NCBI GenBank assembly: GCA_005518205.2
Contig: RFFC02000008.1
Location: forward strand, 30,525 to 94,524
DNA: 64,000 nt
Source of the DNA: Hormoscilla sp. GUM202
GTDB lineage: Bacteria > Cyanobacteriota > Cyanobacteriia > Cyanobacteriales > Desertifilaceae
Direction of reading: 5' to 3'
A program made the translations under genes and the position numbers. Positions 1 through 64,000 of this stretch are shown here, in pieces. Numbering within the stretch: position 1 is the first letter of the stretch; the number at the start of each line of letters is the position of its first letter. The notes below the pieces were generated by a model. The model made no database searches. It worked only from the letters and a program-made list of their open reading frames with translations, and was not told the origin of the DNA.

Positions 1-31
1 ACATAGCCATGGGCGACATGCTCCGGATATG

Positions 32-978
32 GGTAGTGATAAATATGTAGTGATATAACATTTTATCCCTCTATTAATCCTTGCTTTTCAAAGGGATAAT
101 ATAACATTTTTCATTACCATTGATAAGTTTAATTTATCAAAAATATCAGAGATAATCATGTATAATTAGTTGTCACAATGCTATATTGTTATTGGTAAAA
201 ACAATGTCTAAATTTATGAACACATCATCAGATTTATGCTTGCGACCTTCTTGTCCCCACTGTCAAAGTGAGCGAACAGTAAAAAACGGTAGTACTCATA
301 ACAAAAAGCAAAAACATAAGTGTAAAGACTGTGGCAGGCAATTTGTTGAAAACCCTACCAATAAAACGATATCATCAGAAACAAAAAAGAAAATAGATGG
401 CCTTTTACTTGAGAGAATTTCTTTAGCTGGAATTGCACGTCAAGTTGGAGTTTCCAAAACTTTGCTCCAAGATTATGTTAATAAAAAATCTGCGGAAACT
501 CCGCGTGAGATAAAGGTTTTAGACAAGCCAAAAGGGAAAATGACTATTGAATGTGATGAAATGTGGTCTTTTGTGGAGAATAAAGAAAATAAGCAATGGA
601 TTTGGTTAGCGTTAGATACAAAAACTAGAGAAATAGTTGGAGTTTATGTGGGCGCTCGCAGTCGGGAATCGGCAAAAAAATTGTGGAAATCTTTACCTCC
701 TGTTTATCGGCGCAGTTTTTTACACATATTTTTGGGAAGCTTATAACACAGTAATCCCCAAAAAACGTCATAAACCAGTAGGTAAAGAAACTGGAAAAAC
801 TAATCATATTGAAAGGCTAAACAACACATTAAGACAAAGAATTAGTCGTTTGGTTCGTAAAACATTATCATTCTCCAAGAAACTAGAAAATCACATCGGA
901 GCTATTTGGTATTTTGTACATTATTACAACAAATGTTTATCGGGATAGATAATGCATCACTACATATTTATCACCACC
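32..978 (+). mobile_element. IS1-family insertion sequence, 8-bp target duplication
   Basis: Terminal inverted repeats of about 23 bp face each other: the left one reads ggtagtgataaatatgtagt from 32, and its near-perfect complement ends at 978. The 8-mer cggatatg stands immediately outside both ends (24-31 and 979-986). An 8-bp duplication is usual for IS1. The only gene inside is the frameshifted transposase at 204-948, so this copy would need a transposase supplied from elsewhere. A solo fragment of the same terminus lies at 37271-37293. Confidence 0.9.
204..948 (+). pseudogene. IS1-family transposase, frameshifted
   Basis: The protein opens with a zinc ribbon (CPHCQS then CKDCGRQF), followed by a helix-turn-helix region and the first catalytic acidic motif TIECDEMWSFVE. 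The reading frame then breaks near 710 in a T-rich run. The second half continues in the +1 frame with FWEAYNTVIPK and the terminal HIERLNNTLRQRISRL and HYYNKC motifs. IS1 elements can use programmed frameshifting. Here the break lies in the middle of the DDE domain and needs one base skipped, so I favour a disabling indel. The ATG at 204 is preferred over the TTG at 186 because it starts directly before the zinc ribbon. Confidence 0.85.
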
Positions 979-1514
979 CGGATATGGAGACTAGCGCGAG
1001 AGAGTGTGTGAAATTAATTTTGTCCATGTACTTAAGGCCAGTAGGCTGCAACCCTTGCATTGTCGTCGTTCTGGAGTCAAAAAACTGTCCGGAGTATTGT
1101 GTTTAAGTCCCGTTAACCGGATTTTACAACAACTCAATCGGGTTGACGAATAAGGATGAACGGGTAGGAAAGAAGGAACAGCCCCGATCGCCTATGGACG
1201 AAGATCTCATTTCTGACGATCCCGATCGGGGCTATACACCAGTGGATAACATCCTGGAGATTCTATAAGCATTCACCAAGGTTAGCGGTCAGTTGCTAGA
1301 GGTCAGTTGTTAGCGGTCAGTTGTTAGCGGTCACTGGTACCTGTTGGGCCTGGTACGCGGTCACTGGTCCCCGGTCACCACCGATCGCCGGTCACTACCC
1401 TTCGCTATCGGTGGACGATGTGCGATGCGCGCGCTATTCGCACTGCGCATCGCACATCGGAGATGCCCATCCTATAACCTAATATAGTAAGGTAAAGTAA
1501 GTGAGTATTCTGGG
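979..1514. other. Gene-poor spacer with short repeats and one hairpin
   Basis: No convincing gene is present. The stretch holds several copies of a ggtcagttgttagc / cggtcactggt motif (about 1285-1395) and a strong hairpin at 1416-1459. A 24-codon open frame starting ATG at 1194 and stopping at 1268 (MDEDLISDDPDR...) could be the tail of a lost gene. I do not recognise it. Confidence 0.5.
1416..1459. repeat. Palindromic repeat with gcgctattcgcact core
   Basis: The arms cgatgtgcgatgcgc and gcgcatcgcacatcg are perfect complements around the core gcgctattcgcact. The same core, in either orientation, sits in the loops of the hairpins at 10513-10599, 12354-12483, 16399-16440, 20761-20806 and 29684-29778, while the arm sequences differ. 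It is therefore one member of a dispersed family defined by its core. Confidence 0.75.
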
Positions 1515-2792
1515 ATGGTAAGTGCTGTGGGCGGTAGGCGACCAATTGCAATTGACTTATTTGCCGGTGCCGGTGGGATGACCCTGGGTTTTGAACAGGC
1601 GGGGTTTGACGTACCTGCTGCGGTGGAACTAGATCCAATTCATTGTGCTACTCACGAATTCAACTTTCCCTTCTGGTCAGTCTTATGCCAGGATATCGCT
1701 GACACGACAGGAGATCAAATCAGGAACTGCATTGGGGATAGAGAGATAGATGTTGTCTGTGGCGGACCACCTTGCCAAGGCTTTTCGGTGATCGGAAAAC
1801 GCCAATTTTCCGATCCGCGCAACTGCTTAATATCTCACTTTCGGCGGGTAGTATTAGAACTAGAACCGAAGTACTTTGTCATGGAGAACGTCCCCGGACT
1901 CGCCCTGGGAAAACATGAACAGCTGCTCAATGACATTATTTCCGAATTTACGGCGAATGGTTATCAAGTATTATCCCATCAAGTGCTGAATGCAGCTAAC
2001 TATGGAGTCCCCCAGAACCGGGAAAGATTATTTCTGCTTGGGTGCCGTCAAGGACTGCCATTACCCCAATATCCCTCACCCATAACTAGACCAAATAAAA
2101 ATCAAGCTGAGAACCAAGACTTGCCTTTGACACCGACAGTATGGCAAGCTATCGGAGACTTACCGGAAGCAGAAAACTATCCAGTATTGCGGAAAAGGGA
2201 CCAGGTAGTAGCAGAGTACGGCAAACCAAGTGATTACGGTCAACAGATGCGCGGTTTGTGTATGATAGCAGATGATTACTCCTATGCCCGCCAGTACGAC
2301 CCGAGATTACTCACTTCCAGTATCAGGACAAATCATACGAAGAAATCTAGAGCAAGATTTGAGGCAACAGGACCTGGTAAAATAGAACGGGTCAGTAGAT
2401 TTCATAAACTCAATCCCGAAGGTTTGTGCAATACTCTGAGGGCGGGAACGGCACGCGATCGGGGGGCGTATACATCTCCCAGACCGATACATCCGTACAC
2501 ACCGCGTTGCATTACAGTCAGGGAAGCAGGAAGGTTACATTCCTATCCAGACTGGTTGAGATTTCATGTTACCAAATGGCACGGCTTTCGGCAAATAGGA
2601 AATTCGGTGCCGCCGCTATTAGCGAAAGCTGTAGCAGCAGAGATCATCCGTTCTCTAGGAGTAGAACCCTGCAAACCTTGTGAAGAACAACCTTTGGGAA
2701 AGAAAGAGTTACTGCATATGACTATGTCACAAGCAACTGCATATTATGGTGCAGATCCCCAGGCGATCGAGCGCAGGAGCAGACGCCGATAA
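1515..2792 (+). CDS. DNA (cytosine-5) methyltransferase, orphan
   Basis: This is a 425-residue enzyme that transfers methyl from SAM to carbon 5 of cytosine in DNA. All the hallmark motifs are visible in order: motif I DLFAGAGGMTLGFEQAG (about 14-30), motif IV GGPPCQGFS with catalytic Cys87, motif VI ENV at 124-126, motif VIII QNRERLFLLG from 167, and the C-terminal GNSVPP of motif X. No restriction endonuclease flanks it (IS1 and repeats upstream, YraN gene convergent downstream). It is therefore probably a solitary modification enzyme. In overall look it resembles the cyanobacterial methyltransferases that modify CGATCG (the Synechocystis M.Ssp6803I type). That target is an inference. It would be notable because CGATCG is the core of the HIP1 octamer common in this window. 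Confidence 0.93.
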   Translation: MVSAVGGRRPIAIDLFAGAGGMTLGFEQAGFDVPAAVELDPIHCATHEFNFPFWSVLCQDIADTTGDQIRNCIGDREIDVVCGGPPCQGFSVIGKRQFSDPRNCLISHFRRVVLELEPKYFVMENVPGLALGKHEQLLNDIISEFTANGYQVLSHQVLNAANYGVPQNRERLFLLGCRQGLPLPQYPSPITRPNKNQAENQDLPLTPTVWQAIGDLPEAENYPVLRKRDQVVAEYGKPSDYGQQMRGLCMIADDYSYARQYDPRLLTSSIRTNHTKKSRARFEATGPGKIERVSRFHKLNPEGLCNTLRAGTARDRGAYTSPRPIHPYTPRCITVREAGRLHSYPDWLRFHVTKWHGFRQIGNSVPPLLAKAVAAEIIRSLGVEPCKPCEEQPLGKKELLHMTMSQATAYYGADPQAIERRSRRR

Positions 2793-2915
2793 GCCGTTCG
2801 TAGTAAGACACACCGTTCGTAGTAAGCACGCTTCGTGCTTGCCAGGCGCTTCGTGCCTAGAGGAGTTCGTAGTAATATCATGTCCGATTAAATGCCCATA
2901 ATAAAAATTGCATCA

Positions 2916-2954
2916 CCTGTAGGTTGGGTAACGTGGGTCAACCCAACCTACAGG
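2916..2954. terminator. Palindrome between convergent genes, possible bidirectional terminator
   Basis: The arms cctgtaggttggg and cccaacctacagg are perfectly complementary around a short loop. It lies between the ends of the methyltransferase (+) and the YraN gene (-). There is no strong T-run. It is preceded by gttcgtagtaag repeats (about 2804-2875) common in such genomes. The terminator function is inferred. Confidence 0.45.
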
Positions 2955-2984
2955 AATTCCCGGGAATTGGGAATTGGGAATTAA

Positions 2985-3437
2985 TTAGGAACAATCGAAA
3001 GCTGATGGGATGTATTCTTGGAGGATGAACTGATAATTGCCAACCCGTACAGCTTGCCCCAGTTTAACAGGTTCTGACTGATTTGCTTGAGGGTTATAAT
3101 TTTGTGATTGAGGTAAACTATGACAGCGCACTAAGGCAACATCAAAGCGACAGGATAGATCGGCATATGCTGGATGTTCTGCTAAAAATAAATCCGCCGC
3201 CTGCCAGATTAACTGTTGCTTTTTGGCCGCGATCGCCAGTTTGCCATTCGCATCCCAGTTACGGCGACTGCGAGTTTTCACCTCCACAAATGCTAACTCA
3301 TGGGCTAGTTGGGCGATGATGTCCAACTCTCCAGATCGGGTACGCCAGCGCCAGTGTAAGATCGCCCAACCTTGCTGTTGCAGCCATTGTGCCACCAGTT
3401 TTTCTCCCAAAACCCCTTTATCAGCAGATAAACTCAT
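2985..3437 (-). CDS. YraN / UPF0102 family putative endonuclease
   Basis: The product has 150 residues, slightly longer than the usual 115-130. The nuclease-like core of the family is present: GEKL at 11-14, GELDII (Glu37, Asp39) and FVEVKTR (Glu52, Lys54), which form a restriction-endonuclease-like active site. Members are conserved in bacteria but their cellular role is unclear. The C-terminal 40 residues (Gln/Asn-rich, then GNYQFILQEYIPSAF) are longer than typical. The start at 3437 precedes the conserved GxxGE helix by the normal distance. The gene converges on the methyltransferase. Confidence 0.88.
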   Translation of the reverse strand: MSLSADKGVLGEKLVAQWLQQQGWAILHWRWRTRSGELDIIAQLAHELAFVEVKTRSRRNWDANGKLAIAAKKQQLIWQAADLFLAEHPAYADLSCRFDVALVRCHSLPQSQNYNPQANQSEPVKLGQAVRVGNYQFILQEYIPSAFDCS

Positions 3438-3596
3438 CAGCCTCTTTACTCAGTTAGCAGTATTATGGTACAACTATAATCGCGTCAGGAGCCCTCACCC
3501 TAAAGGGTGGGGCTACATTAACAAAGCCCGCCTGCGCGGGCTAGATGATAATCATCATCGATGCTCCCATCCCATGTCTATTACTTTTGTTTCGTC

Positions 3597-4106
3597 ATGA
3601 ATACGAGAGGACACCGGCGGATAGCCAAAATGATACTGAGTTTATGCCTGTTGATGGTATTATCGATCGCGGCGGTAAGTGCGATCGCGACGCCAGCGTT
3701 AGCGACAGACTACAGCGAACGCAAACTTCAAGGGGCGGACTTTTCCGGTCAAGATCTGAGAGGATCGAAATTTGAGAGAGCAGATCTGACAAATAGCAAC
3801 TTCTCTCATGCAAATTTGCGAGAGGTGAGTTTGTTTTTAGCTAACCTAGAGGGTGCTAACCTGGAGGGTGCGGATCTGAGATTCTCGATAATCGACACGG
3901 CTAAGTTTTACAATGCCAATTTAACCAATGCTATATTTGAGGATGCTTTAGCCTATAATGCCAAGTTTGAAGGTGCGATCGTTGACGGTGCCGATTTCAC
4001 AGGGGTGTACTTCCGGCGCTCGACGGAAAAATTGCTGTGTAAGGCAGCGAAAGGTACTAATCCTGTAACTGGCAGGAAGACTCGCGATACTCTTCCTTGT
4101 GATTAA
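3597..4106 (+). CDS. Exported pentapeptide-repeat protein
   Basis: The protein has 169 residues from the ATG at 3597, which directly precedes a signal peptide (positive MNTRGHRRIAK, a hydrophobic stretch, then ALA-T cleavage). An earlier ATG at 3561 would bury the signal, so I reject it. The mature part carries tandem A(D/N)LXX pentapeptides such as ADFSG, ADLTN, ANLRE, ANLEG and ADLRF, which form a right-handed quadrilateral helix. The tail, with two cysteines (LLCKAAKG and TLPCD), is typical of cyanobacterial thylakoid-lumen pentapeptide proteins. The lumen location is inferred. The precise function is unknown. Confidence 0.85.
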   Translation: MNTRGHRRIAKMILSLCLLMVLSIAAVSAIATPALATDYSERKLQGADFSGQDLRGSKFERADLTNSNFSHANLREVSLFLANLEGANLEGADLRFSIIDTAKFYNANLTNAIFEDALAYNAKFEGAIVDGADFTGVYFRRSTEKLLCKAAKGTNPVTGRKTRDTLPCD

Positions 4107-4189
4107 TGGGTGAGTAGGTTGGGTTTCGTGCTCCAGACCCAACCTACGGATGCCATAATAGAAAATGTCGTTGCGTGGTGAGGGATAGG

Positions 4190-5072
4190 ATGATGGGGAG
4201 TCGCTGGTTGGTGGCTGCGGGCTGCTTTACCTTTTTACTGACAGGCTGTGGTGGCCCGAAGTCACCTGATAAAATAATATAAATCAAGCCAGACTAGATG
4301 AATATTAGAATAACAGAGGCGAGGCGCTAATAAAATCAAACGGTACTCAGAGGTAACGGCATCCTACGATCTAGGGATATAAATTAATCCAGATACTTAT
4401 AATATTTGAGAGAATGGAGGTATTACGCTAATGGAATTGGAACGAGATGAAGAGGCCCTCGCACACTTGAAAAAAGCGATAGAAATTAAGCCATACGAAT
4501 ATCTGGCTTGGTATAGCAGAGGCATTGTGCTAGGGAAAAACTTGGCTTCGATACTCAGAGGCGATCGCCTCCTTTGACAAAGCGATAGAAATCAAGCCAG
4601 ACATGCATGAAGCTTGGCATAACAGAGGATTAGCGCTATCTAGCTTGGAACGATATTTGGAGGTCCTCGCATCTTTTGAAAAGCGATAGAAATCAAGCCC
4701 GACTTCCATCAGGCTTGGAATAACAGAGGCTTGGCGCTACATTACTTGGAACGATACTCAGAGGCGATTACATCCTTTGACAAAGCGATAGAAATTAAGC
4801 CAGACAAGCATGAGGCTTGGAATAGTAGAGGCGTGGCGCTAGAGGCATTGCAACGATATGAAGAGGCGATCGCATCCTATGACAAAGCGATAGAAATCAA
4901 GCCAGACATGCATGAGGCTTGGACTGGTCGAGGCGTGGCGCTAGAGAAATTGCAACGATACGATGAAGCGCTAGATTCCTATGAGAAAGCCCTTGAATTT
5001 GATCCTAACTTCCAAGATGCAATCAATAACCGTAAGCGGTTGCTTCTGAAGCTAGGACGCCCAACCGAGTAG
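4190..5072 (+). pseudogene. Decayed lipoprotein with TPR repeats
   Basis: A 30-codon frame at 4190-4282 has a clear lipoprotein signal peptide with lipobox LLTGC and then stops. From 4281 on, the DNA reads as TPR units (34 codons each, containing FDKAIEIKPD and EAWNSRG) that keep falling out of frame. The recognisable open parts are 4431 to about 4580 and 4731-5072 (113 residues, three good TPRs). Single-base losses such as gaaaagcgatag for gaaaaagcgata near 4680 break the rest. I infer one ancestral TPR lipoprotein gene destroyed by several indels. The last open part could still be expressed from an internal start. Confidence 0.75.
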
Positions 5073-5103
5073 AGATAAAGATTATTCCATTCCTACATTA
5101 TGC

Positions 5104-5236
5104 CGCCAGAAACCGGGTTTCTTAGCTTTCACTTATTGTCTAATACTATTTTATCAAAACATGATATTAGTCGGTTTTAACCGACTTTAGCTATTAGCCT
5201 CTGGTTTGAACCAGAGGCGGGCTAACAGCGAAGAGA
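5104..5236. repeat. Intergenic repeats (AAACCCGGTTTCT and ttttaaccgacttt types)
   Basis: The piece gaaaccgggtttctt (about 5110) and the pair ggttttaaccgacttt / ctggtttgaaccagaggcgggctaacagcgaag are palindromic units that recur elsewhere (for example 19589-19690 and 26203-26236). They lie between the TPR relic and dnaG and may end transcription of both. No gene is present. Confidence 0.5.
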
Positions 5237-5241
5237 GTGTG

Positions 5242-7185
5242 TTAAACATCACCTTCCCAGGGCACCTGTACCAAGTCTAACAGAGATGTCTGGCGGAGTC
5301 GATCTATTTCCGAAATTCGCTGCTTGGCCTGATAGAATTGCTTATAATAATAATGCCACCCTTCAGGATCGCGAACTCGGTCAGTATTTGTCCAACGTTG
5401 CAGACAATAGCGAGAACGACTTTCACAGATGGCCCTCTCCATACAGGCGATCGCAGCTTGAATAATCAGAGGAGTGCGGCGGATATCCCGCTGGGTTTTC
5501 TCATCCAAATAAAATAGCGGCTGTACTTGCGCCATTTGCTGAGAAAATTGGAGACAGTGGTCCTGTAATTTAGAGAGGAGGTGGGGTGAGGTAAGTTCTA
5601 GGGACTGTTGAACTTGCTGAATTTGAGACCACAAAAAGCGATGCTGTCTGGTAAAGTCTAAAGCTTTATCTCTGAGGGCCTGGATAATTTCACTGCGGTA
5701 TTGGGGATAATGGAGGTAAACTCGTAGGAGTAAAACTTCTGCCTGTGCTAAACGTTGGCGATCGGAATTAACAGGTAACTCTATAGACTTGTCTTGCTGC
5801 TGAGATTTTTGCTTATCTGCCTGTAGTTGTGGTTTTTTAACTTGAATGAGTAAATCTTGCGCTAGTTTGGGCACCAGTCGGGAGTCTCCTGAGGAGAGGA
5901 GTTGGGCGCATAGATTGATATAATAGGTGCGGGACGTGCTATCTTGGATCTGTCTGAGGAGGGCGATCGTCTGCTTGGATACTTGCTGAAACTGATCGGC
6001 TTTTTGCAGATTTTTGCCCTTGAGGATTTGTTGAATTTGCCAATCTATCCAGAGGGGGGCATCTGCTAAAAGTTGTTGGAAAGGTTTAGGAGTACCAGAG
6101 AGTTTGAGGAAGTCGTCGGCATCTTTGCCATCGGGAAGGTTGAGAATGCGCAGTTGCACTTGTCCTTTGTAGGCAAGATCGGCAACTTCGCTAATGGCCC
6201 TTTGGGTAGCAGTACGGCCCGCAGCATCGGCGTCAAAATTCAGCACCAGGCGTTTAGAAGGACTGTAACGCAAGAGTTGCCGCACTTGGGTGGCACTTAA
6301 AGCCGTGCCCAGAGAGGCGACGACATTGGTGATGCCAGCAGCATGGAGGGCGATCGCGTCAAAATAACCTTCTACTACCACAGCCTGGTCTAGTTTAGCA
6401 ATAGCATCTTTAGCTTTATCCAAAGCAAAGAGAGTTTTGCCTTTATCGAAGACAGGAGTTTCCGGAGAATTAAGATATTTGGGTTTGTCATCCCCCAGAG
6501 TGCGGCCCCCAAAACCGACGATCCGTCCTTGGATGTCCTGGATGGGAATAATCAGGCGATCGCGGAATTGATCGTAATAACCGCTACCATTTTTGCGGGG
6601 CAGGATCAAGCCTGCCAGTTCCACCAACTTGACAGAATAGCCCTTGACCTCTACTAAATAATGGTATAAGGTTTCCCACCCCGGCGGGGCATAACCCAGT
6701 TGAAACTGTTGAATAGTCTCTTCCCGTAGCTGGCGATCGGATCTAAGATATTCCCGGGGGGTCTCTCCTAGGGAAGGTTCGCGCAGGGCATGTTGATAGA
6801 AACTTGACGTCAAAGCCAAAACTTGATATAACTGTTCTTGAAGAGTAATTTGGCGTTGGAGTTCTTGGCGTTCTTCTGGTGCCATGGTCTCGATCTGCAA
6901 CTGGTGCGATCGGGCCAGGTCCAGGACGACATCAGAGAAAGAACGCTTATCCAGTTCCATCAAGAAAGTGATGGCATTGCCGCCAGCACTACAACCAAAA
7001 CAATGGTAAAATTGTTTAGTAGGACTGACCGTAAAGCTGGGAGATTTTTCCTCGTGAAAAGGACAGAGTCCGACAAAATCCTTGCCCCGTTTGCGGAGGA
7101 CGACTCGTTGGGAGATCACATCGACAATGTCAACATGCTGCTTGACTTCTTCAATAGTGTCGGGGTGCAGGCGCGGAACGATCAT
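5242..7185 (-). CDS. dnaG: DNA primase DnaG
   Basis: This 647-residue primase makes RNA primers for lagging-strand replication. The N-terminal zinc-binding domain has Cys41, His44, Cys62 and Cys65 in CPFH...CFGC. It is followed by the catalytic core and the TOPRIM acidic motifs VVEGYFDAIAL and NFDADAAGR. The C-terminal part is the helicase-binding region, with the poorly conserved linker (QKSQQQDKS) typical of cyanobacterial primases. The start MIVPRLHPDTI is the standard family N-terminus. The gene stands alone, divergent from the amidase gene at 7323 across a 137-bp AT-rich gap. Confidence 0.97.
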   Translation of the reverse strand: MIVPRLHPDTIEEVKQHVDIVDVISQRVVLRKRGKDFVGLCPFHEEKSPSFTVSPTKQFYHCFGCSAGGNAITFLMELDKRSFSDVVLDLARSHQLQIETMAPEERQELQRQITLQEQLYQVLALTSSFYQHALREPSLGETPREYLRSDRQLREETIQQFQLGYAPPGWETLYHYLVEVKGYSVKLVELAGLILPRKNGSGYYDQFRDRLIIPIQDIQGRIVGFGGRTLGDDKPKYLNSPETPVFDKGKTLFALDKAKDAIAKLDQAVVVEGYFDAIALHAAGITNVVASLGTALSATQVRQLLRYSPSKRLVLNFDADAAGRTATQRAISEVADLAYKGQVQLRILNLPDGKDADDFLKLSGTPKPFQQLLADAPLWIDWQIQQILKGKNLQKADQFQQVSKQTIALLRQIQDSTSRTYYINLCAQLLSSGDSRLVPKLAQDLLIQVKKPQLQADKQKSQQQDKSIELPVNSDRQRLAQAEVLLLRVYLHYPQYRSEIIQALRDKALDFTRQHRFLWSQIQQVQQSLELTSPHLLSKLQDHCLQFSQQMAQVQPLFYLDEKTQRDIRRTPLIIQAAIACMERAICESRSRYCLQRWTNTDRVRDPEGWHYYYKQFYQAKQRISEIDRLRQTSLLDLVQVPWEGDV

Positions 7186-7322
7186 GAAAATTATCCTTGA
7201 GAATGGAAAATGGAAAATGGAGAATGGAGAATGAAAATGCGTTAGCAGTCATAAATATTTGGGCACAATTTTATATTTTAATTGGCAATTTTAAAAAGTG
7301 CATAATAGGGGAAATATAGCAG

Positions 7323-8690
7323 ATGGGAATAATTTTTATATCAGCAGGTCATGGCGGGATCGAAAGTGATGGGTTCCGGGATCCAGGGGCGATCGCCGGG
7401 AACACCACAGAAGCAAAAGAGATGATCCAACTGCGAGACTTGATAGCGGCGGACTTGCGATCGCGGGATTTTGAAGCCCTGGTGGTGCCAGATGACCTGA
7501 GTTTGCGGCAGTCAATAGACTGGATCAACATTCGTGCGAGACGAGGGGATGTATCAGCAGAACTGCATGCGGATGCCTTTTCTAACCCGGCAGTCAGGGG
7601 AGCGAGTGTATATTACATAGCCAACAACCAGGAGCGCAAGGATCATGCCGAGTTGCTGCTGCTGGCCCTGTTGCGTCGGCTACCTCAACTGCGAAGTCGG
7701 GGAGCCAAACCAGATACAGCTACAGGTGTGGGTAGTTTAGCATTTTGTCGCAACGTGATTACCCCCTCTTTGCTGATTCAAGTAGGCTTTCTCACCAACC
7801 CGGACGATCGGTTCTTGTTGCAAAATCGACGGCGGGAAATTGCTCTGGGAATAGCTGACGGACTAGCAGCTTGGAGCCGTACTATTGACCCAATTGGTGC
7901 TCCCAGGCCCACCCCGACTCAGACAGAGACCTATCCCACTATTAATATCAATCTTAACGGTCAAGTCTATGGGGAGCTGGGGATAATCGTCAATGGCAAC
8001 GCCTACATCCCGATCGACCTAGTGGACAGTTTGGGGATTAACTTATCACAAGCAAGGGATGTCCGCCGCATCAATTATCGTAACATAGTCTATATCAAAG
8101 CAGTAGAGTTGCGGGATTTCAATATCCCTGTCAGCTGGGATCGCGATACCCGCGCAGTAGTTTTACGCTCGGTATTGAAGATCTGCGGCGGTCAACTGGA
8201 TCGAATTATGCGCCATGGTAACACGTCGGAAGTGCAGCTGATGATGTTTCTGAAAACGAACAATCCCGAAGGTTTCGACCAGTTTCCCGACATTCCCCGA
8301 CTATACCGAGAAGAGGCTTCCATAGAGGGCGTCAACTATGATATCGCTTTTTGTCAGATGTGTGTAGAGACAGGATTTTTGTACTTTGGTGGGGAAGTGC
8401 AACCCTCGCAAAATAACTTTGCCGGTTTGGGAGATCTGTGGGCGGGGTCGGATGGTGCTGTTTTTGCCAGTGCCAGAATTGGCGTGAGAGCCCATATTCA
8501 ACAATTAAAAGCCTATGCTAGTACGGAACCTTTGGTGCAAGAGTTAGTTGCGCCCCGGTTTCGCTTTATTACTCGCGGCATTGCCCCCTTGATCGGACAG
8601 CTTAGTGGTCGTTGGAATGCCGACACTCAGTATGGCGATCGCATTCTCGCGCTTCTCCGGCGTCTGTACGAGTCCGCTGGGTTACTTTAA
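7323..8690 (+). CDS. N-acetylmuramoyl-L-alanine amidase fused to glucosaminidase-like domain; catalytic Glu replaced by Gln
   Basis: The protein has 455 residues. Residues 1 to about 190 form an Amidase_3 domain: SAGHGG (His10), TTEAKEM (Glu30) and ELHADAF (His82) supply the expected zinc ligands. The helix normally written E-x-GF, which carries the catalytic glutamate, here reads LIQVGFLTN with Gln153 (codon caa at 7779-7781). A linker with a copper-amine-oxidase-like stalk (about 225-300) follows. A glucosaminidase/lysozyme-like domain from about 310 to 450 contains MCVETGFL and NNFAGLG. It has no signal peptide, as is common for cyanobacterial homologues. The second domain looks intact, so the protein may still cut glycan while the peptide-cutting activity is doubtful. 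Confidence 0.9.
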   Translation: MGIIFISAGHGGIESDGFRDPGAIAGNTTEAKEMIQLRDLIAADLRSRDFEALVVPDDLSLRQSIDWINIRARRGDVSAELHADAFSNPAVRGASVYYIANNQERKDHAELLLLALLRRLPQLRSRGAKPDTATGVGSLAFCRNVITPSLLIQVGFLTNPDDRFLLQNRRREIALGIADGLAAWSRTIDPIGAPRPTPTQTETYPTININLNGQVYGELGIIVNGNAYIPIDLVDSLGINLSQARDVRRINYRNIVYIKAVELRDFNIPVSWDRDTRAVVLRSVLKICGGQLDRIMRHGNTSEVQLMMFLKTNNPEGFDQFPDIPRLYREEASIEGVNYDIAFCQMCVETGFLYFGGEVQPSQNNFAGLGDLWAGSDGAVFASARIGVRAHIQQLKAYASTEPLVQELVAPRFRFITRGIAPLIGQLSGRWNADTQYGDRILALLRRLYESAGLL

Positions 8691-8699
8691 TTTCACTGT

Positions 8700-9030
8700 C
8701 ATACCACCAGGGGTTCGTTCCAGGCGCTGGTGTTCGGCTTGATTTACTGCTGAATGTTCTGCTTGCGAGGCTTTCAACTTGTCAATATCCTTGCGGGTTT
8801 CTTGCCATTGACGCTGGTAAATTGCGACCCGTCCGGTTTTCTGGATCTAGTTGTGCTTCAATGGCTTTGACTTGTTATTCTAAGGCATTGAAGCGCGATC
8901 GGTCTGCGGACGGCCCGAAAAATCGCAACTCTAACACATCTTCGCGAGGATACTTAACTTCTTGGCGAATGGCAACTAACCGGGCGGCCAAATACTGGTA
9001 ACCGCGCACGACTGCAAGATAGTTAACAGC
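8700..9030 (-). pseudogene. Remnant of a coiled-coil protein gene
   Basis: Read on the minus strand, a clean protein-like segment runs from about 9020 to 8880 (YLAVVRGYQYLAARLVAIRQ, later DVLELRFFGPSADR). It hits a TAA, then continues in shifted frames as VKAIEAQLDPENR and QETRKDIDKLKASQAEH, ending near PGGMTVK. The composition suggests an alpha-helical coiled-coil protein broken by at least two indels. I do not recognise the family. The plus-strand frame through this region (8612-9001) looks like a shadow. Confidence 0.5.
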
Positions 9031-9106
9031 AAGGCCGCTCCTCTCGTTACCAGGCTAATACTCACCTTTCACCGCTCCAAACCAGTCAAGCGTCGCATCG
9101 GCATTC

Positions 9107-10663
9107 CTAAAATAGCCTCTGATTACTCCGCTGCAAACCTTCTTGAGCCATTGTTTCTAACTCTAAATTATTGATTTCCCTTGCTATCTGCAATGACTGC
9201 TGAAAGTAAGATTTTGCCCGTTCGTATTGCTCAAGCTCAAGGTAAACATTACCGAAACCGAGCAAGGAATTGCCTGCCAGATCGAGATCGCCTATTTCCC
9301 AACCGATCTTTGAGGACTGCTGAAGGTATGATTTTGCCCGTTCGTATTGCTCAAGCTCAAGGTAAACTTTGCCGAAACCGAGCAAGGAATCGCCTTCCAG
9401 TTCGCGATCTCCCATTTCCCTACCGATCTTTAAGGACTGCTGAAGGTATGATTTTGCCCGTTCGTATTGCTCAAGCTCAAGGTAAACATCGCCGAAACCG
9501 AGCAAGGAATTGCCTTCCAGACTGCGAGCGCCTATTTCTCTCGCGATCGACAACGACTGCTGAATGTATGATTTAGCCCGTTCGTATTGCTCAAGCTCAA
9601 GGTAAACATCGCCGAAACCGAGCAAGGAATTGCCTTCCAGACTGCGAGCGCCTATTTCTCTCGCGATCGACAACGACTGCTGAATGTATGATTTAGCCCG
9701 TTCGTATTGCTCAAGCTCAAGGTAAACAGCGCCGAAACCGAGCAGGGAAAGGCCTTCCAGATCGCGATTGCCTATTTCCCTACCGATCTTTAAGGACTGC
9801 TGAAGGTATGATTTTGCCCGTTCGTATTGCCCTTGCTCAAGGTAAACACCGCCGAAACCGAACAGGGAAAGGCCTTCCAGATCGCGATTGCCTATTTCCC
9901 TACCGATCTTTAAGGACTGCTGAAGGTATGATTTTGCCCGTTCGTATTGCCCTTGCTCAAGGTAAACACCGCCGAAACCGAACAGGGAAAGGCCTTCCAG
10001 ATCGCGATTGCCTATTTCCCTACCGATCTTTAAGGACTGCTGAAGGTATGATTTTGCCCGTTCGTATTGCCCTTGCTCAAGGTAAACACCGCCGAAACCG
10101 AACAGGGAAAGGCCTTCCAGATCGCGATTGCCTATTTCCCTACCGATCTTTAAGGACTGCTGAAGGTATGATTTGCCTTGTTCGTATTGCCCTTGCCCGG
10201 CGTAAACCAAGCCGAGACCGATCAAGGAAGCGCCTTCCAGCCCGCGATTGCCTATTTCCCTACCGATCGACAACGACTGCTGAAAGTATGGTTTTGCCCG
10301 TCCGTATTGCTCTCGTTCGAGCAAGGAATAGCCTTCCTCTAACAACAGGCTTGCTTCCTCTATCGAGCCTTCCTCTAAATCCTCTATCGCGTCATTGAAA
10401 TCCTCTAGCGCGTCATTTATATCCTCTATCACGTCATCTAGGGTTCGAGCTAACACCGATCCCGCACCGAATGGCCCCGAATTACCGACTGGTAAAGCCC
10501 CCCCGATCTCCCTGTGTTTCCCGGTGCTGAGTCTCCTGGGATCGCTAGTCGCACTACCCAGGCGACTCAGCGCGCTACTCGCACTACCCGGGAAACACAG
10601 CGTCAACAGCGTCAACAGCGTCAGTAGTAGGGTCAAGCTAATCTTGCTCTTGTTCATCTGCAT
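9107..10663 (-). CDS. Secreted TPR-repeat protein
   Basis: The protein starts at MQMNKSK (ATG at 10663), followed by a leucine/threonine-rich signal peptide (LLLTLLTLLTLCFPGSASS). The longer frame from 10723 would hide this signal. An AAAGGAG sequence sits near 10690, oddly far from the ATG, so a non-ATG start cannot be excluded. After a low-complexity region and an acidic helix (DDVIEDINDALEDFNDAIED), about ten 40-residue TPR-like units follow, each close to SYLQQSLKIGREIGNRDLEG plus LSLFGFGGVYLEQGQYERAK. Several units are identical at DNA level (three copies in 9781-10140). Such arrays mediate protein contacts. No partner is evident. Residues near the N-terminus are encoded by an inserted palindromic repeat. 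Confidence 0.85.
   Translation of the reverse strand: MQMNKSKISLTLLLTLLTLLTLCFPGSASSALSRLGSATSDPRRLSTGKHREIGGALPVGNSGPFGAGSVLARTLDDVIEDINDALEDFNDAIEDLEEGSIEEASLLLEEGYSLLEREQYGRAKPYFQQSLSIGREIGNRGLEGASLIGLGLVYAGQGQYEQGKSYLQQSLKIGREIGNRDLEGLSLFGFGGVYLEQGQYERAKSYLQQSLKIGREIGNRDLEGLSLFGFGGVYLEQGQYERAKSYLQQSLKIGREIGNRDLEGLSLFGFGGVYLEQGQYERAKSYLQQSLKIGREIGNRDLEGLSLLGFGAVYLELEQYERAKSYIQQSLSIAREIGARSLEGNSLLGFGDVYLELEQYERAKSYIQQSLSIAREIGARSLEGNSLLGFGDVYLELEQYERAKSYLQQSLKIGREMGDRELEGDSLLGFGKVYLELEQYERAKSYLQQSSKIGWEIGDLDLAGNSLLGFGNVYLELEQYERAKSYFQQSLQIAREINNLELETMAQEGLQRSNQRLF
9187..10306. repeat. 120-bp tandem repeats encoding TPR units
   Basis: About nine consecutive 120-bp units lie within the TPR gene. 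Lines starting at 9781, 9901 and 10021 are identical over 120 bp, and the units near 9541 and 9661 match each other over most of their length. Identity at silent positions points to recent unit duplication or gene conversion, so copy number probably varies among strains. Confidence 0.9.
10513..10599. repeat. Two-level nested palindrome inside the TPR reading frame
   Basis: The outer arms tgtgtttcccgg and ccgggaaacaca enclose a second hairpin (gctgagtctcctggg and cccaggcgactcagc) whose loop is atcgctagtcgcacta. The spacer before the outer right arm is gcgctactcgcacta, the same core again. The repeat is translated as CFPGSASSALSRLGSATSD in the TPR protein, so it has become part of the N-terminal region without breaking the frame. 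Confidence 0.75.
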
Positions 10664-10754
10664 CTGGACTTCAATAATTACAACTCTCCTTTTTAAGGAT
10701 AGCACTATCAACACTCTCCTCAATCATTTTTATAAAAATTGAATTTTCTCAACA

Positions 10755-11199
10755 TTCGAGGCGATGCTTGCTGCCCAAACTGCCTACCGCCACGGGACCG
10801 GTAAAAATTCCCACTCGCATCTGCACTGGGGGCAACCCTTCTCTTTGCCATTTCTGATTCGCCCATTGCCAGGGGACAGTTGACCGCATCTTGGGGATCT
10901 GCGGCTATTTCTGCGGGAGTAGTGCGGGGTACGGGTACAACACTGCCCTCATGCCATCACCTGTAAAGTCCTTGACAATTCCCTGATGCTGCAACACTAT
11001 CTCAGTCATGGCACTCTGATATTCATTCAACCACGCTATAATCTCTATTGGCGATCGCCCTTCCGCAACGCTGCTATAGCCTCTCAAATCAGTAAATAAC
11101 ACCGTCGCCGTGACCATTTGCCAAGGTAACCGTCCCTCCTTCAGCAGGCGATATAGGAACTGGGTCCGCGCAGCAGTACCGCTGCTGCAAGCAGCCCTT
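10755..11199 (-). pseudogene. C-terminal part of a class III (adenylate/guanylate) cyclase
   Basis: The minus strand encodes TATVLFTDLRGYSSVAEG, the metal-binding start of a cyclase catalytic domain, then DFTGDGMRAVL. After frame changes near 10905 it continues as MRVGIFTGPVAVGSLGSKHR near 10770-10830, a conserved cyclase block. Frameshifts and the loss of the end make it non-functional. The matching N-terminal CHASE2 sensor part lies on the same strand at 12795-13044. I infer a single CHASE2-cyclase gene cut apart by the repeats and insertions between. Confidence 0.75.
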
Positions 11200-11220
11200 A
11201 TCATCCCGTAATTGTGCAAC
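11200..11220. mobile_element. Solo terminus of the IS1-like element
   Basis: atcatcccgtaattgtgcaa matches the inverted terminal repeat of the IS1-like elements at 43533-44404 and 45633-46504. It abuts the cyclase remnant with no partner end nearby, so it is a scar of a deleted or rearranged copy. Confidence 0.7.
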
Positions 11221-11479
11221 CCCCACATACGGCAATCTTAAATTATTGGTTTGTATTATTCTCAACACGAGCAAGGCCAGGTTTTTATGGAAGTTTTGTG
11301 AGTTTTTGAGTGAGGGGAACACGGCTTACGCCTGCGCGAGAAATTGAACTGTGCGGCTGACAACGATTGCTGCATATGCTTGTGGCCCAGAAGACAAACC
11401 TGGGAGAATGGGTATGAAGGGCTTTTCTCACATGAACTAAGCAACATTGATTAAACTCACATGAATGAGATTTTTCGGC
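11221..11479. other. Unassigned spacer
   Basis: No gene or recognisable relic was seen. The motif cacatgaa-ctaag recurs as cacatgaa-tgag near 11430-11465. The short frames here have no family features. Confidence 0.4.
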
Positions 11480-11592
11480 GGCGTTGCACAATTACGGGAT
11501 GATGCCCTTTTTTGCACATAACTGAAACTGGCTTGTAGTCTAGGTTTAAGACTTCTGCAACTATGCCCATCATCCCGTAATTGTGCAACGCC
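11480..11592. mobile_element. MITE derived from the IS1-like element, 8-bp target duplication
   Basis: This 113-bp unit begins ggcgttgcacaattacggga and ends with the complement tcccgtaattgtgcaacgcc, the same termini as the full-length IS1-like copies. The 8-mer ttttcggc flanks both sides (11472-11479 and 11593-11600). It has no coding capacity, so a full-length relative must have mobilised it. Confidence 0.9.
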
Positions 11593-11640
11593 TTTTCGGC
11601 TACATATATCTAGATTAAAGTCACATTGATTGAGAAATTA

Positions 11641-11871
11641 GTCACGTGACTTTAACGCAAAGTCACGTGACTTTAACGCAGAGTCACGTGACTTTAACGC
11701 AGAGTTGCGTGACTTTAACGCAGAGTTGCGTGACTTTAACGCAGAGTCACGTGACTTTAACGCAAAGTCACGTGACTTTAACGCAGAGTTGCGTGACTTT
11801 AACGCAGAGTCACGTGACTTTAACGCAGAGTCACGTGACTTAATATACTGGTCATGTGACTTTAACGCAGA
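11641..11871. repeat. Tandem array of eleven 21-bp units with a GTCACGTGAC palindrome
   Basis: Units begin every 21 bp (11641, 11662, 11683 ... 11851) with the pattern gtcacgtgactttaacgcag. Three units (11704, 11725, 11788) have gttgcgtgac instead of gtcacgtgac. The last two units are degenerate. Because 21 is a multiple of three, the array is open in more than one frame (for example repeats of RDFNAES). One of these frames runs into the histidine-kinase remnant downstream. Spacers are absent, so it is not a CRISPR array. Confidence 0.95.
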
Positions 11872-12165
11872 TGCTCCGATAACAGTTGCTCAAAACCTGT
11901 GGGAGTACAACGTGGCACTCCAACAAGCGGAGTTACTCGACCAGACTCGACAGCAAGCTAAAGAACTGGTCCATGCACTCTTTGCAGCAAACCCAAGCCC
12001 AGATGATTCAGAATGAAAAAATGGCCAGTTTGGGGCAGTTGGTTGCAGGTGTTGCCCATGAAATTAATAACCCGGTCAGCTGATCTAGGGCAACCTCGTC
12101 CATGTAAGCGAGTACAAGATTTACTCTCTTTTGTGCAACTATACCAGAAACATGGCGACGCACGG
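11872..12165 (+). pseudogene. Histidine-kinase remnant (HisKA H-box region)
   Basis: The sequence reads [20 protein letters not shown], then after a one-base shift [31 protein letters not shown], a stop, and in other frames GNLVHVSEY and QDLLSFVQLYQKHGDA. This is the dimerisation and phospho-acceptor helix pair of a sensor kinase, with the histidine in AHEINNP. The sensor part upstream is replaced by the 21-bp array and the ATPase domain is missing. The gene is dead. Confidence 0.8.
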
Positions 12166-12794
12166 CGAAACTCGGGGGACAGCACTACCCCCGAGACATC
12201 GTACTCGCACAAAAGGGGAGACGCTGGCTCCTGGCCTTCCGACTTTTCCGGAACGGTAGACGCGCTCATTCAAAGTCCGATGTCACCACTTACAAGAGTC
12301 GGACCGATCGCGCAGGGGTGTGGTCAAAACCCGTTGGTAGGAGGCCTCGCCTTCTGTGCGCCCCGGTCGCTCGATGTCTCCCGGGATCTCGATGTCTCGG
12401 GGGAGCGCTAATCGCACTACCCCCGAGACATCGTAGTCGCACTACCCGGGAGATATCGTAACCGCACTACCCGGGGCGCACAGCCCGAACCCGTTCCCAG
12501 GCGGGAGCCTGGGAACGAGGGGTCCGGCTACAGGAACAAAGCAATGTCATTGCGAGCACGCTCCGGGCCCCCTCCGCTGCGAGTGGCAACCTTCCTGCGA
12601 TGTCTCCTGTGTGCCGAGTCCCCTGGGACAAGAGCACAACAGGAGACATCGAAGCGGGCTGAAGCGGGCTATTTACACGCATCTAAGATGCACCCGGCTA
12701 TCAACTACTTGTGACCGCACCCAAGAGACCGCTCGCGTGTCTACTCGCACAAAAGGGGAGACATCGTACTCGCACAAAAGCTTAGACATCGACG
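12166..12794. repeat. Cluster of dispersed palindromic repeats
   Basis: No gene was seen. The region is packed with repeat units sharing gagacatcgta-tcgcac (about 12187, 12430, 12757) and ending in tacccggg or aaaagggg. It also holds a cgttcccaggcgggagcctgggaacg palindrome at 12493-12518, a copy of the cacgctccgggccccctccgctgcgag repeat at 12550-12576, and a hairpin with arms gatgtctcctgtg and cacaacaggagacatc (about 12599-12651). Confidence 0.75.
12354..12483. repeat. Three-level nested palindrome
   Basis: Three hairpins are nested. The outer arms are ctgtgcgccccgg and ccggggcgcacag. The middle arms are gtctcccggg and cccgggagat. The inner arms are gtctcggggg and acccccgagac, around agcgctaatcgcact. 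The spacers before the successive right arms are atcgtagtcgcacta and atcgtaaccgcacta, that is, the core motif of the family repeated each time. The structure looks like successive insertion of units inside earlier ones. Confidence 0.85.
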
Positions 12795-13044
12795 TCACAT
12801 CTGGTCAAAGGCCACCAGTTCCAGGGGTTGCAGGACACCCAAATGTCGCACTCCCAACAGCATACCCGTGACCGCAAAGCTGGCAATCAGAACCCGATGT
12901 GCGATTTCGGACTGGCAGTTGAGTAATCAACTTTAGTCTTTTACCGATGCGCCCGACAATGGGAATTTTACTAAACCACTGATAACGATGAGGCAAGTTC
13001 AGGACTGGACGAGATGATTTCAGGGAAGAAAATAACTGTACCAA
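12795..13044 (-). pseudogene. N-terminal CHASE2 sensor fragment
   Basis: The minus strand starts at ATG 13044 with NLPHRYQWFSKIPIVGRIGK. After a frame change near 12915 it continues as IAHRVLIASFAVTGMLLGVR and HLGVLQPLELVAFDQ. This is the first transmembrane helix and opening of a CHASE2 domain, as found at the N-terminus of cyanobacterial adenylate cyclases and kinases. It is cut off by repeats. The strand and order fit the cyclase remnant at 10755-11199. Confidence 0.7.
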
Positions 13045-13466
13045 GCCGACTCGCCATTGTCATTGGCTTGACGCCGCAGCAAACGCCAAGATTTCCCTTC
13101 TATCTGCCGTTGCAGGTACAAGTCAAAGGGGTTTTGCCCTTGAGTGACTTTATCTTCTTCAGACATCTTAATAGTATAATCATAAAATCCCTGTAGGTGA
13201 AAGGTGGCTAAATTTTGCACGACCAAGGGTTCGCGCTTGGTAATTCGCAGCCGTTCGATTTGATCGCTGGTGGGTGAATCCAGGTGCAGCTGCTGGGTAA
13301 GCTGCAGCTGGGTGAGACTCAGCTGCAGAGCGATCGCCTTCTCTACCAGTTGCTTATTCGGCGTGGGACCGTTGATGCTACAGGCGACTAGCAGTCCCGC
13401 CAGGGCTAATGGTCCTATGACCCGCCAAATCCTAGTTGCTCTTGAGTGCATGAAGGCCGATCTCAT
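13020..13466 (-). CDS. Putative lipoprotein, cyanobacterial
   Basis: The product has 148 residues. I chose the ATG at 13466 because GGAG lies six bases upstream. The ATG at 13478 is also possible. The signal ends in the lipobox LAGLLVAC, so the mature protein should begin at that cysteine and be membrane-anchored. The mature part has a Gln/Leu-rich helix (KAIALQLSLTQLQLTQQLHL) followed by a compact, mixed domain ending in SWRLLRRQANDNGESAWYSY. I do not recognise a named family. Its end overlaps the start of the CHASE2 fragment by 25 bp, suggesting the two were once consecutive genes on this strand. Confidence 0.7.
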   Translation of the reverse strand: MRSAFMHSRATRIWRVIGPLALAGLLVACSINGPTPNKQLVEKAIALQLSLTQLQLTQQLHLDSPTSDQIERLRITKREPLVVQNLATFHLQGFYDYTIKMSEEDKVTQGQNPFDLYLQRQIEGKSWRLLRRQANDNGESAWYSYFLP

Positions 13467-13553
13467 CACTATCTCCATATAGTAAAGGATATTTAAAAGC
13501 GCCCGGATATTTACTATGATCGATCATATAACTTCGCTTGTGCATGCCTCCCT

Positions 13554-14222
13554 ATGTCCCACAAGACTCTTGGTCTCGATAGCCAACTTTACAATTATCT
13601 CCTGTCTAGCTCCTTGCGCGAGCCAGAGATCCTGCGGCAACTGCGCTGGCAAACAGCTAGTCATCGAATGGCCCGCATGCAGATCGCCCCAGAGCAAGGA
13701 CAGTTCATGGTCCTGTTAGTGCAGTTAATCGGGGCAAAGAAAACTCTAGAAGTCGGTGTTTTCACTGGCTACAGTACCCTAGCTGTGGCGCTGGCGCTCC
13801 CTCCAGATGGAAAAATAATCGCCTGTGATGTCAACCAGGAATATACTGATATAGCCCAGCAATCTTGGCAAGCCGCTGGAGTTGCGAACATGATAGATTT
13901 ACGGATCTCCCCCGCACTAGAAACATTGGATCGACTCTTGGCAAATGGAGAAGCCCAAACCTTTGACTTTGCCTTCATTGATGCCGATAAAGAGAATTAT
14001 CAGGGATATTACGAGCGATCGCTCCAACTCTTGCGCACTGGCGGCTTAATGGCGATCGATAACGTCCTCTGGGGTGGACGAGTATCTAACCCGGAAGTAG
14101 CCGCTCGCCACACCCAAGCAATTCGAGCCTTCAACCACAAATTGCACCAAGACGAACGGGTGACCATTAGCATGGTGCCAATTGCCGATGGACTGACTTT
14201 AGCACTCAAACGAAATCTCTAG
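13554..14222 (+). CDS. SAM-dependent O-methyltransferase (class I, COMT-like)
   Basis: The enzyme has 222 residues and matches the small cation-dependent O-methyltransferases. The SAM-binding motif is LEVGVFTGYSTLAVALALP. The metal-binding region shows FAFIDADKENY and AIDNVLWGGRV, with the acidic residues expected to hold Mg. The N-terminal SHRMARMQIAPEQGQFMVLL helix is typical for the group, which methylates catechol-type substrates. The actual substrate here is unknown. The gene is divergent from the lipoprotein gene. Confidence 0.92.
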   Translation: MSHKTLGLDSQLYNYLLSSSLREPEILRQLRWQTASHRMARMQIAPEQGQFMVLLVQLIGAKKTLEVGVFTGYSTLAVALALPPDGKIIACDVNQEYTDIAQQSWQAAGVANMIDLRISPALETLDRLLANGEAQTFDFAFIDADKENYQGYYERSLQLLRTGGLMAIDNVLWGGRVSNPEVAARHTQAIRAFNHKLHQDERVTISMVPIADGLTLALKRNL

Positions 14223-14299
14223 GTTTGCTCAAGTCTCCCTAACTTGCTTTGTCCAATCGCTCTAGTTATGATATCACTCTTAATGAGAGGAAAACCGCT

Positions 14300-14638
14300 A
14301 TGGAGTTTGTCATCATCACCCTACTTGTCCTGGGGATTATCCTTTGGCTACCGGGAGTTGTCTGGATGGGAATTCAGGCTTTCGCCGATCATCCATCTTG
14401 GGGTTTAGCTTATGTACTTATCCCCGGATCTTGGTTGGCATTTTTCTATGTCAAATGGAAAATAAAATGGAGAAGACAAAGAATAAAATGGCCCTTTGTA
14501 TTGCAGGTGTTGGGTTATTTATTCATAACCATGTCAGGAATTATGTATTTGTTAACTCCCCCCAGCTTATTGAGTTTTAAGCAGTCTGAAGTCCCGGTAG
14601 AGCCAACGACGGCTCCTCCGCAGTTCTCAAATTACTGA
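14300..14638 (+). CDS. Small membrane protein
   Basis: From the ATG at 14300, preceded by GAGAGGA at a suitable distance, the product has 112 residues. Three hydrophobic segments are visible: VIITLLVLGIILWLPGVVWM near the start, LAYVLIPGSWLAFFYVKW, and VLQVLGYLFITMSGIMYLL. A basic loop (KIKWRRQRIKW) lies between. No function can be assigned. The reading frame open upstream to 14249 lacks a better start. Confidence 0.65.
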   Translation: MEFVIITLLVLGIILWLPGVVWMGIQAFADHPSWGLAYVLIPGSWLAFFYVKWKIKWRRQRIKWPFVLQVLGYLFITMSGIMYLLTPPSLLSFKQSEVPVEPTTAPPQFSNY

Positions 14639-14757
14639 TCGGAGATTGCTTCGGGGGGGGGGAACACTCACAAAGCACAAGCTTCCCGCTAGCTTCCCCC
14701 CCTCGCAATGAAAAATAGGATCCGTAAAGCTGCAACACATCAATTTGAGAAACTCTA

Positions 14758-15070
14758 TATACTGGCCAACTCAGTACAGGACAAAAATCAGATCTTGAGT
14801 CTAAAAAAATGCCTCAAACCCTCGTGGGACAAGCATTTTATCCAAAAATGCCATAACATGCTCAGGGTGCATCCCATATTCGCAAATCCATCTGTAGGGG
14901 CGTTTAGCGCAGCAGCTGCGCAGTTGCTAGCATTCGGGCGACAATGATAACACAAAGCGACAAATTATCTCCGAATGCCGCGCTAAACGCCCGTGCGAAA
15001 GTGAGATGCACCCCCTGCCCTGTATATGGGTTTCAGGATTTTTGTCCCGTACTTAGACTGGCCAATTACC
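14758..15070. repeat. Long imperfect inverted repeat, MITE-like
   Basis: The left segment tactggccaactcagtacag-gacaaaaatc (about 14758-14788) is mirrored by gatttttgtcccgtacttag-actggccaatta (about 15037-15068). Inside, gggtgcatcccatattcgc and ggggcgtttagcgc are mirrored by gcgctaaacgccc and gcgaaagtgagatgcacccc. The whole unit can fold on itself. It touches the end of the secreted protein gene at 15066 and may have supplied its last codons. Confidence 0.65.
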
Positions 15071-15506
15071 AAATACGCGTTCTTCCCGCTCTTCCCGCTC
15101 TTTCTATTTGCTCGTTCAGATCGCTCTCGTTCAGATTGTTTAAGAAATCTTCGGCACTCTCGACGGCGCTACTGAGTTGCCGATCGCTAACAGAATCATT
15201 ACTGGCATTATAGGCATCATAGGCATTTTGTAAGTCTTGGGATAACTGTGTGACAGTAGCGACGATCTCAGGACTGATCTGGTTTCCCTCCGCAGTTCCA
15301 CCCGCAGTTCCCTCCGCAGGTCCCCCCGCAGTTCCCGCCGCAGGTGCAGCCGCAGGTGGAGTGAATATAATAGGTACAGGACTGTTCACAATATTTGTGC
15401 CCGAGACATCATGACTCAGATCCTGAGCGCTAGCATAATTCATCCCCAAGCCCGATGTTATCAGGGAAAGACCTATAATGCAGCTGCTCTTAATTATTGC
15501 TTGCAT
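15066..15506 (-). CDS. Secreted low-complexity protein
   Basis: The product has 146 residues. It starts with a good ribosome site (aaaggaggaaaa upstream of ATG 15506) and a signal peptide ending ASAQ. The mature part has an Ala/Gly/Pro-rich stretch (PAAGTAGGPAEGTAGGTAEG) and then a helical region with regularly spaced Gln, Asp and Asn. No family is recognised. It lies 24 bp after the outer-membrane-protein gene on the same strand, so the two are probably co-transcribed. The final residues (GRAGRTRIW) overlap the inverted repeat. Confidence 0.65.
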   Translation of the reverse strand: MQAIIKSSCIIGLSLITSGLGMNYASAQDLSHDVSGTNIVNSPVPIIFTPPAAAPAAGTAGGPAEGTAGGTAEGNQISPEIVATVTQLSQDLQNAYDAYNASNDSVSDRQLSSAVESAEDFLNNLNESDLNEQIERAGRAGRTRIW

Positions 15507-15530
15507 AACTTTTCCTCCTTTGACAAATAA

Positions 15531-17062
15531 CTAAAACCGATGGGCCACACCACCACCCAGGACCAACCTTGCTCCATCGAGATCGCTACCAGCAATATCC
15601 CGCAACGCGGGAGTAATCACTAGAGGGATGTTTTTCAAGGGAGCGATCGAAACTCCTACTCCAAAATCCTGTCCCGACCATTCTGTTATGATACTCACGC
15701 GTCGCGCTACCCTGAAGGCTACATTCCCAAAAACATTGAATTGGGTTTTATCATCTAACAGTGCTTCTTGTGTCCGGAATTGCCCAGTCCCTATACCAGC
15801 AGTTACCGCTATGCGACTGAAGGGCTTATCGATATCCTCATCTGTCCGAAAAATCTTGGTGGCGACGCCATAAAACGTGTCCTCCAACCCGGTTTCATCC
15901 CCCAGAGTTATCAGACCATTTATTCCACCGGCGACCGCTAAATCTTCCGAGACTCGGCGATGCACTTTCACATTAAATCCCCCAGATCCAAAGTCGCGAG
16001 TATTGGTGCCCAAGCTAGCGAAAGCATAACTCAGTTCTACACCAACGGATTTTCTGGCATCCCCTAGGCCAACTCCCAAACCGAAGCCGGCGTCACTCAT
16101 GTCCGATCCGCGCGCCCGCTCTTGAAAGCTAGCCCCTGTATATATCGTGTTGTTATCGGCACCAAAACCAGAAGGTATGCCAACGGTGAGGCCAGGCGAT
16201 CCACCCTCATTCGAGTTCACCCCTATGATTGCTTCTAGATTTTCGAGCTGTTGTTGCAGGCGTATAGCTTTTTGTAAGCGGGCATCGTCAACTGAACTAC
16301 CATCTTGCCCAATACCTTGCCCGACAACAGTTGCCTCTACTTGTCGATCTTTGCTAGCATGTTTGTTTTTCTGAACAAATGCCTGGTAACCTGCCACTTG
16401 TGTCTCTCGGGTAGTACCAATAGCGCTTCCGGGAGACACAGCATCAACTAACGGTAATAGGTCTTTGGCATTGCCCTGGGACCGTTTTTTTTTCTGCTGG
16501 GGGTAGCCCACTGGCCCGCTCACCGCCGGCGTTCCTCGCTTTTGGGACGTCCCAATAGCAATGGTTAAGGGAGAGGAAGGACGAGTTCTGTCAGATATTC
16601 TATCGAGATCGGCTATTGGGGGGATATCCGCATAACTCAGACTAAATTCCGGCAGTTCCATGCCTAAATCACTTGGTACCGCTATGGGTGATGTCAGAGA
16701 AATTTGAGGAGGTTGACCTAAAGGATCGGACGATCCTTGCTGAGATTGCTGCGTAGCATAATCTTTCCCAGCATTGGCCATTGCGGTCTTTTGAGAGTTG
16801 ACGGTGACGCAATGGACCCAGCTAGTCTCTGTTCGGGGTACTCTACAGCAGCAAGGTCATTGTCCGTGGTGAGGGGACTTTGAAGCTGCTTGGGGTTTGA
16901 GACTGCCTTATCCGTTAACATATGCATGTTAACGGATGTCAAATTAGCCATGCCGATCGGGATTGATATAACGCGCATAATAATCTTGCTCTTGTCCGAT
17001 TGATTTTTTTTTCGATCCACTCTTCCGATTTTCAAACTTCTATCAGGATCGAGTTGTCTCAT
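15531..17062 (-). CDS. Outer-membrane beta-barrel-like protein, frameshift near N-terminus
   Basis: A 416-codon frame ends in alternating strands and a terminal phenylalanine (LVLGGGVAHRF), as in outer-membrane barrels. Motifs such as GLTVGIPSGFGAD, FGLGVGLGDARKSVGVELSY, FSRIAVTAGIGTGQF and PLVITPALRDIAG match a cyanobacterial surface-protein type. Its first ATG (16781) has no ribosome site. An upstream frame begins at 17062 with aaaggag at good distance and runs to 16718 in another phase. I infer one gene with a single frameshift between about 16857 and 16718, or a sequencing error. A palindromic repeat (16399-16440) is translated within it. Confidence 0.6.
16399..16440. repeat. Palindromic repeat inside a reading frame
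   Basis: The arms tgtgtctctcgg and ccgggagacaca enclose gtagtaccaatagcgctt, a variant of the family core. In the host gene it encodes VSPGSAIGTTRET. Its length and position keep the frame open. Confidence 0.7.
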
Positions 17063-17585
17063 GCAATTTCACTCCTTTACTGGTTGGTTCCTGGCGCCTC
17101 GGAAAAACCTTTAGGATCGCCATTAATCAAGTCCGTTTTATTCATACCTTGTAACTAACCTCAGTTAGTCACTGGTTCATAAAGTTTTACAGCTACTTTC
17201 GCCCAAGACTTCCTACTATCACCCACCCTCTCTGTCCCACGTCTGCGTATCCTAGACATTACTCCAGGCATTGGCTTCTTGGGGGCAGGCTTGGGCTCTA
17301 CCCGTGACTTGCGCTTCACATCTGACTGGTCCTAGAGGACAGTACAGGAGTAGTGAAGTCGTTCCCCGATATCATTTCGCGATGCCTTGAGGTCTTCACT
17401 ATACGCCGGTAGTTCTTCGAGCACAACACTAACTACCTTTTGGGCCAGCGCATACAGCCTTATTTCGCTGGTTAATATTTACAATGCCTACATGAAGAAG
17501 ACCTTGTCCATCTAACAAGCGCGGCGTCACCGACTTAGGCTGTCAGCTATCCTACATTTAAGTCCTCGCACCGTTCCGGAAAAAT
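17063..17585. other. Spacer with a possible decayed minus-strand gene
   Basis: On the minus strand from about 17450 to 17160 the sequence reads QKVVSVVLEELPAYSEDL, then NDIGERLHYSCTVL, a TAG, and KRKSRVEPKPAPKKPMPGV, ending at LYEPVTN and a stop. The composition looks coding but no family is recognised and no start is convincing. Otherwise nothing was found. Confidence 0.3.
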
Positions 17586-17587
17586 CG

Positions 17588-17825
17588 GGTAAACAGAAAG
17601 CAACCTAAAGATGTTAAGTTTAACTAAGCAGGGAGCTTTGGGTATATTTCGGGCTGAAAGCGTTACCCAGTAATTGTTTCAGCCTGCAGGCTCCCCCTGT
17701 ACAGACCGTCACAACTGTTAACTTTTTGTAACATATCTGATTTCCCCTCGATCCTACATCCTGGCTTTTTCTCTCTGTGCCCATTATAGTTAGCAGGTAA
17801 ACAGAAAGCAACCTAAAGATGTTAA
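17588..17825. repeat. Direct repeat flanking a 180-bp insert
   Basis: ggtaaacagaaagcaacctaaagatgtta occurs at 17588-17616 and again at 17797-17825. The DNA between has no clear gene. A recombination or duplication of the left end of the adjacent IS4-type element is one explanation. Confidence 0.7.
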
Positions 17826-17828
17826 TAT

Positions 17829-18131
17829 ATGTGCGATTCGTTTAGCGTAAACTACCGGTGAAAACCGGGTAGGGGATGTTAAGACTCCAGAAAAGTTCCG
17901 CAAAGAACTTGCGGTTGGTCTACTAACCTATAACTTAATTTGTGCATTAATAGTAAAAGGGGCGATCGTCGCGTACCCCCACAACAGTTAAGCTTTAGCA
18001 GCTGTACTATCCGCCTTCTAGATGTTTTACATAGCGGAGTACCTTTCTGGGTTTATGAATCGAATAAATTACAAGAGTCGTTGCTCAATAGAATAGCAAA
18101 ATGTCAGTTACCCCATCAACCCAATAAGGTA
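17829..18131 (+). pseudogene. IS4-family transposase remnant, part 1
   Basis: The frame fragments read TPEKFRKELAVGLLTYNLIC, then LSFSSCTIRLLDVLHSGVPF and LLNRIAKCQLPHQPNKVQ, the C-terminal segment of an IS4-type transposase. The frame is broken by stops. The sequence resumes with VPHEPRKVRSRPQPFP at 19458, on the other side of the IS630 element. The IS630 element therefore inserted here. Confidence 0.75.
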
Positions 18132-18146
18132 CAGGGTATTCACCAG

Positions 18147-19128
18147 TTAGTTAGTACAGTAGCAGCATTTGGTAAACCAGTTCTTAAACGTAGTTGTTCC
18201 CATCAGCATCAGAGCAAGTTCAATTAACTGTTCTAGGACATCCATTGCTCGTGTTGGGAACATTCTGACCAGTGACTTAATCGTTGACCACAACATCTCA
18301 ATGGGATTGAAGTCTGGTGAGTAGGGAGGTAAATACTCTACTCTTGCTCCCGCAGTGGCGATCTGTTCTTCGATACCTTCCATTTTATGGATATTAAGGT
18401 TATCCATAACTACCACATCCCCTGGATTGAGCTTTGTCACCAGGTCATTCTTAACAAAATCCTGAAATTCTTTACCTTTCATGGAGCCTTGAATTGCTTT
18501 TTTCGCCACAACCCCTTTAATACTTATTGCTCCGATTAAGGTCATTTTTCTACCCTTGTAAAACCGTCTTAAACAGAATGCTTTTTGACCTTTCTCACTC
18601 TCGTGTCCAGAGACGCCCACCGGCGCTCTCGGACACGACCTGGCCATTGAGCGACTCATCCCTATCCAGAAAGCTGTCTCGTCGATAAATATCAATTTTC
18701 CCTGTGGTACATCTCGAACCTTCATCCAGTAATCAACTCGCTGCTGTTGACCGTCTTCCGTTGCTACCTTTTCTGACCGGTAAGTTTTTTTTTAAGGGTT
18801 AAGCCTTCTTTTTTGAGGAACTCACACATCCCCCCTACACTGACATAAACATCTTGCTCGTTTAATAGATGTTCCCTCAGCCTACCGGACAATCTGGGTA
18901 ATCTTTTACCATCTGAACTATAAAATATCGATGGGCTTCTAGCTTTCCCGGACGATTTGGACCTGGTTTTTTAGGGGTTAGGTCTTGAGAAACTCGATAT
19001 CGTTTGATATAACTATGAACCGTAGCCGGGCTAATCATAAACTGCTCTGCTAGTTGCCGAATGGAGCCAAAGCCCAATTCATAAGCAGTGACTACTTTTT
19101 TTCTAAGATCAACAGAGTAACGTCCCAT
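18147..19128 (-). pseudogene. IS630-family transposase, two frameshifts
   Basis: The N-terminal helix-turn-helix part (MGRYSVDLRKKVVTAYELGF, SPATVHSYIKRYRVS) runs 19128-18877. A middle piece in another frame reads LSGRLREHLLNEQDVYVSV and ends in a poly-A run. The DDE domain then follows, with FIDETAFW, VVMDNLNIHK and PYSPDFNPIEMLWS. Two single-base indels break the gene. Residues CPRAPVGVSGHES after MARS look like an inserted short palindrome (gtgtccagagacg and cgctctcggacac, about 18602-18637). Confidence 0.85.
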
Positions 19129-19457
19129 GGCTGAATCTGGTCGGCATTGAGTATAGCTCTAGTTTACCCCAAAAGTGTTACACTCATTTCCTGAACAATA
19201 TGTAACGTCCCATGGCTGAATCTGGTCGGCATTGAGTATAGCTCTAGTTTACCCCAAAAGTGTTACACTCATTTCCTGAACAATATGTAACGTCCCATGG
19301 CTGAATCTGGTCGGCATTGAGTATAGCTCTAGTTTACCCCAAAAGTGTTACACTCATTTCCTGAACAATATGTAACGTCCCATGGCTGAATCTGGTCGGC
19401 ATTGAGTATAGCTCTAGTTTACCCCAAAAGTGTTACACTCATTTCCTGAACAAGCTG
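19121..19457. repeat. Four 85-bp tandem copies of the IS630 terminus
   Basis: cgtcccatggctgaatctgg recurs at 19121, 19206, 19291 and 19376, exactly 85 bp apart. Each unit holds the start-codon region of the transposase and the terminal cactcatttcctgaac. Only the last unit joins the true end. The copies look identical, indicating recent duplication. Confidence 0.95.
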
Positions 19458-19578
19458 TACCTCATGAACCTCGAAAAGTGAGGAGCAGGCCGCAGCCTTT
19501 TCCAACTCTCAAAGGTTCCCGAGAAGATGCACGAAAGCAAGTTCGTGAACTTATGGCCCCTGAAAATCTAATTTCTTA
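19458..19578 (+). pseudogene. IS4-family transposase remnant, part 2 (C-terminus)
   Basis: The sequence reads VPHEPRKVRSRPQPFPTLKG and then DARKQVRELMAPENLIS with a stop at 19576-19578. It directly continues the fragment ending at 18131 once the IS630 element and one TA are removed. Confidence 0.75.
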
Positions 19579-19584
19579 GTAGCA

Positions 19585-19710
19585 TTGGGTTTTAACCGAC
19601 TTTAGCCTCGTTCCCAGGCTCCGCCTGGGAACGCGGGGGTTTTAACCCCCGGCGGGCTGACAGCGAAGGGACTAAAGTCCTCACTACAAACCTTATTTTC
19701 AAATTCGATC
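19585..19710. repeat. Intergenic palindromes upstream of the epimerase gene
   Basis: The stretch holds gggttttaaccgacttt, cgttcccaggctccgcctgggaacg (19611-19634), and gggttttaaccc followed by a block ending in aaagtcctcactac. The same modules occur at 5160-5236, 12493-12518 and 45141-45177. Confidence 0.6.
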
Positions 19711-19714
19711 GAGA

Positions 19715-20719
19715 ATGGGAAGTATATTAGTCACTGGAGCCGCTGGTTTTATTGGTTTCCACCTCTGTCAACATCTCCTGACCAGGGGGGAATCTGTTAT
19801 TGGCATTGATAATCTTAACGACTATTACGATGTTAGCTTAAAACAGGATCGCTTAAAACAGCTGCAACAACACCCGCAGTTTCAGTTCGCTAAACTGGAT
19901 CTGGCCGATCGCCAGGCCATCCCGGAATTGTTCGATCGCCATCAACCAGAGAAAGTGGCTCATTTAGCCGCCCAAGCAGGGGTGCGCTATTCTCTGAAAA
20001 ATCCCCACGCCTATGTGGATAGCAACTTGGTGGGATTTGTGAATATTCTGGAAGGATGTCGTCATGGGGGAGTCAAGCATCTGGTATTTGCTTCCTCTAG
20101 TTCTGTTTATGGCGTGAATAGCAAAACCCCTTTTTCCGTCCACGATAATGTCGATCGCCCGGTGAGTCTGTATGCAGCAACGAAAAAGGCCAACGAACTG
20201 ATGGCGCATACTTACAGCCATCTCTATGGTTTGCCAACCACGGGTTTGCGTTTCTTCACGGTTTACGGACCTTGGGGACGCCCGGACATGGCCCTATTTT
20301 TATTCACCAAAGCCATTCTCGCTGGAGAACCCATTAACGTGTTTAACCACGGCAAGATGCAACGGGACTTTACCTACATTGATGATATCATTACGGGAGT
20401 AGTGCGCGTATTAGATAAGATTCCCGAACCCGATCCTAACTGGAATGACTCGGACCCGGGAAGCAGTCACGCCCCTTATAAACTGTACAATATTGGCAAC
20501 CATCAGCCCGTGGAATTGCTCGGGTTTATTGAAGTTCTAGAAGCATGTCTGGGTATGAAAGCGCAGAAGAATATGCTGCCGATGCAGCCTGGAGATGTTC
20601 CCATCACTTACGCGGATATCGAGGATTTGGAAAAGGCGGTGGGTTTTCGACCCAGCACTCCCATTGAGGTGGGAGTTGAGCGTTTTGTTGCTTGGTATCG
20701 CGACTATTTCCAAGTTTAA
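19715..20719 (+). CDS. NAD-dependent epimerase, UDP-glucuronate 4-epimerase type
   Basis: The enzyme has 334 residues and belongs to the extended short-chain dehydrogenases. The nucleotide-binding motif TGAAGFIG is at 7-14. The catalytic Tyr153 and Lys157 are in SLYAATKKAN, and the upstream serine cluster is ASSSSVYG. The sequence HSHLYGLPTTGLRFFTVYGPWGRPDMA-like block and the length point to UDP-glucuronate/UDP-galacturonate interconversion for cell-surface polysaccharide. UDP-glucose 4-epimerase is the main alternative. The gene is flanked by repeats on both sides and stands alone. Confidence 0.9.
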   Translation: MGSILVTGAAGFIGFHLCQHLLTRGESVIGIDNLNDYYDVSLKQDRLKQLQQHPQFQFAKLDLADRQAIPELFDRHQPEKVAHLAAQAGVRYSLKNPHAYVDSNLVGFVNILEGCRHGGVKHLVFASSSSVYGVNSKTPFSVHDNVDRPVSLYAATKKANELMAHTYSHLYGLPTTGLRFFTVYGPWGRPDMALFLFTKAILAGEPINVFNHGKMQRDFTYIDDIITGVVRVLDKIPEPDPNWNDSDPGSSHAPYKLYNIGNHQPVELLGFIEVLEACLGMKAQKNMLPMQPGDVPITYADIEDLEKAVGFRPSTPIEVGVERFVAWYRDYFQV

Positions 20720-21302
20720 ATGCGTGACACATATTTCCTCACTTCGCTGGTAGCCCGCCTTCGGTGTATCCTGGGTAGTGCGAATAGCGCTCCCACGATA
20801 CACCGAGGGTTCAAACCCTAAGGCTTTAAGCTCAAGTGGGTTAAAATTAAAACCGGTTTTAACCCACTAACGGGAGTTTGGGAAAAAATCGGCCTTTAGG
20901 AGCCTCAAACCCTTTCACAGAGCCATTTTTCTGTCTCGCTCACCGCAGCCTCAGGGTTGGCTGCCTATGAATCCCCTTCGACGTAAAACTCATACTCTGT
21001 AAGGGTTTGAGCCGTTTGGCCCCTTAAAAATTCTCAAGTCCCGTTAATTGGACTGAACCAGTGCCGTGTTACTCTATCATGTGGGTACCTTCAGCACGGC
21101 TACCAACAGCCGGGACAGCCCACGGTGCAAGCCCTGCCCACACCGGTAGAGGCCGAACGCTGGGACGAATTTGTCCCGCGTTACGTTGGTAGCCCCTTCA
21201 GCACGACAGCCTGCATCCTGCGGCCATAGTTACCCGGAAATCACCGACAATACATCCGAACAAGAACTGCTAGAGATTCTGTACTGAACAAGGGAGGAAA
21301 AA
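20720..21302. other. Repeat-filled spacer
   Basis: It contains the palindrome at 20761-20806 and a ttaaaaccggttttaa palindrome near 20848. It also has a module cctcaaaccctttcacagagcc ... aagtcccgttaattgg (20902-21048) that recurs in part at 37730-37815 and 1104-1120. Around 21100-21290 a frame ends SEQELLEILY-stop just before the sulfotransferase start. No gene could be supported. Confidence 0.5.
20761..20806. repeat. Palindromic repeat, family core agtgcgaatagcgc
   Basis: The arms tcggtgtatc and gatacaccga enclose ctgggtagtgcgaatagcgctcccac. The inner ggg/ccc pair and the core match the other members of the dispersed family. Confidence 0.75.
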
Positions 21303-21752
21303 ATGACCATCTCTGATATTAAATATACAAGCAAAGACAAAGCAGTTGTTATAGACAGTTTACGAGATTCGACTATTTGGGATTGCATTACGCCTCGTTC
21401 GAGCGATATTATTATTGCGTCTTGTTACAAATCAGGAACAACTTTGACTCAGCAGATTGTTAATCTTTTGATCGATGGTCACGATGACTTCGATAATATT
21501 CATCAGTTAAGTCCGTGGGTCGAAGAACAATGTCCTGAAGACAGTTTAAATCAAAAGATTGAGCGAATCGAAAAGTTACCGGATAGAAGATTATTTAAAA
21601 CTCACTTACCTTTTGACGCTTTGCCCTATTATCCAGACTGGAAATACATTTCTTTGTTTAGAGATGGGAGAGATGTTGGTATCTCTTTGTTCAATCATCT
21701 TCATTCCTTCACTGAAGAAGGGCGGCGCAATAGCCCGGTTTATCCTTTTGAC
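21303..21752 (+). pseudogene. Sulfotransferase, truncated by ISKra4 insertion
   Basis: A strong ribosome site (aagggaggaaa) precedes ATG 21303. The protein shows the PAPS 5'-phosphosulfate loop CYKSGTT (41-47), then THLPFDALPYYPDWKYISL and the 3'-phosphate-binding RDGRDVGISLFNHL. The frame is intact up to the ISKra4 insertion site, where a 9-bp near-duplication marks the target. The expected further 100 or so residues with the dimer motif are not recognisable beyond the element. The gene is presumably inactive. The acceptor substrate is unknown. Confidence 0.8.
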
Positions 21753-21767
21753 GGGTGCATCCCAATT

Positions 21768-21963
21768 TGGCAATGAGCCAAAATACTTCATTGTTAAACT
21801 GTCACTAATAGACCCTTGGTCTGTCAAGGAAATGATGACGGATAAGAGAAGGGAAGGCTCGGACCAATTTGGCAATGAGCCAAAATACTTCATTGTTAAA
21901 CTGTCACTAATAGACTCTTGGTATGTCAAGGAAATGATGACGGATAAGAGAAGGGAAGGCTCG
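21768..21963. repeat. Two 98-bp tandem copies near an ISKra4 terminus
   Basis: The block beginning atttggcaatgagccaaaat repeats after 98 bp (21768 and 21866) with only a few differences (gacccttggtctg versus gactcttggtatg). Each copy carries the subterminal part of the element, so the end is duplicated. Confidence 0.9.
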
Positions 21964-22066
21964 GAAGCGGTTATCTCCGTAAAATTCGTCAATTTTATCT
22001 TGACAGACCACGAGATGATGAGAATGTCAAGATTGACTCACCTTGAGAATACTCCATTGAGATAAG

Positions 22067-22093
22067 CACGCTCCGGGCCCCCTACGCTGCGAG
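22067..22093. repeat. 27-bp repeat inserted in the transposase gene
   Basis: cacgctccgggccccctacg followed by ctgcgag interrupts the conserved end of the transposase. Removing it (keeping one cacg) restores the family ending RHRAYLNG. Related copies stand at 12550-12576, 32349-32372 and twice at 37618-37687. Confidence 0.8.
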
Positions 22094-23116
22094 ATGCCGC
22101 AGAACTTGGGGAACATTGGCAGCTTTCCACTGCGCTCCTGAGAGCTTCACCCGTGCCGCAACCTGCTTAATCGTTGATTCCACCTCTCCCGAACCGATTG
22201 AAATTCCCTCGGCTTGGTAATAGCCATAGTTCACAATGCGGTGACGATGCTTAGTAACATAGGCCCTGAAGTTATCAACCCGTGGATGCTCCCAGTCGTC
22301 AAATTCTTTGAGGGCTGCATCTACCTTGCCTGACCATAGGAGAGCTTTCACTCGTGCCAGTCTAGAGCTGGACCCACCGACTTGCTCGAGGTTTTCCATC
22401 AAGTGATACCAATCGAGGATTTCCAGACGGAAGATGGTTGGGCCAATCTCGGCAAACAAATTCCAAACGCCATCATGACCGTCTCCGATACTCACAAGTG
22501 GATTCGCCAAGGGCTGCTGGTTGACCCATTTGACCAGTCCTGCATTGTCCCGAAAGAAGGCCGCTACCCCGAGGTCATGTAGATTAACGCCCTTGTAATC
22601 GCGCCACTCACAGGGTCTCCCTTGCGGGGTCCGTAAGCGTACTTTCCCCCCATCAATGCTCATTTCCTCAACAACTTCCTTGACAGTCGGCAACTTCAAC
22701 TCATGGGCGAGCACTTTCGGTTCTTGAGGGCTGATTTCGGAAACAGCTTTTTTAGCCGTCGGCAACTCAAACTCCTGAGGGGGCAGTTTCGGTCCTTGAG
22801 GGCCCGTTGAGGAAACGGCTTCTTTAGCTGTGGGCAACTCAAACTCCTGAAGGGGCAGTTTCGGTTCTTGAGCGCTCGTTGAGGAAACGGCTTCTTTAAC
22901 TGTCAGTAATTCAAACTCATAACGTTGCACCAGTCGTTGCTGAGTTCCCCGGGAAACGCTCATCCCCGTGAGCTGCTTAAGATCTTCCGAGGCGTGCTCA
23001 TAAGAAGAGTTCGCACTCAGTAACAAGCAACATTTTTCCAGATAGGGACTCCACTGGCTATAGGCTCTCACATCAAAATAAGTCGCTTGCTTCTCCGTGA
23101 TGAGGAGCTGGCCCAA
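22082..23116 (-). pseudogene. ISKra4-family transposase, main part, C-terminus altered
   Basis: The 344-codon frame contains the family signature MSIDGGKVRLRTPQG, GDGHDGVWNLF, EILDWYHLMENL and SIGSGEVESTIKQ. Near residues 75-155 a unit around QEFELPTAKEAVSSTGPQG is repeated about three times, which is not normal for the family. The last residues HLAA-stop come from the inserted 27-bp repeat at 22067-22093. Loss of only about eight residues might leave activity, but it is doubtful. Confidence 0.85.
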
Positions 23117-23124
23117 AATGCTGT

Positions 23125-23343
23125 TTAAGATTCGGGTTCGCCCTGCGGTGGTGCCACTGGTGCTTTCGATAAAAAAAGGGCAATCTCTGGACTGACGTAT
23201 TGAAGCAACTGCCCACGGACTGTAGCTTCGAGTCCTGAGAGTGTTTTCAATTGCTCTGGAACAGTCCCTTGGGCCTCCTCATACAACAAGGCGGCTATTC
23301 CCAAAGCATAGGTTTTAATTTGAGCTAAATTTTCAGGATTCAT
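23125..23343 (-). CDS. ISKra4 N-terminal frame
   Basis: This 72-residue frame (NPENLAQIKTYALGIAALLY) lies just upstream of the main transposase frame. It corresponds to the N-terminal part of ISKra4 transposases, which often have this region in a separate or frameshifted frame. The ISKra4 copy at 34511-35777 has the same arrangement (35402-35623). Confidence 0.7.
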   Translation of the reverse strand: MNPENLAQIKTYALGIAALLYEEAQGTVPEQLKTLSGLEATVRGQLLQYVSPEIALFLSKAPVAPPQGEPES

Positions 23344-23450
23344 AGTTTTAGAGGGAGCGTTTACCGACTGTCTCAGCTTAACACCATCTCGGAACCCGTT
23401 CGACTAAGCATTTCTACTCATTGCGAAACTGGGATGCACCCTCTTTTGAC

Positions 23451-23604
23451 TGTGTCAATCCTTTCCATGGCTTAAAACTCGAGAACCCGTATCTTTCGTT
23501 CATTCCCTTAACCACATGGCAAACTTTGAATTACCAAATGCCGCGAATGGGCATAATAAATAATCAACAAAACTCAATCACTCCCGCTCAAATCTCAATT
23601 ATTA
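23451..23604 (+). pseudogene. Remnant downstream of the ISKra4 insertion
   Basis: After the target duplication the frame CVNPFHGLKLENPYLSF continues through SITPAQISII until the next element begins. It would join the sulfotransferase frame after PFD if the ISKra4 element were removed. I cannot match this part to known sulfotransferase motifs. Confidence 0.4.
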
Positions 23605-24925
23605 GGGACTTGCGGGAAAATAAGATACCAATTATCATAGAGGATAGCAAAGGAGTCGTATAGTTCTGTTGCAAACCCGCTCTCCGAGGTATAGAGTATA
23701 AATGCTAACCAAACAAGTCAAGGCCACTTTCAAGGATGCCGCCAAGAAGCTAACAGGTCACAAAAAGAGGGACTACATGGCCAAAGTGGCCTCCGATTAC
23801 TTCGAGGGTTCAGCTCGGAAAACAGAGACTCAGATGGGTTGGAATCGCCACAGTGTCCAACTCGGTCTAAATGAGAGGCGAACAGGGATTGTGTGTGTAG
23901 ATAACTATGGAGCAAGAGGGAGGCACAAGAGCGAAGAGAATCTTCCCAACTTGGAAGCAGATATACGAGCCTTGGTCGATGCTCAAGCGCAAGCCGACCC
24001 CAAATTTCAATCTTCTTTGTTATATTCGCGTATCAGTGCCCGATCAGTGCGAGAAGCTTTAATTGAGGAGAAGGGGTATGAGAATTGGCAACTGCCCAGT
24101 CGTCAAACCATCGGAGAGATTCTCAATCGGCTTGGATATAGTCTAAAAAAAACAAAAAAGACAACACCGTTAAAGAAGATTCCCGAAACAGATGCAATTT
24201 TCGAGAATGTCTTCCGTCAGAACCAAGCTACTGATGACAATCCTGAGTGCTTGAGACTCTCAATTGATAGCAAGGCCAAGGTCAAAATTGGCAACCTCTC
24301 ACGAGGGGGCAAAGACCGGGGACTAGAGGCAAAACAGGCTTTGGACCACGATACAGAGTGGCAAGCAGTTTTAGTCCCATTTGGCATTTTGAACACTGAA
24401 ACTGACCAACTTTCGATTTACTTTGGTCAATCGGCAGAAACCAGTGATTTTATTGTCGATTGCTTATCAGCTTGGTGGCAAGACAATCAAAATCATTACT
24501 CCCATCTCAAAGAGTTAGCGATTGATTTGGATGGAGGCTCTGCAACTCGCAGTGACCGCACGCAATTGCTCGAGCGCATGGTTGAGTTTTCCCAAACCAC
24601 TGGGATGAAAATTAGACTGATTTACTACCCTCCGTATCACAGCAAATACAACCAGATTGAGCGGTGTTGGGCGGCACTGGAAAACTATTGGAACGGAGCT
24701 ATCTTAGATTCAGTTGAAACGGCAGTTAAATGGGCTAGCAATATGACCTGGAAAGGTATTAAACCGATTGTTAATTTGGTCACAACTACCTATGAAACTG
24801 GGGTTAAAGTCTTAGCAGATGCCTTAAAACCCTACAAAGTCTTTTGGCAACGCTCTGAAAACTTGCCCAAATGGGATATCACCATTGTCCCCTATTGACT
24901 GGTATCTTATTTTCCCGCAAGTCCC
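23605..24925 (+). mobile_element. ISAzo13-family element, 3-bp target duplication
   Basis: The perfect inverted repeats gggacttgcgggaaaataag and its complement cttattttcccgcaagtccc bound the element, extending to about 26 bp. The trinucleotide tta flanks both sides (23602-23604 and 24926-24928). The transposase inside is intact, so this copy may be mobile. Confidence 0.85.
23702..24898 (+). CDS. ISAzo13-family transposase
   Basis: The full-length protein has 398 residues. It opens with an ISAzo13-type N-terminal helical region. The catalytic domain shows RLSIDSKAKVKIGNLSRGG, ELAIDLDGGSATRSDRTQLL and YYPPYHSKYNQIERCWAALE, which supply the DDE acidic residues. The frame is unbroken and fits between intact inverted repeats, with a start about 97 bp inside the left end. 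Confidence 0.93.
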   Translation: MLTKQVKATFKDAAKKLTGHKKRDYMAKVASDYFEGSARKTETQMGWNRHSVQLGLNERRTGIVCVDNYGARGRHKSEENLPNLEADIRALVDAQAQADPKFQSSLLYSRISARSVREALIEEKGYENWQLPSRQTIGEILNRLGYSLKKTKKTTPLKKIPETDAIFENVFRQNQATDDNPECLRLSIDSKAKVKIGNLSRGGKDRGLEAKQALDHDTEWQAVLVPFGILNTETDQLSIYFGQSAETSDFIVDCLSAWWQDNQNHYSHLKELAIDLDGGSATRSDRTQLLERMVEFSQTTGMKIRLIYYPPYHSKYNQIERCWAALENYWNGAILDSVETAVKWASNMTWKGIKPIVNLVTTTYETGVKVLADALKPYKVFWQRSENLPKWDITIVPY

Positions 24926-24933
24926 TTACTACA

Positions 24934-25980
24934 TTACTGTCGAGCTTGCCTTTCAACCTTCCAGGAAATGTAACCTAGGAGTAAGGTAGCACCGCGCGCG
25001 TAAGACTGACCACCAGGGATACCAGCGACAGCCAAAGATAAACTTCCCACCCAGAGAGTCAAGGAGTAAATAAATAAAACCGTTAAACGATGGGAAAGAC
25101 CAGCTGACAGCAGTCGGTGATGCAGATGACGCTTATCTGCTATAAAGGGCGATCGGCCATTAAGAAGTCGGTTCAAAATCACAGCTGACATATCCAAAAT
25201 CGGCACAGCCAGAATCAAGTAAGGTAGCACCACAGCTGTAACAGCAGTAGTTTTCACCAAACCAATCACCCCTACTCCGGCCAGGGTAAATCCCATAAAA
25301 TAAGCTCCGCCATCTCCCATAAAGATCTGGGCGGGGTTAAAATTATAGCGTAGAAATCCCAAACATCCCCCGGCTAGGGCAGCGGCAATTAAGGCTGCTG
25401 CTGGTTGAGCCATAAATAAGCTGACAACCAACATTACCACGGCGGCAATTCCCGAGACTCCTGCGGCGAGACCATCCAGACCATCGATCCAGTTAATCGC
25501 ATTCACCATTCCCACTAGCCAAATCACAGTGATTGGCATTGAGATCCAGTCTGGTAGAGAGACTAGACCAGCAAAGGGAATTGTGATAAACTCGATTTGC
25601 ACTCCTACATTCCAGGCGCAACTAGCGATGATTACCTGGATCAGGAGTCGAGAGAAAGGCGAGAGACCGAATAGGTCATCTGCTAGGCCAATCAGGAAAA
25701 AAGCCAGACTGCCAACCGTGACTCCCCAAACCTCATACTCTTTATCTGGGGCCAAAACGCCAAAGCCTCCCGCCCACCAGACTACCAATAGGGCTCCAAT
25801 TGTACCTAAAAATATGGCCACACCCCCTAAGCGCACCATTGGCGCAGAGTGAACTTTCCGTTTGTCAGGGATATCCACCCGCCCACTTTTTAGTCCTATT
25901 TGCTTGACTATTGGCGTGGTTGCTAGGACAACCAAGGCGGATACTATAAAGGCAACCAGGTGGTACAACTGGTAAGGCAT
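24934..25980 (-). CDS. MraY/WecA-type glycosyl-1-phosphate transferase
   Basis: The integral membrane protein has 348 residues and about ten hydrophobic segments. It transfers a sugar-1-phosphate from a UDP-sugar to polyprenyl phosphate, the first step of many surface polysaccharides. Motifs seen are VRLGGVAIFLG, GLADDLFGLSP, NAINWIDGLDGLAAG, FMGDGGAYFMGF and the histidine-rich DKRHLHHRLLSAG loop, which favours the WecA/TagO group over MraY. The ISAzo13 element ends 9 bp beyond its stop codon, so it just missed the gene. Confidence 0.92.
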   Translation of the reverse strand: MPYQLYHLVAFIVSALVVLATTPIVKQIGLKSGRVDIPDKRKVHSAPMVRLGGVAIFLGTIGALLVVWWAGGFGVLAPDKEYEVWGVTVGSLAFFLIGLADDLFGLSPFSRLLIQVIIASCAWNVGVQIEFITIPFAGLVSLPDWISMPITVIWLVGMVNAINWIDGLDGLAAGVSGIAAVVMLVVSLFMAQPAAALIAAALAGGCLGFLRYNFNPAQIFMGDGGAYFMGFTLAGVGVIGLVKTTAVTAVVLPYLILAVPILDMSAVILNRLLNGRSPFIADKRHLHHRLLSAGLSHRLTVLFIYSLTLWVGSLSLAVAGIPGGQSYARGATLLLGYISWKVERQARQ

Positions 25981-26284
25981 CTGAAACTATGCTTGGGGGC
26001 TATACATTCATTTGCAATTGTAACTGTTATCCACAGTTATGACATTTATATACAGAACTATATATTTTTTGAGATTTTCCGGATATTCGGATATAAATTT
26101 AAGCTATTATTTCTCTATAGGCTCACTACAGTTGGGTGGAGAGCAATTACAGACTTCATCGAGGGGTACATCCACGGGGGATGGTTTCACTCTTTTGCCC
26201 AGAAACCCGGTTTTTTGCTCATACCGGGTTTCTTAATTTAAGCATTGAATAGCTTCTGACTGCACTTGGTGAGAATTAGGCTCT
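25981..26284. other. Spacer with AAACCCGG hairpin
   Basis: An AT-rich stretch without genes. Near 26203-26236 ccagaaacccggttttttgc and ataccgggtttctt form a hairpin of the widespread AAACCCGG type. It may terminate the glyA transcript. The promoter of the transferase gene should lie at 25985-26100, but I cannot define it. Confidence 0.5.
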
Positions 26285-27565
26285 TCAGGGCACCCGATAG
26301 CTTAAGTGTTGATATAGAGTGAAGCGATCGCACAAGGCAGCTACCCGACGCCGACAGTCTTGTTGGACGGTATCATCCTCTGGAGAAGTCAGGCGATCGG
26401 CAATAATATTAGCGATTTGAGTGAATTCCCCTGTGCCCATGCCCCTTGTGGTCATTGCTGGCGATCCCAGCCGCAAACCACTGGTGACAAAGGGGGATTC
26501 TGGATCGAAGGGCACTGTGTTCTTGTTGGCAGTAATATTAATATCACCGAGGATCTGGTCGGCTTGCTTGCCAGTCATGCCGATCGATCGCAGGTCCACG
26601 AGTAATAAATGGTTATCTGTGCCACCAGAGACTATCTTCAGACCCCGCTGCTGTAACTGCTGCGCTAAGGCTTGGGCATTGGCAATCACTTGAGCCGAAT
26701 AGTGCTTAAATTCAGGCTGCAAGGCTTCGCCAAAGGCAACGGCTTTAGCAGCAATTACATGTTCTAAGGGACCGCCTTGAGTACCGGGGAATACAGCTTT
26801 ATTGAACTTTTTGCCCAGTTCGGGATCGTTGGTCATGATTAAACCACCCCTGGGACCGCGTAGGGTCTTGTGAGTGGTTGTAGTCACCACATGACAGTAG
26901 GGAAGGGGGTTGGGGTGATGACCAGTGGCAACCAAACCGGCGATGTGGGCAATGTCTGCCAGCAGGTAAGCACCAATTTCATCAGCGATCGCCCGGAATT
27001 TCTCAAACTCGATCGTCCGAGAATAAGCTGAATAACCGCAAATTATCAGTTTAGGACGATGCTGAAGCGCCAGGTCCCGCACCTGGTCGTAGTCCAGCAC
27101 CTCTGTGGAGGCACTCACCCCATAATGACAGACCTTAAACCACTTACCCGAAACGTTCACGGGGGAACCATGAGTCAAATGACCTCCGTGAGACAGATCC
27201 ATACCCATAATCTTATCGCCAGGCTCCAGCAGAGCTAGGAACACCGCCAAATTAGCCTGAGCGCCTGAGTGGGGTTGGACATTAGCACAACCTGCACCAA
27301 ATAGCTGTTTAACCCGGTCAATGGCCAGTTGTTCCACCTTATCGATAAATTCACAGCCGCCGTAATAGCGTTTTTTCGGCAACCCTTCGGCATACTTGTT
27401 GGTCAGAACCGAGCCTTGAGCGGCCAACACCGCTGGTGAGGTAAAATTTTCACTGGCTATCAGTTCCAGGTGCTCCCGTTGACGCTGTATTTCGGACTGG
27501 ATGATTTCAGCCACAACCGGATCTGTTTTAGCCAATTCGTCTATATTTGTCCGAGTTACTCTCAT
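26285..27565 (-). CDS. glyA: Serine hydroxymethyltransferase
   Basis: From [18 protein letters not shown] (ATG 27565) the enzyme has 426 residues, the normal size. The ATG at 27622 would add 19 residues not usual for the family. It converts serine and tetrahydrofolate to glycine and methylene-tetrahydrofolate. Visible motifs are [11 protein letters not shown], the PLP-lysine block [27 protein letters not shown] and the C-terminal [19 protein letters not shown]. In cyanobacteria it also closes the photorespiratory cycle. Monocistronic as far as seen. Confidence 0.97.
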
Positions 27566-27788
27566 CTGGTTCCCAAATTTGACAACAGTTTCAGGCTCCC
27601 AAGAGGCGATCGCAAGCACCAATGGTCTCCTAAGTCAACCATCATAACTGAAAACTAGGACAATCCGGCGATCTGGATCTAATTACTGGAGTCCGACGTG
27701 CTGGTAGAGTTGCCCAATCCGATCGGTGCTAATATTAAGTTATGTATTGATTAACACTATGCTAAACAACTACCCACTTAAAATGAAG

Positions 27789-27894
27789 GGCGTTGCACAA
27801 CTACGGGATGATAAGGGTTGAAAATTGCCGTTCCCAGGCGGGAGCCAGGGAACGGCAGCCATTGACTGCTATCATCCCAAAAATGTGCAACGCC
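27789..27894. mobile_element. MITE derived from the IS1-like element, 8-bp target duplication
   Basis: This 106-bp unit begins ggcgttgcacaactacggga and ends tcccaaaaatgtgcaacgcc. aaatgaag flanks both sides (27781-27788 and 27895-27902). The interior contains the ccgttcccaggcgggagcc ... agggaacggcag palindrome, so another repeat type has been captured. Confidence 0.9.
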
Positions 27895-27934
27895 AAATGA
27901 AGATATTGGCCTCGCAGAGCTGCTGGAGGTAAGC

Positions 27935-28132
27935 ATGTTAGTTATTTTAATAGACGATCGAATCCTCGCTTACAAAATAGTTTGTCAAGGCTGTTTACTT
28001 GCAGATCGCCAGGGCGAACCCCGCTGGCAGGGCGGTCAGCTGCGTTGCGGTCAAGCCCTTCAGAAACTGGCCCCTCAGCAACCAGAGCAGTATGAATGTC
28101 AAATGGGCTTTCGATTGGCCAAGGTGGAATAG
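27935..28132 (+). CDS. Small conserved-looking cyanobacterial protein
   Basis: The product has 65 residues, with cysteines in CQGC, LRCGQ and YECQMGFR spaced like a small metal-binding or structural protein. The start at 27935 is the first ATG. Compact size, good codon use and position suggest it is real. I recall similar short proteins in cyanobacteria but give no function. Confidence 0.55.
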   Translation: MLVILIDDRILAYKIVCQGCLLADRQGEPRWQGGQLRCGQALQKLAPQQPEQYECQMGFRLAKVE

Positions 28133-28144
28133 CCGCCTGTCGTT

Positions 28145-28211
28145 TACCGATCCACCCACCCATGTCGTTGCCAGATGGCGAACGACAGGGTGGGTGAAGA
28201 GGAAACGACCT
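28145..28211. repeat. Nested palindrome (cacccaccc type)
   Basis: The outer arms gtcgttt (about 28139) and aaacgac (about 28203) enclose cacccacccatgtcgtt and aacgacagggtgggtg. The same inner arms recur at 44890-44942 inside different outer arms, again a hairpin within a hairpin. Confidence 0.75.
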
Positions 28212-28305
28212 CACCATCCCAGACTGAGCAATTATTCCCTCCGCTGCGTTATTGTGGAGTATAGAGGTTAACTAACTGCTGCAACTGCTTGGAGAGGATA
28301 CTACC

Positions 28306-28788
28306 ATGACTTGGCAAGGATCTACAACTGTACGGGACCGAATTTTTGCGGCCCTGCCTTATTTGCTGCCCTTGATCGATGGACTGGGGTTTGGGTTTGA
28401 CCGATTCTTATTTGAGCAGTTTCCGGCTCTGAGAGTAATTTTTCTACCACTGGTGCCCTTGCTGCAAATTTACCGTGGCGTGCCATTTGCAGGGCTGATT
28501 ATTTTCTTTGGCTTATTTTTACTGGTGGTCAGAAATACTGACATCAATTACTTTATTCGTTTGAACACCATGCAGGCGATTCTGATCGACATCGCTTTGA
28601 TTCTCTGTAGTCTGGTTGTACCTTTCTTGGCTAATGTTATTCAGGTGCCTCTGGTGGTAGAAACGCTTTACAATACAATATTTCTGGCGATCTTGATCGC
28701 CTGTGTCTATGCAGTCTCGTCCTCACTCATGGGGCGTGACTCGGAAATGCCGCTCATAACTGAAGCAGCTCGCATGCAAGTCCGTTAG
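28306..28788 (+). CDS. Tic20-family membrane protein
   Basis: The product has 160 residues. Four hydrophobic helices are preceded by RIFAALPYLLPLIDGLGFG, the typical opening of cyanobacterial Tic20/Ycf60 homologues, and by FLPLVPLLQIYRGVPFAGL. In chloroplasts Tic20 belongs to the inner-envelope protein import channel. The role of the bacterial homologues is not settled. A weak ribosome site (ggagaggata) lies upstream of ATG 28306. It is a single gene between the small protein and the convergent hydrolase. Confidence 0.88.
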   Translation: MTWQGSTTVRDRIFAALPYLLPLIDGLGFGFDRFLFEQFPALRVIFLPLVPLLQIYRGVPFAGLIIFFGLFLLVVRNTDINYFIRLNTMQAILIDIALILCSLVVPFLANVIQVPLVVETLYNTIFLAILIACVYAVSSSLMGRDSEMPLITEAARMQVR

Positions 28789-28859
28789 GAACTATTGTTA
28801 TAACCGGCAGCCCTAACAGGGCTTGCCCTGTCGGAGACATCGAGATCCTAGGAGACACC

Positions 28860-29627
28860 TCAGACAACGGGATTTTCCAGGAAGCCGATGCCTTCGATTT
28901 CCACCCGGACCCGATCGCCCACCTGCATGGGCCCCACTCCATCTGGGGTACCAGTCAATACTACATCCCCTGGTAACAGGGACATGATCCTAGAGATGTA
29001 GGAGACGAGAAAATCAGGTAAAAATACCATATCATCAATGGAGACAGATTGTACAGGACTCTCATTGTCGTTGAGGTAGGTTTGCAATCGGGCACCCGGA
29101 CTTAATTCTCTGACGACCCAAGGACCGAGTGGGCAGAAGGTATCAAAACTCTTGGCCCGCGTCCATTGACCGTCCCGCAGCTGTAGATCCCTGGCAGTGA
29201 CATCATTGGCGATCGTGTAGCCCCAAATCTTGGCGCTCGCCTGCTCTGGGGTACAATCTAGACAACGATCGCCGATCACCACAGCCAATTCGCCTTCATA
29301 GTCTACTCGCTGGGATTGAGACGGATAGCGGATAGGACTACCGGCTGAGATGATTGTGGTGGATGGCTTGAGAAATAACAAGGGATCCTTTGGTACAGGG
29401 GTTCCCATCTCCGCTGCATGTTGGGCATAATTTTTCCCCACCGCCACAATCTTAGAAGGGGCGCAGGGGGCGAGAACCTGGTACTGTTCGTACTCTAGGG
29501 ACAGATTAGTCGGTTGACCTTGCAACCACGGGGGAGCATCCAGTACCTGCACCTGTCGGTTCAGTTGCAGTAACCCGTAGTAAATCTGTCCCTCTGTCGT
29601 TTGCACTCGGACGTAGCGTTGCGCCAT
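28860..29627 (-). CDS. Fumarylacetoacetate hydrolase family protein
   Basis: From MAQRYVRVQT (ATG 29627, preceded by ttgagg) the protein has 255 residues. The FAH-fold catalytic domain shows IVAVGKNYAQHAAEMG, DYEGELAVVIGDR (metal-binding acidic cluster), YTIANDVTARDLQ and VVLTGTPDGVGPMQVGD. The family includes 2-hydroxyhepta-2,4-diene-dioate isomerases, acylpyruvases and oxaloacetate decarboxylases. Which of these it is cannot be told. The longer frame from 29669 adds an unconserved stretch. Confidence 0.9.
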   Translation of the reverse strand: MAQRYVRVQTTEGQIYYGLLQLNRQVQVLDAPPWLQGQPTNLSLEYEQYQVLAPCAPSKIVAVGKNYAQHAAEMGTPVPKDPLLFLKPSTTIISAGSPIRYPSQSQRVDYEGELAVVIGDRCLDCTPEQASAKIWGYTIANDVTARDLQLRDGQWTRAKSFDTFCPLGPWVVRELSPGARLQTYLNDNESPVQSVSIDDMVFLPDFLVSYISRIMSLLPGDVVLTGTPDGVGPMQVGDRVRVEIEGIGFLENPVV

Positions 29628-29683
29628 AACCTCAATTCCTAAAGACTCTATAATCTTGATTTTTCCCAACCATCACCGGTGGC

Positions 29684-29778
29684 GGCGTACCCTGGTCGCT
29701 CGATGTCCCCCCACCAGGGGACGCGCTAATCGCACCCCCAGAGGGGGGACATCGTACTCGCATTACCCAGGGGACGCC
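29684..29778. repeat. Nested palindrome upstream of the hydrolase gene
   Basis: The outer arms ggcgtaccctgg and ccaggggacgcc enclose gatgtcccccc and ggggggacatc, with the core gcgctaatcgcacc and the spacer gtactcgcattac. It has the same architecture as the unit at 12354-12483. Confidence 0.8.
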
Positions 29779-29848
29779 AGGTAGTCATCAAGGGGTCGGG
29801 CAAAAATATATTTTCGTGATTTTAGCCAGAATATTCTAGCTTTGATAA

Positions 29849-29967
29849 TAGACCTCTTGCATAAGTCAATTTTTCTGTAGGGGCAAAGCATTTGGACCTA
29901 ATTTTATAGACAAATATATAAAGTTATTCAAATGCTTTGCCCGCTCGTTATTTTTGCAAGAGGTCTA
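29849..29967. mobile_element. 119-bp MITE-like element upstream of rpsF
   Basis: tagacctcttgcataa and caaagcatttg on the left are complemented by caaatgctttgcc and ttttgcaagaggtcta on the right. The non-coding hairpin ends 93 bp before the rpsF start, so it may carry part of that gene's promoter region or insulate it. Confidence 0.8.
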
Positions 29968-30060
29968 ATATACAATAGTAAGTCCTTGCTTGTGCAACAA
30001 AAGTCACCGGATACCGCCGGAGCAGAAGCCGTCTAGTCCAGAAGGAGAATTCACCCATCC

Positions 30061-30390
30061 ATGAAACGTTACGTTTACGAAACAATGTACATCCTGCGTC
30101 CTGATTTGGGCGAGGAATTGACCGAGCGGGCGATCGAGAAGTATCAAACCCTGCTGCGTGATATGGGAGCGGAAATCCTGGAAACCCAGCACCGGGGTAA
30201 GCGCCGTCTCGCCTATGAGATTAAAAAACAACGAGAGGGTGTCTATATCCAAATGAATTACCAGGCCGATGGAAGCGCGATCGCCTTTCTAGAGCGTTCT
30301 ATGCGCCTCAGTTCCGATGTGATTCGCTATCTTACCATTAAGCAGGAGGTGAAGGACCCAGTGAAGACGCCACAACCTGCTGAGACCTAA
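30061..30390 (+). CDS. rpsF: 30S ribosomal protein S6
   Basis: The protein has 109 residues. The S6 fold is evident from [37 protein letters not shown] and [14 protein letters not shown]. An aaggag ribosome site lies about 12 bases before the ATG. S6 binds the central domain of 16S rRNA together with S18. No rpsR follows, as is usual in cyanobacteria where the two are apart. Confidence 0.97.
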
Positions 30391-30680
30391 ATTTATGGTT
30401 TTATTTGCAACTCATGTAATTGGATAATAGTTAGTAGTTAGTAGTTATATTAAGATAAAACGCTAACTACTATAAAAGATTATGTTGCATAATCTGATAG
30501 AATTATTGCAAGCACAAAACTTACGCTTCTTGAACTATTCTACCGCACCGGTGGTGAAAAGGCGGGGGAGTTCCCAGGCGGATCTAGGGAAGGAGGCGAA
30601 TTCTAAATTTCCAATTCTAAATTTCCAACTCTAAAACAGCAGTAAAAAAATATAACGCATAAGTTATAGAAGAAAAGGCG
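30391..30680. other. Spacer with simple direct repeats
   Basis: It contains gttagtagttagtagtta (30430-30447) with its complement gctaactact at 30462, and attctaaatttcca repeated three times (30599-30634). No gene was seen. The gttagtag pair could form a weak hairpin after rpsF. Confidence 0.5.
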
Positions 30681-31685
30681 ATGAAGCTATCCAAGAACAA
30701 CTTAGACCAGCGGTTATCTCATTTATACGATGCGATCGTGGTTGGGGGTGGTGCCGGGGGACTGTCAGCTGCGATTTACCTACAGCGATATCGCCTGGAC
30801 TGTTTGGCGATCGAAAAAGGGCGGGGGCGTTCTTTCTGGATGCAGGACTTGAGAAATTACCTGGGTTTGCCTCCAGATACAGCAGGACGTACCATGCTGC
30901 AACAGGGAGAGAAACATTTTCTCTCTCTGGATGGCGATTATCTACGGGGTTATGTCGAAGAAGTCTCAGATGAGGGGGAAAATTTTGCAGTTAAGGTCAA
31001 GATTGGTAAGAAAGATAGCATATATCCAGTATTTCGCTCTAAATACCTGATCGCCGCCAGTGGTATTATAGATCATCTGCCCCAGGTACCAGATATGCAG
31101 AATGTCTATGACTATGCCGGATACAATCTCCATGTCTGCATGATCTGTGACGGTTACGAAATGTCTGATAAGAATTGCGGGTTGTTCGTTGGTTCCGAAA
31201 GCGCGATAAATACAGCTTTTGTCTTGAATTGGTTTACCCCCTACATCACCGTGTTTACTCAGGGGCTGTTTGCAGTCGGTATGGAAATGCGTCAGAAACT
31301 GGCAGAACATGGCTATCCCCTAGTTGAGCAGCCCATCAAACGCTTTTTGGGGCATAATCATGAAATGACCGGGGTAGAACTGGCCGATGGCTCGACAGTT
31401 GAACTGGAAACGGGACTGGTGGCGATGGGTTCTCACTATCACAATGAATATCTCCAGGGGCTGGATCTGGAGTGGCAGGGCAATAACTTGGTTACCGATG
31501 ATATGTGTCGCACTTCCCATCCTCGTTTATTTGCCCTGGGAGACTTAAAAGTAGGTCTGAATCAGGTGTCAATTGCTGTGGCAGATGGTACATTAGCGGC
31601 AACGGCAATTTGGCGAGATCTCCGTCGTGCATCACAGGCACGTCGCTGGGAAGAGAAGATCGAAGACTATGGGGCAGTAAGTTAA
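30681..31685 (+). CDS. Thioredoxin-reductase-like FAD-dependent oxidoreductase
   Basis: The flavoprotein has 334 residues. The FAD-binding motif VVGGGAGGLSAA is at 20-31. A CMICDG redox motif (Cys153, Cys156) matches the active-site dithiol of low-molecular-weight thioredoxin reductases. The C-terminal ALGDLKVGLNQVSIAVADG is the second FAD motif. The pyridine-nucleotide site is unusual (LFVGSESAINTAF instead of GGGDSAxEEA), so the electron donor may not be NADPH in the ordinary way. Cyanobacteria have divergent reductases of this fold. It probably forms an operon with the coiled-coil gene 15 bp downstream. Confidence 0.88.
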   Translation: MKLSKNNLDQRLSHLYDAIVVGGGAGGLSAAIYLQRYRLDCLAIEKGRGRSFWMQDLRNYLGLPPDTAGRTMLQQGEKHFLSLDGDYLRGYVEEVSDEGENFAVKVKIGKKDSIYPVFRSKYLIAASGIIDHLPQVPDMQNVYDYAGYNLHVCMICDGYEMSDKNCGLFVGSESAINTAFVLNWFTPYITVFTQGLFAVGMEMRQKLAEHGYPLVEQPIKRFLGHNHEMTGVELADGSTVELETGLVAMGSHYHNEYLQGLDLEWQGNNLVTDDMCRTSHPRLFALGDLKVGLNQVSIAVADGTLAATAIWRDLRRASQARRWEEKIEDYGAVS

Positions 31686-31700
31686 CGGAGCTATAAAAAA

Positions 31701-32261
31701 GTGCCTACTACTACCGACGATACTACTGTTAATCCCGAACAGCTACAAGCAGAAATGACTCACTTGCGCGAAGAGTTACAGATGCGCGACCAGCTGGTGC
31801 AACAATTGTCTCAAGAGCTTTTCCGGTTGGTTAAAGGCAATGCTAGTTTTATGCCTAATCAATCAGAATCTGAAGGTAATATGGCCCAAATTCAGGCTCT
31901 GCAAGAGCAGCTACGAGGCTTTTCCGAACAGATAGGATTTTATCAAGAGCAAATTGCCTCTCGGGATGCGGAAATTTACCAACTGCGGCATACAGTCCAG
32001 GAATTGACTGATCGTAGTCGGATGTTGGAAATGGCAGTACAGGAATTGCCTCATATCTATCGCCAGAAGTTTGCGGAAAGGATAGAACCGGTGAAAGAAA
32101 GACTGGATATGCTGCAACGGGAAAACCGTCAACTGCATGCAGAATTGCAAAGTGTGAGTTACCGTCTGGCTGTCAAAACCCGCAGCGCGATCGATTTGCC
32201 TTCTTTCCCTCCGTTAGATTCTGACGATGCGGGTATGGCCAGACTGGTAAAGCATGAGTAA
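31701..32261 (+). CDS. Coiled-coil protein
   Basis: The product has 186 residues from a GTG start at 31701, shortly after a cggagc sequence. Residues 12-160 are almost entirely heptad-type helix (LQAEMTHLREELQMRDQLVQ and ALQEQLRGFSEQIGFYQEQI). The C-terminus is short and non-helical. It follows the oxidoreductase by 15 bp and is probably co-transcribed with it. I do not recognise a family name and assign no function. Confidence 0.75.
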   Translation: MPTTTDDTTVNPEQLQAEMTHLREELQMRDQLVQQLSQELFRLVKGNASFMPNQSESEGNMAQIQALQEQLRGFSEQIGFYQEQIASRDAEIYQLRHTVQELTDRSRMLEMAVQELPHIYRQKFAERIEPVKERLDMLQRENRQLHAELQSVSYRLAVKTRSAIDLPSFPPLDSDDAGMARLVKHE

Positions 32262-32631
32262 ATATTCAGATATTAGCAATCGGCATATAGCAGTAAGCCG
32301 ATCGCATCAGGCTTACTGCTTACCGGATGCGATCGGTCCAATCGATTCGCGCAGCGGAGGGGGCCCGGAGCGTGCGCACGCTGCGCGATCGGAAGTCAAA
32401 TGTAGCTAATAATAGGATATGATGGTCTTAGAGGATGTTTGTAAACACGTAGAGGTAAGAAATGTTTCAGGCTAGTCTGCGTAGCATGAGTCGAATCATA
32501 GCTATGTAGATAATAGGATCTCATGGGTGTCAAGTGACATCGCCCAGAGATATCGAAGGTAGTGCTTAAGGCGCGTCCCCTCTGGGGGATATCGAAGGAG
32601 CAAAAAGCGGGTAGCCGGGGAGCCAGACCCC
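32262..32631. other. Repeats and an IS5 end fragment
   Basis: No gene was seen. Near 32349-32372 gcagcggagggggcccggag is a copy of the repeat inserted in the transposase at 22067. At 32433-32512 gaggatgtttgtaaac is followed by catgagtcgaatcatagcta, the two ends of an IS5-type element brought together (compare 33475-33510). From 32535 to 32600 there are gatatcgaagg-type repeats. Confidence 0.55.
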
Positions 32632-32902
32632 ACGGAAGATCGAGAAAAAAAGAAAGAATTAGAAAATTTAAAAAAACCAGAAGAGCGAGTTATTGATTTA
32701 AGATTTTTTGAGGAAACCGGGTTTTGCTTAAATGCATATGTCCCTTATGCATGGCAAGAACACGGTTGTCCAGGTAAAAAGTCAAAACAGTAGACGATGT
32801 CTGAGGATTTTTGAACCGCAATAATTTTCAGAGAGCCTTACTTATTTGAGTGTCAGATAAATAGTGAGGTAGTCAGAGCATGCATAGATTATTTTTGCTC
32901 TA

Positions 32903-33056
32903 AGTAGTTGTGCAAAATTATTTTTATATTTTTGGGTCAGCCGCGAACGATCGAGAAAATCATAGCTGAAAACCTTATCACATAAGCGTTTCAGGAATTA
33001 AAATGCCCTGAGATTTACTCGCTCGATAAATATAAAAATAATTTTGCCTATGTACT
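32903..33056. mobile_element. 154-bp MITE with IS630 termini, TA duplication
   Basis: It begins agtagttgtgcaaaattatt and ends ataattttgcctatgtact, matching the termini of the IS630 element at 58675-59856 (agtagttggacaaaatt). TA flanks both sides (32901-32902 and 33057-33058). It is non-coding and sits inside the IS630 relic. Confidence 0.85.
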
Positions 33057-33250
33057 TATGGCTGGCGCCACGCTGCGCGATCGGAAAAAAAACAGGTGAT
33101 GGATAATGCGTCTATCGAGTAAGGCAGTAAATAATAAACAATAAAACTGGAAAAAATCCTTGACAATATTCTATTTGCCCGCCGATTCTCCCGATCGCGC
33201 AGGCGTAGCCGTGTGGCGCCAGCCATGGAAAATATAATTTAAATTTTGCT
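33057..33250. repeat. ggctggcgccacgctgcgcgatcgg repeats
   Basis: ggctggcgccacgctgcgcg (33060) and its near complement cgatcgcgcaggcgtagccg-tgtggcgccagcc (33193-33225) face each other about 110 bp apart. Related ggctacgccacgctgcgcga copies occur at 57314, 57371 and 57627. Confidence 0.65.
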
Positions 33251-33468
33251 GATTAAATCTTCGTGGCTAAATATTGATGCCGAGTTGGAAAAGTTTAGTT
33301 ACAGCGGTGGAAGATGTGCTGAGAGACGTTGGAGAAAAATCTCAAATTAATTTTGCCTAACTATTTACTATATTTTATGACCTTTACTGCTGCACAGGGG
33401 ACCGAGACACAGACCTTCGCCGTCGAAGTAGATGAGAGGCTGTTTGAAAAGTTTATGAAGGTATAAAA

Positions 33469-33970
33469 TTAAGCCAAGCGCCGCGCCATGAGTCGAATCA
33501 TAGCAATATAAACCATAATTTCTGAAGTTTCAGGCAGATGTTCATAGTCTTTGCTCAGTCTACGGCACCAATTGAGCCAGCCAAAAGTGCGTTCAACAAC
33601 GAGCGCGTTTTTTCTATGTAAACGAGCGTGTATAGCTAGCCAGATGCCATTGAGGCGCCAATTGCGCTAGTTAAGTGTAAACCGTTTGCCAAGCGGGAAA
33701 ATATCCTGGCAAATCTAGCCATTTACATCCTTGAATAACCATGTAGAAAATAGCATTGAGGATGGACCACATACAGACTTGGAGGGGCAGTATCACTTGC
33801 CTTGTCTGGCGGGTTTTCGCCGTCCGGGAGACATCAGAATGCGTGATAATATTTTAGATCGCGCTATGTCAAGTGATACCGGGACGACCTCCCGGTTTAG
33901 CCGGTGGAATCAGCGGTTCAATAAATTCATACTGGTCAAGGGTTAGATTACTGGAGTATGCTTTAGTCAT
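33469..33970 (-). pseudogene. IS5-family transposase, internally deleted
   Basis: The N-terminus reads TKAYSSNLTLDQYEFIEPLI and PPAKPGGRPG. After an inserted palindromic stretch it continues LNAIFYMVIQGCKWR. The C-terminus reads [20 protein letters not shown] and [16 protein letters not shown]. The middle of the DDE domain is missing, joined near [13 protein letters not shown]. It is non-functional. Confidence 0.8.
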
Positions 33971-33989
33971 TGTTCACATGATTAAACTA

Positions 33990-34491
33990 AGCCAAGAAGT
34001 CACCTTCCCGACTCGTCTTCAGAACCGGACGTGAGACTTTCACCTCATCCGGCTCCTCAGCTTCGTCATTCCTGTCATGAATACGACCCTTGCTACCATC
34101 TCTGGCAGACTTGTAGTCGTGGCAATATTGCTCTGTCCTGGGAGTCGCACGAGAGCATGCGCTGCTTGCATGTGCTCGCTTTTTATGAGTTTTCGCCTTA
34201 GTTAAGAGCAAGTTGTGATTATCATTCTCACTTTAACAAGCAGCTTGACAACCAGACTTGCATCACATTTTTACTCAGTCTTTAGCAACTGTTTTTGACC
34301 ACACCCCTGATTGCGGCCTGTTACCAGCTTCACTCTTTGGAGTTCCGAGTCCAATCGGTGTGGTCAGGTTGGGAGTCACTGTATCTCCTACAGGACGGGA
34401 CTTGCACCCGCATCCAAGGGTCAGTTAGGAAGTTTCCCGGGTGTTCCCGGACGTTTTCCTCCCAGGCTATGGATTTGGGAACGAATCGCAC
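33990..34491 (-). ncRNA. Group II intron remnant without intact ORF
   Basis: On the minus strand the unit begins gtgcgattcg at 34491 (the GUGYG start of group II introns). It contains a domain I-like part with gggtgcaagtcccg. Near the end it carries domain V at 34022-34055: gagccggatgaggtgaaagt ctcacgtccggttc, a near-perfect hairpin. A short coding relic (YCHDYKSARDGSKG) recalls the HNH end of the intron-encoded protein. The reverse transcriptase is lost. The 3' end is placed only approximately. Confidence 0.75.
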
Positions 34492-34510
34492 TCGTGTTTC
34501 CAAACATCCT

Positions 34511-35777
34511 GGGAGCATCCCACTTTTTTACTAAGTACTTGTACTTAGTAAAAAAGCGCCATTAAGATAAGCACAGCGTAAGCGAAGTATTTGGTTAACT
34601 GACGAACGAAGCCATTGTGCCCCAGAGAGCTTGAGACGAGAGGCAATGCGTTTGACCGTAGAGGAAACCTCTCCAGAACCAATCGGAATACCCAAAGATT
34701 GATAAATGTCGTAGTTGACAATCCTAGATTGATGTTTAGTTAAATAAGTGCGCAAGTTCTGTACTTGCGTTCCTTTACAAGTAGCTAACAACTCTAAGGC
34801 TTCATCAATAAAGCCTCGCCACAGAGATGATTTTATTTGCCTCAAACGCTTCTTGTCACCGCCAATTTTATAGATATTCTCTACCAAATGATACCAATCA
34901 AGAACTTCACGTTTGCCATGAGCTGGCAGTAATTGGGCCATAATGTTCCAAATGCCATCATGACCATCTCCCAAACAAGTAACCTAAGCTGTGAAGGGCT
35001 GTTTCTTAACCCACTCCACGAGGGCAACATTATCCTGAAAGTAAGCTCCACACACCTCCCCATGTAGGCTGACCGTTTTGTAATCTCGCCACTCACATGG
35101 TCCGGGACCGACTTCAGAAAAATCGGTTCTTAAACGTACTTTGCCACCATCGACGCTCATCAAGCGGAAGGTTGACAGCTCTGACCAACAGGCAAATTCA
35201 CTTCCTTGCACACGCTACGCTATCGATGTAAGCTGCTGTGTCCCACTTTGATACCGGTCAGCAGCTCTATGTCTGTTTCGGCTTGTTGATATGATTCATT
35301 TGCACTCAATACCCAGCAACACTTGGACTATACTGGACTGATTTGTGTGCTTTTCTTTAAGCCCAGTTTTTTGGCCTGTTTGCTGTTTACTGTCACCGTT
35401 CCTACGCAGGTTTTGACTTGCCGCTTGCGACCCGGTTTCTCCGGCTCCCCATCAGCAAAAAAAAATTTTCTATTTCGGGCCCAACTGTCTTAAGTAAATG
35501 CTCTCGGACTGCCAATTCTCGGCTTTCAAAGTCTTGAAGATGCTCTTTGGGCGTGTCTGCATAGAGGAGTTTTGATAATTCTTTGAGATAGTATTTAAGT
35601 TTTTGATTTTCTTTTGGGGTCATGTAACCTGCTCCTTTTTGATATTTTTTCTATATTACCAGAATAATTACCCTGCAAGGACTGAGCGCCGCCATCTCCC
35701 AACGGAAGGAAATTTGCACAAATGTATAGGAAACCACTTCTGAGTATTTATACTCAGCGGAAAACTGGGATGCTCCC
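34511..35777 (-). mobile_element. Second ISKra4-type element, 8-bp target duplication
   Basis: The ends gggagcatcccac and (complement of the right end) gggagcatcccagtttt are inverted repeats. aacatcct flanks both sides (34503-34510 and 35778-35785), and this 8-mer is part of the IS5 terminus it hit. The transposase is decayed. Confidence 0.85.
34531..35623 (-). pseudogene. ISKra4-family transposase, multiply broken
   Basis: The N-terminal piece (NQKLKYYLKELSKLLYAD) runs 35623-35402. A central piece with LMSVDGGKVRLRTDFSEVG ends at a stop near 34981. The C-terminal piece has GDGHDGIWNIMAQLL, EVLDWYHLVENIYK, GSGEVSSTVKRIASRLK and the complete ending LRLRCAYLNGAF. Several frameshifts and stops make it inactive. 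It is a diverged relative of the copy at 22082. Confidence 0.85.
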
Positions 35778-35786
35778 AACATCCTC

Positions 35787-36047
35787 TTAGGCTCAAAGGG
35801 CTATATCTCTTACTGGGTGAGGGTTTCAGGCGATCCTTTTATATAGACGCTTCGTATGTGCCGCCCTACTAGTTCCTAAGGTAAAGAAGCATTTGTGAAC
35901 GGCGGGCGGCTATCCTCCCCAAGAATGGAGAGCTTACCCACCGCATGAGGCTGTAAATTGGGGCTAGTTTTTGTCAAAATTATCAATAATCATCAATAAT
36001 CATCAATAGAGAGAGTACTAGAAATCTAGATAGAGAGGATTGGCACT
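35787..36047. promoter_or_regulatory. Upstream region of the HhoA-type protease gene
   Basis: The decamer atcaataatc is repeated (35980-36009) shortly before a purine-rich agagaggattgg ribosome region and the ATG at 36048. The repeats could be a regulator site, which is an inference from position. The rest has no gene. Confidence 0.35.
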
Positions 36048-37244
36048 ATGCGGTGGAAAAAGGATTCCCGCGCCTTGCGCCTTCTGGGTACCCATGTTTT
36101 GGCCTTCGCTCTAGGAGCATTGCTCGCCCTGAGTGCGGTTTTACCTTCCCAAGCAGATCCCTTACCCGATCGGGCTAAAGTAAAGATACCCCCATCTGCG
36201 GTAGCACTACAAATTCCTCAAGCTGGCACAAACTTTGTGACCGCAGCGGTGCAGCAGGTAGGGCCTGCGGTGGTCAGAATTGACACGGAGCGCATTGTCA
36301 CCCGTAACTTCGATCCGTTTTTTGACGACCCCTTCTTCAATCGCTTTTTTGGTGACAGGTTCCGGCAGCAATTGCCACGGGAAGAACGTCAGCGGGGACA
36401 GGGTTCGGGTTTCATTGTTGAACGCAAGGGGGTCATTTTGACCAATGCCCATGTAGTGAGTGGAGCCGATCAAGTGACGGTGACGCTCAAGGATGGACGC
36501 GAGTTTGAAGGAACGGTGCTAGGTAAAGATGAGGTGACAGACCTGGCAGTTGTCAAGATTAATGGTAATAATTTGCCTGTGGCTAAGTTAGGAGACTCCG
36601 CTGGCGTGCAGGTGGGAGACTGGGCGATCGCGGTTGGCAACCCCTTAGGATTGGACAATACTGTTACTTTGGGCATTGTCAGTACCCTCAACCGTTCTTC
36701 TTCAGAGGTTGGCATTCCTGACAAGCGCGTGGACTTCATTCAAACTGATGCGGCGATCAATCCTGGTAATTCCGGCGGTCCGCTGTTGAACTCACGGGGT
36801 GAAGTGATTGGCATTAACACGGCTATTCGTGCTAACGCGAATGGTATTGGCTTTGCTATCCCAATTGATAAAGCTAAAGCGATTAAAGACAAGTTGGCCC
36901 GTGGAGAAGAGATTCCTCACCCCTATATTGGAGTGCGCATAGCCAACCTGACACCGGAACTGGCAAGGGAAAACAATAGCGACCCCAATTCATCGATAGT
37001 ACTGCCAGAAACTACTGGCGTATTGGTGGTGGGAGTGATGCGTGATACGCCTGCAGCTAAGGCTGGTTTGCGTCGGGGAGATGTGATTGTCGAAATTGAT
37101 GGGAAACCTGTTACTACCGCCGAGCAGTTGCAGAAGATGGTCGATCGCAGTGGTGTTGGGAAGGTACTGCAAGTTAAGCTAATACGCAACAACCAAGCCC
37201 AGCAACTTTCGATCGAGACAGTTCAACTGCGAGATATTCTGTGA
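36048..37244 (+). CDS. HtrA/Deg-family serine protease (HhoA/HhoB type)
   Basis: The protein has 398 residues with an N-terminal signal or anchor (LALSAVLPSQADPLP) and a trypsin-like domain. The catalytic triad is His135 (TNAHVV), Asp165 (TDLAVV) and Ser242 (GNSGGP). One PDZ domain follows (about 300-395; TGVLVVGVMRDTPAAKAGLR). Such proteases degrade or refold damaged proteins in the periplasm, lumen or at membranes. Cyanobacteria usually have three paralogues (HtrA, HhoA, HhoB), and I cannot tell which this is. The FDPFFDDPFFNRFFGDRF loop is typical of the cyanobacterial group. Confidence 0.95.
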   Translation: MRWKKDSRALRLLGTHVLAFALGALLALSAVLPSQADPLPDRAKVKIPPSAVALQIPQAGTNFVTAAVQQVGPAVVRIDTERIVTRNFDPFFDDPFFNRFFGDRFRQQLPREERQRGQGSGFIVERKGVILTNAHVVSGADQVTVTLKDGREFEGTVLGKDEVTDLAVVKINGNNLPVAKLGDSAGVQVGDWAIAVGNPLGLDNTVTLGIVSTLNRSSSEVGIPDKRVDFIQTDAAINPGNSGGPLLNSRGEVIGINTAIRANANGIGFAIPIDKAKAIKDKLARGEEIPHPYIGVRIANLTPELARENNSDPNSSIVLPETTGVLVVGVMRDTPAAKAGLRRGDVIVEIDGKPVTTAEQLQKMVDRSGVGKVLQVKLIRNNQAQQLSIETVQLRDIL

Positions 37245-37270
37245 AGATTGCGAATCGCAGCGAATTGCAA

Positions 37271-37391
37271 TGGGTAGTGGTTAATATGTAGTGATTTTGG
37301 CGTTGCACAAGGACGGGATGATAAGTAATTGCCGATTATAATAATCGGCAATTTTTTAGCATAAATTTATGTTGCACATTTTTGGGATGAT
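37271..37391. mobile_element. Solo IS ends: IS1 terminus plus two direct IS1-like ends
   Basis: ggtagtggttaatatgtagt (37272) matches the terminus of the IS1 element at 32. It is followed by ggcgttgcacaaggacggga (37299) and, in the same orientation, gttgcacatttttgggatga (37371), both IS1-like left ends. Between them lies attgccgattataataatcggcaat, the subterminal palindrome of the IS1-like copies. The duplicated end is in direct, not inverted, orientation. Confidence 0.7.
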
Positions 37392-37479
37392 ACTAGCCAA
37401 ACGTCAGTTCGGGATAAGGAGGAAAGGGAGAACTCTGGTAAGCTGAAGATTGTAAAACCTCGTTCAGCCAAGTTCTCCC

Positions 37480-37597
37480 ATGTCTAGTTTAGAAGAACTT
37501 TTCTGCCACATCGATGACTTCTGCCAAGAATTTGAACCCCAATGGCAAAAACAGATGCTCAGCCACGGCTTAAAAACCCGAAAACGAGCCATTCGAC
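37480..37597 (+). pseudogene. IS982-type transposase N-terminal fragment
   Basis: The sequence reads SSLEELFCHIDDFCQEFEPQ then WQKQMLSHGLKTRKRAIR, the start of an IS982-type transposase. It then enters repeat sequence (cgatcgcgcactgcgtagcg). The remaining 250 or so residues are gone. Confidence 0.75.
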
Positions 37598-38060
37598 TGC
37601 GCCCGATCGCGCACTGCGTAGCGGAGGGGTCCCGGAGCAAAAACTGCCTCCGATCGCGCACTGCGTAGCGGAAGGGTCCCGGAGCGTGCCAGCCATGCCT
37701 GGGTCGAGGGAGACCATGGAGACCCCAATGTGGCTCTGTGAAAGGGTTTGATGCCTCGTTACCTGGCGCAGCCTGGCCTGGTAACGCTTACGCCTATTTT
37801 TTCTCAAAGTCCCGCTAAGATTCTCGAAGATCATCATTAGGTAGACATGATTTTTGTTACGTATCATTATCTACCATGGGCAGCGGAGTCTTGTACTCGA
37901 CACTGCCCTGTTCTTAAAAATTTAGTCTAAACTCCAGTCACATAGGCTGGGGCCAGATTCACCAGTACTCCGGCTGCGCCTGACCCAGAAACCCGGTTTT
38001 TTAGAAAAATCGGGTTTCTTAATTCAAGCAGATCGAGCCTCCCATACCAGTCTAGCTAGA
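37598..38060. repeat. Repeat-filled spacer
   Basis: Two copies of gcgtagcggaggggtcccgg (37617, 37665) are followed by gctctgtgaaagggtttgat ... ctcaaagtcccgct (37729-37818), a module also at 20902-21048 in the other orientation. Near the 3' end of the minus-strand gene gaaacccggttttttagaaa-aatcgggtttctt (37988-38021) forms a hairpin that may act as its terminator. No gene was seen. Confidence 0.6.
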
Positions 38061-38486
38061 TTAAGCGGTGGCGCGAGATAGCTGTGAAGCTTGGATGCAA
38101 CCGCCCAACCACATTTCCTCTCCAGCGGGTACATAACTTGCCCAAACCTCTCCGTTCTCCTTGGCCTGATAAAAGCTAGTGATTCTCGCTTTGGTCGCAA
38201 ACCCCATCACCTCAAGCTGCACCAGATCTCCAGGACGGAATTGTTCTCCCTCGGAATTAGTCGCCGAGGAAACAATTTTCAGTTCAAATTTCTTTTTTTC
38301 CGATTTTAGCTGCGGTCGCGGCTTCGGTCTGGTAGGTTTCTGTGTCAGAGAAGTTGGTCTCGCTGGTGGCCCGGTAAGCTTCTTCTCTCGTTCAGGCTGA
38401 TTTGCTGCGGTCGGTTTCTGCGCCACTTCAGCGTCAGCATCCGGTTGGGGCGGTCTTTTGGGCTTTCTGAAACCAACTATTTCCAT
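38061..38486 (-). CDS. Cyanobacterial protein with basic Pro-rich N-terminus
   Basis: The product has 141 residues. Residues 1-70 are rich in Lys, Pro, Arg and Gln (KPTRPKPRPQLKSEKKKFEL) and probably disordered. Residues 72-140 form a compact domain with FRPGDLVQLEVMGFATKARI and EMWLGGCIQASQLS, looking like a small beta domain. No known family name comes to mind. The basic tail could bind nucleic acid, which is only a guess. Codon use is normal for the window. Confidence 0.65.
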   Translation of the reverse strand: MEIVGFRKPKRPPQPDADAEVAQKPTAANQPEREKKLTGPPARPTSLTQKPTRPKPRPQLKSEKKKFELKIVSSATNSEGEQFRPGDLVQLEVMGFATKARITSFYQAKENGEVWASYVPAGEEMWLGGCIQASQLSRATA

Positions 38487-38655
38487 GATTGTGCGATCCT
38501 AAATCCTGACTGGGAAAAGCTGGAGACCAATTCATCCTGACCTTGGATATCTCCAGCCTCCTTTATGTTAACAGGCTCGCGATTGGCGGATCGGCATGAA
38601 ATGCGGTCAGTGGTCAGTTGACAGCGGTCAGTTGTCAATTTTTAATTTTTAATTG

Positions 38656-39708
38656 TCAGTTGCGATCGATAATTCCTCCACCCAACACCAGGTCTCCATC
38701 GTACCAAACAGCCCCTTGACCCGGAGTAATGCTGAACTGGGGTTCGTCAAACTCTAACCTGACTCTACTCTTTGCTAAAGGAATTACTGTCACTGGTGCT
38801 GCTGGGGAACGATAGCGGATCCGGACTTGGGCCCGAATGGGTCCATCTGGTGCGGATATGGACACCCAGTTGACCCTACTTACTGTACAGTGAGAATTTA
38901 CCGCTTGCTCCCGAGTCCCGACTATCACTCGATTCATGACTGGGTCCAGTCCCGTTACGTACAAGGGTTCACAGTAGGCTATCCCCAGTCCCTTCCGCTG
39001 ACCGATCGTATAATGATGAATGCCATTGTGTTGACCCAGTACCTTTCCGGACTGGTCAACGATATCCCCTGTCTTCTGATTAATGTATTTGTCTAGGAAC
39101 GCCTGCATGGAACCATTGGCTTCCACTAGACATAAATCCTGACTTTCTGGCTTATCAGCAGTTAACAGTCCCAACTCTGCGGCGATGCGCCTGGTTTCGG
39201 TTTTGGGGACTGACCCCAGGGGAAATACTGCCGCTGCCAGCAACTCCTGGGGTAGGTCATACAAAAAGTAGGACTGGTCTTTGGTCAGGTCCACCGCCCG
39301 TTTTAGCTGATAACGTCCATTATCCCGATTATAGCTCACTCGCGCATAATGCCCAGTCGCGATCGCCTCTATTGACAAATGCGATCTGGCATATGCGAGC
39401 ATGGGGCCAAACTTGACTGCCTTGTTGCATTGAGAGCAAGGCAGGGGCGTGATGCCGTTGCTATAGCCCGATACCAGATAATCTACTATATTAGCCTGGA
39501 AGTCTTCTAGGCTATCGATGATGTGATGAGGAATACCCAGCTGGGAGCAAATGCGGGCCGCATCAAGCATTCCCTCAGAGCAACATTGTCCCTTGCCCTT
39601 CATCAGCCAGAGGGTGAGACCGACAACTTCGTATCCTTGATGATGTAGGATGGCGGCGGCGGTCGAACTATCCACCCCACCCGAGAGCCCTACTACTACT
39701 TTTTTCAT
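38656..39708 (-). CDS. mnmA: tRNA-specific 2-thiouridylase MnmA
   Basis: The enzyme has 350 residues and puts sulfur on uridine 34 of tRNA for Lys, Glu and Gln. The ATP-binding PP-loop [10 protein letters not shown] is at 7-16. The catalytic cysteines are Cys94 (CSQCN) and Cys193 (SQDLCLVE). The GHYARV motif and the C-terminal [20 protein letters not shown] beta domain are also present. Length and start ([11 protein letters not shown]) are standard. A single gene. Confidence 0.97.
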
Positions 39709-39764
39709 GTACCTGCTATACTTTCAAAGGGATCGACTTGAGCTTAAGGTCGCGGAGTCTGTCA

Positions 39765-39800
39765 TTGCGAGGGGGGGGACATCGTAGTCGCACTACCCTC
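39765..39800. repeat. Partial member of the gacatcgtagtcgcactacc family
   Basis: ggggggacatcgtagtcgca ctaccctccagaca is one right-hand spacer and arm of the nested palindrome family (compare 12430-12455), without a recognisable left arm. Confidence 0.6.
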
Positions 39801-39867
39801 CAGACACAACAGCGTGGTACTCTTATAGGCTAGCATTTCTGCTGCCGAGAAGATCGGGTGAGGAATA

Positions 39868-40089
39868 ATGAGACCACCAGAAGACGAGAATTTTTCTCGT
39901 TCAGTGCATGGCTGTTTCGGACTGCTAGCCCAATACCTGGTTATTGCTGCGGTGCTTTTTTTTGCGGTGCTGTTTGGAGTGCCCTATTTTTTCCGGACGA
40001 CATTTATTACCCTATTATTCATCTGGATTTTGCTGATGTTCTTTGTCTCCCTGCTATTTTTGCTGAGACTGACTGAAGATCGGGATTAA
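39868..40089 (+). CDS. Small two-helix membrane protein
   Basis: The product has 73 residues. Two hydrophobic helices (LLAQYLVIAAVLFFAVLFGV and FITLLFIWILLMFFVSLLFL) are joined by a short turn and followed by an acidic tail RLTEDRD. The start at 39868 has gaggaat upstream. It lies 47 bp before the glutathione-transferase-family gene, so co-transcription is possible. Function unknown. Confidence 0.6.
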   Translation: MRPPEDENFSRSVHGCFGLLAQYLVIAAVLFFAVLFGVPYFFRTTFITLLFIWILLMFFVSLLFLLRLTEDRD

Positions 40090-40136
40090 AAAGCTGCTAA
40101 AATATATCTGTAGTGCTAGCTTAGGAGTGGCTCCTC

Positions 40137-41096
40137 GTGGGTTTAGGTCTAATAGTAGATGGCAAGTGGGTAAGTTCCCGGTCCCAAGAAGACGAGAAGG
40201 GCAGGTTTATTCGTCCCCAGACGACTTTTCGTAACCAGATTACCGCCGATGGCTCTAGTGGCTTCAAGGCCGAGCCATATCGCTATCATCTCTATATTAG
40301 TTGGGCTTGTCCCTGGGCCCACCGGACCGAGATCGTGCGGAAGTTGAAGGGACTAGAAGAGGCGATCGGTCTGTCAGTAGTCTCGGCAGTAATCGATCGA
40401 AACGGGTGGGAATTTTCTCAGACAGAACCGGGTTGCATTCCCGATCCCGTCCACCAGGCCGAATATCTATGGCAAGTTTATCTTCTTGCTGACCCGAACT
40501 ACAATGGCCGGGTAACGGTGCCAGTGCTTTGGGATAAACAAACTGGCACAATTGTCAATAATGAATCCCGGGAAATTATCCGCATGTTTGATACGCAGTT
40601 TGAGGCTGTGGCCCAAAAAAAAGTGGATTTCTGCCCCCGGGATTTACAATCCCAGATTGAAGAAACCTTGGACGCTATCTACCAGCCGATCAATAATGGC
40701 GTGTATCGGGCCGGATTTGCTTCTACCCAGTCCGCCTATGAAGAAGGGGTGACCCAACTTTTCCAGGCCCTGGACCATTGGGATGAAGTTCTCGCTCATC
40801 AGCGCTATCTCTGTGGCGATCGGGTAACGGAAGCCGACTGGTGCATGTTCGCGACTCTGTTACGCTTTGACTTAGTCTATTACGTACATTTCAAGTGCAA
40901 TATCCGCCATATCTGGGATTACCAAAATCTGTGGAATTACCTGAAAGAATTATATCAGCTGCCAGGAGTCAAGGAAACTTGCAACTTTGATCACATCAAG
41001 CGCCATTATTACATGAGTCACCCGAACGTGAATCCCACCCGCATTGTCCCCAAGGGTCCCTTAATTGATTTTGACAGTCCCCATAACCGCAATTAA
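40137..41096 (+). CDS. Glutathionyl-hydroquinone reductase family (YqjG/ECM4-like GST)
   Basis: The enzyme has 319 residues from a GTG start at 40137 (aggag about ten bases upstream). The thioredoxin-fold domain holds the catalytic Cys58 in SWACPWAHR, followed by TVPVLWDKQTGTIVNNES (glutathione binding). The C-terminal helical domain has QRYLCGDRVTEADWCMFATL and NYLKELYQLPGV. These enzymes remove glutathione from glutathionyl-hydroquinones. Length and motifs fit the Xi-class GSTs well. Confidence 0.92.
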   Translation: MGLGLIVDGKWVSSRSQEDEKGRFIRPQTTFRNQITADGSSGFKAEPYRYHLYISWACPWAHRTEIVRKLKGLEEAIGLSVVSAVIDRNGWEFSQTEPGCIPDPVHQAEYLWQVYLLADPNYNGRVTVPVLWDKQTGTIVNNESREIIRMFDTQFEAVAQKKVDFCPRDLQSQIEETLDAIYQPINNGVYRAGFASTQSAYEEGVTQLFQALDHWDEVLAHQRYLCGDRVTEADWCMFATLLRFDLVYYVHFKCNIRHIWDYQNLWNYLKELYQLPGVKETCNFDHIKRHYYMSHPNVNPTRIVPKGPLIDFDSPHNRN

Positions 41097-41124
41097 TTAT
41101 AGCAGTCAGGACGCATCCTCGTAA

Positions 41125-41283
41125 TCAAGCCCGCCGGGCGAAAGTAATTATTGCCTTACACCCATCCTGGAAAGCTTGAATCACTATTTCTAACAAAACT
41201 CTTGAGTTTCTTACTTGGATAGCCCCGGTTTCCTCTTCCCGCAGCGGGAGTGGAAGGGTTTTGGGTTCTAAAACTAGACTCAT
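41125..41283 (-). pseudogene. Truncated DUF433-type antitoxin gene
   Basis: The 52-residue frame reads MSLVLEPKTLPLPLREEETG then AIQVRNSRVLLEIVIQAFQD. This is the usual N-terminus of DUF433 (VapB45-like) antitoxins, where the strand GAIRVGNTRVLLE is followed by a helix and a DNA-binding part. The second half is missing after FQDGC. No toxin gene lies beside it. Family recognition is from memory of the motif. Confidence 0.5.
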
Positions 41284-41408
41284 ACTTTTCCTCAAAGCCG
41301 ACATTTGTCGGCTTACATCTTAACACATATCCCCAGGCTAAATGCGATCGCCCCTTTCTGGTATCTTAGCCTGCGCAGGCAGGCTTGGTTTTTGTAGCCG
41401 CAGGTTTT

Positions 41409-41458
41409 AACCTGCGAATGAAACACTGCGAATGAAACACTGCGAATGAAACATCTGC
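41409..41458. repeat. 15-bp tandem repeat tgcgaatgaaacac
   Basis: ctgcgaatgaaacactgcgaatgaaacac and a third, altered unit (ctgcgaatgaaacatctgcga) stand in tandem just before the end of the coiled-coil gene. It is preceded by cgcaggttttaacctgcg, a palindrome. Confidence 0.75.
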
Positions 41459-41485
41459 GAGCGTTCGCCCCTAATTCACATTTTC

Positions 41486-42055
41486 TTATTTATCGAAATC
41501 TGGACCAAACACCTGCTCGAAAATGCGACGGTTCTCGACTTGCAAACCCGTGACATAAGTCATGATTTGATCGAATTTGCGTGAGCTTGCCTCAAGGTTG
41601 CGCTGAGTGGCCTCAAAGTTGCGCTGAGTGGCCTCAAAGTTGCGCTGAAATATCTCTACTGTCTCGACCAGAGCTGTAGTGGTATTCCTTAATTCTGCTA
41701 TGTCTTGGCGATCGGCCTCCCTTTGAGCGGCCAGGGAGCGCCGTTCCGCTTCTCTTTCTTGCCGTTCCCCTTGGAGTTGAGCGGCCAGGGAGCGCCATTG
41801 CGCTTCTCTTTCTTGCCGTTCCCCTTGGAGTTGAGCGGCCAGGGAGCGCCGTTCCGCTTCTCTTTCTTGCCGATCCCCTTGGAGTTGAGCGGCCAGGGAG
41901 CGCCGTTCCGCTTCTCTTTCTTGCCGATCTAACTCCACTGCCTGGGCCAGATCTGCTACGGTTGTCCTTAACGAAGCCATCTCTTGGCGATCGGCTTTTC
42001 GTTCAACCGCCATGCCCTCTAGAATAGCTTCAATTCTGTCTAGTGCTTTGACCAT
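41486..42055 (-). CDS. Coiled-coil protein with 20-residue tandem repeats
   Basis: The product has 189 residues, helical throughout. Units of LDRQEREAERRSLAAQLQGE repeat about four times (60-bp DNA units, 41724-41935, nearly identical). Further shorter repeats ATQRNFE follow, and the protein ends in IMTYVTGLQVENRRIFEQVF. N- and C-terminal parts resemble cyanobacterial coiled-coil proteins of unknown role. Its start codon lies 9 bp from that of the divergent gene at 42065, so the two promoters overlap the genes. Confidence 0.75.
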   Translation of the reverse strand: MVKALDRIEAILEGMAVERKADRQEMASLRTTVADLAQAVELDRQEREAERRSLAAQLQGDRQEREAERRSLAAQLQGERQEREAQWRSLAAQLQGERQEREAERRSLAAQREADRQDIAELRNTTTALVETVEIFQRNFEATQRNFEATQRNLEASSRKFDQIMTYVTGLQVENRRIFEQVFGPDFDK

Positions 42056-42064
42056 TTTATATTG

Positions 42065-42616
42065 ATGGATAAATGCGATCTAACGGAAGTTTTAGATCGT
42101 CTTGATTCAATTACAGAAATATTAGAGTTTGAAGCAAGGTTGAATGTTGATTTAACAGAATGTAATGCAAATGCTGTGACTAATCAGGTTTTTTCCGGGA
42201 GCGGCCTGGAGGGAATGCACCAAGGGTTTATGGGACTTTTGCAAAAGCTAAACTTAATCCAAAATTCGATTTGCAACATTCAAGATCCAGTCCTGGCGAT
42301 GCCAGACTATTACGGGTTACGTCCTGGTGCAAATAGGCCTGTCTTGCTTTTGATTTTTAAGGAAAAGTCAAATAACAAGTGGGGGGCGGGCACTTATTCC
42401 ACTCAAATTTTTTACCCTAAGGAATCTGCTATAATATCCATTTTTGATGCAAAAAACCGACCTAAAGCTAGGTACATAGGTGAGAATTTTGCTTCTTTGA
42501 GATTAAGTGATGGAAGTAAAATTCAAGCGATCGGGAAGTCTTCTTCGGATGCATATAGTTATCTTACCTATTTGGTCTCGTTCATCAACTGTTGTCCCTA
42601 TCGACTGGAGAAGTAA
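42065..42616 (+). CDS. Uncharacterised protein
   Basis: The product has 183 residues from ATG 42065. The N-terminus is helical (LTEVLDRLDSITEILEFEAR). Later come VLAMPDYYGLRPGANRPVLL-LIFKEK and STQIFYPKESAIISIFDAKN, a mixed alpha-beta region. No family is recognised. Codon use and AT content differ slightly from neighbours (more AT-rich), which fits an accessory gene. It is divergent from the coiled-coil gene. Confidence 0.6.
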   Translation: MDKCDLTEVLDRLDSITEILEFEARLNVDLTECNANAVTNQVFSGSGLEGMHQGFMGLLQKLNLIQNSICNIQDPVLAMPDYYGLRPGANRPVLLLIFKEKSNNKWGAGTYSTQIFYPKESAIISIFDAKNRPKARYIGENFASLRLSDGSKIQAIGKSSSDAYSYLTYLVSFINCCPYRLEK

Positions 42617-43065
42617 GATGGTTTTGGGGAAGCGAGGATACTCGACGTCTGTTAAGCAGATTATTTGTAGGAAAGCTGAATATTATGAATCTGGCCGTGT
42701 CTCCAATGCCTCCCCGACAAAATCTTTATATTTTCCTTAGGATTGGCGTTGTTCATGTTTGGTGACGAGTTTATCACTGAGCGAGGGGGCGTTATCTTGA
42801 GGAGTTGGCGAAACTCTCTGGTGACCAAATTCTGCCTAGATTCTGGCAACGAAGGGGCGCGAGCCTGGTGCGAGCCCCAAGCTTACCGCGATCGCCATCC
42901 CAGTGGTTGGGTTGGTTGTCGCGGTCACATGTTTGTCACATGTATAGCGCTATATACTACATTACCGGGTTGCTGGCTGGGTACTGGTTCTTGGTTCTAA
43001 TGGGTGACAGATCGATCGAGCGCTTATTGCGAAAAATCCAGCGACTATTGCGAAAAATCAGTTAC
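42617..43065. other. Spacer with short frame fragments and imperfect repeats
   Basis: A frame at about 42790-42900 reads EELAKLSGDQILPRFWQRRG but has no recognisable context. From 43020 to 43110 a unit like cttattgcgaaaaatccag is repeated about four times imperfectly, running into the integrase relic. No gene is supported. Confidence 0.4.
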
Positions 43066-43532
43066 TTATTGCAAAATTTCCAGTTGCTTATTGCGAAACA
43101 TCCAGCTAGTTATTGCAGTTGCCCAATTAAAACAAGCGTTCAACTGCATCATCAATTGGCGAGCGATATCGGGAGACCATCTGGATATTGCCCAATCGTA
43201 GATCTGGTAAGCCTGGTCGGAAGTCAACTCTGCTGTTACATCGAAAAACGGAGATCGCCTCAGCCGTTTCAGAGTTCCCTGGTAGCTGACTGTCCAGGTA
43301 CTTGGTTTCACCAGATCTTGACGAGAGGTTATGTATTTTTCGTATAGCTTTGCTAGTGAGACTGGTATAACTTTGTCGTCATCAGGGTGAGAGCGAAGTT
43401 TCTCCCTCAGTCCGTAACGGTTCAGCGTCTGGTCGAAATCGCCTTTGTCTATATCAAGTTCTATCTCCCTCGCTTTAAATTCTGCTTGCTTTCGGTTTGT
43501 GGGATTATCTTGCAGTCCTAGCGAAATAATTT

Positions 43533-44404
43533 GGCGTTGCACAATTACGGGATGATTTAAATAGGTACCGGTACAGAATTATAACGTAGATAGTGCAATA
43601 ATAACTTAATTGAAAGCCTCAACATTTCTTCGGACTTTGAGTAACATAATGTTTTTCTTTTTAATCCAGCTCGATAATGTCTTAATCGACCTATTTCACA
43701 TTCAACACGGGTCATGTAGGTTTTGCTGACTATATGGTCAATATATTCAATAAACATTGGATAAACAGGCCATCCATCAGTAACGTATAAAAAGCATTGC
43801 CAACATTTTATAATATCCCACATAGGCTTAAAAGTTTCTGCAGAACGATCGCCTAATACCCATGTTATAATCCCTGGCTTGAAATGATTTACGACTGTCC
43901 ATAGCCACTTTTTATTCTTTTTTTTATTGACATAAGTATGCAACTCGTCAATTTCTGCAACCTCCGGAATATCGTAGTTTTCAGGGATTGACGGTAATTC
44001 TTTAGCTGCCTGTTTTACCCAATCAATTTGAGTATTATGGCTGACACCAGTTATCCTTTCAATACCTCGAAATCCATTGCCATTAACGTACATTGTCAAA
44101 CAATTTTTCTTGACATCTTCTGAATAACCGCGCGGATAATAATGTTCGAGAAACTGGCGACGACAATCTTTACAAATTCAATTCTGTTTGCCGCGTCGGT
44201 GACCATTTTTATTGATGTTTTCAGAACCACATCTGGGACATTTCATGTTCGACTCCTTTAGCTAATTCTTTCGCCTTACTATCCATGATAACACATATTA
44301 TGACTAGGTCGAAAACAAACATCATACTATACATAAATTCTGACTGTAAAATTGCAGATTATCATAATCTGCAATAACCCATCATCCCGAAAATGTGCAA
44401 CGCC
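43533..44404 (-). mobile_element. IS1-like element, copy A (872 bp), 8-bp target duplication
   Basis: The termini ggcgttgcacaattacggga and tcccgaaaatgtgcaacgcc bound the element. aataattt flanks both sides (43525-43532 and 44405-44412). Just inside one end is the palindrome ttgcagattatcataatctgcaa. The transposase carries a nonsense codon. Copy C (60744-61615) appears identical by eye over its full length. Confidence 0.92.
43557..44246 (-). pseudogene. IS1-like transposase with in-frame stop (copy A)
   Basis: The frame starts at MKCPRCGSENINKNGHRRGK. It has a TGA (44177-44179) where copy B reads TTG, then continues open with CKDCRRQFLEHYYPRGYSED, the DDE residues in EIDELHTYV, VTDGWPVY and TRVECEIGRLRHY, and the ending HYLRYNSVPVPI. 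From an internal ATG at 44099 a 180-residue product without the zinc ribbon could be made. Confidence 0.85.
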
Positions 44405-44517
44405 AATAATTTTTTGCTGTCCGCCAAAAAGGAACCGAGGTAAGCGTAGACTGAGCATGCCCTGAAATGACCGGACCCCTACTTTCCCTTTGTACCGGTG
44501 GTTGCGTTTTTGAGAAG

Positions 44518-44790
44518 ATGTTTTCTTTGTCATGGGAGTTTGAGTATGATTTTGAGTATGAGACATTCCTAAGTCTCGCATCTAAATACCTAGATTCATT
44601 GTCTCGCAAGGGTTTCGGGAAAATACAGGAAAAATACTTTGAGGATTTTCAAGTAGGCAAAAAGCCTGTCGAATACTACAGAGTTGGCATAATGTTCACT
44701 TTTGATAATTGCGGAAGAGAGGTCACTTTATCCCTTGGGTATGGAACACGCGATCGCCTGGCGATTGAGATTCTGGTCGATCGAGGTTAA
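44518..44790 (+). CDS. Small hypothetical protein
   Basis: A 90-residue frame from ATG 44518 reads FSLSWEFEYDFEYETFLSLA then SKYLDSLSRKGFGKIQEKYF, ending LAIEILVDRG. It overlaps the first codons of the divergent integrase relic. The composition is protein-like but no family is recognised, and the gene may be a leftover. Confidence 0.4.
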   Translation: MFSLSWEFEYDFEYETFLSLASKYLDSLSRKGFGKIQEKYFEDFQVGKKPVEYYRVGIMFTFDNCGREVTLSLGYGTRDRLAIEILVDRG

Positions 44791-44884
44791 ATGTCTGGAC
44801 GAGATGGCCGCCCAGCGGTGGCGATGGGCATTACTAGTAACAGGGCTGTTAGGTAAAACAGCAAAGGTAGCGAGGCGTGGAGCT

Positions 44885-44956
44885 TCGCGTCCGGAGACAC
44901 CCACCCATGTCGTGCGCGGGAGCGCACGACAGGGTGGGTGCTCCTGGACGCGACAT
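44885..44956. repeat. Nested palindrome, cacccaccc type
   Basis: The outer arms cgcgtcc and ggacgcg enclose cacccacccatgtcgtgcgc and gcgcacgacagggtgggtg. The inner arms equal those at 28145-28200, while the outer arms differ. Confidence 0.8.
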
Positions 44957-45140
44957 AGCAATCACCGGTCTATTAACATTGGGAGTTAATTAACCTGTTG
45001 AGCTTCGCAGCAGATCCCACCCAAGAGGCGATCGCGACTGCCAAGAAAACCCTGGAATCTTGGGTGCGTGGGCATGTTAAACATGCGATCGCTTTCAATT
45101 AGCTTGACTTACAATTACGAATCATCCGATTTTTCTGAGG

Positions 45141-45177
45141 TTTGTAGTGAGGACTTCCGTCCTCACTACAAACCTCA
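45141..45177. repeat. Palindrome gtttgtagtgaggac / gtcctcactacaaac
   Basis: Perfect arms around ttcc. The same sequence is found before the epimerase gene (19676-19690). It lies downstream of the tRNA gene and could terminate its transcript. Confidence 0.65.
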
Positions 45178-45192
45178 GTATCAGTGAAACAA

Positions 45193-45264
45193 AGCCGGTG
45201 ACAGGATTTGAACCTGCGACAGGCTGATTACAAATCAGCTACTCTACCCCTGAGTCACACCGGC
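45193..45264 (-). tRNA. tRNA-Thr (UGU)
   Basis: The minus strand folds as a 72-nt cloverleaf. The acceptor arms are gccggtg and caccggc. The D-arm is around ctcaggggtagag. The anticodon stem gctga/tcagc holds loop tttgtaa (anticodon UGU, reading ACA threonine codons). The T-arm is caggttcaaatcctg. CCA is not encoded. Confidence 0.95.
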
Positions 45265-45586
45265 ATTTATATAAACACTATAGCAAAGCCTCGGTCCGAT
45301 CGGCAACCCTATTTCAGGATTATTTTACTTTTCTTTACATTCCCCCACGCGAGTCAAAAGTGAAAATGCTCTTCCCTACTGTAGCATGGCGAAAATAAAT
45401 GACTAGGAGCCCACACCGCAAATATCTGATAATATAGCTAGCCGAGGCAATAACTAGCATCAGGATTGGCTGAAACCCTTGCCAGGCCATAATTTCAGTG
45501 GTGCTCCCTACCGCAATAATTGCACAAATATTGGCTAGTGTGTTATAATCACAGCTAAGTTACAAAAACACAGCTCACTTCACGCA
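45265..45586. other. Spacer without identified gene
   Basis: No reading frame with family features. The end (about 45538-45586) probably contains the left terminus of the transposon whose transposase starts with ATGGCCCG at 45585, but I cannot define its repeat. Confidence 0.4.
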
Positions 45587-45632
45587 TGGCCCGACCGACG
45601 AAACCGCTCAACCTCATACCAGAACACTTCCG

Positions 45633-46504
45633 GGCGTTGCACATTTACGGGATGATTTAACTAGGGACAGGTACAAAATCATAACGTAGATAGTGCAATA
45701 ATAGCTTAATTGAAAGCCTCAACATTTCTGATGATTTTGAGTAACATAATGTTTGACTTTTTAATCGAGCTAGATAATGTCTTAATCGACAATTTTCTCC
45801 TTCAACACGGGTCATGTATGTTTTGCTAACTATATGGTCAATATCTTCAATAAACATTGGATATACAGGCCATCCATCAGTGACGTAAAAAAAGCATTGC
45901 CAACATTTTATAATGTCCCACAATGGCTTAAAAGTTTCAGCTGAACGATCTCCTAATACCCATGTTATAATCCCTGGCTTAAAATGATTTACAACTGGAC
46001 ATAGCCACTTTTTCTTCTTTTTTTCATTTACATAAGTATGCAACTCGTCAATCTCTGCAACCTCCGGTATCTCATAGTTTTCAGGGATTGACGGTAATTC
46101 TTTAGCTGCTTGTTTTACCCATTGAATTTGAGTATTATGGCTGACGCCAGTAATTCTTTCAATCCCTCGAAATCCATTACCATTAACGTACATCGTTAAA
46201 CAGTTTTTCTTGACATCTTCCGAATAACCGCGCGGATAATAATGTTCGAGAAACTGACGGTTACAATCTTTACAAATCAAATTCTGTTTACCTCGTCTGT
46301 GACCATTTTTATTAATTTTTTCAGAACCACATCGGGGACATTTCATTTTCAACTCCTTTAACTAAATTATTCGCCTTACACTCCATTATAGCACTAATTT
46401 TGACTAATGGGTAAAAATCCCTCATCTTAACTATAAATTCTCCCTGAAAGATTGCAGATTATAATAATATGCATTAACCTATCATCCCGTAAATGTGCAA
46501 CGCC
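45633..46504 (-). mobile_element. IS1-like element, copy B (872 bp), intact, 8-bp target duplication
   Basis: The termini ggcgttgcacatttacggga and tcccgtaaatgtgcaacgcc bound the element. cacttccg flanks both sides (45625-45632 and 46505-46512). It is the only copy in the window with an unbroken transposase, so it is the best candidate source for moving copies A and C and the MITEs. Confidence 0.93.
45657..46352 (-). CDS. IS1-like transposase, complete
   Basis: The protein has 231 residues (possibly starting at the second Met, two codons in). A zinc ribbon (CPRCGSEK and CKDCNRQF) is followed by a helix-turn-helix (GFRGIERITGVSHNTQIQWV) and the DDE residues in EIDELHTYV, VTDGWPVY and TRVEGENCRLRHY. 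It ends 24 bp from the element terminus, as in the other copies. No stop codon disturbs the frame, in contrast to copies A and C. Confidence 0.93.
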   Translation of the reverse strand: MKMKCPRCGSEKINKNGHRRGKQNLICKDCNRQFLEHYYPRGYSEDVKKNCLTMYVNGNGFRGIERITGVSHNTQIQWVKQAAKELPSIPENYEIPEVAEIDELHTYVNEKKKKKWLCPVVNHFKPGIITWVLGDRSAETFKPLWDIIKCWQCFFYVTDGWPVYPMFIEDIDHIVSKTYMTRVEGENCRLRHYLARLKSQTLCYSKSSEMLRLSIKLLLHYLRYDFVPVPS

Positions 46505-46803
46505 CACTTCCGAACTGCTCTCAGGGATTGCCCGCAGTCGTGAAACGCCGCACAGCAAGGTGGTGCGGACACAGATTGTCCTGAAAGCGGCCGCCAGCGA
46601 TAATAACAAAACGATTAGCCAAGACGACAGCAAGTGCGAAGATCCTGTCGGTCTTTGGCGGTAAGCCGTTGCTCATCTAAGTTATCGGAATTATTTGCGG
46701 CGTGGTCTACTAGCATGCCGCAGGCGCGGCGCTCCAGCTCGGACGGATCTCATAGCAGGGATCGGAGTGCGATCGCTGACTCCGATCCCTGGTCATCCTA
46801 TTT

Positions 46804-47442
46804 TCAAGCCATATTATTTTCCATGGCCCAGCGAGCCAACTCCGTGCGGTTATGCAGACCCGTTTTAGTCAGCATATTGGACACGTGGCTTTCCACTGTC
46901 CGCTGACTGACATTCATTTCCCCCGCAATTTCCCGATTCGCCATCCCCTGGGATACAAATTGTACGACCTTTAACTCTGTGGGGGTCAAGGTTACGTCCG
47001 CAGGCACGTTCTGGAATATTGGTTCTGTCGAAATTGCCCTCGGAGGCTTGTTCGCCAGCAAGCGCGATGCCTGCTTCAGGGATGATTCTACTTGCGCCAC
47101 CAACTCTTCTGGCTCAAAGGGCTTCGCCATATAGACATCAGCCCCCCTATTCAATCCCTTCACCTTGTCGGCACTGTGACCTTTCGCCGACAGAAATAGA
47201 AATGGGATTAAATTTGTTTTCGGGTTTTCCCTCACCTGTTTTACTAGGGTGTATCCGTCCATTTCCGGCATCATCACATCGCAGATAATCATGTCCGGAT
47301 CTTCCTGTTCTAGAATCTCTAACGCCTGTCTGCCATTATCTGCCGTCATGACGCCGTACCCTCGAAATTCTAGATAGTCCCTGACTAGCAAGATTAGGTT
47401 AGGGTCGTCGTCAACCAGTAGTAGTCGCTTCTGATTTTGCAT
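46804..47442 (-). CDS. Response regulator, LuxR/NarL type
   Basis: The protein has 212 residues. The receiver domain has the acidic pocket LLVDDDP, the phospho-acceptor Asp55 in ICDVMMPEMDG and the lysine in YMAKPFEPEEL. The C-terminal helix-turn-helix is LTPTELKVVQFVSQGMANRE followed by VSQRTVESHVSNMLTKTG. It resembles the Ycf29-type regulators of cyanobacteria and red-algal plastids. No histidine kinase lies beside it. Its targets are unknown. Confidence 0.92.
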   Translation of the reverse strand: MQNQKRLLLVDDDPNLILLVRDYLEFRGYGVMTADNGRQALEILEQEDPDMIICDVMMPEMDGYTLVKQVRENPKTNLIPFLFLSAKGHSADKVKGLNRGADVYMAKPFEPEELVAQVESSLKQASRLLANKPPRAISTEPIFQNVPADVTLTPTELKVVQFVSQGMANREIAGEMNVSQRTVESHVSNMLTKTGLHNRTELARWAMENNMA

Positions 47443-47473
47443 CTTCTTTTCCCTCTTTTTGTTTTACTCGCTT

Positions 47474-47570
47474 TATAGCATTTCTCGAAATTCTGAGGTA
47501 CAGCCGCCAGCCATGAAAACCACTGATAGCAATGCTTTCACTGTACCTCACCTTATTGAAAAATGCTATA
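47474..47570. mobile_element. 97-bp MITE-like inverted repeat
   Basis: tatagcatttctc and tgaggtacag on the left are mirrored by ctgtacctca and gaaaaatgctata on the right. It is non-coding and lies just upstream of the response-regulator start, so it may affect that promoter. Confidence 0.75.
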
Positions 47571-47690
47571 TATCTATTATACAGTATTAACCGGGGTTAT
47601 ACTTATTATAATGTGTTCTTTTTCCTATGCCCCGGTCTCTGAACCTGTAAATTCCTCAGATTCCTCAGATTCCTCTATGGCCATTTCCTG

Positions 47691-48104
47691 TTAGCCGGGC
47701 GCTACTTCCGGTAAGGGGTGGGTCAGGAAGGCATATTCCGACAGTACCTCCCCACCCAGCAGATGGGATGCGATAATCTGCTCCAGCACTGCGGGCGTGC
47801 AGCTATGATACCATACTCCATCGGGGTAAACAACTACAATCGGTCCTTGTTGACAAACTCGCAGGCAATTGGCCTTCGTGCGGAATATGCTACCCGATCG
47901 GGCCTCTGTGGGCCTATCCAGTTGCAGTTCTTTCAGGCGCTTTTTCAAGTAATTCCATGATTCTAAACTCGCTTCTTTATCGCAGCATTTCGGCACTGTC
48001 TGATCTGCACATATAAATACGTGACGTTCTATCGCCGACATAGACAATGCCTTCACGCATTCTGCTAAAGATTCGCAACTCATAGTTTCTTTAATATCTG
48101 TCAT
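47691..48104 (-). CDS. Thioredoxin-like [2Fe-2S] ferredoxin
   Basis: From [10 protein letters not shown] (ATG 48104, 13 bp after minE) the product has 137 residues. The ATG at 48143 would overlap minE and is less likely. The cluster cysteines are in [12 protein letters not shown] and [19 protein letters not shown], the pattern of thioredoxin-fold [2Fe-2S] ferredoxins, which accept or donate single electrons. It is the last gene of the min cluster. A link to cell division is not known and may be only positional. Confidence 0.85.
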
Positions 48105-48117
48105 CCTCTTCTCTCTG

Positions 48118-48414
48118 CTACTCCCCTTCCGCTTCCGACTCAAATTCCCTGACTTTCACTCTTCTAATTGGCATATTTGCTATTAATGCTGTCGCCCGAT
48201 CGTTGTTTTCGATCAAAAACTCCAATTCTTCGGAATTAATTTCCACGTAGCGAGATACTACCTCTAATATTTCCTCCCTCATTTTCTTCACCATCTCCGG
48301 GTTCAAACCCGCCCGATCGTATGCTAGCACTACTTTCAGGCGACGCTTTACTTCCTCGCGACTATTCGTATTGCTTGTCCAGGGAAACAATTTTTCTAAT
48401 ATTTCGCTTAGCAT
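48118..48414 (-). CDS. minE: Cell-division topological factor MinE
   Basis: The protein has 98 residues. The N-terminal region with [16 protein letters not shown] contacts MinD and stimulates its ATPase. The C-terminal dimerisation domain has [20 protein letters not shown]. Together with MinD it produces the pole-to-pole oscillation that confines the FtsZ ring to mid-cell. It follows minD by 63 bp. Confidence 0.95.
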
Positions 48415-48477
48415 CGCTGGCAGGGGGTATTTTTACAACTTGTCACTGCTTTACCGAAATCTTCAATGCTTGTTCCA

Positions 48478-49278
48478 CTATTTCCAAAACAGGCGTTTTA
48501 TCCGGGCCAAAAAACCTTCATTTGGTTCTTTTAGTTCCAGAAAGTCCACCTTTTCACCTTCCAGACGGCCAGCAATATTAGCAAATGCCGCCTTCGGGAG
48601 GGAACTATTTGCCGATAAGACTACAGGTTCTCCCTTGTTAGTAGATACAATCACGCACTCATCGTCGGGAATCACCCCCATGAGGGGAATTGCCAGAATT
48701 TCTTGCACGTCCTGCACTGACATCATGTCATTCGCTTCTACCATTGCTGGTTTCAGCCTGTTTACTATTAAGTTTATTTTTTTGATATTGCTTGCTTCTA
48801 ACAAGCCTACCACCCTGTCTGCGTCCCGGACTGCCGCTATTTCTGGCGTCGTCACGATCGCCGCTTCCGAGGCGGCGGCGATCGCATTTTTAAACCCCGT
48901 CTCTATGCCTGCGGGGCAATCTATGATAATGTAATCGTAGCCACCTGCTGCCAACTTTTCGATCAACTGGGCCATTTGCTCGGAGTTAATGGCATCTTTA
49001 GTGCGATTTTGAGCTGCTGGCAGCAGGGTCACCCGGGGTTCTCGCTTATCTCTGACTAAAGCTTGTTCCAACCTGCATTCCCCGGCTATCACTTCCACTG
49101 CCGTGTATACTATCCGATTTTCCAGCCCCAGCAGTAGGTCCAGATTCCGCAGTCCAAAGTCAGCATCCACCAATACCACTTGCCGACCCCGCTGCGCTAG
49201 TGCCATGCCCAAATTGGCGGTACAGGTGGTTTTTCCCACCCCTCCTTTCCCAGATGTGATCACAATGATACGGCTCAT
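48478..49278 (-). CDS. minD: Septum-site determining ATPase MinD
   Basis: The protein has 266 residues. The deviant Walker A motif SGKGGVGKTTCTANL, the switch motifs VLVDADFGLRNLD and YIIIDCPAG, and the C-terminal amphipathic membrane helix (EGFLARIKRLFWK) are present. It recruits MinC and MinE to the membrane. The start overlaps the stop of minC by 4 bp (ATGA), so the two are translationally coupled. Confidence 0.97.
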   Translation of the reverse strand: MSRIIVITSGKGGVGKTTCTANLGMALAQRGRQVVLVDADFGLRNLDLLLGLENRIVYTAVEVIAGECRLEQALVRDKREPRVTLLPAAQNRTKDAINSEQMAQLIEKLAAGGYDYIIIDCPAGIETGFKNAIAAASEAAIVTTPEIAAVRDADRVVGLLEASNIKKINLIVNRLKPAMVEANDMMSVQDVQEILAIPLMGVIPDDECVIVSTNKGEPVVLSANSSLPKAAFANIAGRLEGEKVDFLELKEPNEGFLARIKRLFWK

Positions 49279-50237
49279 GATTCTTTCCTTCGCTGCTCGT
49301 CCGTTGGCTTTTTCGTAAAATCCGTGGCTCTGGCTATTCTAATCCCCTCTGTTGTTGCGTAGGCAACTTCCGGGTAATATTGGGCTGGTGGCTGCTGGGG
49401 CGCTCTGGCCAAATAATTAGCGATCCGCAGTTGGGTTGGTTCCATTTGCAGCGCCATGATGACGCAGTCGCTGTTCCCATCTACTCCTGCATGGGCCACT
49501 CCCCGCAGACGCCCCCATACTAGGATATCTCCTTGGCAGATTACTGCACCCCCTGGGTTGATATCTCCTAAGATTACCACATTTCCGGGGTGACGGATCT
49601 CTACCCCCGATCGCACGGTTGTTTCCAGATATAGGGGTTCTGCTAGGGGTTCTGCCTCTGCTGCTTGCTGTAGGTGACGATCGGGTGATATCTGTTCTAC
49701 TGAGTAGCCGCTAGTGGCCGCCGCTACTGCTGTTTGCCGGCGACTTGTCTCCACTCGCTTCAGTTGCAGCTGCACTTGCGACAAGGCGTCCGCGATCGCC
49801 TGTAACTGCCGTCCATCCAGTAACCTTTCTCTGGCCATTAGTTGTACTTGACTTTGGGGTTGCCAAAACTTTACCCCCCCTTGCAACCGCAGTTGCAACT
49901 GTTGCCACAACTCGTTCCAGGTGCCCCCGAACTCTGCTTCTGGTGGCAGCATTAACAGTAGGTGGTCCCCTGCTGCTTTCAACCGCACTTGCAGATGGCG
50001 AGCGCCTGTTTTTTTTCCCTGGACTTTTTCCTCTGACTCTACCTGCTTTTCTCCCGACGAGGGGCTAATAGTCACCGCTTCCCCAGATGCTACAGCATTG
50101 TCTGCCTCTCCCTTATTCTCCATATTTTCAGCCAACTCTTTTGTTTCCATGGATAGAGAGGATGCTTCTGCCTCGACAGACTCCTGTTCGGCATTCTTGA
50201 CAATCAATTGCTTTTCTGTATCTCGTTCATTGTTCAT
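49275..50237 (-). CDS. minC: Septum inhibitor MinC with long acidic N-terminal extension
   Basis: The protein has 320 residues, longer than most MinC proteins. The first 75 or so are Glu/Ser-rich and probably disordered. The N-terminal FtsZ-inhibiting domain is weakly conserved (about 80-160). The C-terminal beta-helix is clear: VRSGVEIRHPGNVVILGDIN, PGGAVICQGDILVWGRLRG and ADAGV-like ending LRIANYLARAP. It overlaps minD by 4 bp and the upstream kinase-like gene by 4 bp. Confidence 0.92.
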   Translation of the reverse strand: MNNERDTEKQLIVKNAEQESVEAEASSLSMETKELAENMENKGEADNAVASGEAVTISPSSGEKQVESEEKVQGKKTGARHLQVRLKAAGDHLLLMLPPEAEFGGTWNELWQQLQLRLQGGVKFWQPQSQVQLMARERLLDGRQLQAIADALSQVQLQLKRVETSRRQTAVAAATSGYSVEQISPDRHLQQAAEAEPLAEPLYLETTVRSGVEIRHPGNVVILGDINPGGAVICQGDILVWGRLRGVAHAGVDGNSDCVIMALQMEPTQLRIANYLARAPQQPPAQYYPEVAYATTEGIRIARATDFTKKPTDEQRRKES

Positions 50238-51565
50238 TGGGCAGGCCGGACCATCAACCGTTGATAAACTGTGACCAGCGCATCTGCATCTCCGACATTA
50301 CCAGGAAACAGCACTACTGGCAAATTGGGAAATTGAGGATGATTTAGGGGAGTACGGACCATCGAACATCCGGGGATAATTTGACCCAGTAGCCTTGCCG
50401 ATTGTAACAGCAGACCTTTAGATAAGGTATCATTAGAGGTAATGCCACCCTTACTAATCAAATAACCGATATCCATAGGCAGACCCCGCAGGATATCCAT
50501 CAGCAAACCCGAGACTGCTGCCCCAAATTCTAACCTCGTCTGCACATCTGGGAAGGTTATTTCCTCGCGACTCGTATATACTACCGGTGTTTTCCCCGTG
50601 GCATGGACTTCCCGCACCTTGATGAGGGTCTCATCCAACAATTCCTCTCGTTTTCCTGCCGACTCTGTTAGTAAATCACCGATCTTAACTTCAATTCCTA
50701 CTATACCTGGTTGGGGCAGCAAACTTTCCAGCTGTTGGGTGGTCTTTTTCACGTGGGAACCCACTATTACTATACCGGGTTTGCCTTCCCGCACGTATTG
50801 ATTCATGTGTTCGGGCATTACTGGTTGATGGGGTAATGCTGCCAGAGAAGTTAAGATACTCGCTGCACTTCTAAATAGAAAACGTTTTCCTTTAGCTGCT
50901 GTTCCCAGGACATCAGCTGCAAACTTATCTAAGTCTCCTTGGGTTTCCCCATCCACTACTACACATTGGTTGTTTTCCAGTTGCATCAGGCGCGACTGGG
51001 TCCCGCTGCGAATATCTGCCAGTAAAAATCTTTCTACCCGGTCGGCAGGAATTTTTCCCTTTGTCTTTTCCGCTACATAATCTGGGAGATAGGAGTGATG
51101 GTAGCCAAAAACTGAATCTCGGGCAAATTCTGTTTCATGTACTGGCGTCTCGACGCCGTTTGCCATCAGGTAATGTATGCTATCCCTGGTTATGCGCCCC
51201 CCTTCAAAGAATGCTGGCACCAGGAAATGGGCGTCAAAGGGACCGACTTCTGTGGCGATGACATCCGTTTCTATGGGATAATGTCCCCGTAGGGTCGAGT
51301 CCGAACGACTGACTACCAGGAAATCTTCTATTCCTTCTAGGGCGATCGCCTGTTTAAGATTCTGGCAGACATTTCTGGTCACGGCTTCAGCTTTTTCTGG
51401 TGTCAGGGCCCGGGTATTGCTCAGTACAAAGAAGATCGGCGCTTCATCAGCAAGACCCAACCGCAAAGTTTCCACATCCCACCGCATCAGCAGCAAGCAG
51501 CTATGTACCGTTTGAGAACCTGTCGGGTCGTCATCTATTACTATTATCTTCGGTTTCTTGCTCAT
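50234..51565 (-). CDS. Four-carbon acid sugar kinase family protein (DUF1537)
   Basis: The protein has 443 residues in two domains. The N-terminal part has IVIDDDPTGSQTVH and RSDSTLRGHYPIET, the substrate-binding signatures. The C-terminal nucleotide-binding part has GIVIVGSHVKKTTQQL, LISKGGITSNDTL and VVLFPGNVGDADALV. Relatives phosphorylate acid sugars such as erythronate or threonate. The substrate here is unknown. Its stop overlaps the minC start by 4 bp, so the kinase and minC are translationally coupled. Confidence 0.9.
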   Translation of the reverse strand: MSKKPKIIVIDDDPTGSQTVHSCLLLMRWDVETLRLGLADEAPIFFVLSNTRALTPEKAEAVTRNVCQNLKQAIALEGIEDFLVVSRSDSTLRGHYPIETDVIATEVGPFDAHFLVPAFFEGGRITRDSIHYLMANGVETPVHETEFARDSVFGYHHSYLPDYVAEKTKGKIPADRVERFLLADIRSGTQSRLMQLENNQCVVVDGETQGDLDKFAADVLGTAAKGKRFLFRSAASILTSLAALPHQPVMPEHMNQYVREGKPGIVIVGSHVKKTTQQLESLLPQPGIVGIEVKIGDLLTESAGKREELLDETLIKVREVHATGKTPVVYTSREEITFPDVQTRLEFGAAVSGLLMDILRGLPMDIGYLISKGGITSNDTLSKGLLLQSARLLGQIIPGCSMVRTPLNHPQFPNLPVVLFPGNVGDADALVTVYQRLMVRPAQ

Positions 51566-51719
51566 TGTTTCTTCGTTCTCCTCGTTCGTAGTAAGGACTT
51601 TAGTCCTTCCCGACCTTCTTAGTAAGTAAGTGGACCGACTTATTTACACATTCCCAAGTGGCGCGAGGGTTCAGGCGATGGTGGTGGGCGGTGCCCACCC
51701 TACGTCTACGTCCCACTCA

Positions 51720-53291
51720 CTACGAACCTATTACTTCTTTTATTCTCGCGATCGCGAAATCTTTTTCCAAGTAGGACAGCAGACCTCCTGCTTTCGGACC
51801 CCGTTCCTTGCCGAGGAAGGACAAGTATATGGCCGGAAAAGCCACATTGGGTTTAATCTCCAACTCTTTGGCCGTGGCAAAGATCGTGGTTTGCAAATCT
51901 TCTGCATCCCAGGTTGTCGCCGCCGACAACTTTTCTGCTAACTTACTCAGGTAAGTCAGCTGTGAGGCGGTCAGCGATCGGGCCTGTTGGGGCACCGCAT
52001 CCCAATATATTACCAGCTTTTCCTCTTCATCAGCATAATCCGCCAGCCACTTTTCGCCCACAGCGATTCTTTGGTTTAATATTGCCCAGTCCAACTCACT
52101 CAAGGGTTTGCCGATCCGTTTGGCCAGTTCCTGCACAATCTCCAGACCGGGAATTTGCAACAGGGAAATAATCGTGCTCAACTCAAAAGGTTGGTAAGTT
52201 TCGATTTTTCGCGCAGCGTTCTGTGAGTCCAACTGGGAGTAAAACAGGGGCATTAGCTCTTGTGATAATTCTGGCCGAGCTTGATACTTGCTGTTGAGAG
52301 TATCATAATCTCGGAACAGGCGAGTGACCGTTTCATAGTTGGGGGCAAAATTAATCGCCGTTTTGGGTTGAGTCCGCAGCATCAAAAACCGCAGTTGTTC
52401 TGCCGGTAATAATGCTGCGATCTCCTTAGCGGAAGAACCCACACCCTTAGACGAACTCATCTTGGTGCCGTTCACGAGGATAAATTCATAAGGAGAATGG
52501 AACGGCGGTTGTTTTTGTAATACCTTCCGGCAGATGCCGTTTGCCACATCCCTGGAACCGCCTTTTTGGGAGTGATCCTTGCCTGCTAGTTCGATCGTCA
52601 CCCCCAACAAATCCCATTTTGCCACCCATTCTACCTTCCAGGGCAGCTTGCCGTTGCCATCAAAGGGGGAAACCCAACCGGAATGCCCGCAACCTTGCAC
52701 CCAATCTGTCCCGTCCGGCTGGCAACGGTAAAATACTTCCGAACCATTGTAGTCCGTGACGGCGGTGGTGGCAATTTTGCCGCAGTTCTCACATATAACC
52801 TGAAAGGGATACCAGTTCTCGGCCCGTTCTGCCTTAGACACTTGTTTGTATACTTCTCTGACCAGATGGGCATTTTGCAGAAACTTATCTATATAATTGT
52901 TCAGCTTTCCCGTCCGATAGGCGTCTCTTAGGTAGTAGACCTCTGGCTGAATGCCCAGATAGTCAAACACTTCCAGGAACTCACCCATGAAATACTTGGC
53001 GTAATCGCTAGCGGTGTCTTCTGGGGAGGGCACGTTGCAGAGGGGAAAGCCTAGATAAGGGGCAAACTTGCTCTGGTCCAGATATTTAGGTACTGTATCC
53101 AAGGCGTCATAGTCATCGCAGCCATATAGGAAATTAGCAGGTTTGGTCGCCTGTTTCAAGGCCCGGTAGATGACCTCATGAATGATTACACCCCGCAAGG
53201 ATCCGACATGGACCCGGCCCGAGGGGGTCTTGGAGTCGTTGACCACTTGGTAGCCTTGTGCGTCTGTCGCGATTTTGTCAGCCCAAAACAT
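51720..53291 (-). CDS. lysS: Lysyl-tRNA synthetase, class I
   Basis: The enzyme has 523 residues. The class I signatures are present: HIGH-like HVGS at 28-31 (TPSGRVHVGSLRG) and KMSKS as TKMSSSKG. Zinc-type cysteines CENCG and CQPDGTDWVQGCGH lie in the middle. This is the archaeal-type LysRS, unrelated to the class II enzyme of most bacteria. The gene is intact and starts MFWADKIATDAQG, normal for the family. A separate class II lysS elsewhere in the genome cannot be excluded. Confidence 0.94.
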   Translation of the reverse strand: MFWADKIATDAQGYQVVNDSKTPSGRVHVGSLRGVIIHEVIYRALKQATKPANFLYGCDDYDALDTVPKYLDQSKFAPYLGFPLCNVPSPEDTASDYAKYFMGEFLEVFDYLGIQPEVYYLRDAYRTGKLNNYIDKFLQNAHLVREVYKQVSKAERAENWYPFQVICENCGKIATTAVTDYNGSEVFYRCQPDGTDWVQGCGHSGWVSPFDGNGKLPWKVEWVAKWDLLGVTIELAGKDHSQKGGSRDVANGICRKVLQKQPPFHSPYEFILVNGTKMSSSKGVGSSAKEIAALLPAEQLRFLMLRTQPKTAINFAPNYETVTRLFRDYDTLNSKYQARPELSQELMPLFYSQLDSQNAARKIETYQPFELSTIISLLQIPGLEIVQELAKRIGKPLSELDWAILNQRIAVGEKWLADYADEEEKLVIYWDAVPQQARSLTASQLTYLSKLAEKLSAATTWDAEDLQTTIFATAKELEIKPNVAFPAIYLSFLGKERGPKAGGLLSYLEKDFAIARIKEVIGS

Positions 53292-53840
53292 TTTTAACTA
53301 CGATCGTCTGTTACAGTCCTTCGCCAAGTGTAGCAATAAACTTGCTTGCTGTACCTTGACCTTGCTGTCTGGGAAAACGAGGATCTGTTCTGGGACTCGG
53401 GCCTGGTCGCAGCACCGGACCTTTCGCACCCTCCCTCCCAGTCCTTAAGGGAGAGCGGATCGCCGGTTATCCTCGCTGCTGCTTGTCCGTGATGTTGCTG
53501 TAAATTTCTGCTGATGCTCTCCCGATCGACCCAACTAAAACAAACTCTGACATAATTAAGTTAAAGTCGCGCAAGTTTTGGTTAATTTTTCGGTTCACTT
53601 AGCTGATGCGCCAGAAGTTTCCAAGACATCAGATCAGTTTTGCGAAACTTTGCCACGGTCTTTCAAGACATTATCGCAGTCTTCCAAGACATTGTCATAG
53701 GATTGCAAAAAAAATGCGCAGCATTGCGGAAAATTATAACAGTTTTGTGTATTATAATAAAGTCTTTGTCGGAACTAATATCTATCGAATGCTTCCCGGA
53801 CAGGATATCTGCCCGTCGGACGAACGAGGAAAATTAAAGG
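53292..53840. other. Spacer upstream of the Rieske gene with short repeats
   Basis: No gene is supported. Near 53620-53700 the unit tttccaagacat (also tctttcaagacattatcgca and tcttccaagacattgtcata) is repeated. Open frames here encode VFQDIIAVFQDIV and look like a repeat artefact. The start of the oxygenase gene is preceded by aaagga. Confidence 0.4.
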
Positions 53841-54158
53841 ATGAATACTGAATTCAACTTCTTTCAAAATTGGTATCCGGTGTCACCAGTTGCTGACCTG
53901 GATCCTCAGAGACCAACACAAATTACCCTTTTGGGCATCCGCTTGGTAATTTGGCACTCAAAGTCATGCCAAAAATATCAAGTATTTTTAGATCGATGTC
54001 CTCATCGTTTAGCACCTTTGAGTGAAGGGAGGATAGACGAGCAAACTGGCAACTTAATGTGCAGCTATCACGGGTGGCAGTTCGATGACCGAGGGATTTG
54101 TACTCGCATTCCTCAAGCAGAAAACCTCGAACTGGTGAGGAAAAATCAACAAAATTTC

Positions 54159-55572
54159 GGCTCTTCGGTACTTGGGTTGCTAAACTATTGCTAATTTTGA
54201 AAAGCTAATAAACATCTTAGCTCAAAATTTTCTATGTTACGAAAACAAAATCCGCACCGTTTAACTAACTTAATTTTTTGGTTAATACCTTCAACAATGC
54301 CATTAGTTGTTTTTTGCTCAAAATCTGCTGTTATCTCCACTAACCAGCGACGGATTGTTCCTTGACTTTTGGGAAATAATTCTGCTGATTGTTTCAACCA
54401 TTCTGCTAAATTCAATAAGCCATCAAACCAATTTATGCTCTCTTCAAATACTTTCCTAAAATTTTCTTTTAATTCATGCATCTTTTGCAGCTTCGGGAAT
54501 TCTTTATTGACTTCTTCTAATTGGCTTTTTTGAGCTTCATTTAAATCATCGGAATTAGCAAGAAGGACATATTTACTGTGATGAAGCACCTTGAGTTTTG
54601 CAGTTTTTTTCTTCTTATCATCCATGTTATTAACTTCTTTTTTTGTTTGCTTACGACCATTGTCTAATTCTTCTTGAACCTGGTTCATTACATGAAATCT
54701 ATCAGCTACTACCTCGGCGTGAGGCATTAATTTTTCTACCAAAGTTTTATAGGGACGCCATAAATCAATGCTAACCTCTTCTATGCCTGATAACACGTCT
54801 ATTCCCCAAGATAGCAACACTTTTTCAATGGCTTCTTGGGTTCGATCGGGGACTAAAGCTAGAAGTTGACTATTGTCCAAATCTACTAATACCGCACAAT
54901 AATTACCTTGTCCTTTTATCAGGCTAATTTCATCAATCCCCAATCGTTTTAAGTCTTGAGGTTTTTGACCTACCAAACTTTTTTTTAAATCTTTTAACAT
55001 AGTTTCAATTTCTGACTCACTTACCCCGGTTCTTTCGGCAACACTTTTAATATTACTATGTTTTACCTGATTCAATATATCGTCGGCAAGTCTTTTAGTA
55101 TAGTTGCGTTTTGGTTCACAAAAATCCAAAGGCTCACTAAAAATTTTTAAACAATTTTCACATTTCATTTTTCGTTTATTTACCTGTAAATAAACATTTT
55201 GACCATTCATAGGCAAGTCTTTAATTAGATGTGAATAATAGGAGTGAATTTTCTGACTCATTTGACCGCAATGAGGGCAGGCTACTTCTGAAGTTAAACT
55301 CGCTACGGAGAGGATTTTTCCTAGAGATGTATCTTGTACGAAATGAGTAACTTTAACATCTGGGATGTTCAGAAAATCTGTTAGTAGTTTGAGTTGTCCT
55401 TTTGAAGCCATGATAATTTTACCTCAGTTTTCACTTTGTCCTCAATTTCAGTAAAGCATTAAAAATGCCAGAAGTCAAGTACAGCAATATGTTTACTCTT
55501 CAAGTATAACAATTTTAGTTTAATTTGACGAGTATTTATTTGATAGTTTAGCAACTCAGGTACCGAAGAGCC
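54159..55572 (-). mobile_element. ISL3-family element, 8-bp target duplication
   Basis: The termini ggctcttcggtacttgggtt and (complement of the right end) ggctcttcggtacctgagtt are inverted repeats of about 30 bp. aaaatttc flanks both sides (54151-54158 and 55573-55580). The transposase is intact, so the insertion looks recent and the element may still move. Confidence 0.95.
54191..55411 (-). CDS. ISL3-family transposase
   Basis: The protein has 406 residues. The N-terminal zinc-finger region has CPHCGQMSQKIHSYY and CENCLKIFSEPLDFCEPKR. The DDE catalytic domain has RLGIDEISLIKGQGNYCAVL, EVSIDLWRPYKTLVEKLMPH and ADRFHVMNQV. The C-terminus has TNGIVEGINQKIKLVKRCGF. The frame is complete and lies well placed inside the inverted repeats. 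Confidence 0.95.
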   Translation of the reverse strand: MASKGQLKLLTDFLNIPDVKVTHFVQDTSLGKILSVASLTSEVACPHCGQMSQKIHSYYSHLIKDLPMNGQNVYLQVNKRKMKCENCLKIFSEPLDFCEPKRNYTKRLADDILNQVKHSNIKSVAERTGVSESEIETMLKDLKKSLVGQKPQDLKRLGIDEISLIKGQGNYCAVLVDLDNSQLLALVPDRTQEAIEKVLLSWGIDVLSGIEEVSIDLWRPYKTLVEKLMPHAEVVADRFHVMNQVQEELDNGRKQTKKEVNNMDDKKKKTAKLKVLHHSKYVLLANSDDLNEAQKSQLEEVNKEFPKLQKMHELKENFRKVFEESINWFDGLLNLAEWLKQSAELFPKSQGTIRRWLVEITADFEQKTTNGIVEGINQKIKLVKRCGFCFRNIENFELRCLLAFQN

Positions 55573-56588
55573 AAAATTTCTGTACTGTGGTATTTCCTAC
55601 CCAGGAGGTGAATGATTTACTCTGGGTATGGCCGGATGCCCGAGCGGCCGATCTAGCTGCCCGAACTCCTCTGCCTCTCTCTCCCCAAATAGATGCCTCC
55701 AAAGGTTTTGTTTGGTCTTCATTGGTGCGAGATTTGGAATATGATTGGCAAACCCTAGTAGAAAATGTCGCTGACCCCAGTCACGTGCCTTTTACTCATC
55801 ATGGGATCCAGGGCTATCGCACCAAAGCTGCACCCATTGCCATGAAAATTATCCAGTCAACTGCGCGGGTCATAGCCGCTGAAACTGACAGAAGGTTTAA
55901 GACGAGGATAACTTTTGTTCCTCCCTGCCGTTTAGAGTATGAAATTTGCTTTAGTTCCGAAAAGCAGATAGGATTAGTAACCTATTGTCTTCCCGTGTTG
56001 CCAGGCAAATCAAGACTTGTGGCCCAGTTTACCCGCAACTTTGCTCCCATGCTGCACCAAATCACTCCTCGGTGGTGGACGCATATCAAAACTCGTAACA
56101 TGGTTTTAGATGGAGACATGATTATCCTCCATCAGCAAGAACGTTGTCTGCAACAGCAGCAGGAAAGTTGGCAAACTGCCTATCTGATGCCAACTCAGGC
56201 AGATAGATTGGTTATTGAGTTTCGCAAGTGGTTTGATAAATATTGTCACGGTCGGCTGCCTTGGCAGGAAGTAGGCGTTGTCAGTCCCGAGATTTTGCCT
56301 ATTAATGAAAATCGTCAAGTTTTGCTCGATCGCTATGAACAACACACGCGGCATTGCAGCAGTTGTCGGGGTGCCTTAAAGGCAGTGCAGCGCTGGCAAA
56401 AGATCCTGCTGGCCTATTTTGCCCTGACTGTTGCTGCGGTGGCGTTAATGCCAGATAGCATGAAACTGCCCTTGGGTTTACCTGCGATCTTAACGGCGTT
56501 GTTGGGTTTAGGGCTCTACAGTTGGTTGAAATTATGGTTAGAACCGAGGTTTTATTTTGTTGACTACGTTCACCCCGATCGCAAGTAA

Positions 56589-57735
56589 ATATCTGGATGC
56601 ATGCCACAAACTAACCTAGGATTTACGTAAGCGCTGACTACAAGGGTTCAAAGAAAAACTAGAGGCGAGTCGCCTCTAGTCGCAAAGGTGTAAAATGTAG
56701 TATATTTATTGTCAAGTCATCCTTAAAAAGCGGCAACTATCTTGATAAATATATACTCCGGTATATATTTCCCGATCGCCTTATCTGTCAGCTGTATATG
56801 ATAGAAGATCATCAACATTTATAGTTTAAGCTAGTTGTAAGAGCAATCAAATAACCAGAGGTGAACTGGAATTGAGATTGCTATACTGTACTATGCGCGG
56901 AAAATGCTCAAGCGCTTTCTCAATGGTGCGAAAGTGAAATATGATAAATAGGAATGAGTCCGAATGGGGAGGCGATCTTGGCATCAAATCAAGAAACCCG
57001 GTAATTCCGGCAAAACCGGGTTTCTGGGCTACCGGGTTTCTGGGCTATCGTCCGAATGCCTTTGCTCGGGTATTAAATGACCGAGGCGAGATCGTCAATA
57101 TCGTCAATCCTCGTGCGTCTGTGGGCAAATCCTAAGTTAGTGGATAGACTCGCTGAGTATTGCGATCCCATGATAACAGCTCATTACAAGACATTACCAG
57201 ACTTTTTGAAGCATCTTAGCGATCGGCAAATTGTCAAGATTATCCCCAGTATCTGGTTCTGGCAATATGATGTTCAATACTGCTACGATTTCGATGCGAT
57301 AGAACTAGCTTATGGCTACGCCACGCTGCGCGATCGGAGACCTATTTAGGAAAAAGGAAAAACTTCCCATGGCTACGCCACGCTGCGCGATCGGGAACAA
57401 CCATCCATGACTTGACAGAAGTCTGTGTTAAAGTTGATTGCAGATGATACCAGTACTGGACAAGAAAGTTGTTACAGGTATACATTAGAATCGATCGGTA
57501 TTAATGGACGGTATTCTATGAAATGTGGTCTTCAGTTCCAAATTAATCAGAATCTATCAAAATCAGGCGAAAGCCAGTGGCAGATAAGTGATCTGGTCTT
57601 GATATTCATTTGGATCGGCAACTATGGCTACGCCACGCTGCGCGAATGGCTGCGCCACGCTGCGCGAACGGCAATCAGAATCAAATCCTCAATTATCCGA
57701 CCAATATTTGTTGGATGGCGAAGCGGTCCCGCACT
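56589..57735. other. Gene-poor, repeat-rich spacer
   Basis: It contains AAACCCGG hairpins (aagaaacccggtaattccgg-caaaaccgggtttct, 56990-57025, plus a direct copy) and a palindrome atatatactccggtatatat (56752). ggctacgccacgctgcgcga repeats occur at 57314, 57371 and 57627. A frame at about 57120-57300 (NPKLVDRLAEYCDPMITAHY) looks coding but has no recognisable start or family. Confidence 0.5.
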
Positions 57736-58674
57736 TTGAGGCTATTGCGCTCGGATGATGGAGAAAATTTCACCGAACATCTGCTCCCCTTAGAGCTTCA
57801 GTTTAACGGTGACGGCGGGAAACTGTATATTGCCGATTATGATGGCAATGGCAAAAACAATGATATCCTGGTTCAGCGTTTTGCAAACGAAGCGCTGCTA
57901 TACAACGTTGACTTCCAACCGGTTCTCGATCCGGTTCTCAATGCCGATGATTATCTTGCCCTGAAGGCTCTCTATACCAGTACTTCTGGGGAGAATTGGC
58001 GGAACAATTTTGGCTAGGAGTTCAGCAGCGATACTCCCCCCCTGCGGTCAGTTGTCGATGACTGGTATGGAGTAACGGTAGAAGGCGATCGGGTGACGGC
58101 CATCGAGCTGAACAAGAACGACCTGAGCGGCACCATCCCCACTGAGTTAGGCGACCTCAGCCACTTGCAAAAACTGCGCCTGCAAAACAACTCCCTCAGC
58201 GGTACCGTCCCGGAGGAGTTAGACTCCCTCAGCAATTTGCAAAGTTTCTCTCTGGAAAACCCCCCCTATGTGAAAACTCAAATTCCCGACTACGAGGCGG
58301 TTCCCGGTGAGGACTTCAGCGTCAATGTCAGCGCTCACTTCGGCGACATCAACGACAACATTGCTGGTTACAGCGCCGAGGGTTTGCCAGACGGTTTAAC
58401 CATTAACTCCGATAGTGGGGCGATCGGCGGCACCCTTAACCCTACTATTGGGGGCATTTTTACCGTGACGGTAACTGCATCGGATGATGCGGGAGGCGAG
58501 GTAGAAGATGAATTTAATATTAATGTTCTACCGCTTCTCAACCCCGGTGATTATGCAGCCCTTCTGGCTCTCTATACCAGTACTTCTGGGGAGAATTGGC
58601 GGAACAATTTTGGCTGGGAGTTCAGCAGCGATACTCTCCCCCCTGCTTCAAAAGTTGATGACTGGTATGGAGTA

Positions 58675-59856
58675 AGTAGTTGGACAAAATTAATTGCACA
58701 AAATCGAGAAAACTTGTTATACTAGATATAGCTACTCGTACATGTAGCAGATTTTTGTCAAACTAACGGGGAGTCGGTTTTCATGCTCATCCCCGGCCAG
58801 ATATATTTGACATAATATGACGATAAATTAGGAGAAATTAAGAAGGATTTTAATGCGCGAAATAAATGAGCTTTCTGCAAAATTGCTCTTACGAATTTAT
58901 CATCAAAGTCGCCATCATCAAGTTCGTCAAAGAGCACATTGTTTACTTTTGCGAGATCGAGAACATAAAAAAGTTAAAGAACTTATGGAAATCTTTGATG
59001 TTAGTTATAGAACTATCTACAATTGGATTAAAAATTGGGATTCCGAGGGAATGGTCGGACTATATAATAAGTCTGGAAGAGGTCGTAAGCAAACCTTTAG
59101 TCTCGAACAAAAAGAAAAAATTAAAGCCTGGACTGAAGAAGAACCGAGGCAATTAAAAAAAGTGTCTTTTTGTTGTAGTCTAGTTCCTATACGAACTTCC
59201 GCAATTGTTAAAACTGTTCAGAGAATATTGAAAACAATGAATATGAGTTGGCATCGGATGCGTAAAGGGGTAGCTGTCAGCCCCCCAGCTCAAGAGTATG
59301 AGGAAAAAAAAGCACAACTTGAACAACTGAAACTGTTAGACAATTTGGGGGAAATTAATTTGTATTATTTAGATGAAAGTGGGTTTTATTTAATCCCTTG
59401 TGTCCCTTATGGATGGCAAAATATTGGGGAATATATAGAAGTACCTAGTCGGAGTAGCCGCAGATTAAATGTATTAGGAATAATGAATCGCCACAATCAT
59501 TTAGAAGCGTATGTATCTACTCAAAATATTAATTCAGATGTAGTCATAGCTTGTATCGATGCATTTTTTCCCACGAGAATGGAAAAGCAAACAGTAATTG
59601 TAGTAGACCAAGCATCTGTCCATACTAGTGATGCTATTCAAGATAAGATTGAAGAATGGAAAGAACGCAATATTACTATATTCCATCTCCCCACTTATTC
59701 ACCTCATTTGAATTTGATTGAAATCTTGTGGCGGTTTATTAAATACGAATGGATTGAAATCGATGCTTATTCTTGCTGGAAAAACTTAGTTGATTCCGTT
59801 GAAACAATCATAAAAAATTTTGGAGAAAAATATGTAATTAATTTTGTCTGACTACT
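58675..59856 (+). mobile_element. IS630-family element in the LRR gene, TA duplication
   Basis: The termini agtagttggacaaaattaat and (complement) agtagtcagacaaaattaat bound the element. TA flanks both sides (58673-58674 and 59857-59858). Excising it restores the continuous frame DWYGV-TV seen in sister modules. The transposase is intact. Confidence 0.92.
58853..59851 (+). CDS. IS630-family transposase
   Basis: The protein has 332 residues. The N-terminal helix-turn-helix has EIFDVSYRTIYNWIKNWDSE. The DDE domain has NLYYLDESGFYLIPCVPYGW, VIVVDQASVHTSDAI and LPTYSPHLNLIEILWRFIKY. It is complete and seemingly functional. The relic at 32632-33372 and the MITE at 32903-33056 are related to it. 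Confidence 0.94.
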   Translation: MREINELSAKLLLRIYHQSRHHQVRQRAHCLLLRDREHKKVKELMEIFDVSYRTIYNWIKNWDSEGMVGLYNKSGRGRKQTFSLEQKEKIKAWTEEEPRQLKKVSFCCSLVPIRTSAIVKTVQRILKTMNMSWHRMRKGVAVSPPAQEYEEKKAQLEQLKLLDNLGEINLYYLDESGFYLIPCVPYGWQNIGEYIEVPSRSSRRLNVLGIMNRHNHLEAYVSTQNINSDVVIACIDAFFPTRMEKQTVIVVDQASVHTSDAIQDKIEEWKERNITIFHLPTYSPHLNLIEILWRFIKYEWIEIDAYSCWKNLVDSVETIIKNFGEKYVINFV

Positions 59857-60465
59857 TAACGGTAGACGAAGACGATCGGGTGACGGCCATCGAGCTGAAC
59901 AAGAACGACCTGAGCGGCACCATCCCCTCTGAGTTAGGCGACCTCAGCCGCTTGCAAAAACTCCGCCTGCAAAGCAATTCCCTGAGCGGTACGATCCCCT
60001 CTGAGTTAGGTTCGCTCGGCAATTTGCAAGAGATCGGCCTGTACGACAACTCCCTGAGTGGTGCGATCCCCTCTTGGTTGGGCAACCTCAGCAATTTGCA
60101 ATTCCTCGGCCTGTCCAAGAATTCCCTGAGCGGTGCCATCCCCTCTGAGTTGGGCGACCTCAGCAATTTGCGACAGCTCGGCCTGGCCCAGAACTCCCTG
60201 AGCGGCACCGTCCCTTCTTGGTTGGACGACCTCAGCAATTTGCGAAACCTCTATCTGAACGAGAGCTCCCTGAGTGGTACGATCCCCTCTGAGTTAGGTT
60301 CGCTCGGCAATTTGCAAGACCTCAACCTGTCGGAGAACGACCTGACCGGTGCCATCCCCTCCGAGTTAGGCTCACTCGGCAATTTGCAAGACCTCAACCT
60401 GTCGGAGAACGACCTGACCGGTGCCATCCCCTCCGAGTTAGGCTCACTCGGCAGTTTAGTAACAT

Positions 60466-60617
60466 CTTACTTTTGTCTACAGCCCGCGCAGGCGGGCTTT
60501 GTTTGTGTAGCCGGACCCTTTAGGGTTCGGGCTTGACAAAGGATAGGATATAGGTCTAGGAGTTCTGTTAGCGTCCCTGTTTGTTGGGGACGGGAATTAA
60601 TGGAAACTTCATTGTTT
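60466..60617. repeat. Repeat junction in the LRR locus
   Basis: cagcccgcgcaggcgggctt-tgtttgtgtagccggaccc is an inverted repeat unit (compare cctgcgcaggcaggctt at 41371). It separates the LRR frame from the IS1-like copy. LRR sequence resumes only beyond the element at 61617. Confidence 0.6.
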
Positions 60618-61615
60618 GGCGTTGCACAATTACGGGATGATTTAAATAGGTACCGGTACAGAATTATAACGTAGATAGTGCAATAATAACTTAATTGAAA
60701 GCCTCAACATTTCTTCGGACTTTGAGTAACATAATGTTTTTCTGGCGTTGCACAATTACGGGATGATTTAAATAGGTACCGGTACAGAATTATAACGTAG
60801 ATAGTGCAATAATAACTTAATTGAAAGCCTCAACATTTCTTCGGACTTTGAGTAACATAATGTTTTTCTTTTTAATCCAGCTCGATAATGTCTTAATCGA
60901 CCTATTTCACATTCAACACGGGTCATGTAGGTTTTGCTGACTATATGGTCAATATATTCAATAAACATTGGATAAACAGGCCATCCATCAGTAACGTATA
61001 AAAAGCATTGCCAACATTTTATAATATCCCACATAGGCTTAAAAGTTTCTGCAGAACGATCGCCTAATACCCATGTTATAATCCCTGGCTTGAAATGATT
61101 TACGACTGTCCATAGCCACTTTTTATTCTTTTTTTTATTGACATAAGTATGCAACTCGTCAATTTCTGCAACCTCCGGAATATCGTAGTTTTCAGGGATT
61201 GACGGTAATTCTTTAGCTGCCTGTTTTACCCAATCAATTTGAGTATTATGGCTGACACCAGTTATCCTTTCAATACCTCGAAATCCATTGCCATTAACGT
61301 ACATTGTCAAACAATTTTTCTTGACATCTTCTGAATAACCGCGCGGATAATAATGTTCGAGAAACTGGCGACGACAATCTTTACAAATTCAATTCTGTTT
61401 GCCGCGTCGGTGACCATTTTTATTGATGTTTTCAGAACCACATCTGGGACATTTCATGTTCGACTCCTTTAGCTAATTCTTTCGCCTTACTATCCATGAT
61501 AACACATATTATGACTAGGTCGAAAACAAACATCATACTATACATAAATTCTGACTGTAAAATTGCAGATTATCATAATCTGCAATAACCCATCATCCCG
61601 AAAATGTGCAACGCC
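60618..61615 (-). mobile_element. IS1-like element, copy C, with duplicated end
   Basis: The full 872-bp copy is 60744-61615. Its first 126 bp are repeated directly in front (60618-60743), so the terminus ggcgttgcacaattacggga occurs twice. No target duplication is visible: tcattgttt on one side and ctccctga on the other. The copy has therefore been rearranged after or during insertion. Confidence 0.92.
60768..61457 (-). pseudogene. IS1-like transposase with in-frame stop (copy C)
   Basis: By eye identical to copy A, including the TGA (61389-61391) after GKQN that replaces the Leu codon of copy B. An internal ATG at 61310 opens a 180-codon frame without the zinc ribbon. Confidence 0.85.
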
Positions 61616-64000
61616 CTCCCTGAGCGGTACCATCCCCTCTGAGTTAGGCTCCCTCGGTAACTTGCAAGACCTCGGCCTGTACAACAACTCCCTGAGCGGT
61701 ACGCTCCCCTCTTGGATCGTCTCCATCAGCGACTTGCAGTTCCTCGGCCTATCCAAGAACTCCTTTCACGGTACCGTCCCCTCCGAGTATAGCGAGCTCA
61801 GCAATTTGCGACAGCTCGGCCTGGCCCAGAACGACCTTCAAGGTACATTACCCTCTGAGTATGGTTCCCTCAGCAATTTGCAATACCTATACCTACACCA
61901 GAGTTCCCTGAGCGGCACGCTCCCCTCTGAGTATGGCGAGCTCAGCAATTTGCGAAACTTCTGGCTGCACGGAAACTCCATGAGCGGTATGGTCCCCTCG
62001 AGCATCAGGGATTTATCAGCAACAATCAAAGGATTGGAAGAATTTGACTTCCCTCTGAATGCCGATGACTATGCAGCCCTGAAGGCTTTCTATACCAGTA
62101 CGAATGGGGATAATTGGCGGAACAATAAAGGCTGGGACATCAGCAGCGAAACTCCCCCCCCTGCTGAAGTTGTTAATAACTGGCACGGAGTGACGGTAGA
62201 AGAAGGTCGGGTGACGAAAATCGAGATGAACAGGAACAACCTGAGCGGCATGCTCCCCTCGGAGTTAGGTTCCCTTAGCAACTTGCAAAAACTCCGCCTG
62301 CAAAGCAACTCCCTGAGCGGTACGATCCCCTCCGAGTTAGGTTCGCTCGGCAACTTGCAGGACCTCGGCCTGTACAACAACTCCCTGAGCGGTACGCTCC
62401 CCTCTTGGATCGTCTCCATCAGCGACTTGCAGTTCCTCGGCCTATCCAAGAACGACTTTCACGGTACCGTCCCCTCTGAGTATGGCGAGTTCAGCAACTT
62501 GCGACAGCTCGGCCTGGCCCAGAACTCCCTGAGCGGTACGCTCCCCTCTGAGTATGGCGAACTCAGCAATTTGCAACACCTATACCTGCACGAGAACTCC
62601 CTGGGCGGTACGCTTCCCTCGGAGTATGGCGAGTTCAGCAATTTGCGAAACCTCTGGTTGCACGGAAACTCCCTGAGCGGTACGCTCCCCGAGAGTATCA
62701 AGGATTTGTCAGCAAACAAACGATTGGAAAACCATCCCTATGTGGAAACTCCAATTCTCGACTACGAAGTGGTTCCCGGTGAGAGCCTCGAATTTGATAT
62801 CAGCGGTCACTTCTCCGACATCAACGACAACATTGCTAGTTACAGCGCCGAGGGTTTGCCAGAAGGTTTAACCATTGACTCCAGCAGTGGAGCGATCGGC
62901 GGCACTCCTACTACTGAGGGCAGTTTTACCGTGACAGTAATGGCATCGGATGATGCGGGAAACGTGGTATCCGATGAATTTAACATTGACGTCCGATCGA
63001 CTCCTGAGGCAGCTTCAGATGAAGTTCTGAATGCCAATGATTATGCAGCCCTTCTGGCTCTCTATCACAGCATGAATGGAGAGAATTGGCAGACGAAGTG
63101 GGATGTCAGCAGCTCAACTCCCCCCAAGGCTTCTGTTGTCTCAGACTGGCATGGAGTAACGGTAGTAGGCGAGCGGGTGACAAAAATCGAGCTGCTCGAG
63201 AACGACCTGAGCGGTACCATCCCCTCAGAGTTAAGCAACCTCAGCAATTTGCAAGTCCTCAACCTGAACGATAACTTGGACATTTACGGTACCATCCCCT
63301 CGGAGTTAGGCTCGCTCGGCAATTTGCATGCGCTCGAACTGTCCGGCTATAGCGACGAGAACGTTAAGAACGTTGGGGACCGGAATTACTCCGACGAGAA
63401 TCACCTGAGCGGTACGATCCCCTCTGAGTTAGGCTCCCTCAGCAATTTGCAAATCCTCGATCTGTCCCACAACAAGGATATGACCGGTACCATCCCCTCA
63501 GAGTTAGGCTCCCTCAGCAATTTGCAAGTCCTCGATCTGGAGTGGAACCAAATGGGCGGTACGCTCCCCTCATTTTTAGGCTCGCTCGGCAATTTGCAAG
63601 AACTCGACATGCAGGTGAACCGCATGACCGGTACCATCCCCTCAGAGTTAGGCTCGCTCAGCAATTTGCAGGTCCTCGACCTGGAAAGGAACTACATGAG
63701 CGGTACGCTCCCCTCTGAGTTAGGCTCGCTCGGCAATTTGCAAGAGCTCTACCTGTACCGCAACTGGAAGATGAGCGGTACGCTCCCCTCTGAGTTAGGC
63801 TCGCTCGGCAATTTGCAAGTCCTAGATCTGTACCAAAACTCCCTGAGCGGTACGCTCCCCTCATTTTTAGGCTCGCTCAGCAATTTGCAAGTCCTAGAAC
63901 TGTCCGACAACAGCATGAGCGGTACGATCCCCTCAGAGTTAGGCTCCCTCGGCAATTTGCGAGTCCTCGACCTGGAGTCCAACAACAGCATGAGCGGTAC
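61548..64000 (+). CDS. Giant leucine-rich-repeat protein, open at the window end
   Basis: One continuous frame runs from 61548 (stop just before, inside the IS1-like end) to the window edge, over 810 codons. The order is LRR block (LSGTIPSELGSLGNLQDLGL), a module ALKAFYTSTNGDNWRNNKGW to NNWHGVTV, a second LRR block, a cadherin-like/Ig domain (YEVVPGESLEFDISGHFSDI to SDEFNIDV), a third module (ALLALYHSMNGENWQTKWDV) and a third LRR block. LRR units are 24 residues (72 bp) and very similar at DNA level. Likely a secreted or surface adhesin. The start is lost: only TTG or CTG codons from the IS end precede it. Confidence 0.8.
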   Translation, partial: MLTVKLQIIIICNNPSSRKCATPSLSGTIPSELGSLGNLQDLGLYNNSLSGTLPSWIVSISDLQFLGLSKNSFHGTVPSEYSELSNLRQLGLAQNDLQGTLPSEYGSLSNLQYLYLHQSSLSGTLPSEYGELSNLRNFWLHGNSMSGMVPSSIRDLSATIKGLEEFDFPLNADDYAALKAFYTSTNGDNWRNNKGWDISSETPPPAEVVNNWHGVTVEEGRVTKIEMNRNNLSGMLPSELGSLSNLQKLRLQSNSLSGTIPSELGSLGNLQDLGLYNNSLSGTLPSWIVSISDLQFLGLSKNDFHGTVPSEYGEFSNLRQLGLAQNSLSGTLPSEYGELSNLQHLYLHENSLGGTLPSEYGEFSNLRNLWLHGNSLSGTLPESIKDLSANKRLENHPYVETPILDYEVVPGESLEFDISGHFSDINDNIASYSAEGLPEGLTIDSSSGAIGGTPTTEGSFTVTVMASDDAGNVVSDEFNIDVRSTPEAASDEVLNANDYAALLALYHSMNGENWQTKWDVSSSTPPKASVVSDWHGVTVVGERVTKIELLENDLSGTIPSELSNLSNLQVLNLNDNLDIYGTIPSELGSLGNLHALELSGYSDENVKNVGDRNYSDENHLSGTIPSELGSLSNLQILDLSHNKDMTGTIPSELGSLSNLQVLDLEWNQMGGTLPSFLGSLGNLQELDMQVNRMTGTIPSELGSLSNLQVLDLERNYMSGTLPSELGSLGNLQELYLYRNWKMSGTLPSELGSLGNLQVLDLYQNSLSGTLPSFLGSLSNLQVLELSDNSMSGTIPSELGSLGNLRVLDLESNNSMSG

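Follow-up and report, generated by a model that had tools for sequence, protein, structure and literature searches.

The window, by which is meant the whole 64,000-nt stretch of DNA analysed from Hormoscilla sp. GUM202, carries a series of palindromic hairpins that lie 5' or 3' of genes or within open frames, some of them one inside another (Table 1). Every hairpin named in the original prediction was confirmed to exist, the three-level nest at 12354-12483 included. The repeat proved to be a 44-nt unit in which two complementary 14-bp arms enclose a conserved, asymmetric 16-nt loop (AGCGCTANTCGCACTA).

Table 1. Units and nests of units in the window
Feature	Position	Strand	Remarks
Single unit 5' of DNA methylase gene	1416..1459	+	Found with the covariance model; site empty in SP12CHS1
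Two-level nest	10513..10599	+	Inner unit 10527-10570; identical in GM7CHS1pb
Three-level nest	12354..12483	+	Outer, middle and inner arms paired; same nest in GM7CHS1pb with changed middle-left junction
Innermost complete 44-nt unit	12390..12433	+	Arms 14/14; loop AGCGCTAATCGCACTA; covariance model 71 bits, E 1e-15
Single unit within open frame 15531-16781 (minus strand)	16398..16441	-	Shared with GM7CHS1pb
Single unit 3' of gene 19715-20719	20762..20805	-	Site empty in both congeners
Two-level nest	29684..29778	+	Inner unit degenerate; inner part shorter by 27 nt in GM7CHS1pb

Within the three-level nest, the outer arms (12354-12366/12471-12483) pair at 13/13 positions, the middle arms (12372-12385/12445-12458) at 93% and the inner arms (12390-12403/12420-12433) at 14/14. 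When folded as DNA, the 130-nt nest yielded -49.5 kcal/mol, compared with -22.4 ± 2.9 kcal/mol for shuffled sequences (z -9.3). The nest at 10513-10599 is itself contained in an open frame for a TPR protein (9107-10723, minus strand). The loop of each outer unit is interrupted, its left remnant reading AGCT, ATCT or TCGCT and its right remnant TANTCGCACTA. The spacer previously described ahead of each right arm is simply this 3' remnant. At the middle-left junction (12372-12390), the window has TCGCTCGATG where GM7CHS1pb (L056) has TCGGGAGATG; the changes are clustered, create a new palindrome (CGGGAGATGTCTCCCG) and resemble the outcome of hairpin-templated template switching.

Distribution of the unit and variation of its arms

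Hormoscilla, a cyanobacterial sponge symbiont (PMC6520454), was represented by three genomes, two of which (GM7CHS1pb and SP12CHS1) are metagenome assemblies, with the same nests recurring in independently assembled genomes. Two papers on Hormoscilla genomes make no mention of such repeats in the main text. The search of the complete GUM202 genome proposed in the original prediction was conducted with a covariance model built from 15 units, and returned at least 147 matches with E ≤ 0.1 (best 7e-15), which excludes chance as the origin of the family even though E-values from a purpose-built model are rough. Scoring was confined to the 150 best candidates and mostly missed outer units whose loops are split, so that 147 is about a lower bound, and the copy number in GUM202 is put at approximately 150 or more; the two congeners hold around 97 copies each.

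Outside the genus, 56 further genomes of the same family and order yielded no unit in the model search, and a class-wide sample of 390 genomes gave a single weak match (G063:C1:2860607-2860647, E 3e-5) that may represent either chance or a distant relative. The exact core GGGAGCGCTANTCGCACTACCC, sought across 84,980 species, occurred in Hormoscilla only (GM7CHS1pb and SP12CHS1), and had no match among viral contigs; nor did the hairpins match any Rfam family at the gathering threshold. The unit family is thus genus-restricted and present in high copy number.

Whereas the arms had been regarded as unrelated from one hairpin to the next, they were found to be variants of one consensus, roughly CNRTGTCTCCYGGG. 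The accompanying claim that they are always self-complementary is nearly, but not strictly, correct: arms pair on average at 13.2 of 14 positions (Watson-Crick pairs), a mean inflated by the choice of units with at least 11 pairs, as against 9.2 after these arms have been shuffled between units. Relative to the commonest pair at each position, 96 distinct units exhibited 263 paired substitutions in which pairing was kept, and 70 one-sided ones. Seven 44-mers recur in identical form at two or three unrelated sites, indicating that the arms travel with the unit, while the single consensus and the paired substitutions indicate that they diverge in subfamilies. Consequently, the suggestion that arms are generated or captured afresh at each insertion received no support. 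Orthologous pairs of units were identical in 14 of 16 cases; in one pair, a base pair had switched from GC to TA and one further position had changed singly. Arm variation would then arise by paired substitution within moving subfamilies, and complementarity may be maintained either by selection for copies that fold or by hairpin-templated correction.

Nesting and insertion into the loop

Among the 93 units that underlie these statistics, drawn from sampled stretches of the genome rather than from its whole length, 18 lie nested in the loop of another unit, whereas approximately 0.05 would be expected at random. Nesting thus exceeds the random expectation several hundredfold. All but one of the nested units (17/18) share the orientation of the outer unit, the exception being an inverted copy at L024, and since the units are palindromic, this 17:1 bias points to a process that reads either the loop or the target asymmetrically.

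Direct evidence for loop insertion was obtained at L021, where the SP12CHS1 ortholog is a single hairpin (its loop lacking CAC) and the window's genome carries in that loop a second unit with different arms; the empty site is here itself a unit loop. Together with the excess of nesting, this polymorphism upholds the earlier proposal of repeated insertion into the loop of a pre-existing unit. Two insertion points were recognised within the loop, one before GCGCTAAT, associated with a gain of 45 nt at L021, and one before TANTCGC, at which the gain is 43 nt. It is the latter, commoner point that gains 43 rather than 45 nt and scores poorly against the target motif described below. The deepest nest, a four-level structure at L029 that is wholly missing from GM7CHS1pb, measures 173 nt by hand count, equivalent to 44 + 3 × 43.

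The +43 nests may be an alternative product of the process that yields +45, or be due in part to local template switching. In a more radical form, the latter explanation would dispense with incoming foreign units, and nests would expand in place through tandem duplication or template switching at the tip of the hairpin. It could account for the composition of a +43 nest, which consists of an 18-nt left repeat and a 25-nt right repeat, and two signs of template switching were recorded: the level-2 right arm at L029 is identical to the inner right arm, and the middle-left junction of the 12354 nest differs between strains by clustered changes that make a new palindrome. However, inner arms are generally unlike the outer arms that surround them, the inner unit at L024 is inverted, and one nest has, by comparison with SP12CHS1, gained an entire foreign unit. 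Local growth as the general origin of the nests was consequently judged improbable.

Filled and empty sites, target preference and copies inside genes

The congener DNA is approximately 97% identical to that of the window's genome, and so permitted the comparison of filled and empty sites in sister strains that had been recommended for this repeat. Presence or absence differed at 13 sites, each polarised from its clean flanks and not from a tree. In 12 of the 13, the filled site was longer by a net 45 nt exactly: at L021, L039 (two units), L045, L087, L091, L099 (two units) and L215, at L115, which lies in an AMP-binding gene, and at window positions 1416 and 20762, the last two being counted by hand. 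At L226, the gain was 44 nt relative to the window. No consistent target-site duplication was apparent across the 13 sites; L115 can be read as containing a 4-nt repeat, but only because target and unit end coincide there. At several sites, 1-5 junction bases were changed in addition to the insertion, so that the ends of the unit are not sharply defined; the gain in length was nonetheless 45 nt. Copies thus differ between strains, and the gain is fixed.

Selection for an intact reading frame was considered as the sole cause of the 45-nt gain and rejected, as L045 and L087 are +45 sites with no long open frame around them. A second candidate explanation, that the hairpins are static structural or regulatory RNA elements (a terminator or an mRNA stabiliser) held under selection and immobile, would fit both the stable fold and the strong covariation of pairs. 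The many copies inside open frames in either orientation, the 13 presence/absence differences between sister genomes, the lack of any Rfam match for the hairpins and their confinement to one genus all count against it, and since the empty sites largely refute it, this explanation was deemed extremely improbable. The reading preferred here, that the unit is a very small, non-autonomous and genus-specific mobile hairpin that inserts in loops, is by contrast highly probable, an assessment that applies to the element itself and excludes any enzyme.

Alignment of 112 distinct non-nested sites revealed CCTT upstream of the unit and T-[C/G]-A-T-[T] at +6 to +10 downstream, with TNAT occurring at the latter place in 21% of sites compared with 1.8% of background positions. 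It is therefore shown statistically that the unit prefers a short asymmetric target, approximately CCT[unit]N5-T[C/G]AT, although the motif is weak. The 5' half of the unit's own loop (GCGC-TAAT) partly resembles this target: by motif score, the first insertion point in the loop ranks between the top 0.1% (TAAT loop) and the top 7% of positions, whereas the second (+43) ranks only in the top 10-31%. A general targeting of hairpin loops was rejected, for when the flanks of the 112 non-nested sites were joined, the insertion point fell in a predicted loop in 24% of cases as against 25% at random. As non-unit sites are not enriched in loops, structure alone does not explain the targeting of unit loops; the motif accounts for part of the self-targeting, to which a further factor must add. 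The likeness of loop to target would render units targets in their turn, in the same orientation, and could thereby build nests of up to four levels.

Many units lie within long open frames, in both orientations. Judged from the predicted proteins, in-frame copies are present in conserved genes for a Ser/Thr kinase (domains 20-271 and 316-383, unit at 281-296), RodZ (HTH 49-108 and C-domain 221-290, unit at 177-192), ARC6 (double unit at around 500-515, between domains reaching to 432 and others starting at 625) and the AMP-binding enzyme of L115, in which the unit (134-148) lies inside a domain (27-355) and the SP12CHS1 ortholog lacks exactly 45 nt. A further copy occupies an AMIN-amidase (unit at 176-191, between domains reaching to 136 and others starting at 458). 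Stop-free frames average 4.5 of six per unit, compared with 3.8 for shuffled palindromes, and as 45 is a multiple of three and most frames are free of stops, an insertion in a gene can survive as approximately 15 extra residues. Such insertions would be tolerated in genes, often in linkers, and are presumably translated, giving predicted peptides such as SPGSATRTTQET within RodZ or ARC6. A preference of the unit for genes was tested against open-span length and rejected, the spans around units being no longer than those of controls (median 387 vs 483 nt).

Possible routes of movement and relation to known repeats

The proposed mechanism has the unit copying itself to new sites with, as a rule, a gain of exactly 45 nt and no consistent target duplication. 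An intermediate that retains the hairpin strand would be implied, and the hairpin, in the form of either RNA or single-stranded DNA, is probably mobilised in trans. Of the two candidate routes, the one through RNA, in which a reverse transcriptase of a group II intron would act, is slightly preferred but remains tentative. Group II-type reverse transcriptases are strongly expanded: RVT_1 matches number 46 and 79 in two Hormoscilla genomes (G000 and G001), as against two in a relative of the same family that lacks the unit (G003); the third Hormoscilla genome, whose assembly is fragmented, has six. A group II intron piece is also present at window positions 33981-34058. The link between reverse transcriptases and the unit is a correlation.

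Alternatively, the unit could be a REP-like element whose single-stranded DNA hairpin is mobilised in trans by a Y1 HUH transposase of the RAYT or IS200/IS605 type. The hairpin structure, the lack of a consistent target duplication and the strand-specific orientation would all be in keeping with such a route, Y1 transposase genes occur in all three Hormoscilla genomes, and in the loop GTAG stands beside the arm on the reverse strand, recalling the GTAG-tagged REPs (PMC3733652). On the other hand, the relative without the unit has seven Y1 matches, compared with four to six in Hormoscilla, and the conserved target bases lie 6-10 nt from the insertion and not adjacent to it. Furthermore, REPs typically flank their RAYT gene, so that the finding of no unit at 10 Y1 loci, each examined with approximately 1.5 kb of flank, also weighs against this route, which is regarded as rather doubtful.

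REPs are 20-40 bp in length and typically extragenic, and include GTAG/CGTC-tagged forms (PMC3733652) and REPINs (PMC3116915). Like them, the units are high-copy, dispersed, extremely short and genus-specific hairpins; unlike them, they are found inside genes as well, have no copy beside a Y1 (RAYT) gene at the ten loci with ~1.5-kb flanks, and carry GTAG not as a tag at the hairpin foot but on the reverse strand at the loop edge. With MITEs, exemplified in cyanobacteria by Nezha (as cited in PMC3733652), they share small size, lack of autonomy, palindromic structure and mobility, but differ in being near-perfect palindromes over a full length of only 44 nt and in having no consistent target-site duplication at the 13 sites. 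That the repeat would fall outside any known REP or MITE family is in agreement with the missing Rfam match, an exact core found in no other genus, the lack of a consistent target-site duplication and the unit-free surroundings of the Y1 loci examined.

Closer parallels are offered by two other groups. The Rickettsia palindromic elements (RPEs; Ogata et al. 2000, 2002, as reviewed in PMC10969869) comprise ten families of ~150 bp inserted in frame in genes. RPE and unit alike are small palindromic repeats placed in frame in protein genes, adding a peptide to unrelated proteins of a symbiont (an obligate one in the case of RPEs), whereas the unit is distinguished by its length of 44 nt, conserved loop, cyanobacterial host, nesting in its own loop, fixed 45-nt gain and target motif. 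The unit is also comparable with the small dispersed repeats of filamentous cyanobacteria, in being very small, in its paired substitutions and in its insertion within its own copies. These repeats (SDR1-SDR8, 21-27 nt) were reportedly described from Nostoc and its relatives by Elhai et al. in Genome Research in 2008, with SDR1 and SDR4 said to be inserted within their own copies and RNA intermediates said to have been proposed. The unit differs in its 44-nt length and in an exact core that is confined to Hormoscilla rather than occurring in Nostoc-type cyanobacteria, the model giving one weak match in the 390 class genomes; SDRs are not known for in-frame gene insertion or a 45-nt gain. The unit works like RPEs and cyanobacterial SDRs, and is grouped here with the small palindromic mobile repeats. 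That it might constitute a distinct class of mobile element, namely a self-targeting 45-nt hairpin that bears its own target in the loop, is of a length and composition that leave reading frames open, in effect inserts frame-preserving peptides and moves by an undescribed RNA or single-strand route, is a speculative proposal and on balance unlikely.

The unit ranks among the smallest mobile elements for which direct filled/empty evidence exists, and this one family unites self-nesting with a target motif, a constant change in length and insertion into genes in frame. Because the target is defined and the three close genomes are polymorphic at many sites, how SDR- and RPE-like elements move becomes directly testable. 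The copies inside genes provide a natural set of 15-residue insertions in housekeeping proteins, and bear on gene annotation in sponge symbionts.

A number of other repeats were also recorded. A second palindromic repeat, GTTCCCAGGC...GGGAACGAGG, occurs at window positions 12486-12520, near 3637 in L067, near 4032 in L071 and at L098 in GM7CHS1pb, either alone or in unit loops between TCGCAC and the right arm; the unit at L098 is whole in the window's genome and interrupted by this repeat in GM7CHS1pb. The hairpin at window positions 12599-12650 has unit-like arms (GATGTCTCCTGT/ACAGGAGACATC) and a different loop that holds a GTCCCCTGGGAC palindrome, and is possibly a sister family of the unit. 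On a larger scale, a stretch of ~1.4 kb (L070:6605-8000, G000:C28) is present in GM7CHS1pb in more than 30 copies at ~100% identity, reflecting a recent burst of a probable insertion sequence. Window regions 21864-23442 and 18130-19206, each with many GM7CHS1pb copies (at 98% and ~85% identity, respectively), are probably insertion sequences as well, and a dispersed repeat of ~114 bp at 11480-11593, of which both congeners hold many copies (90-96% identity), is possibly a MITE.
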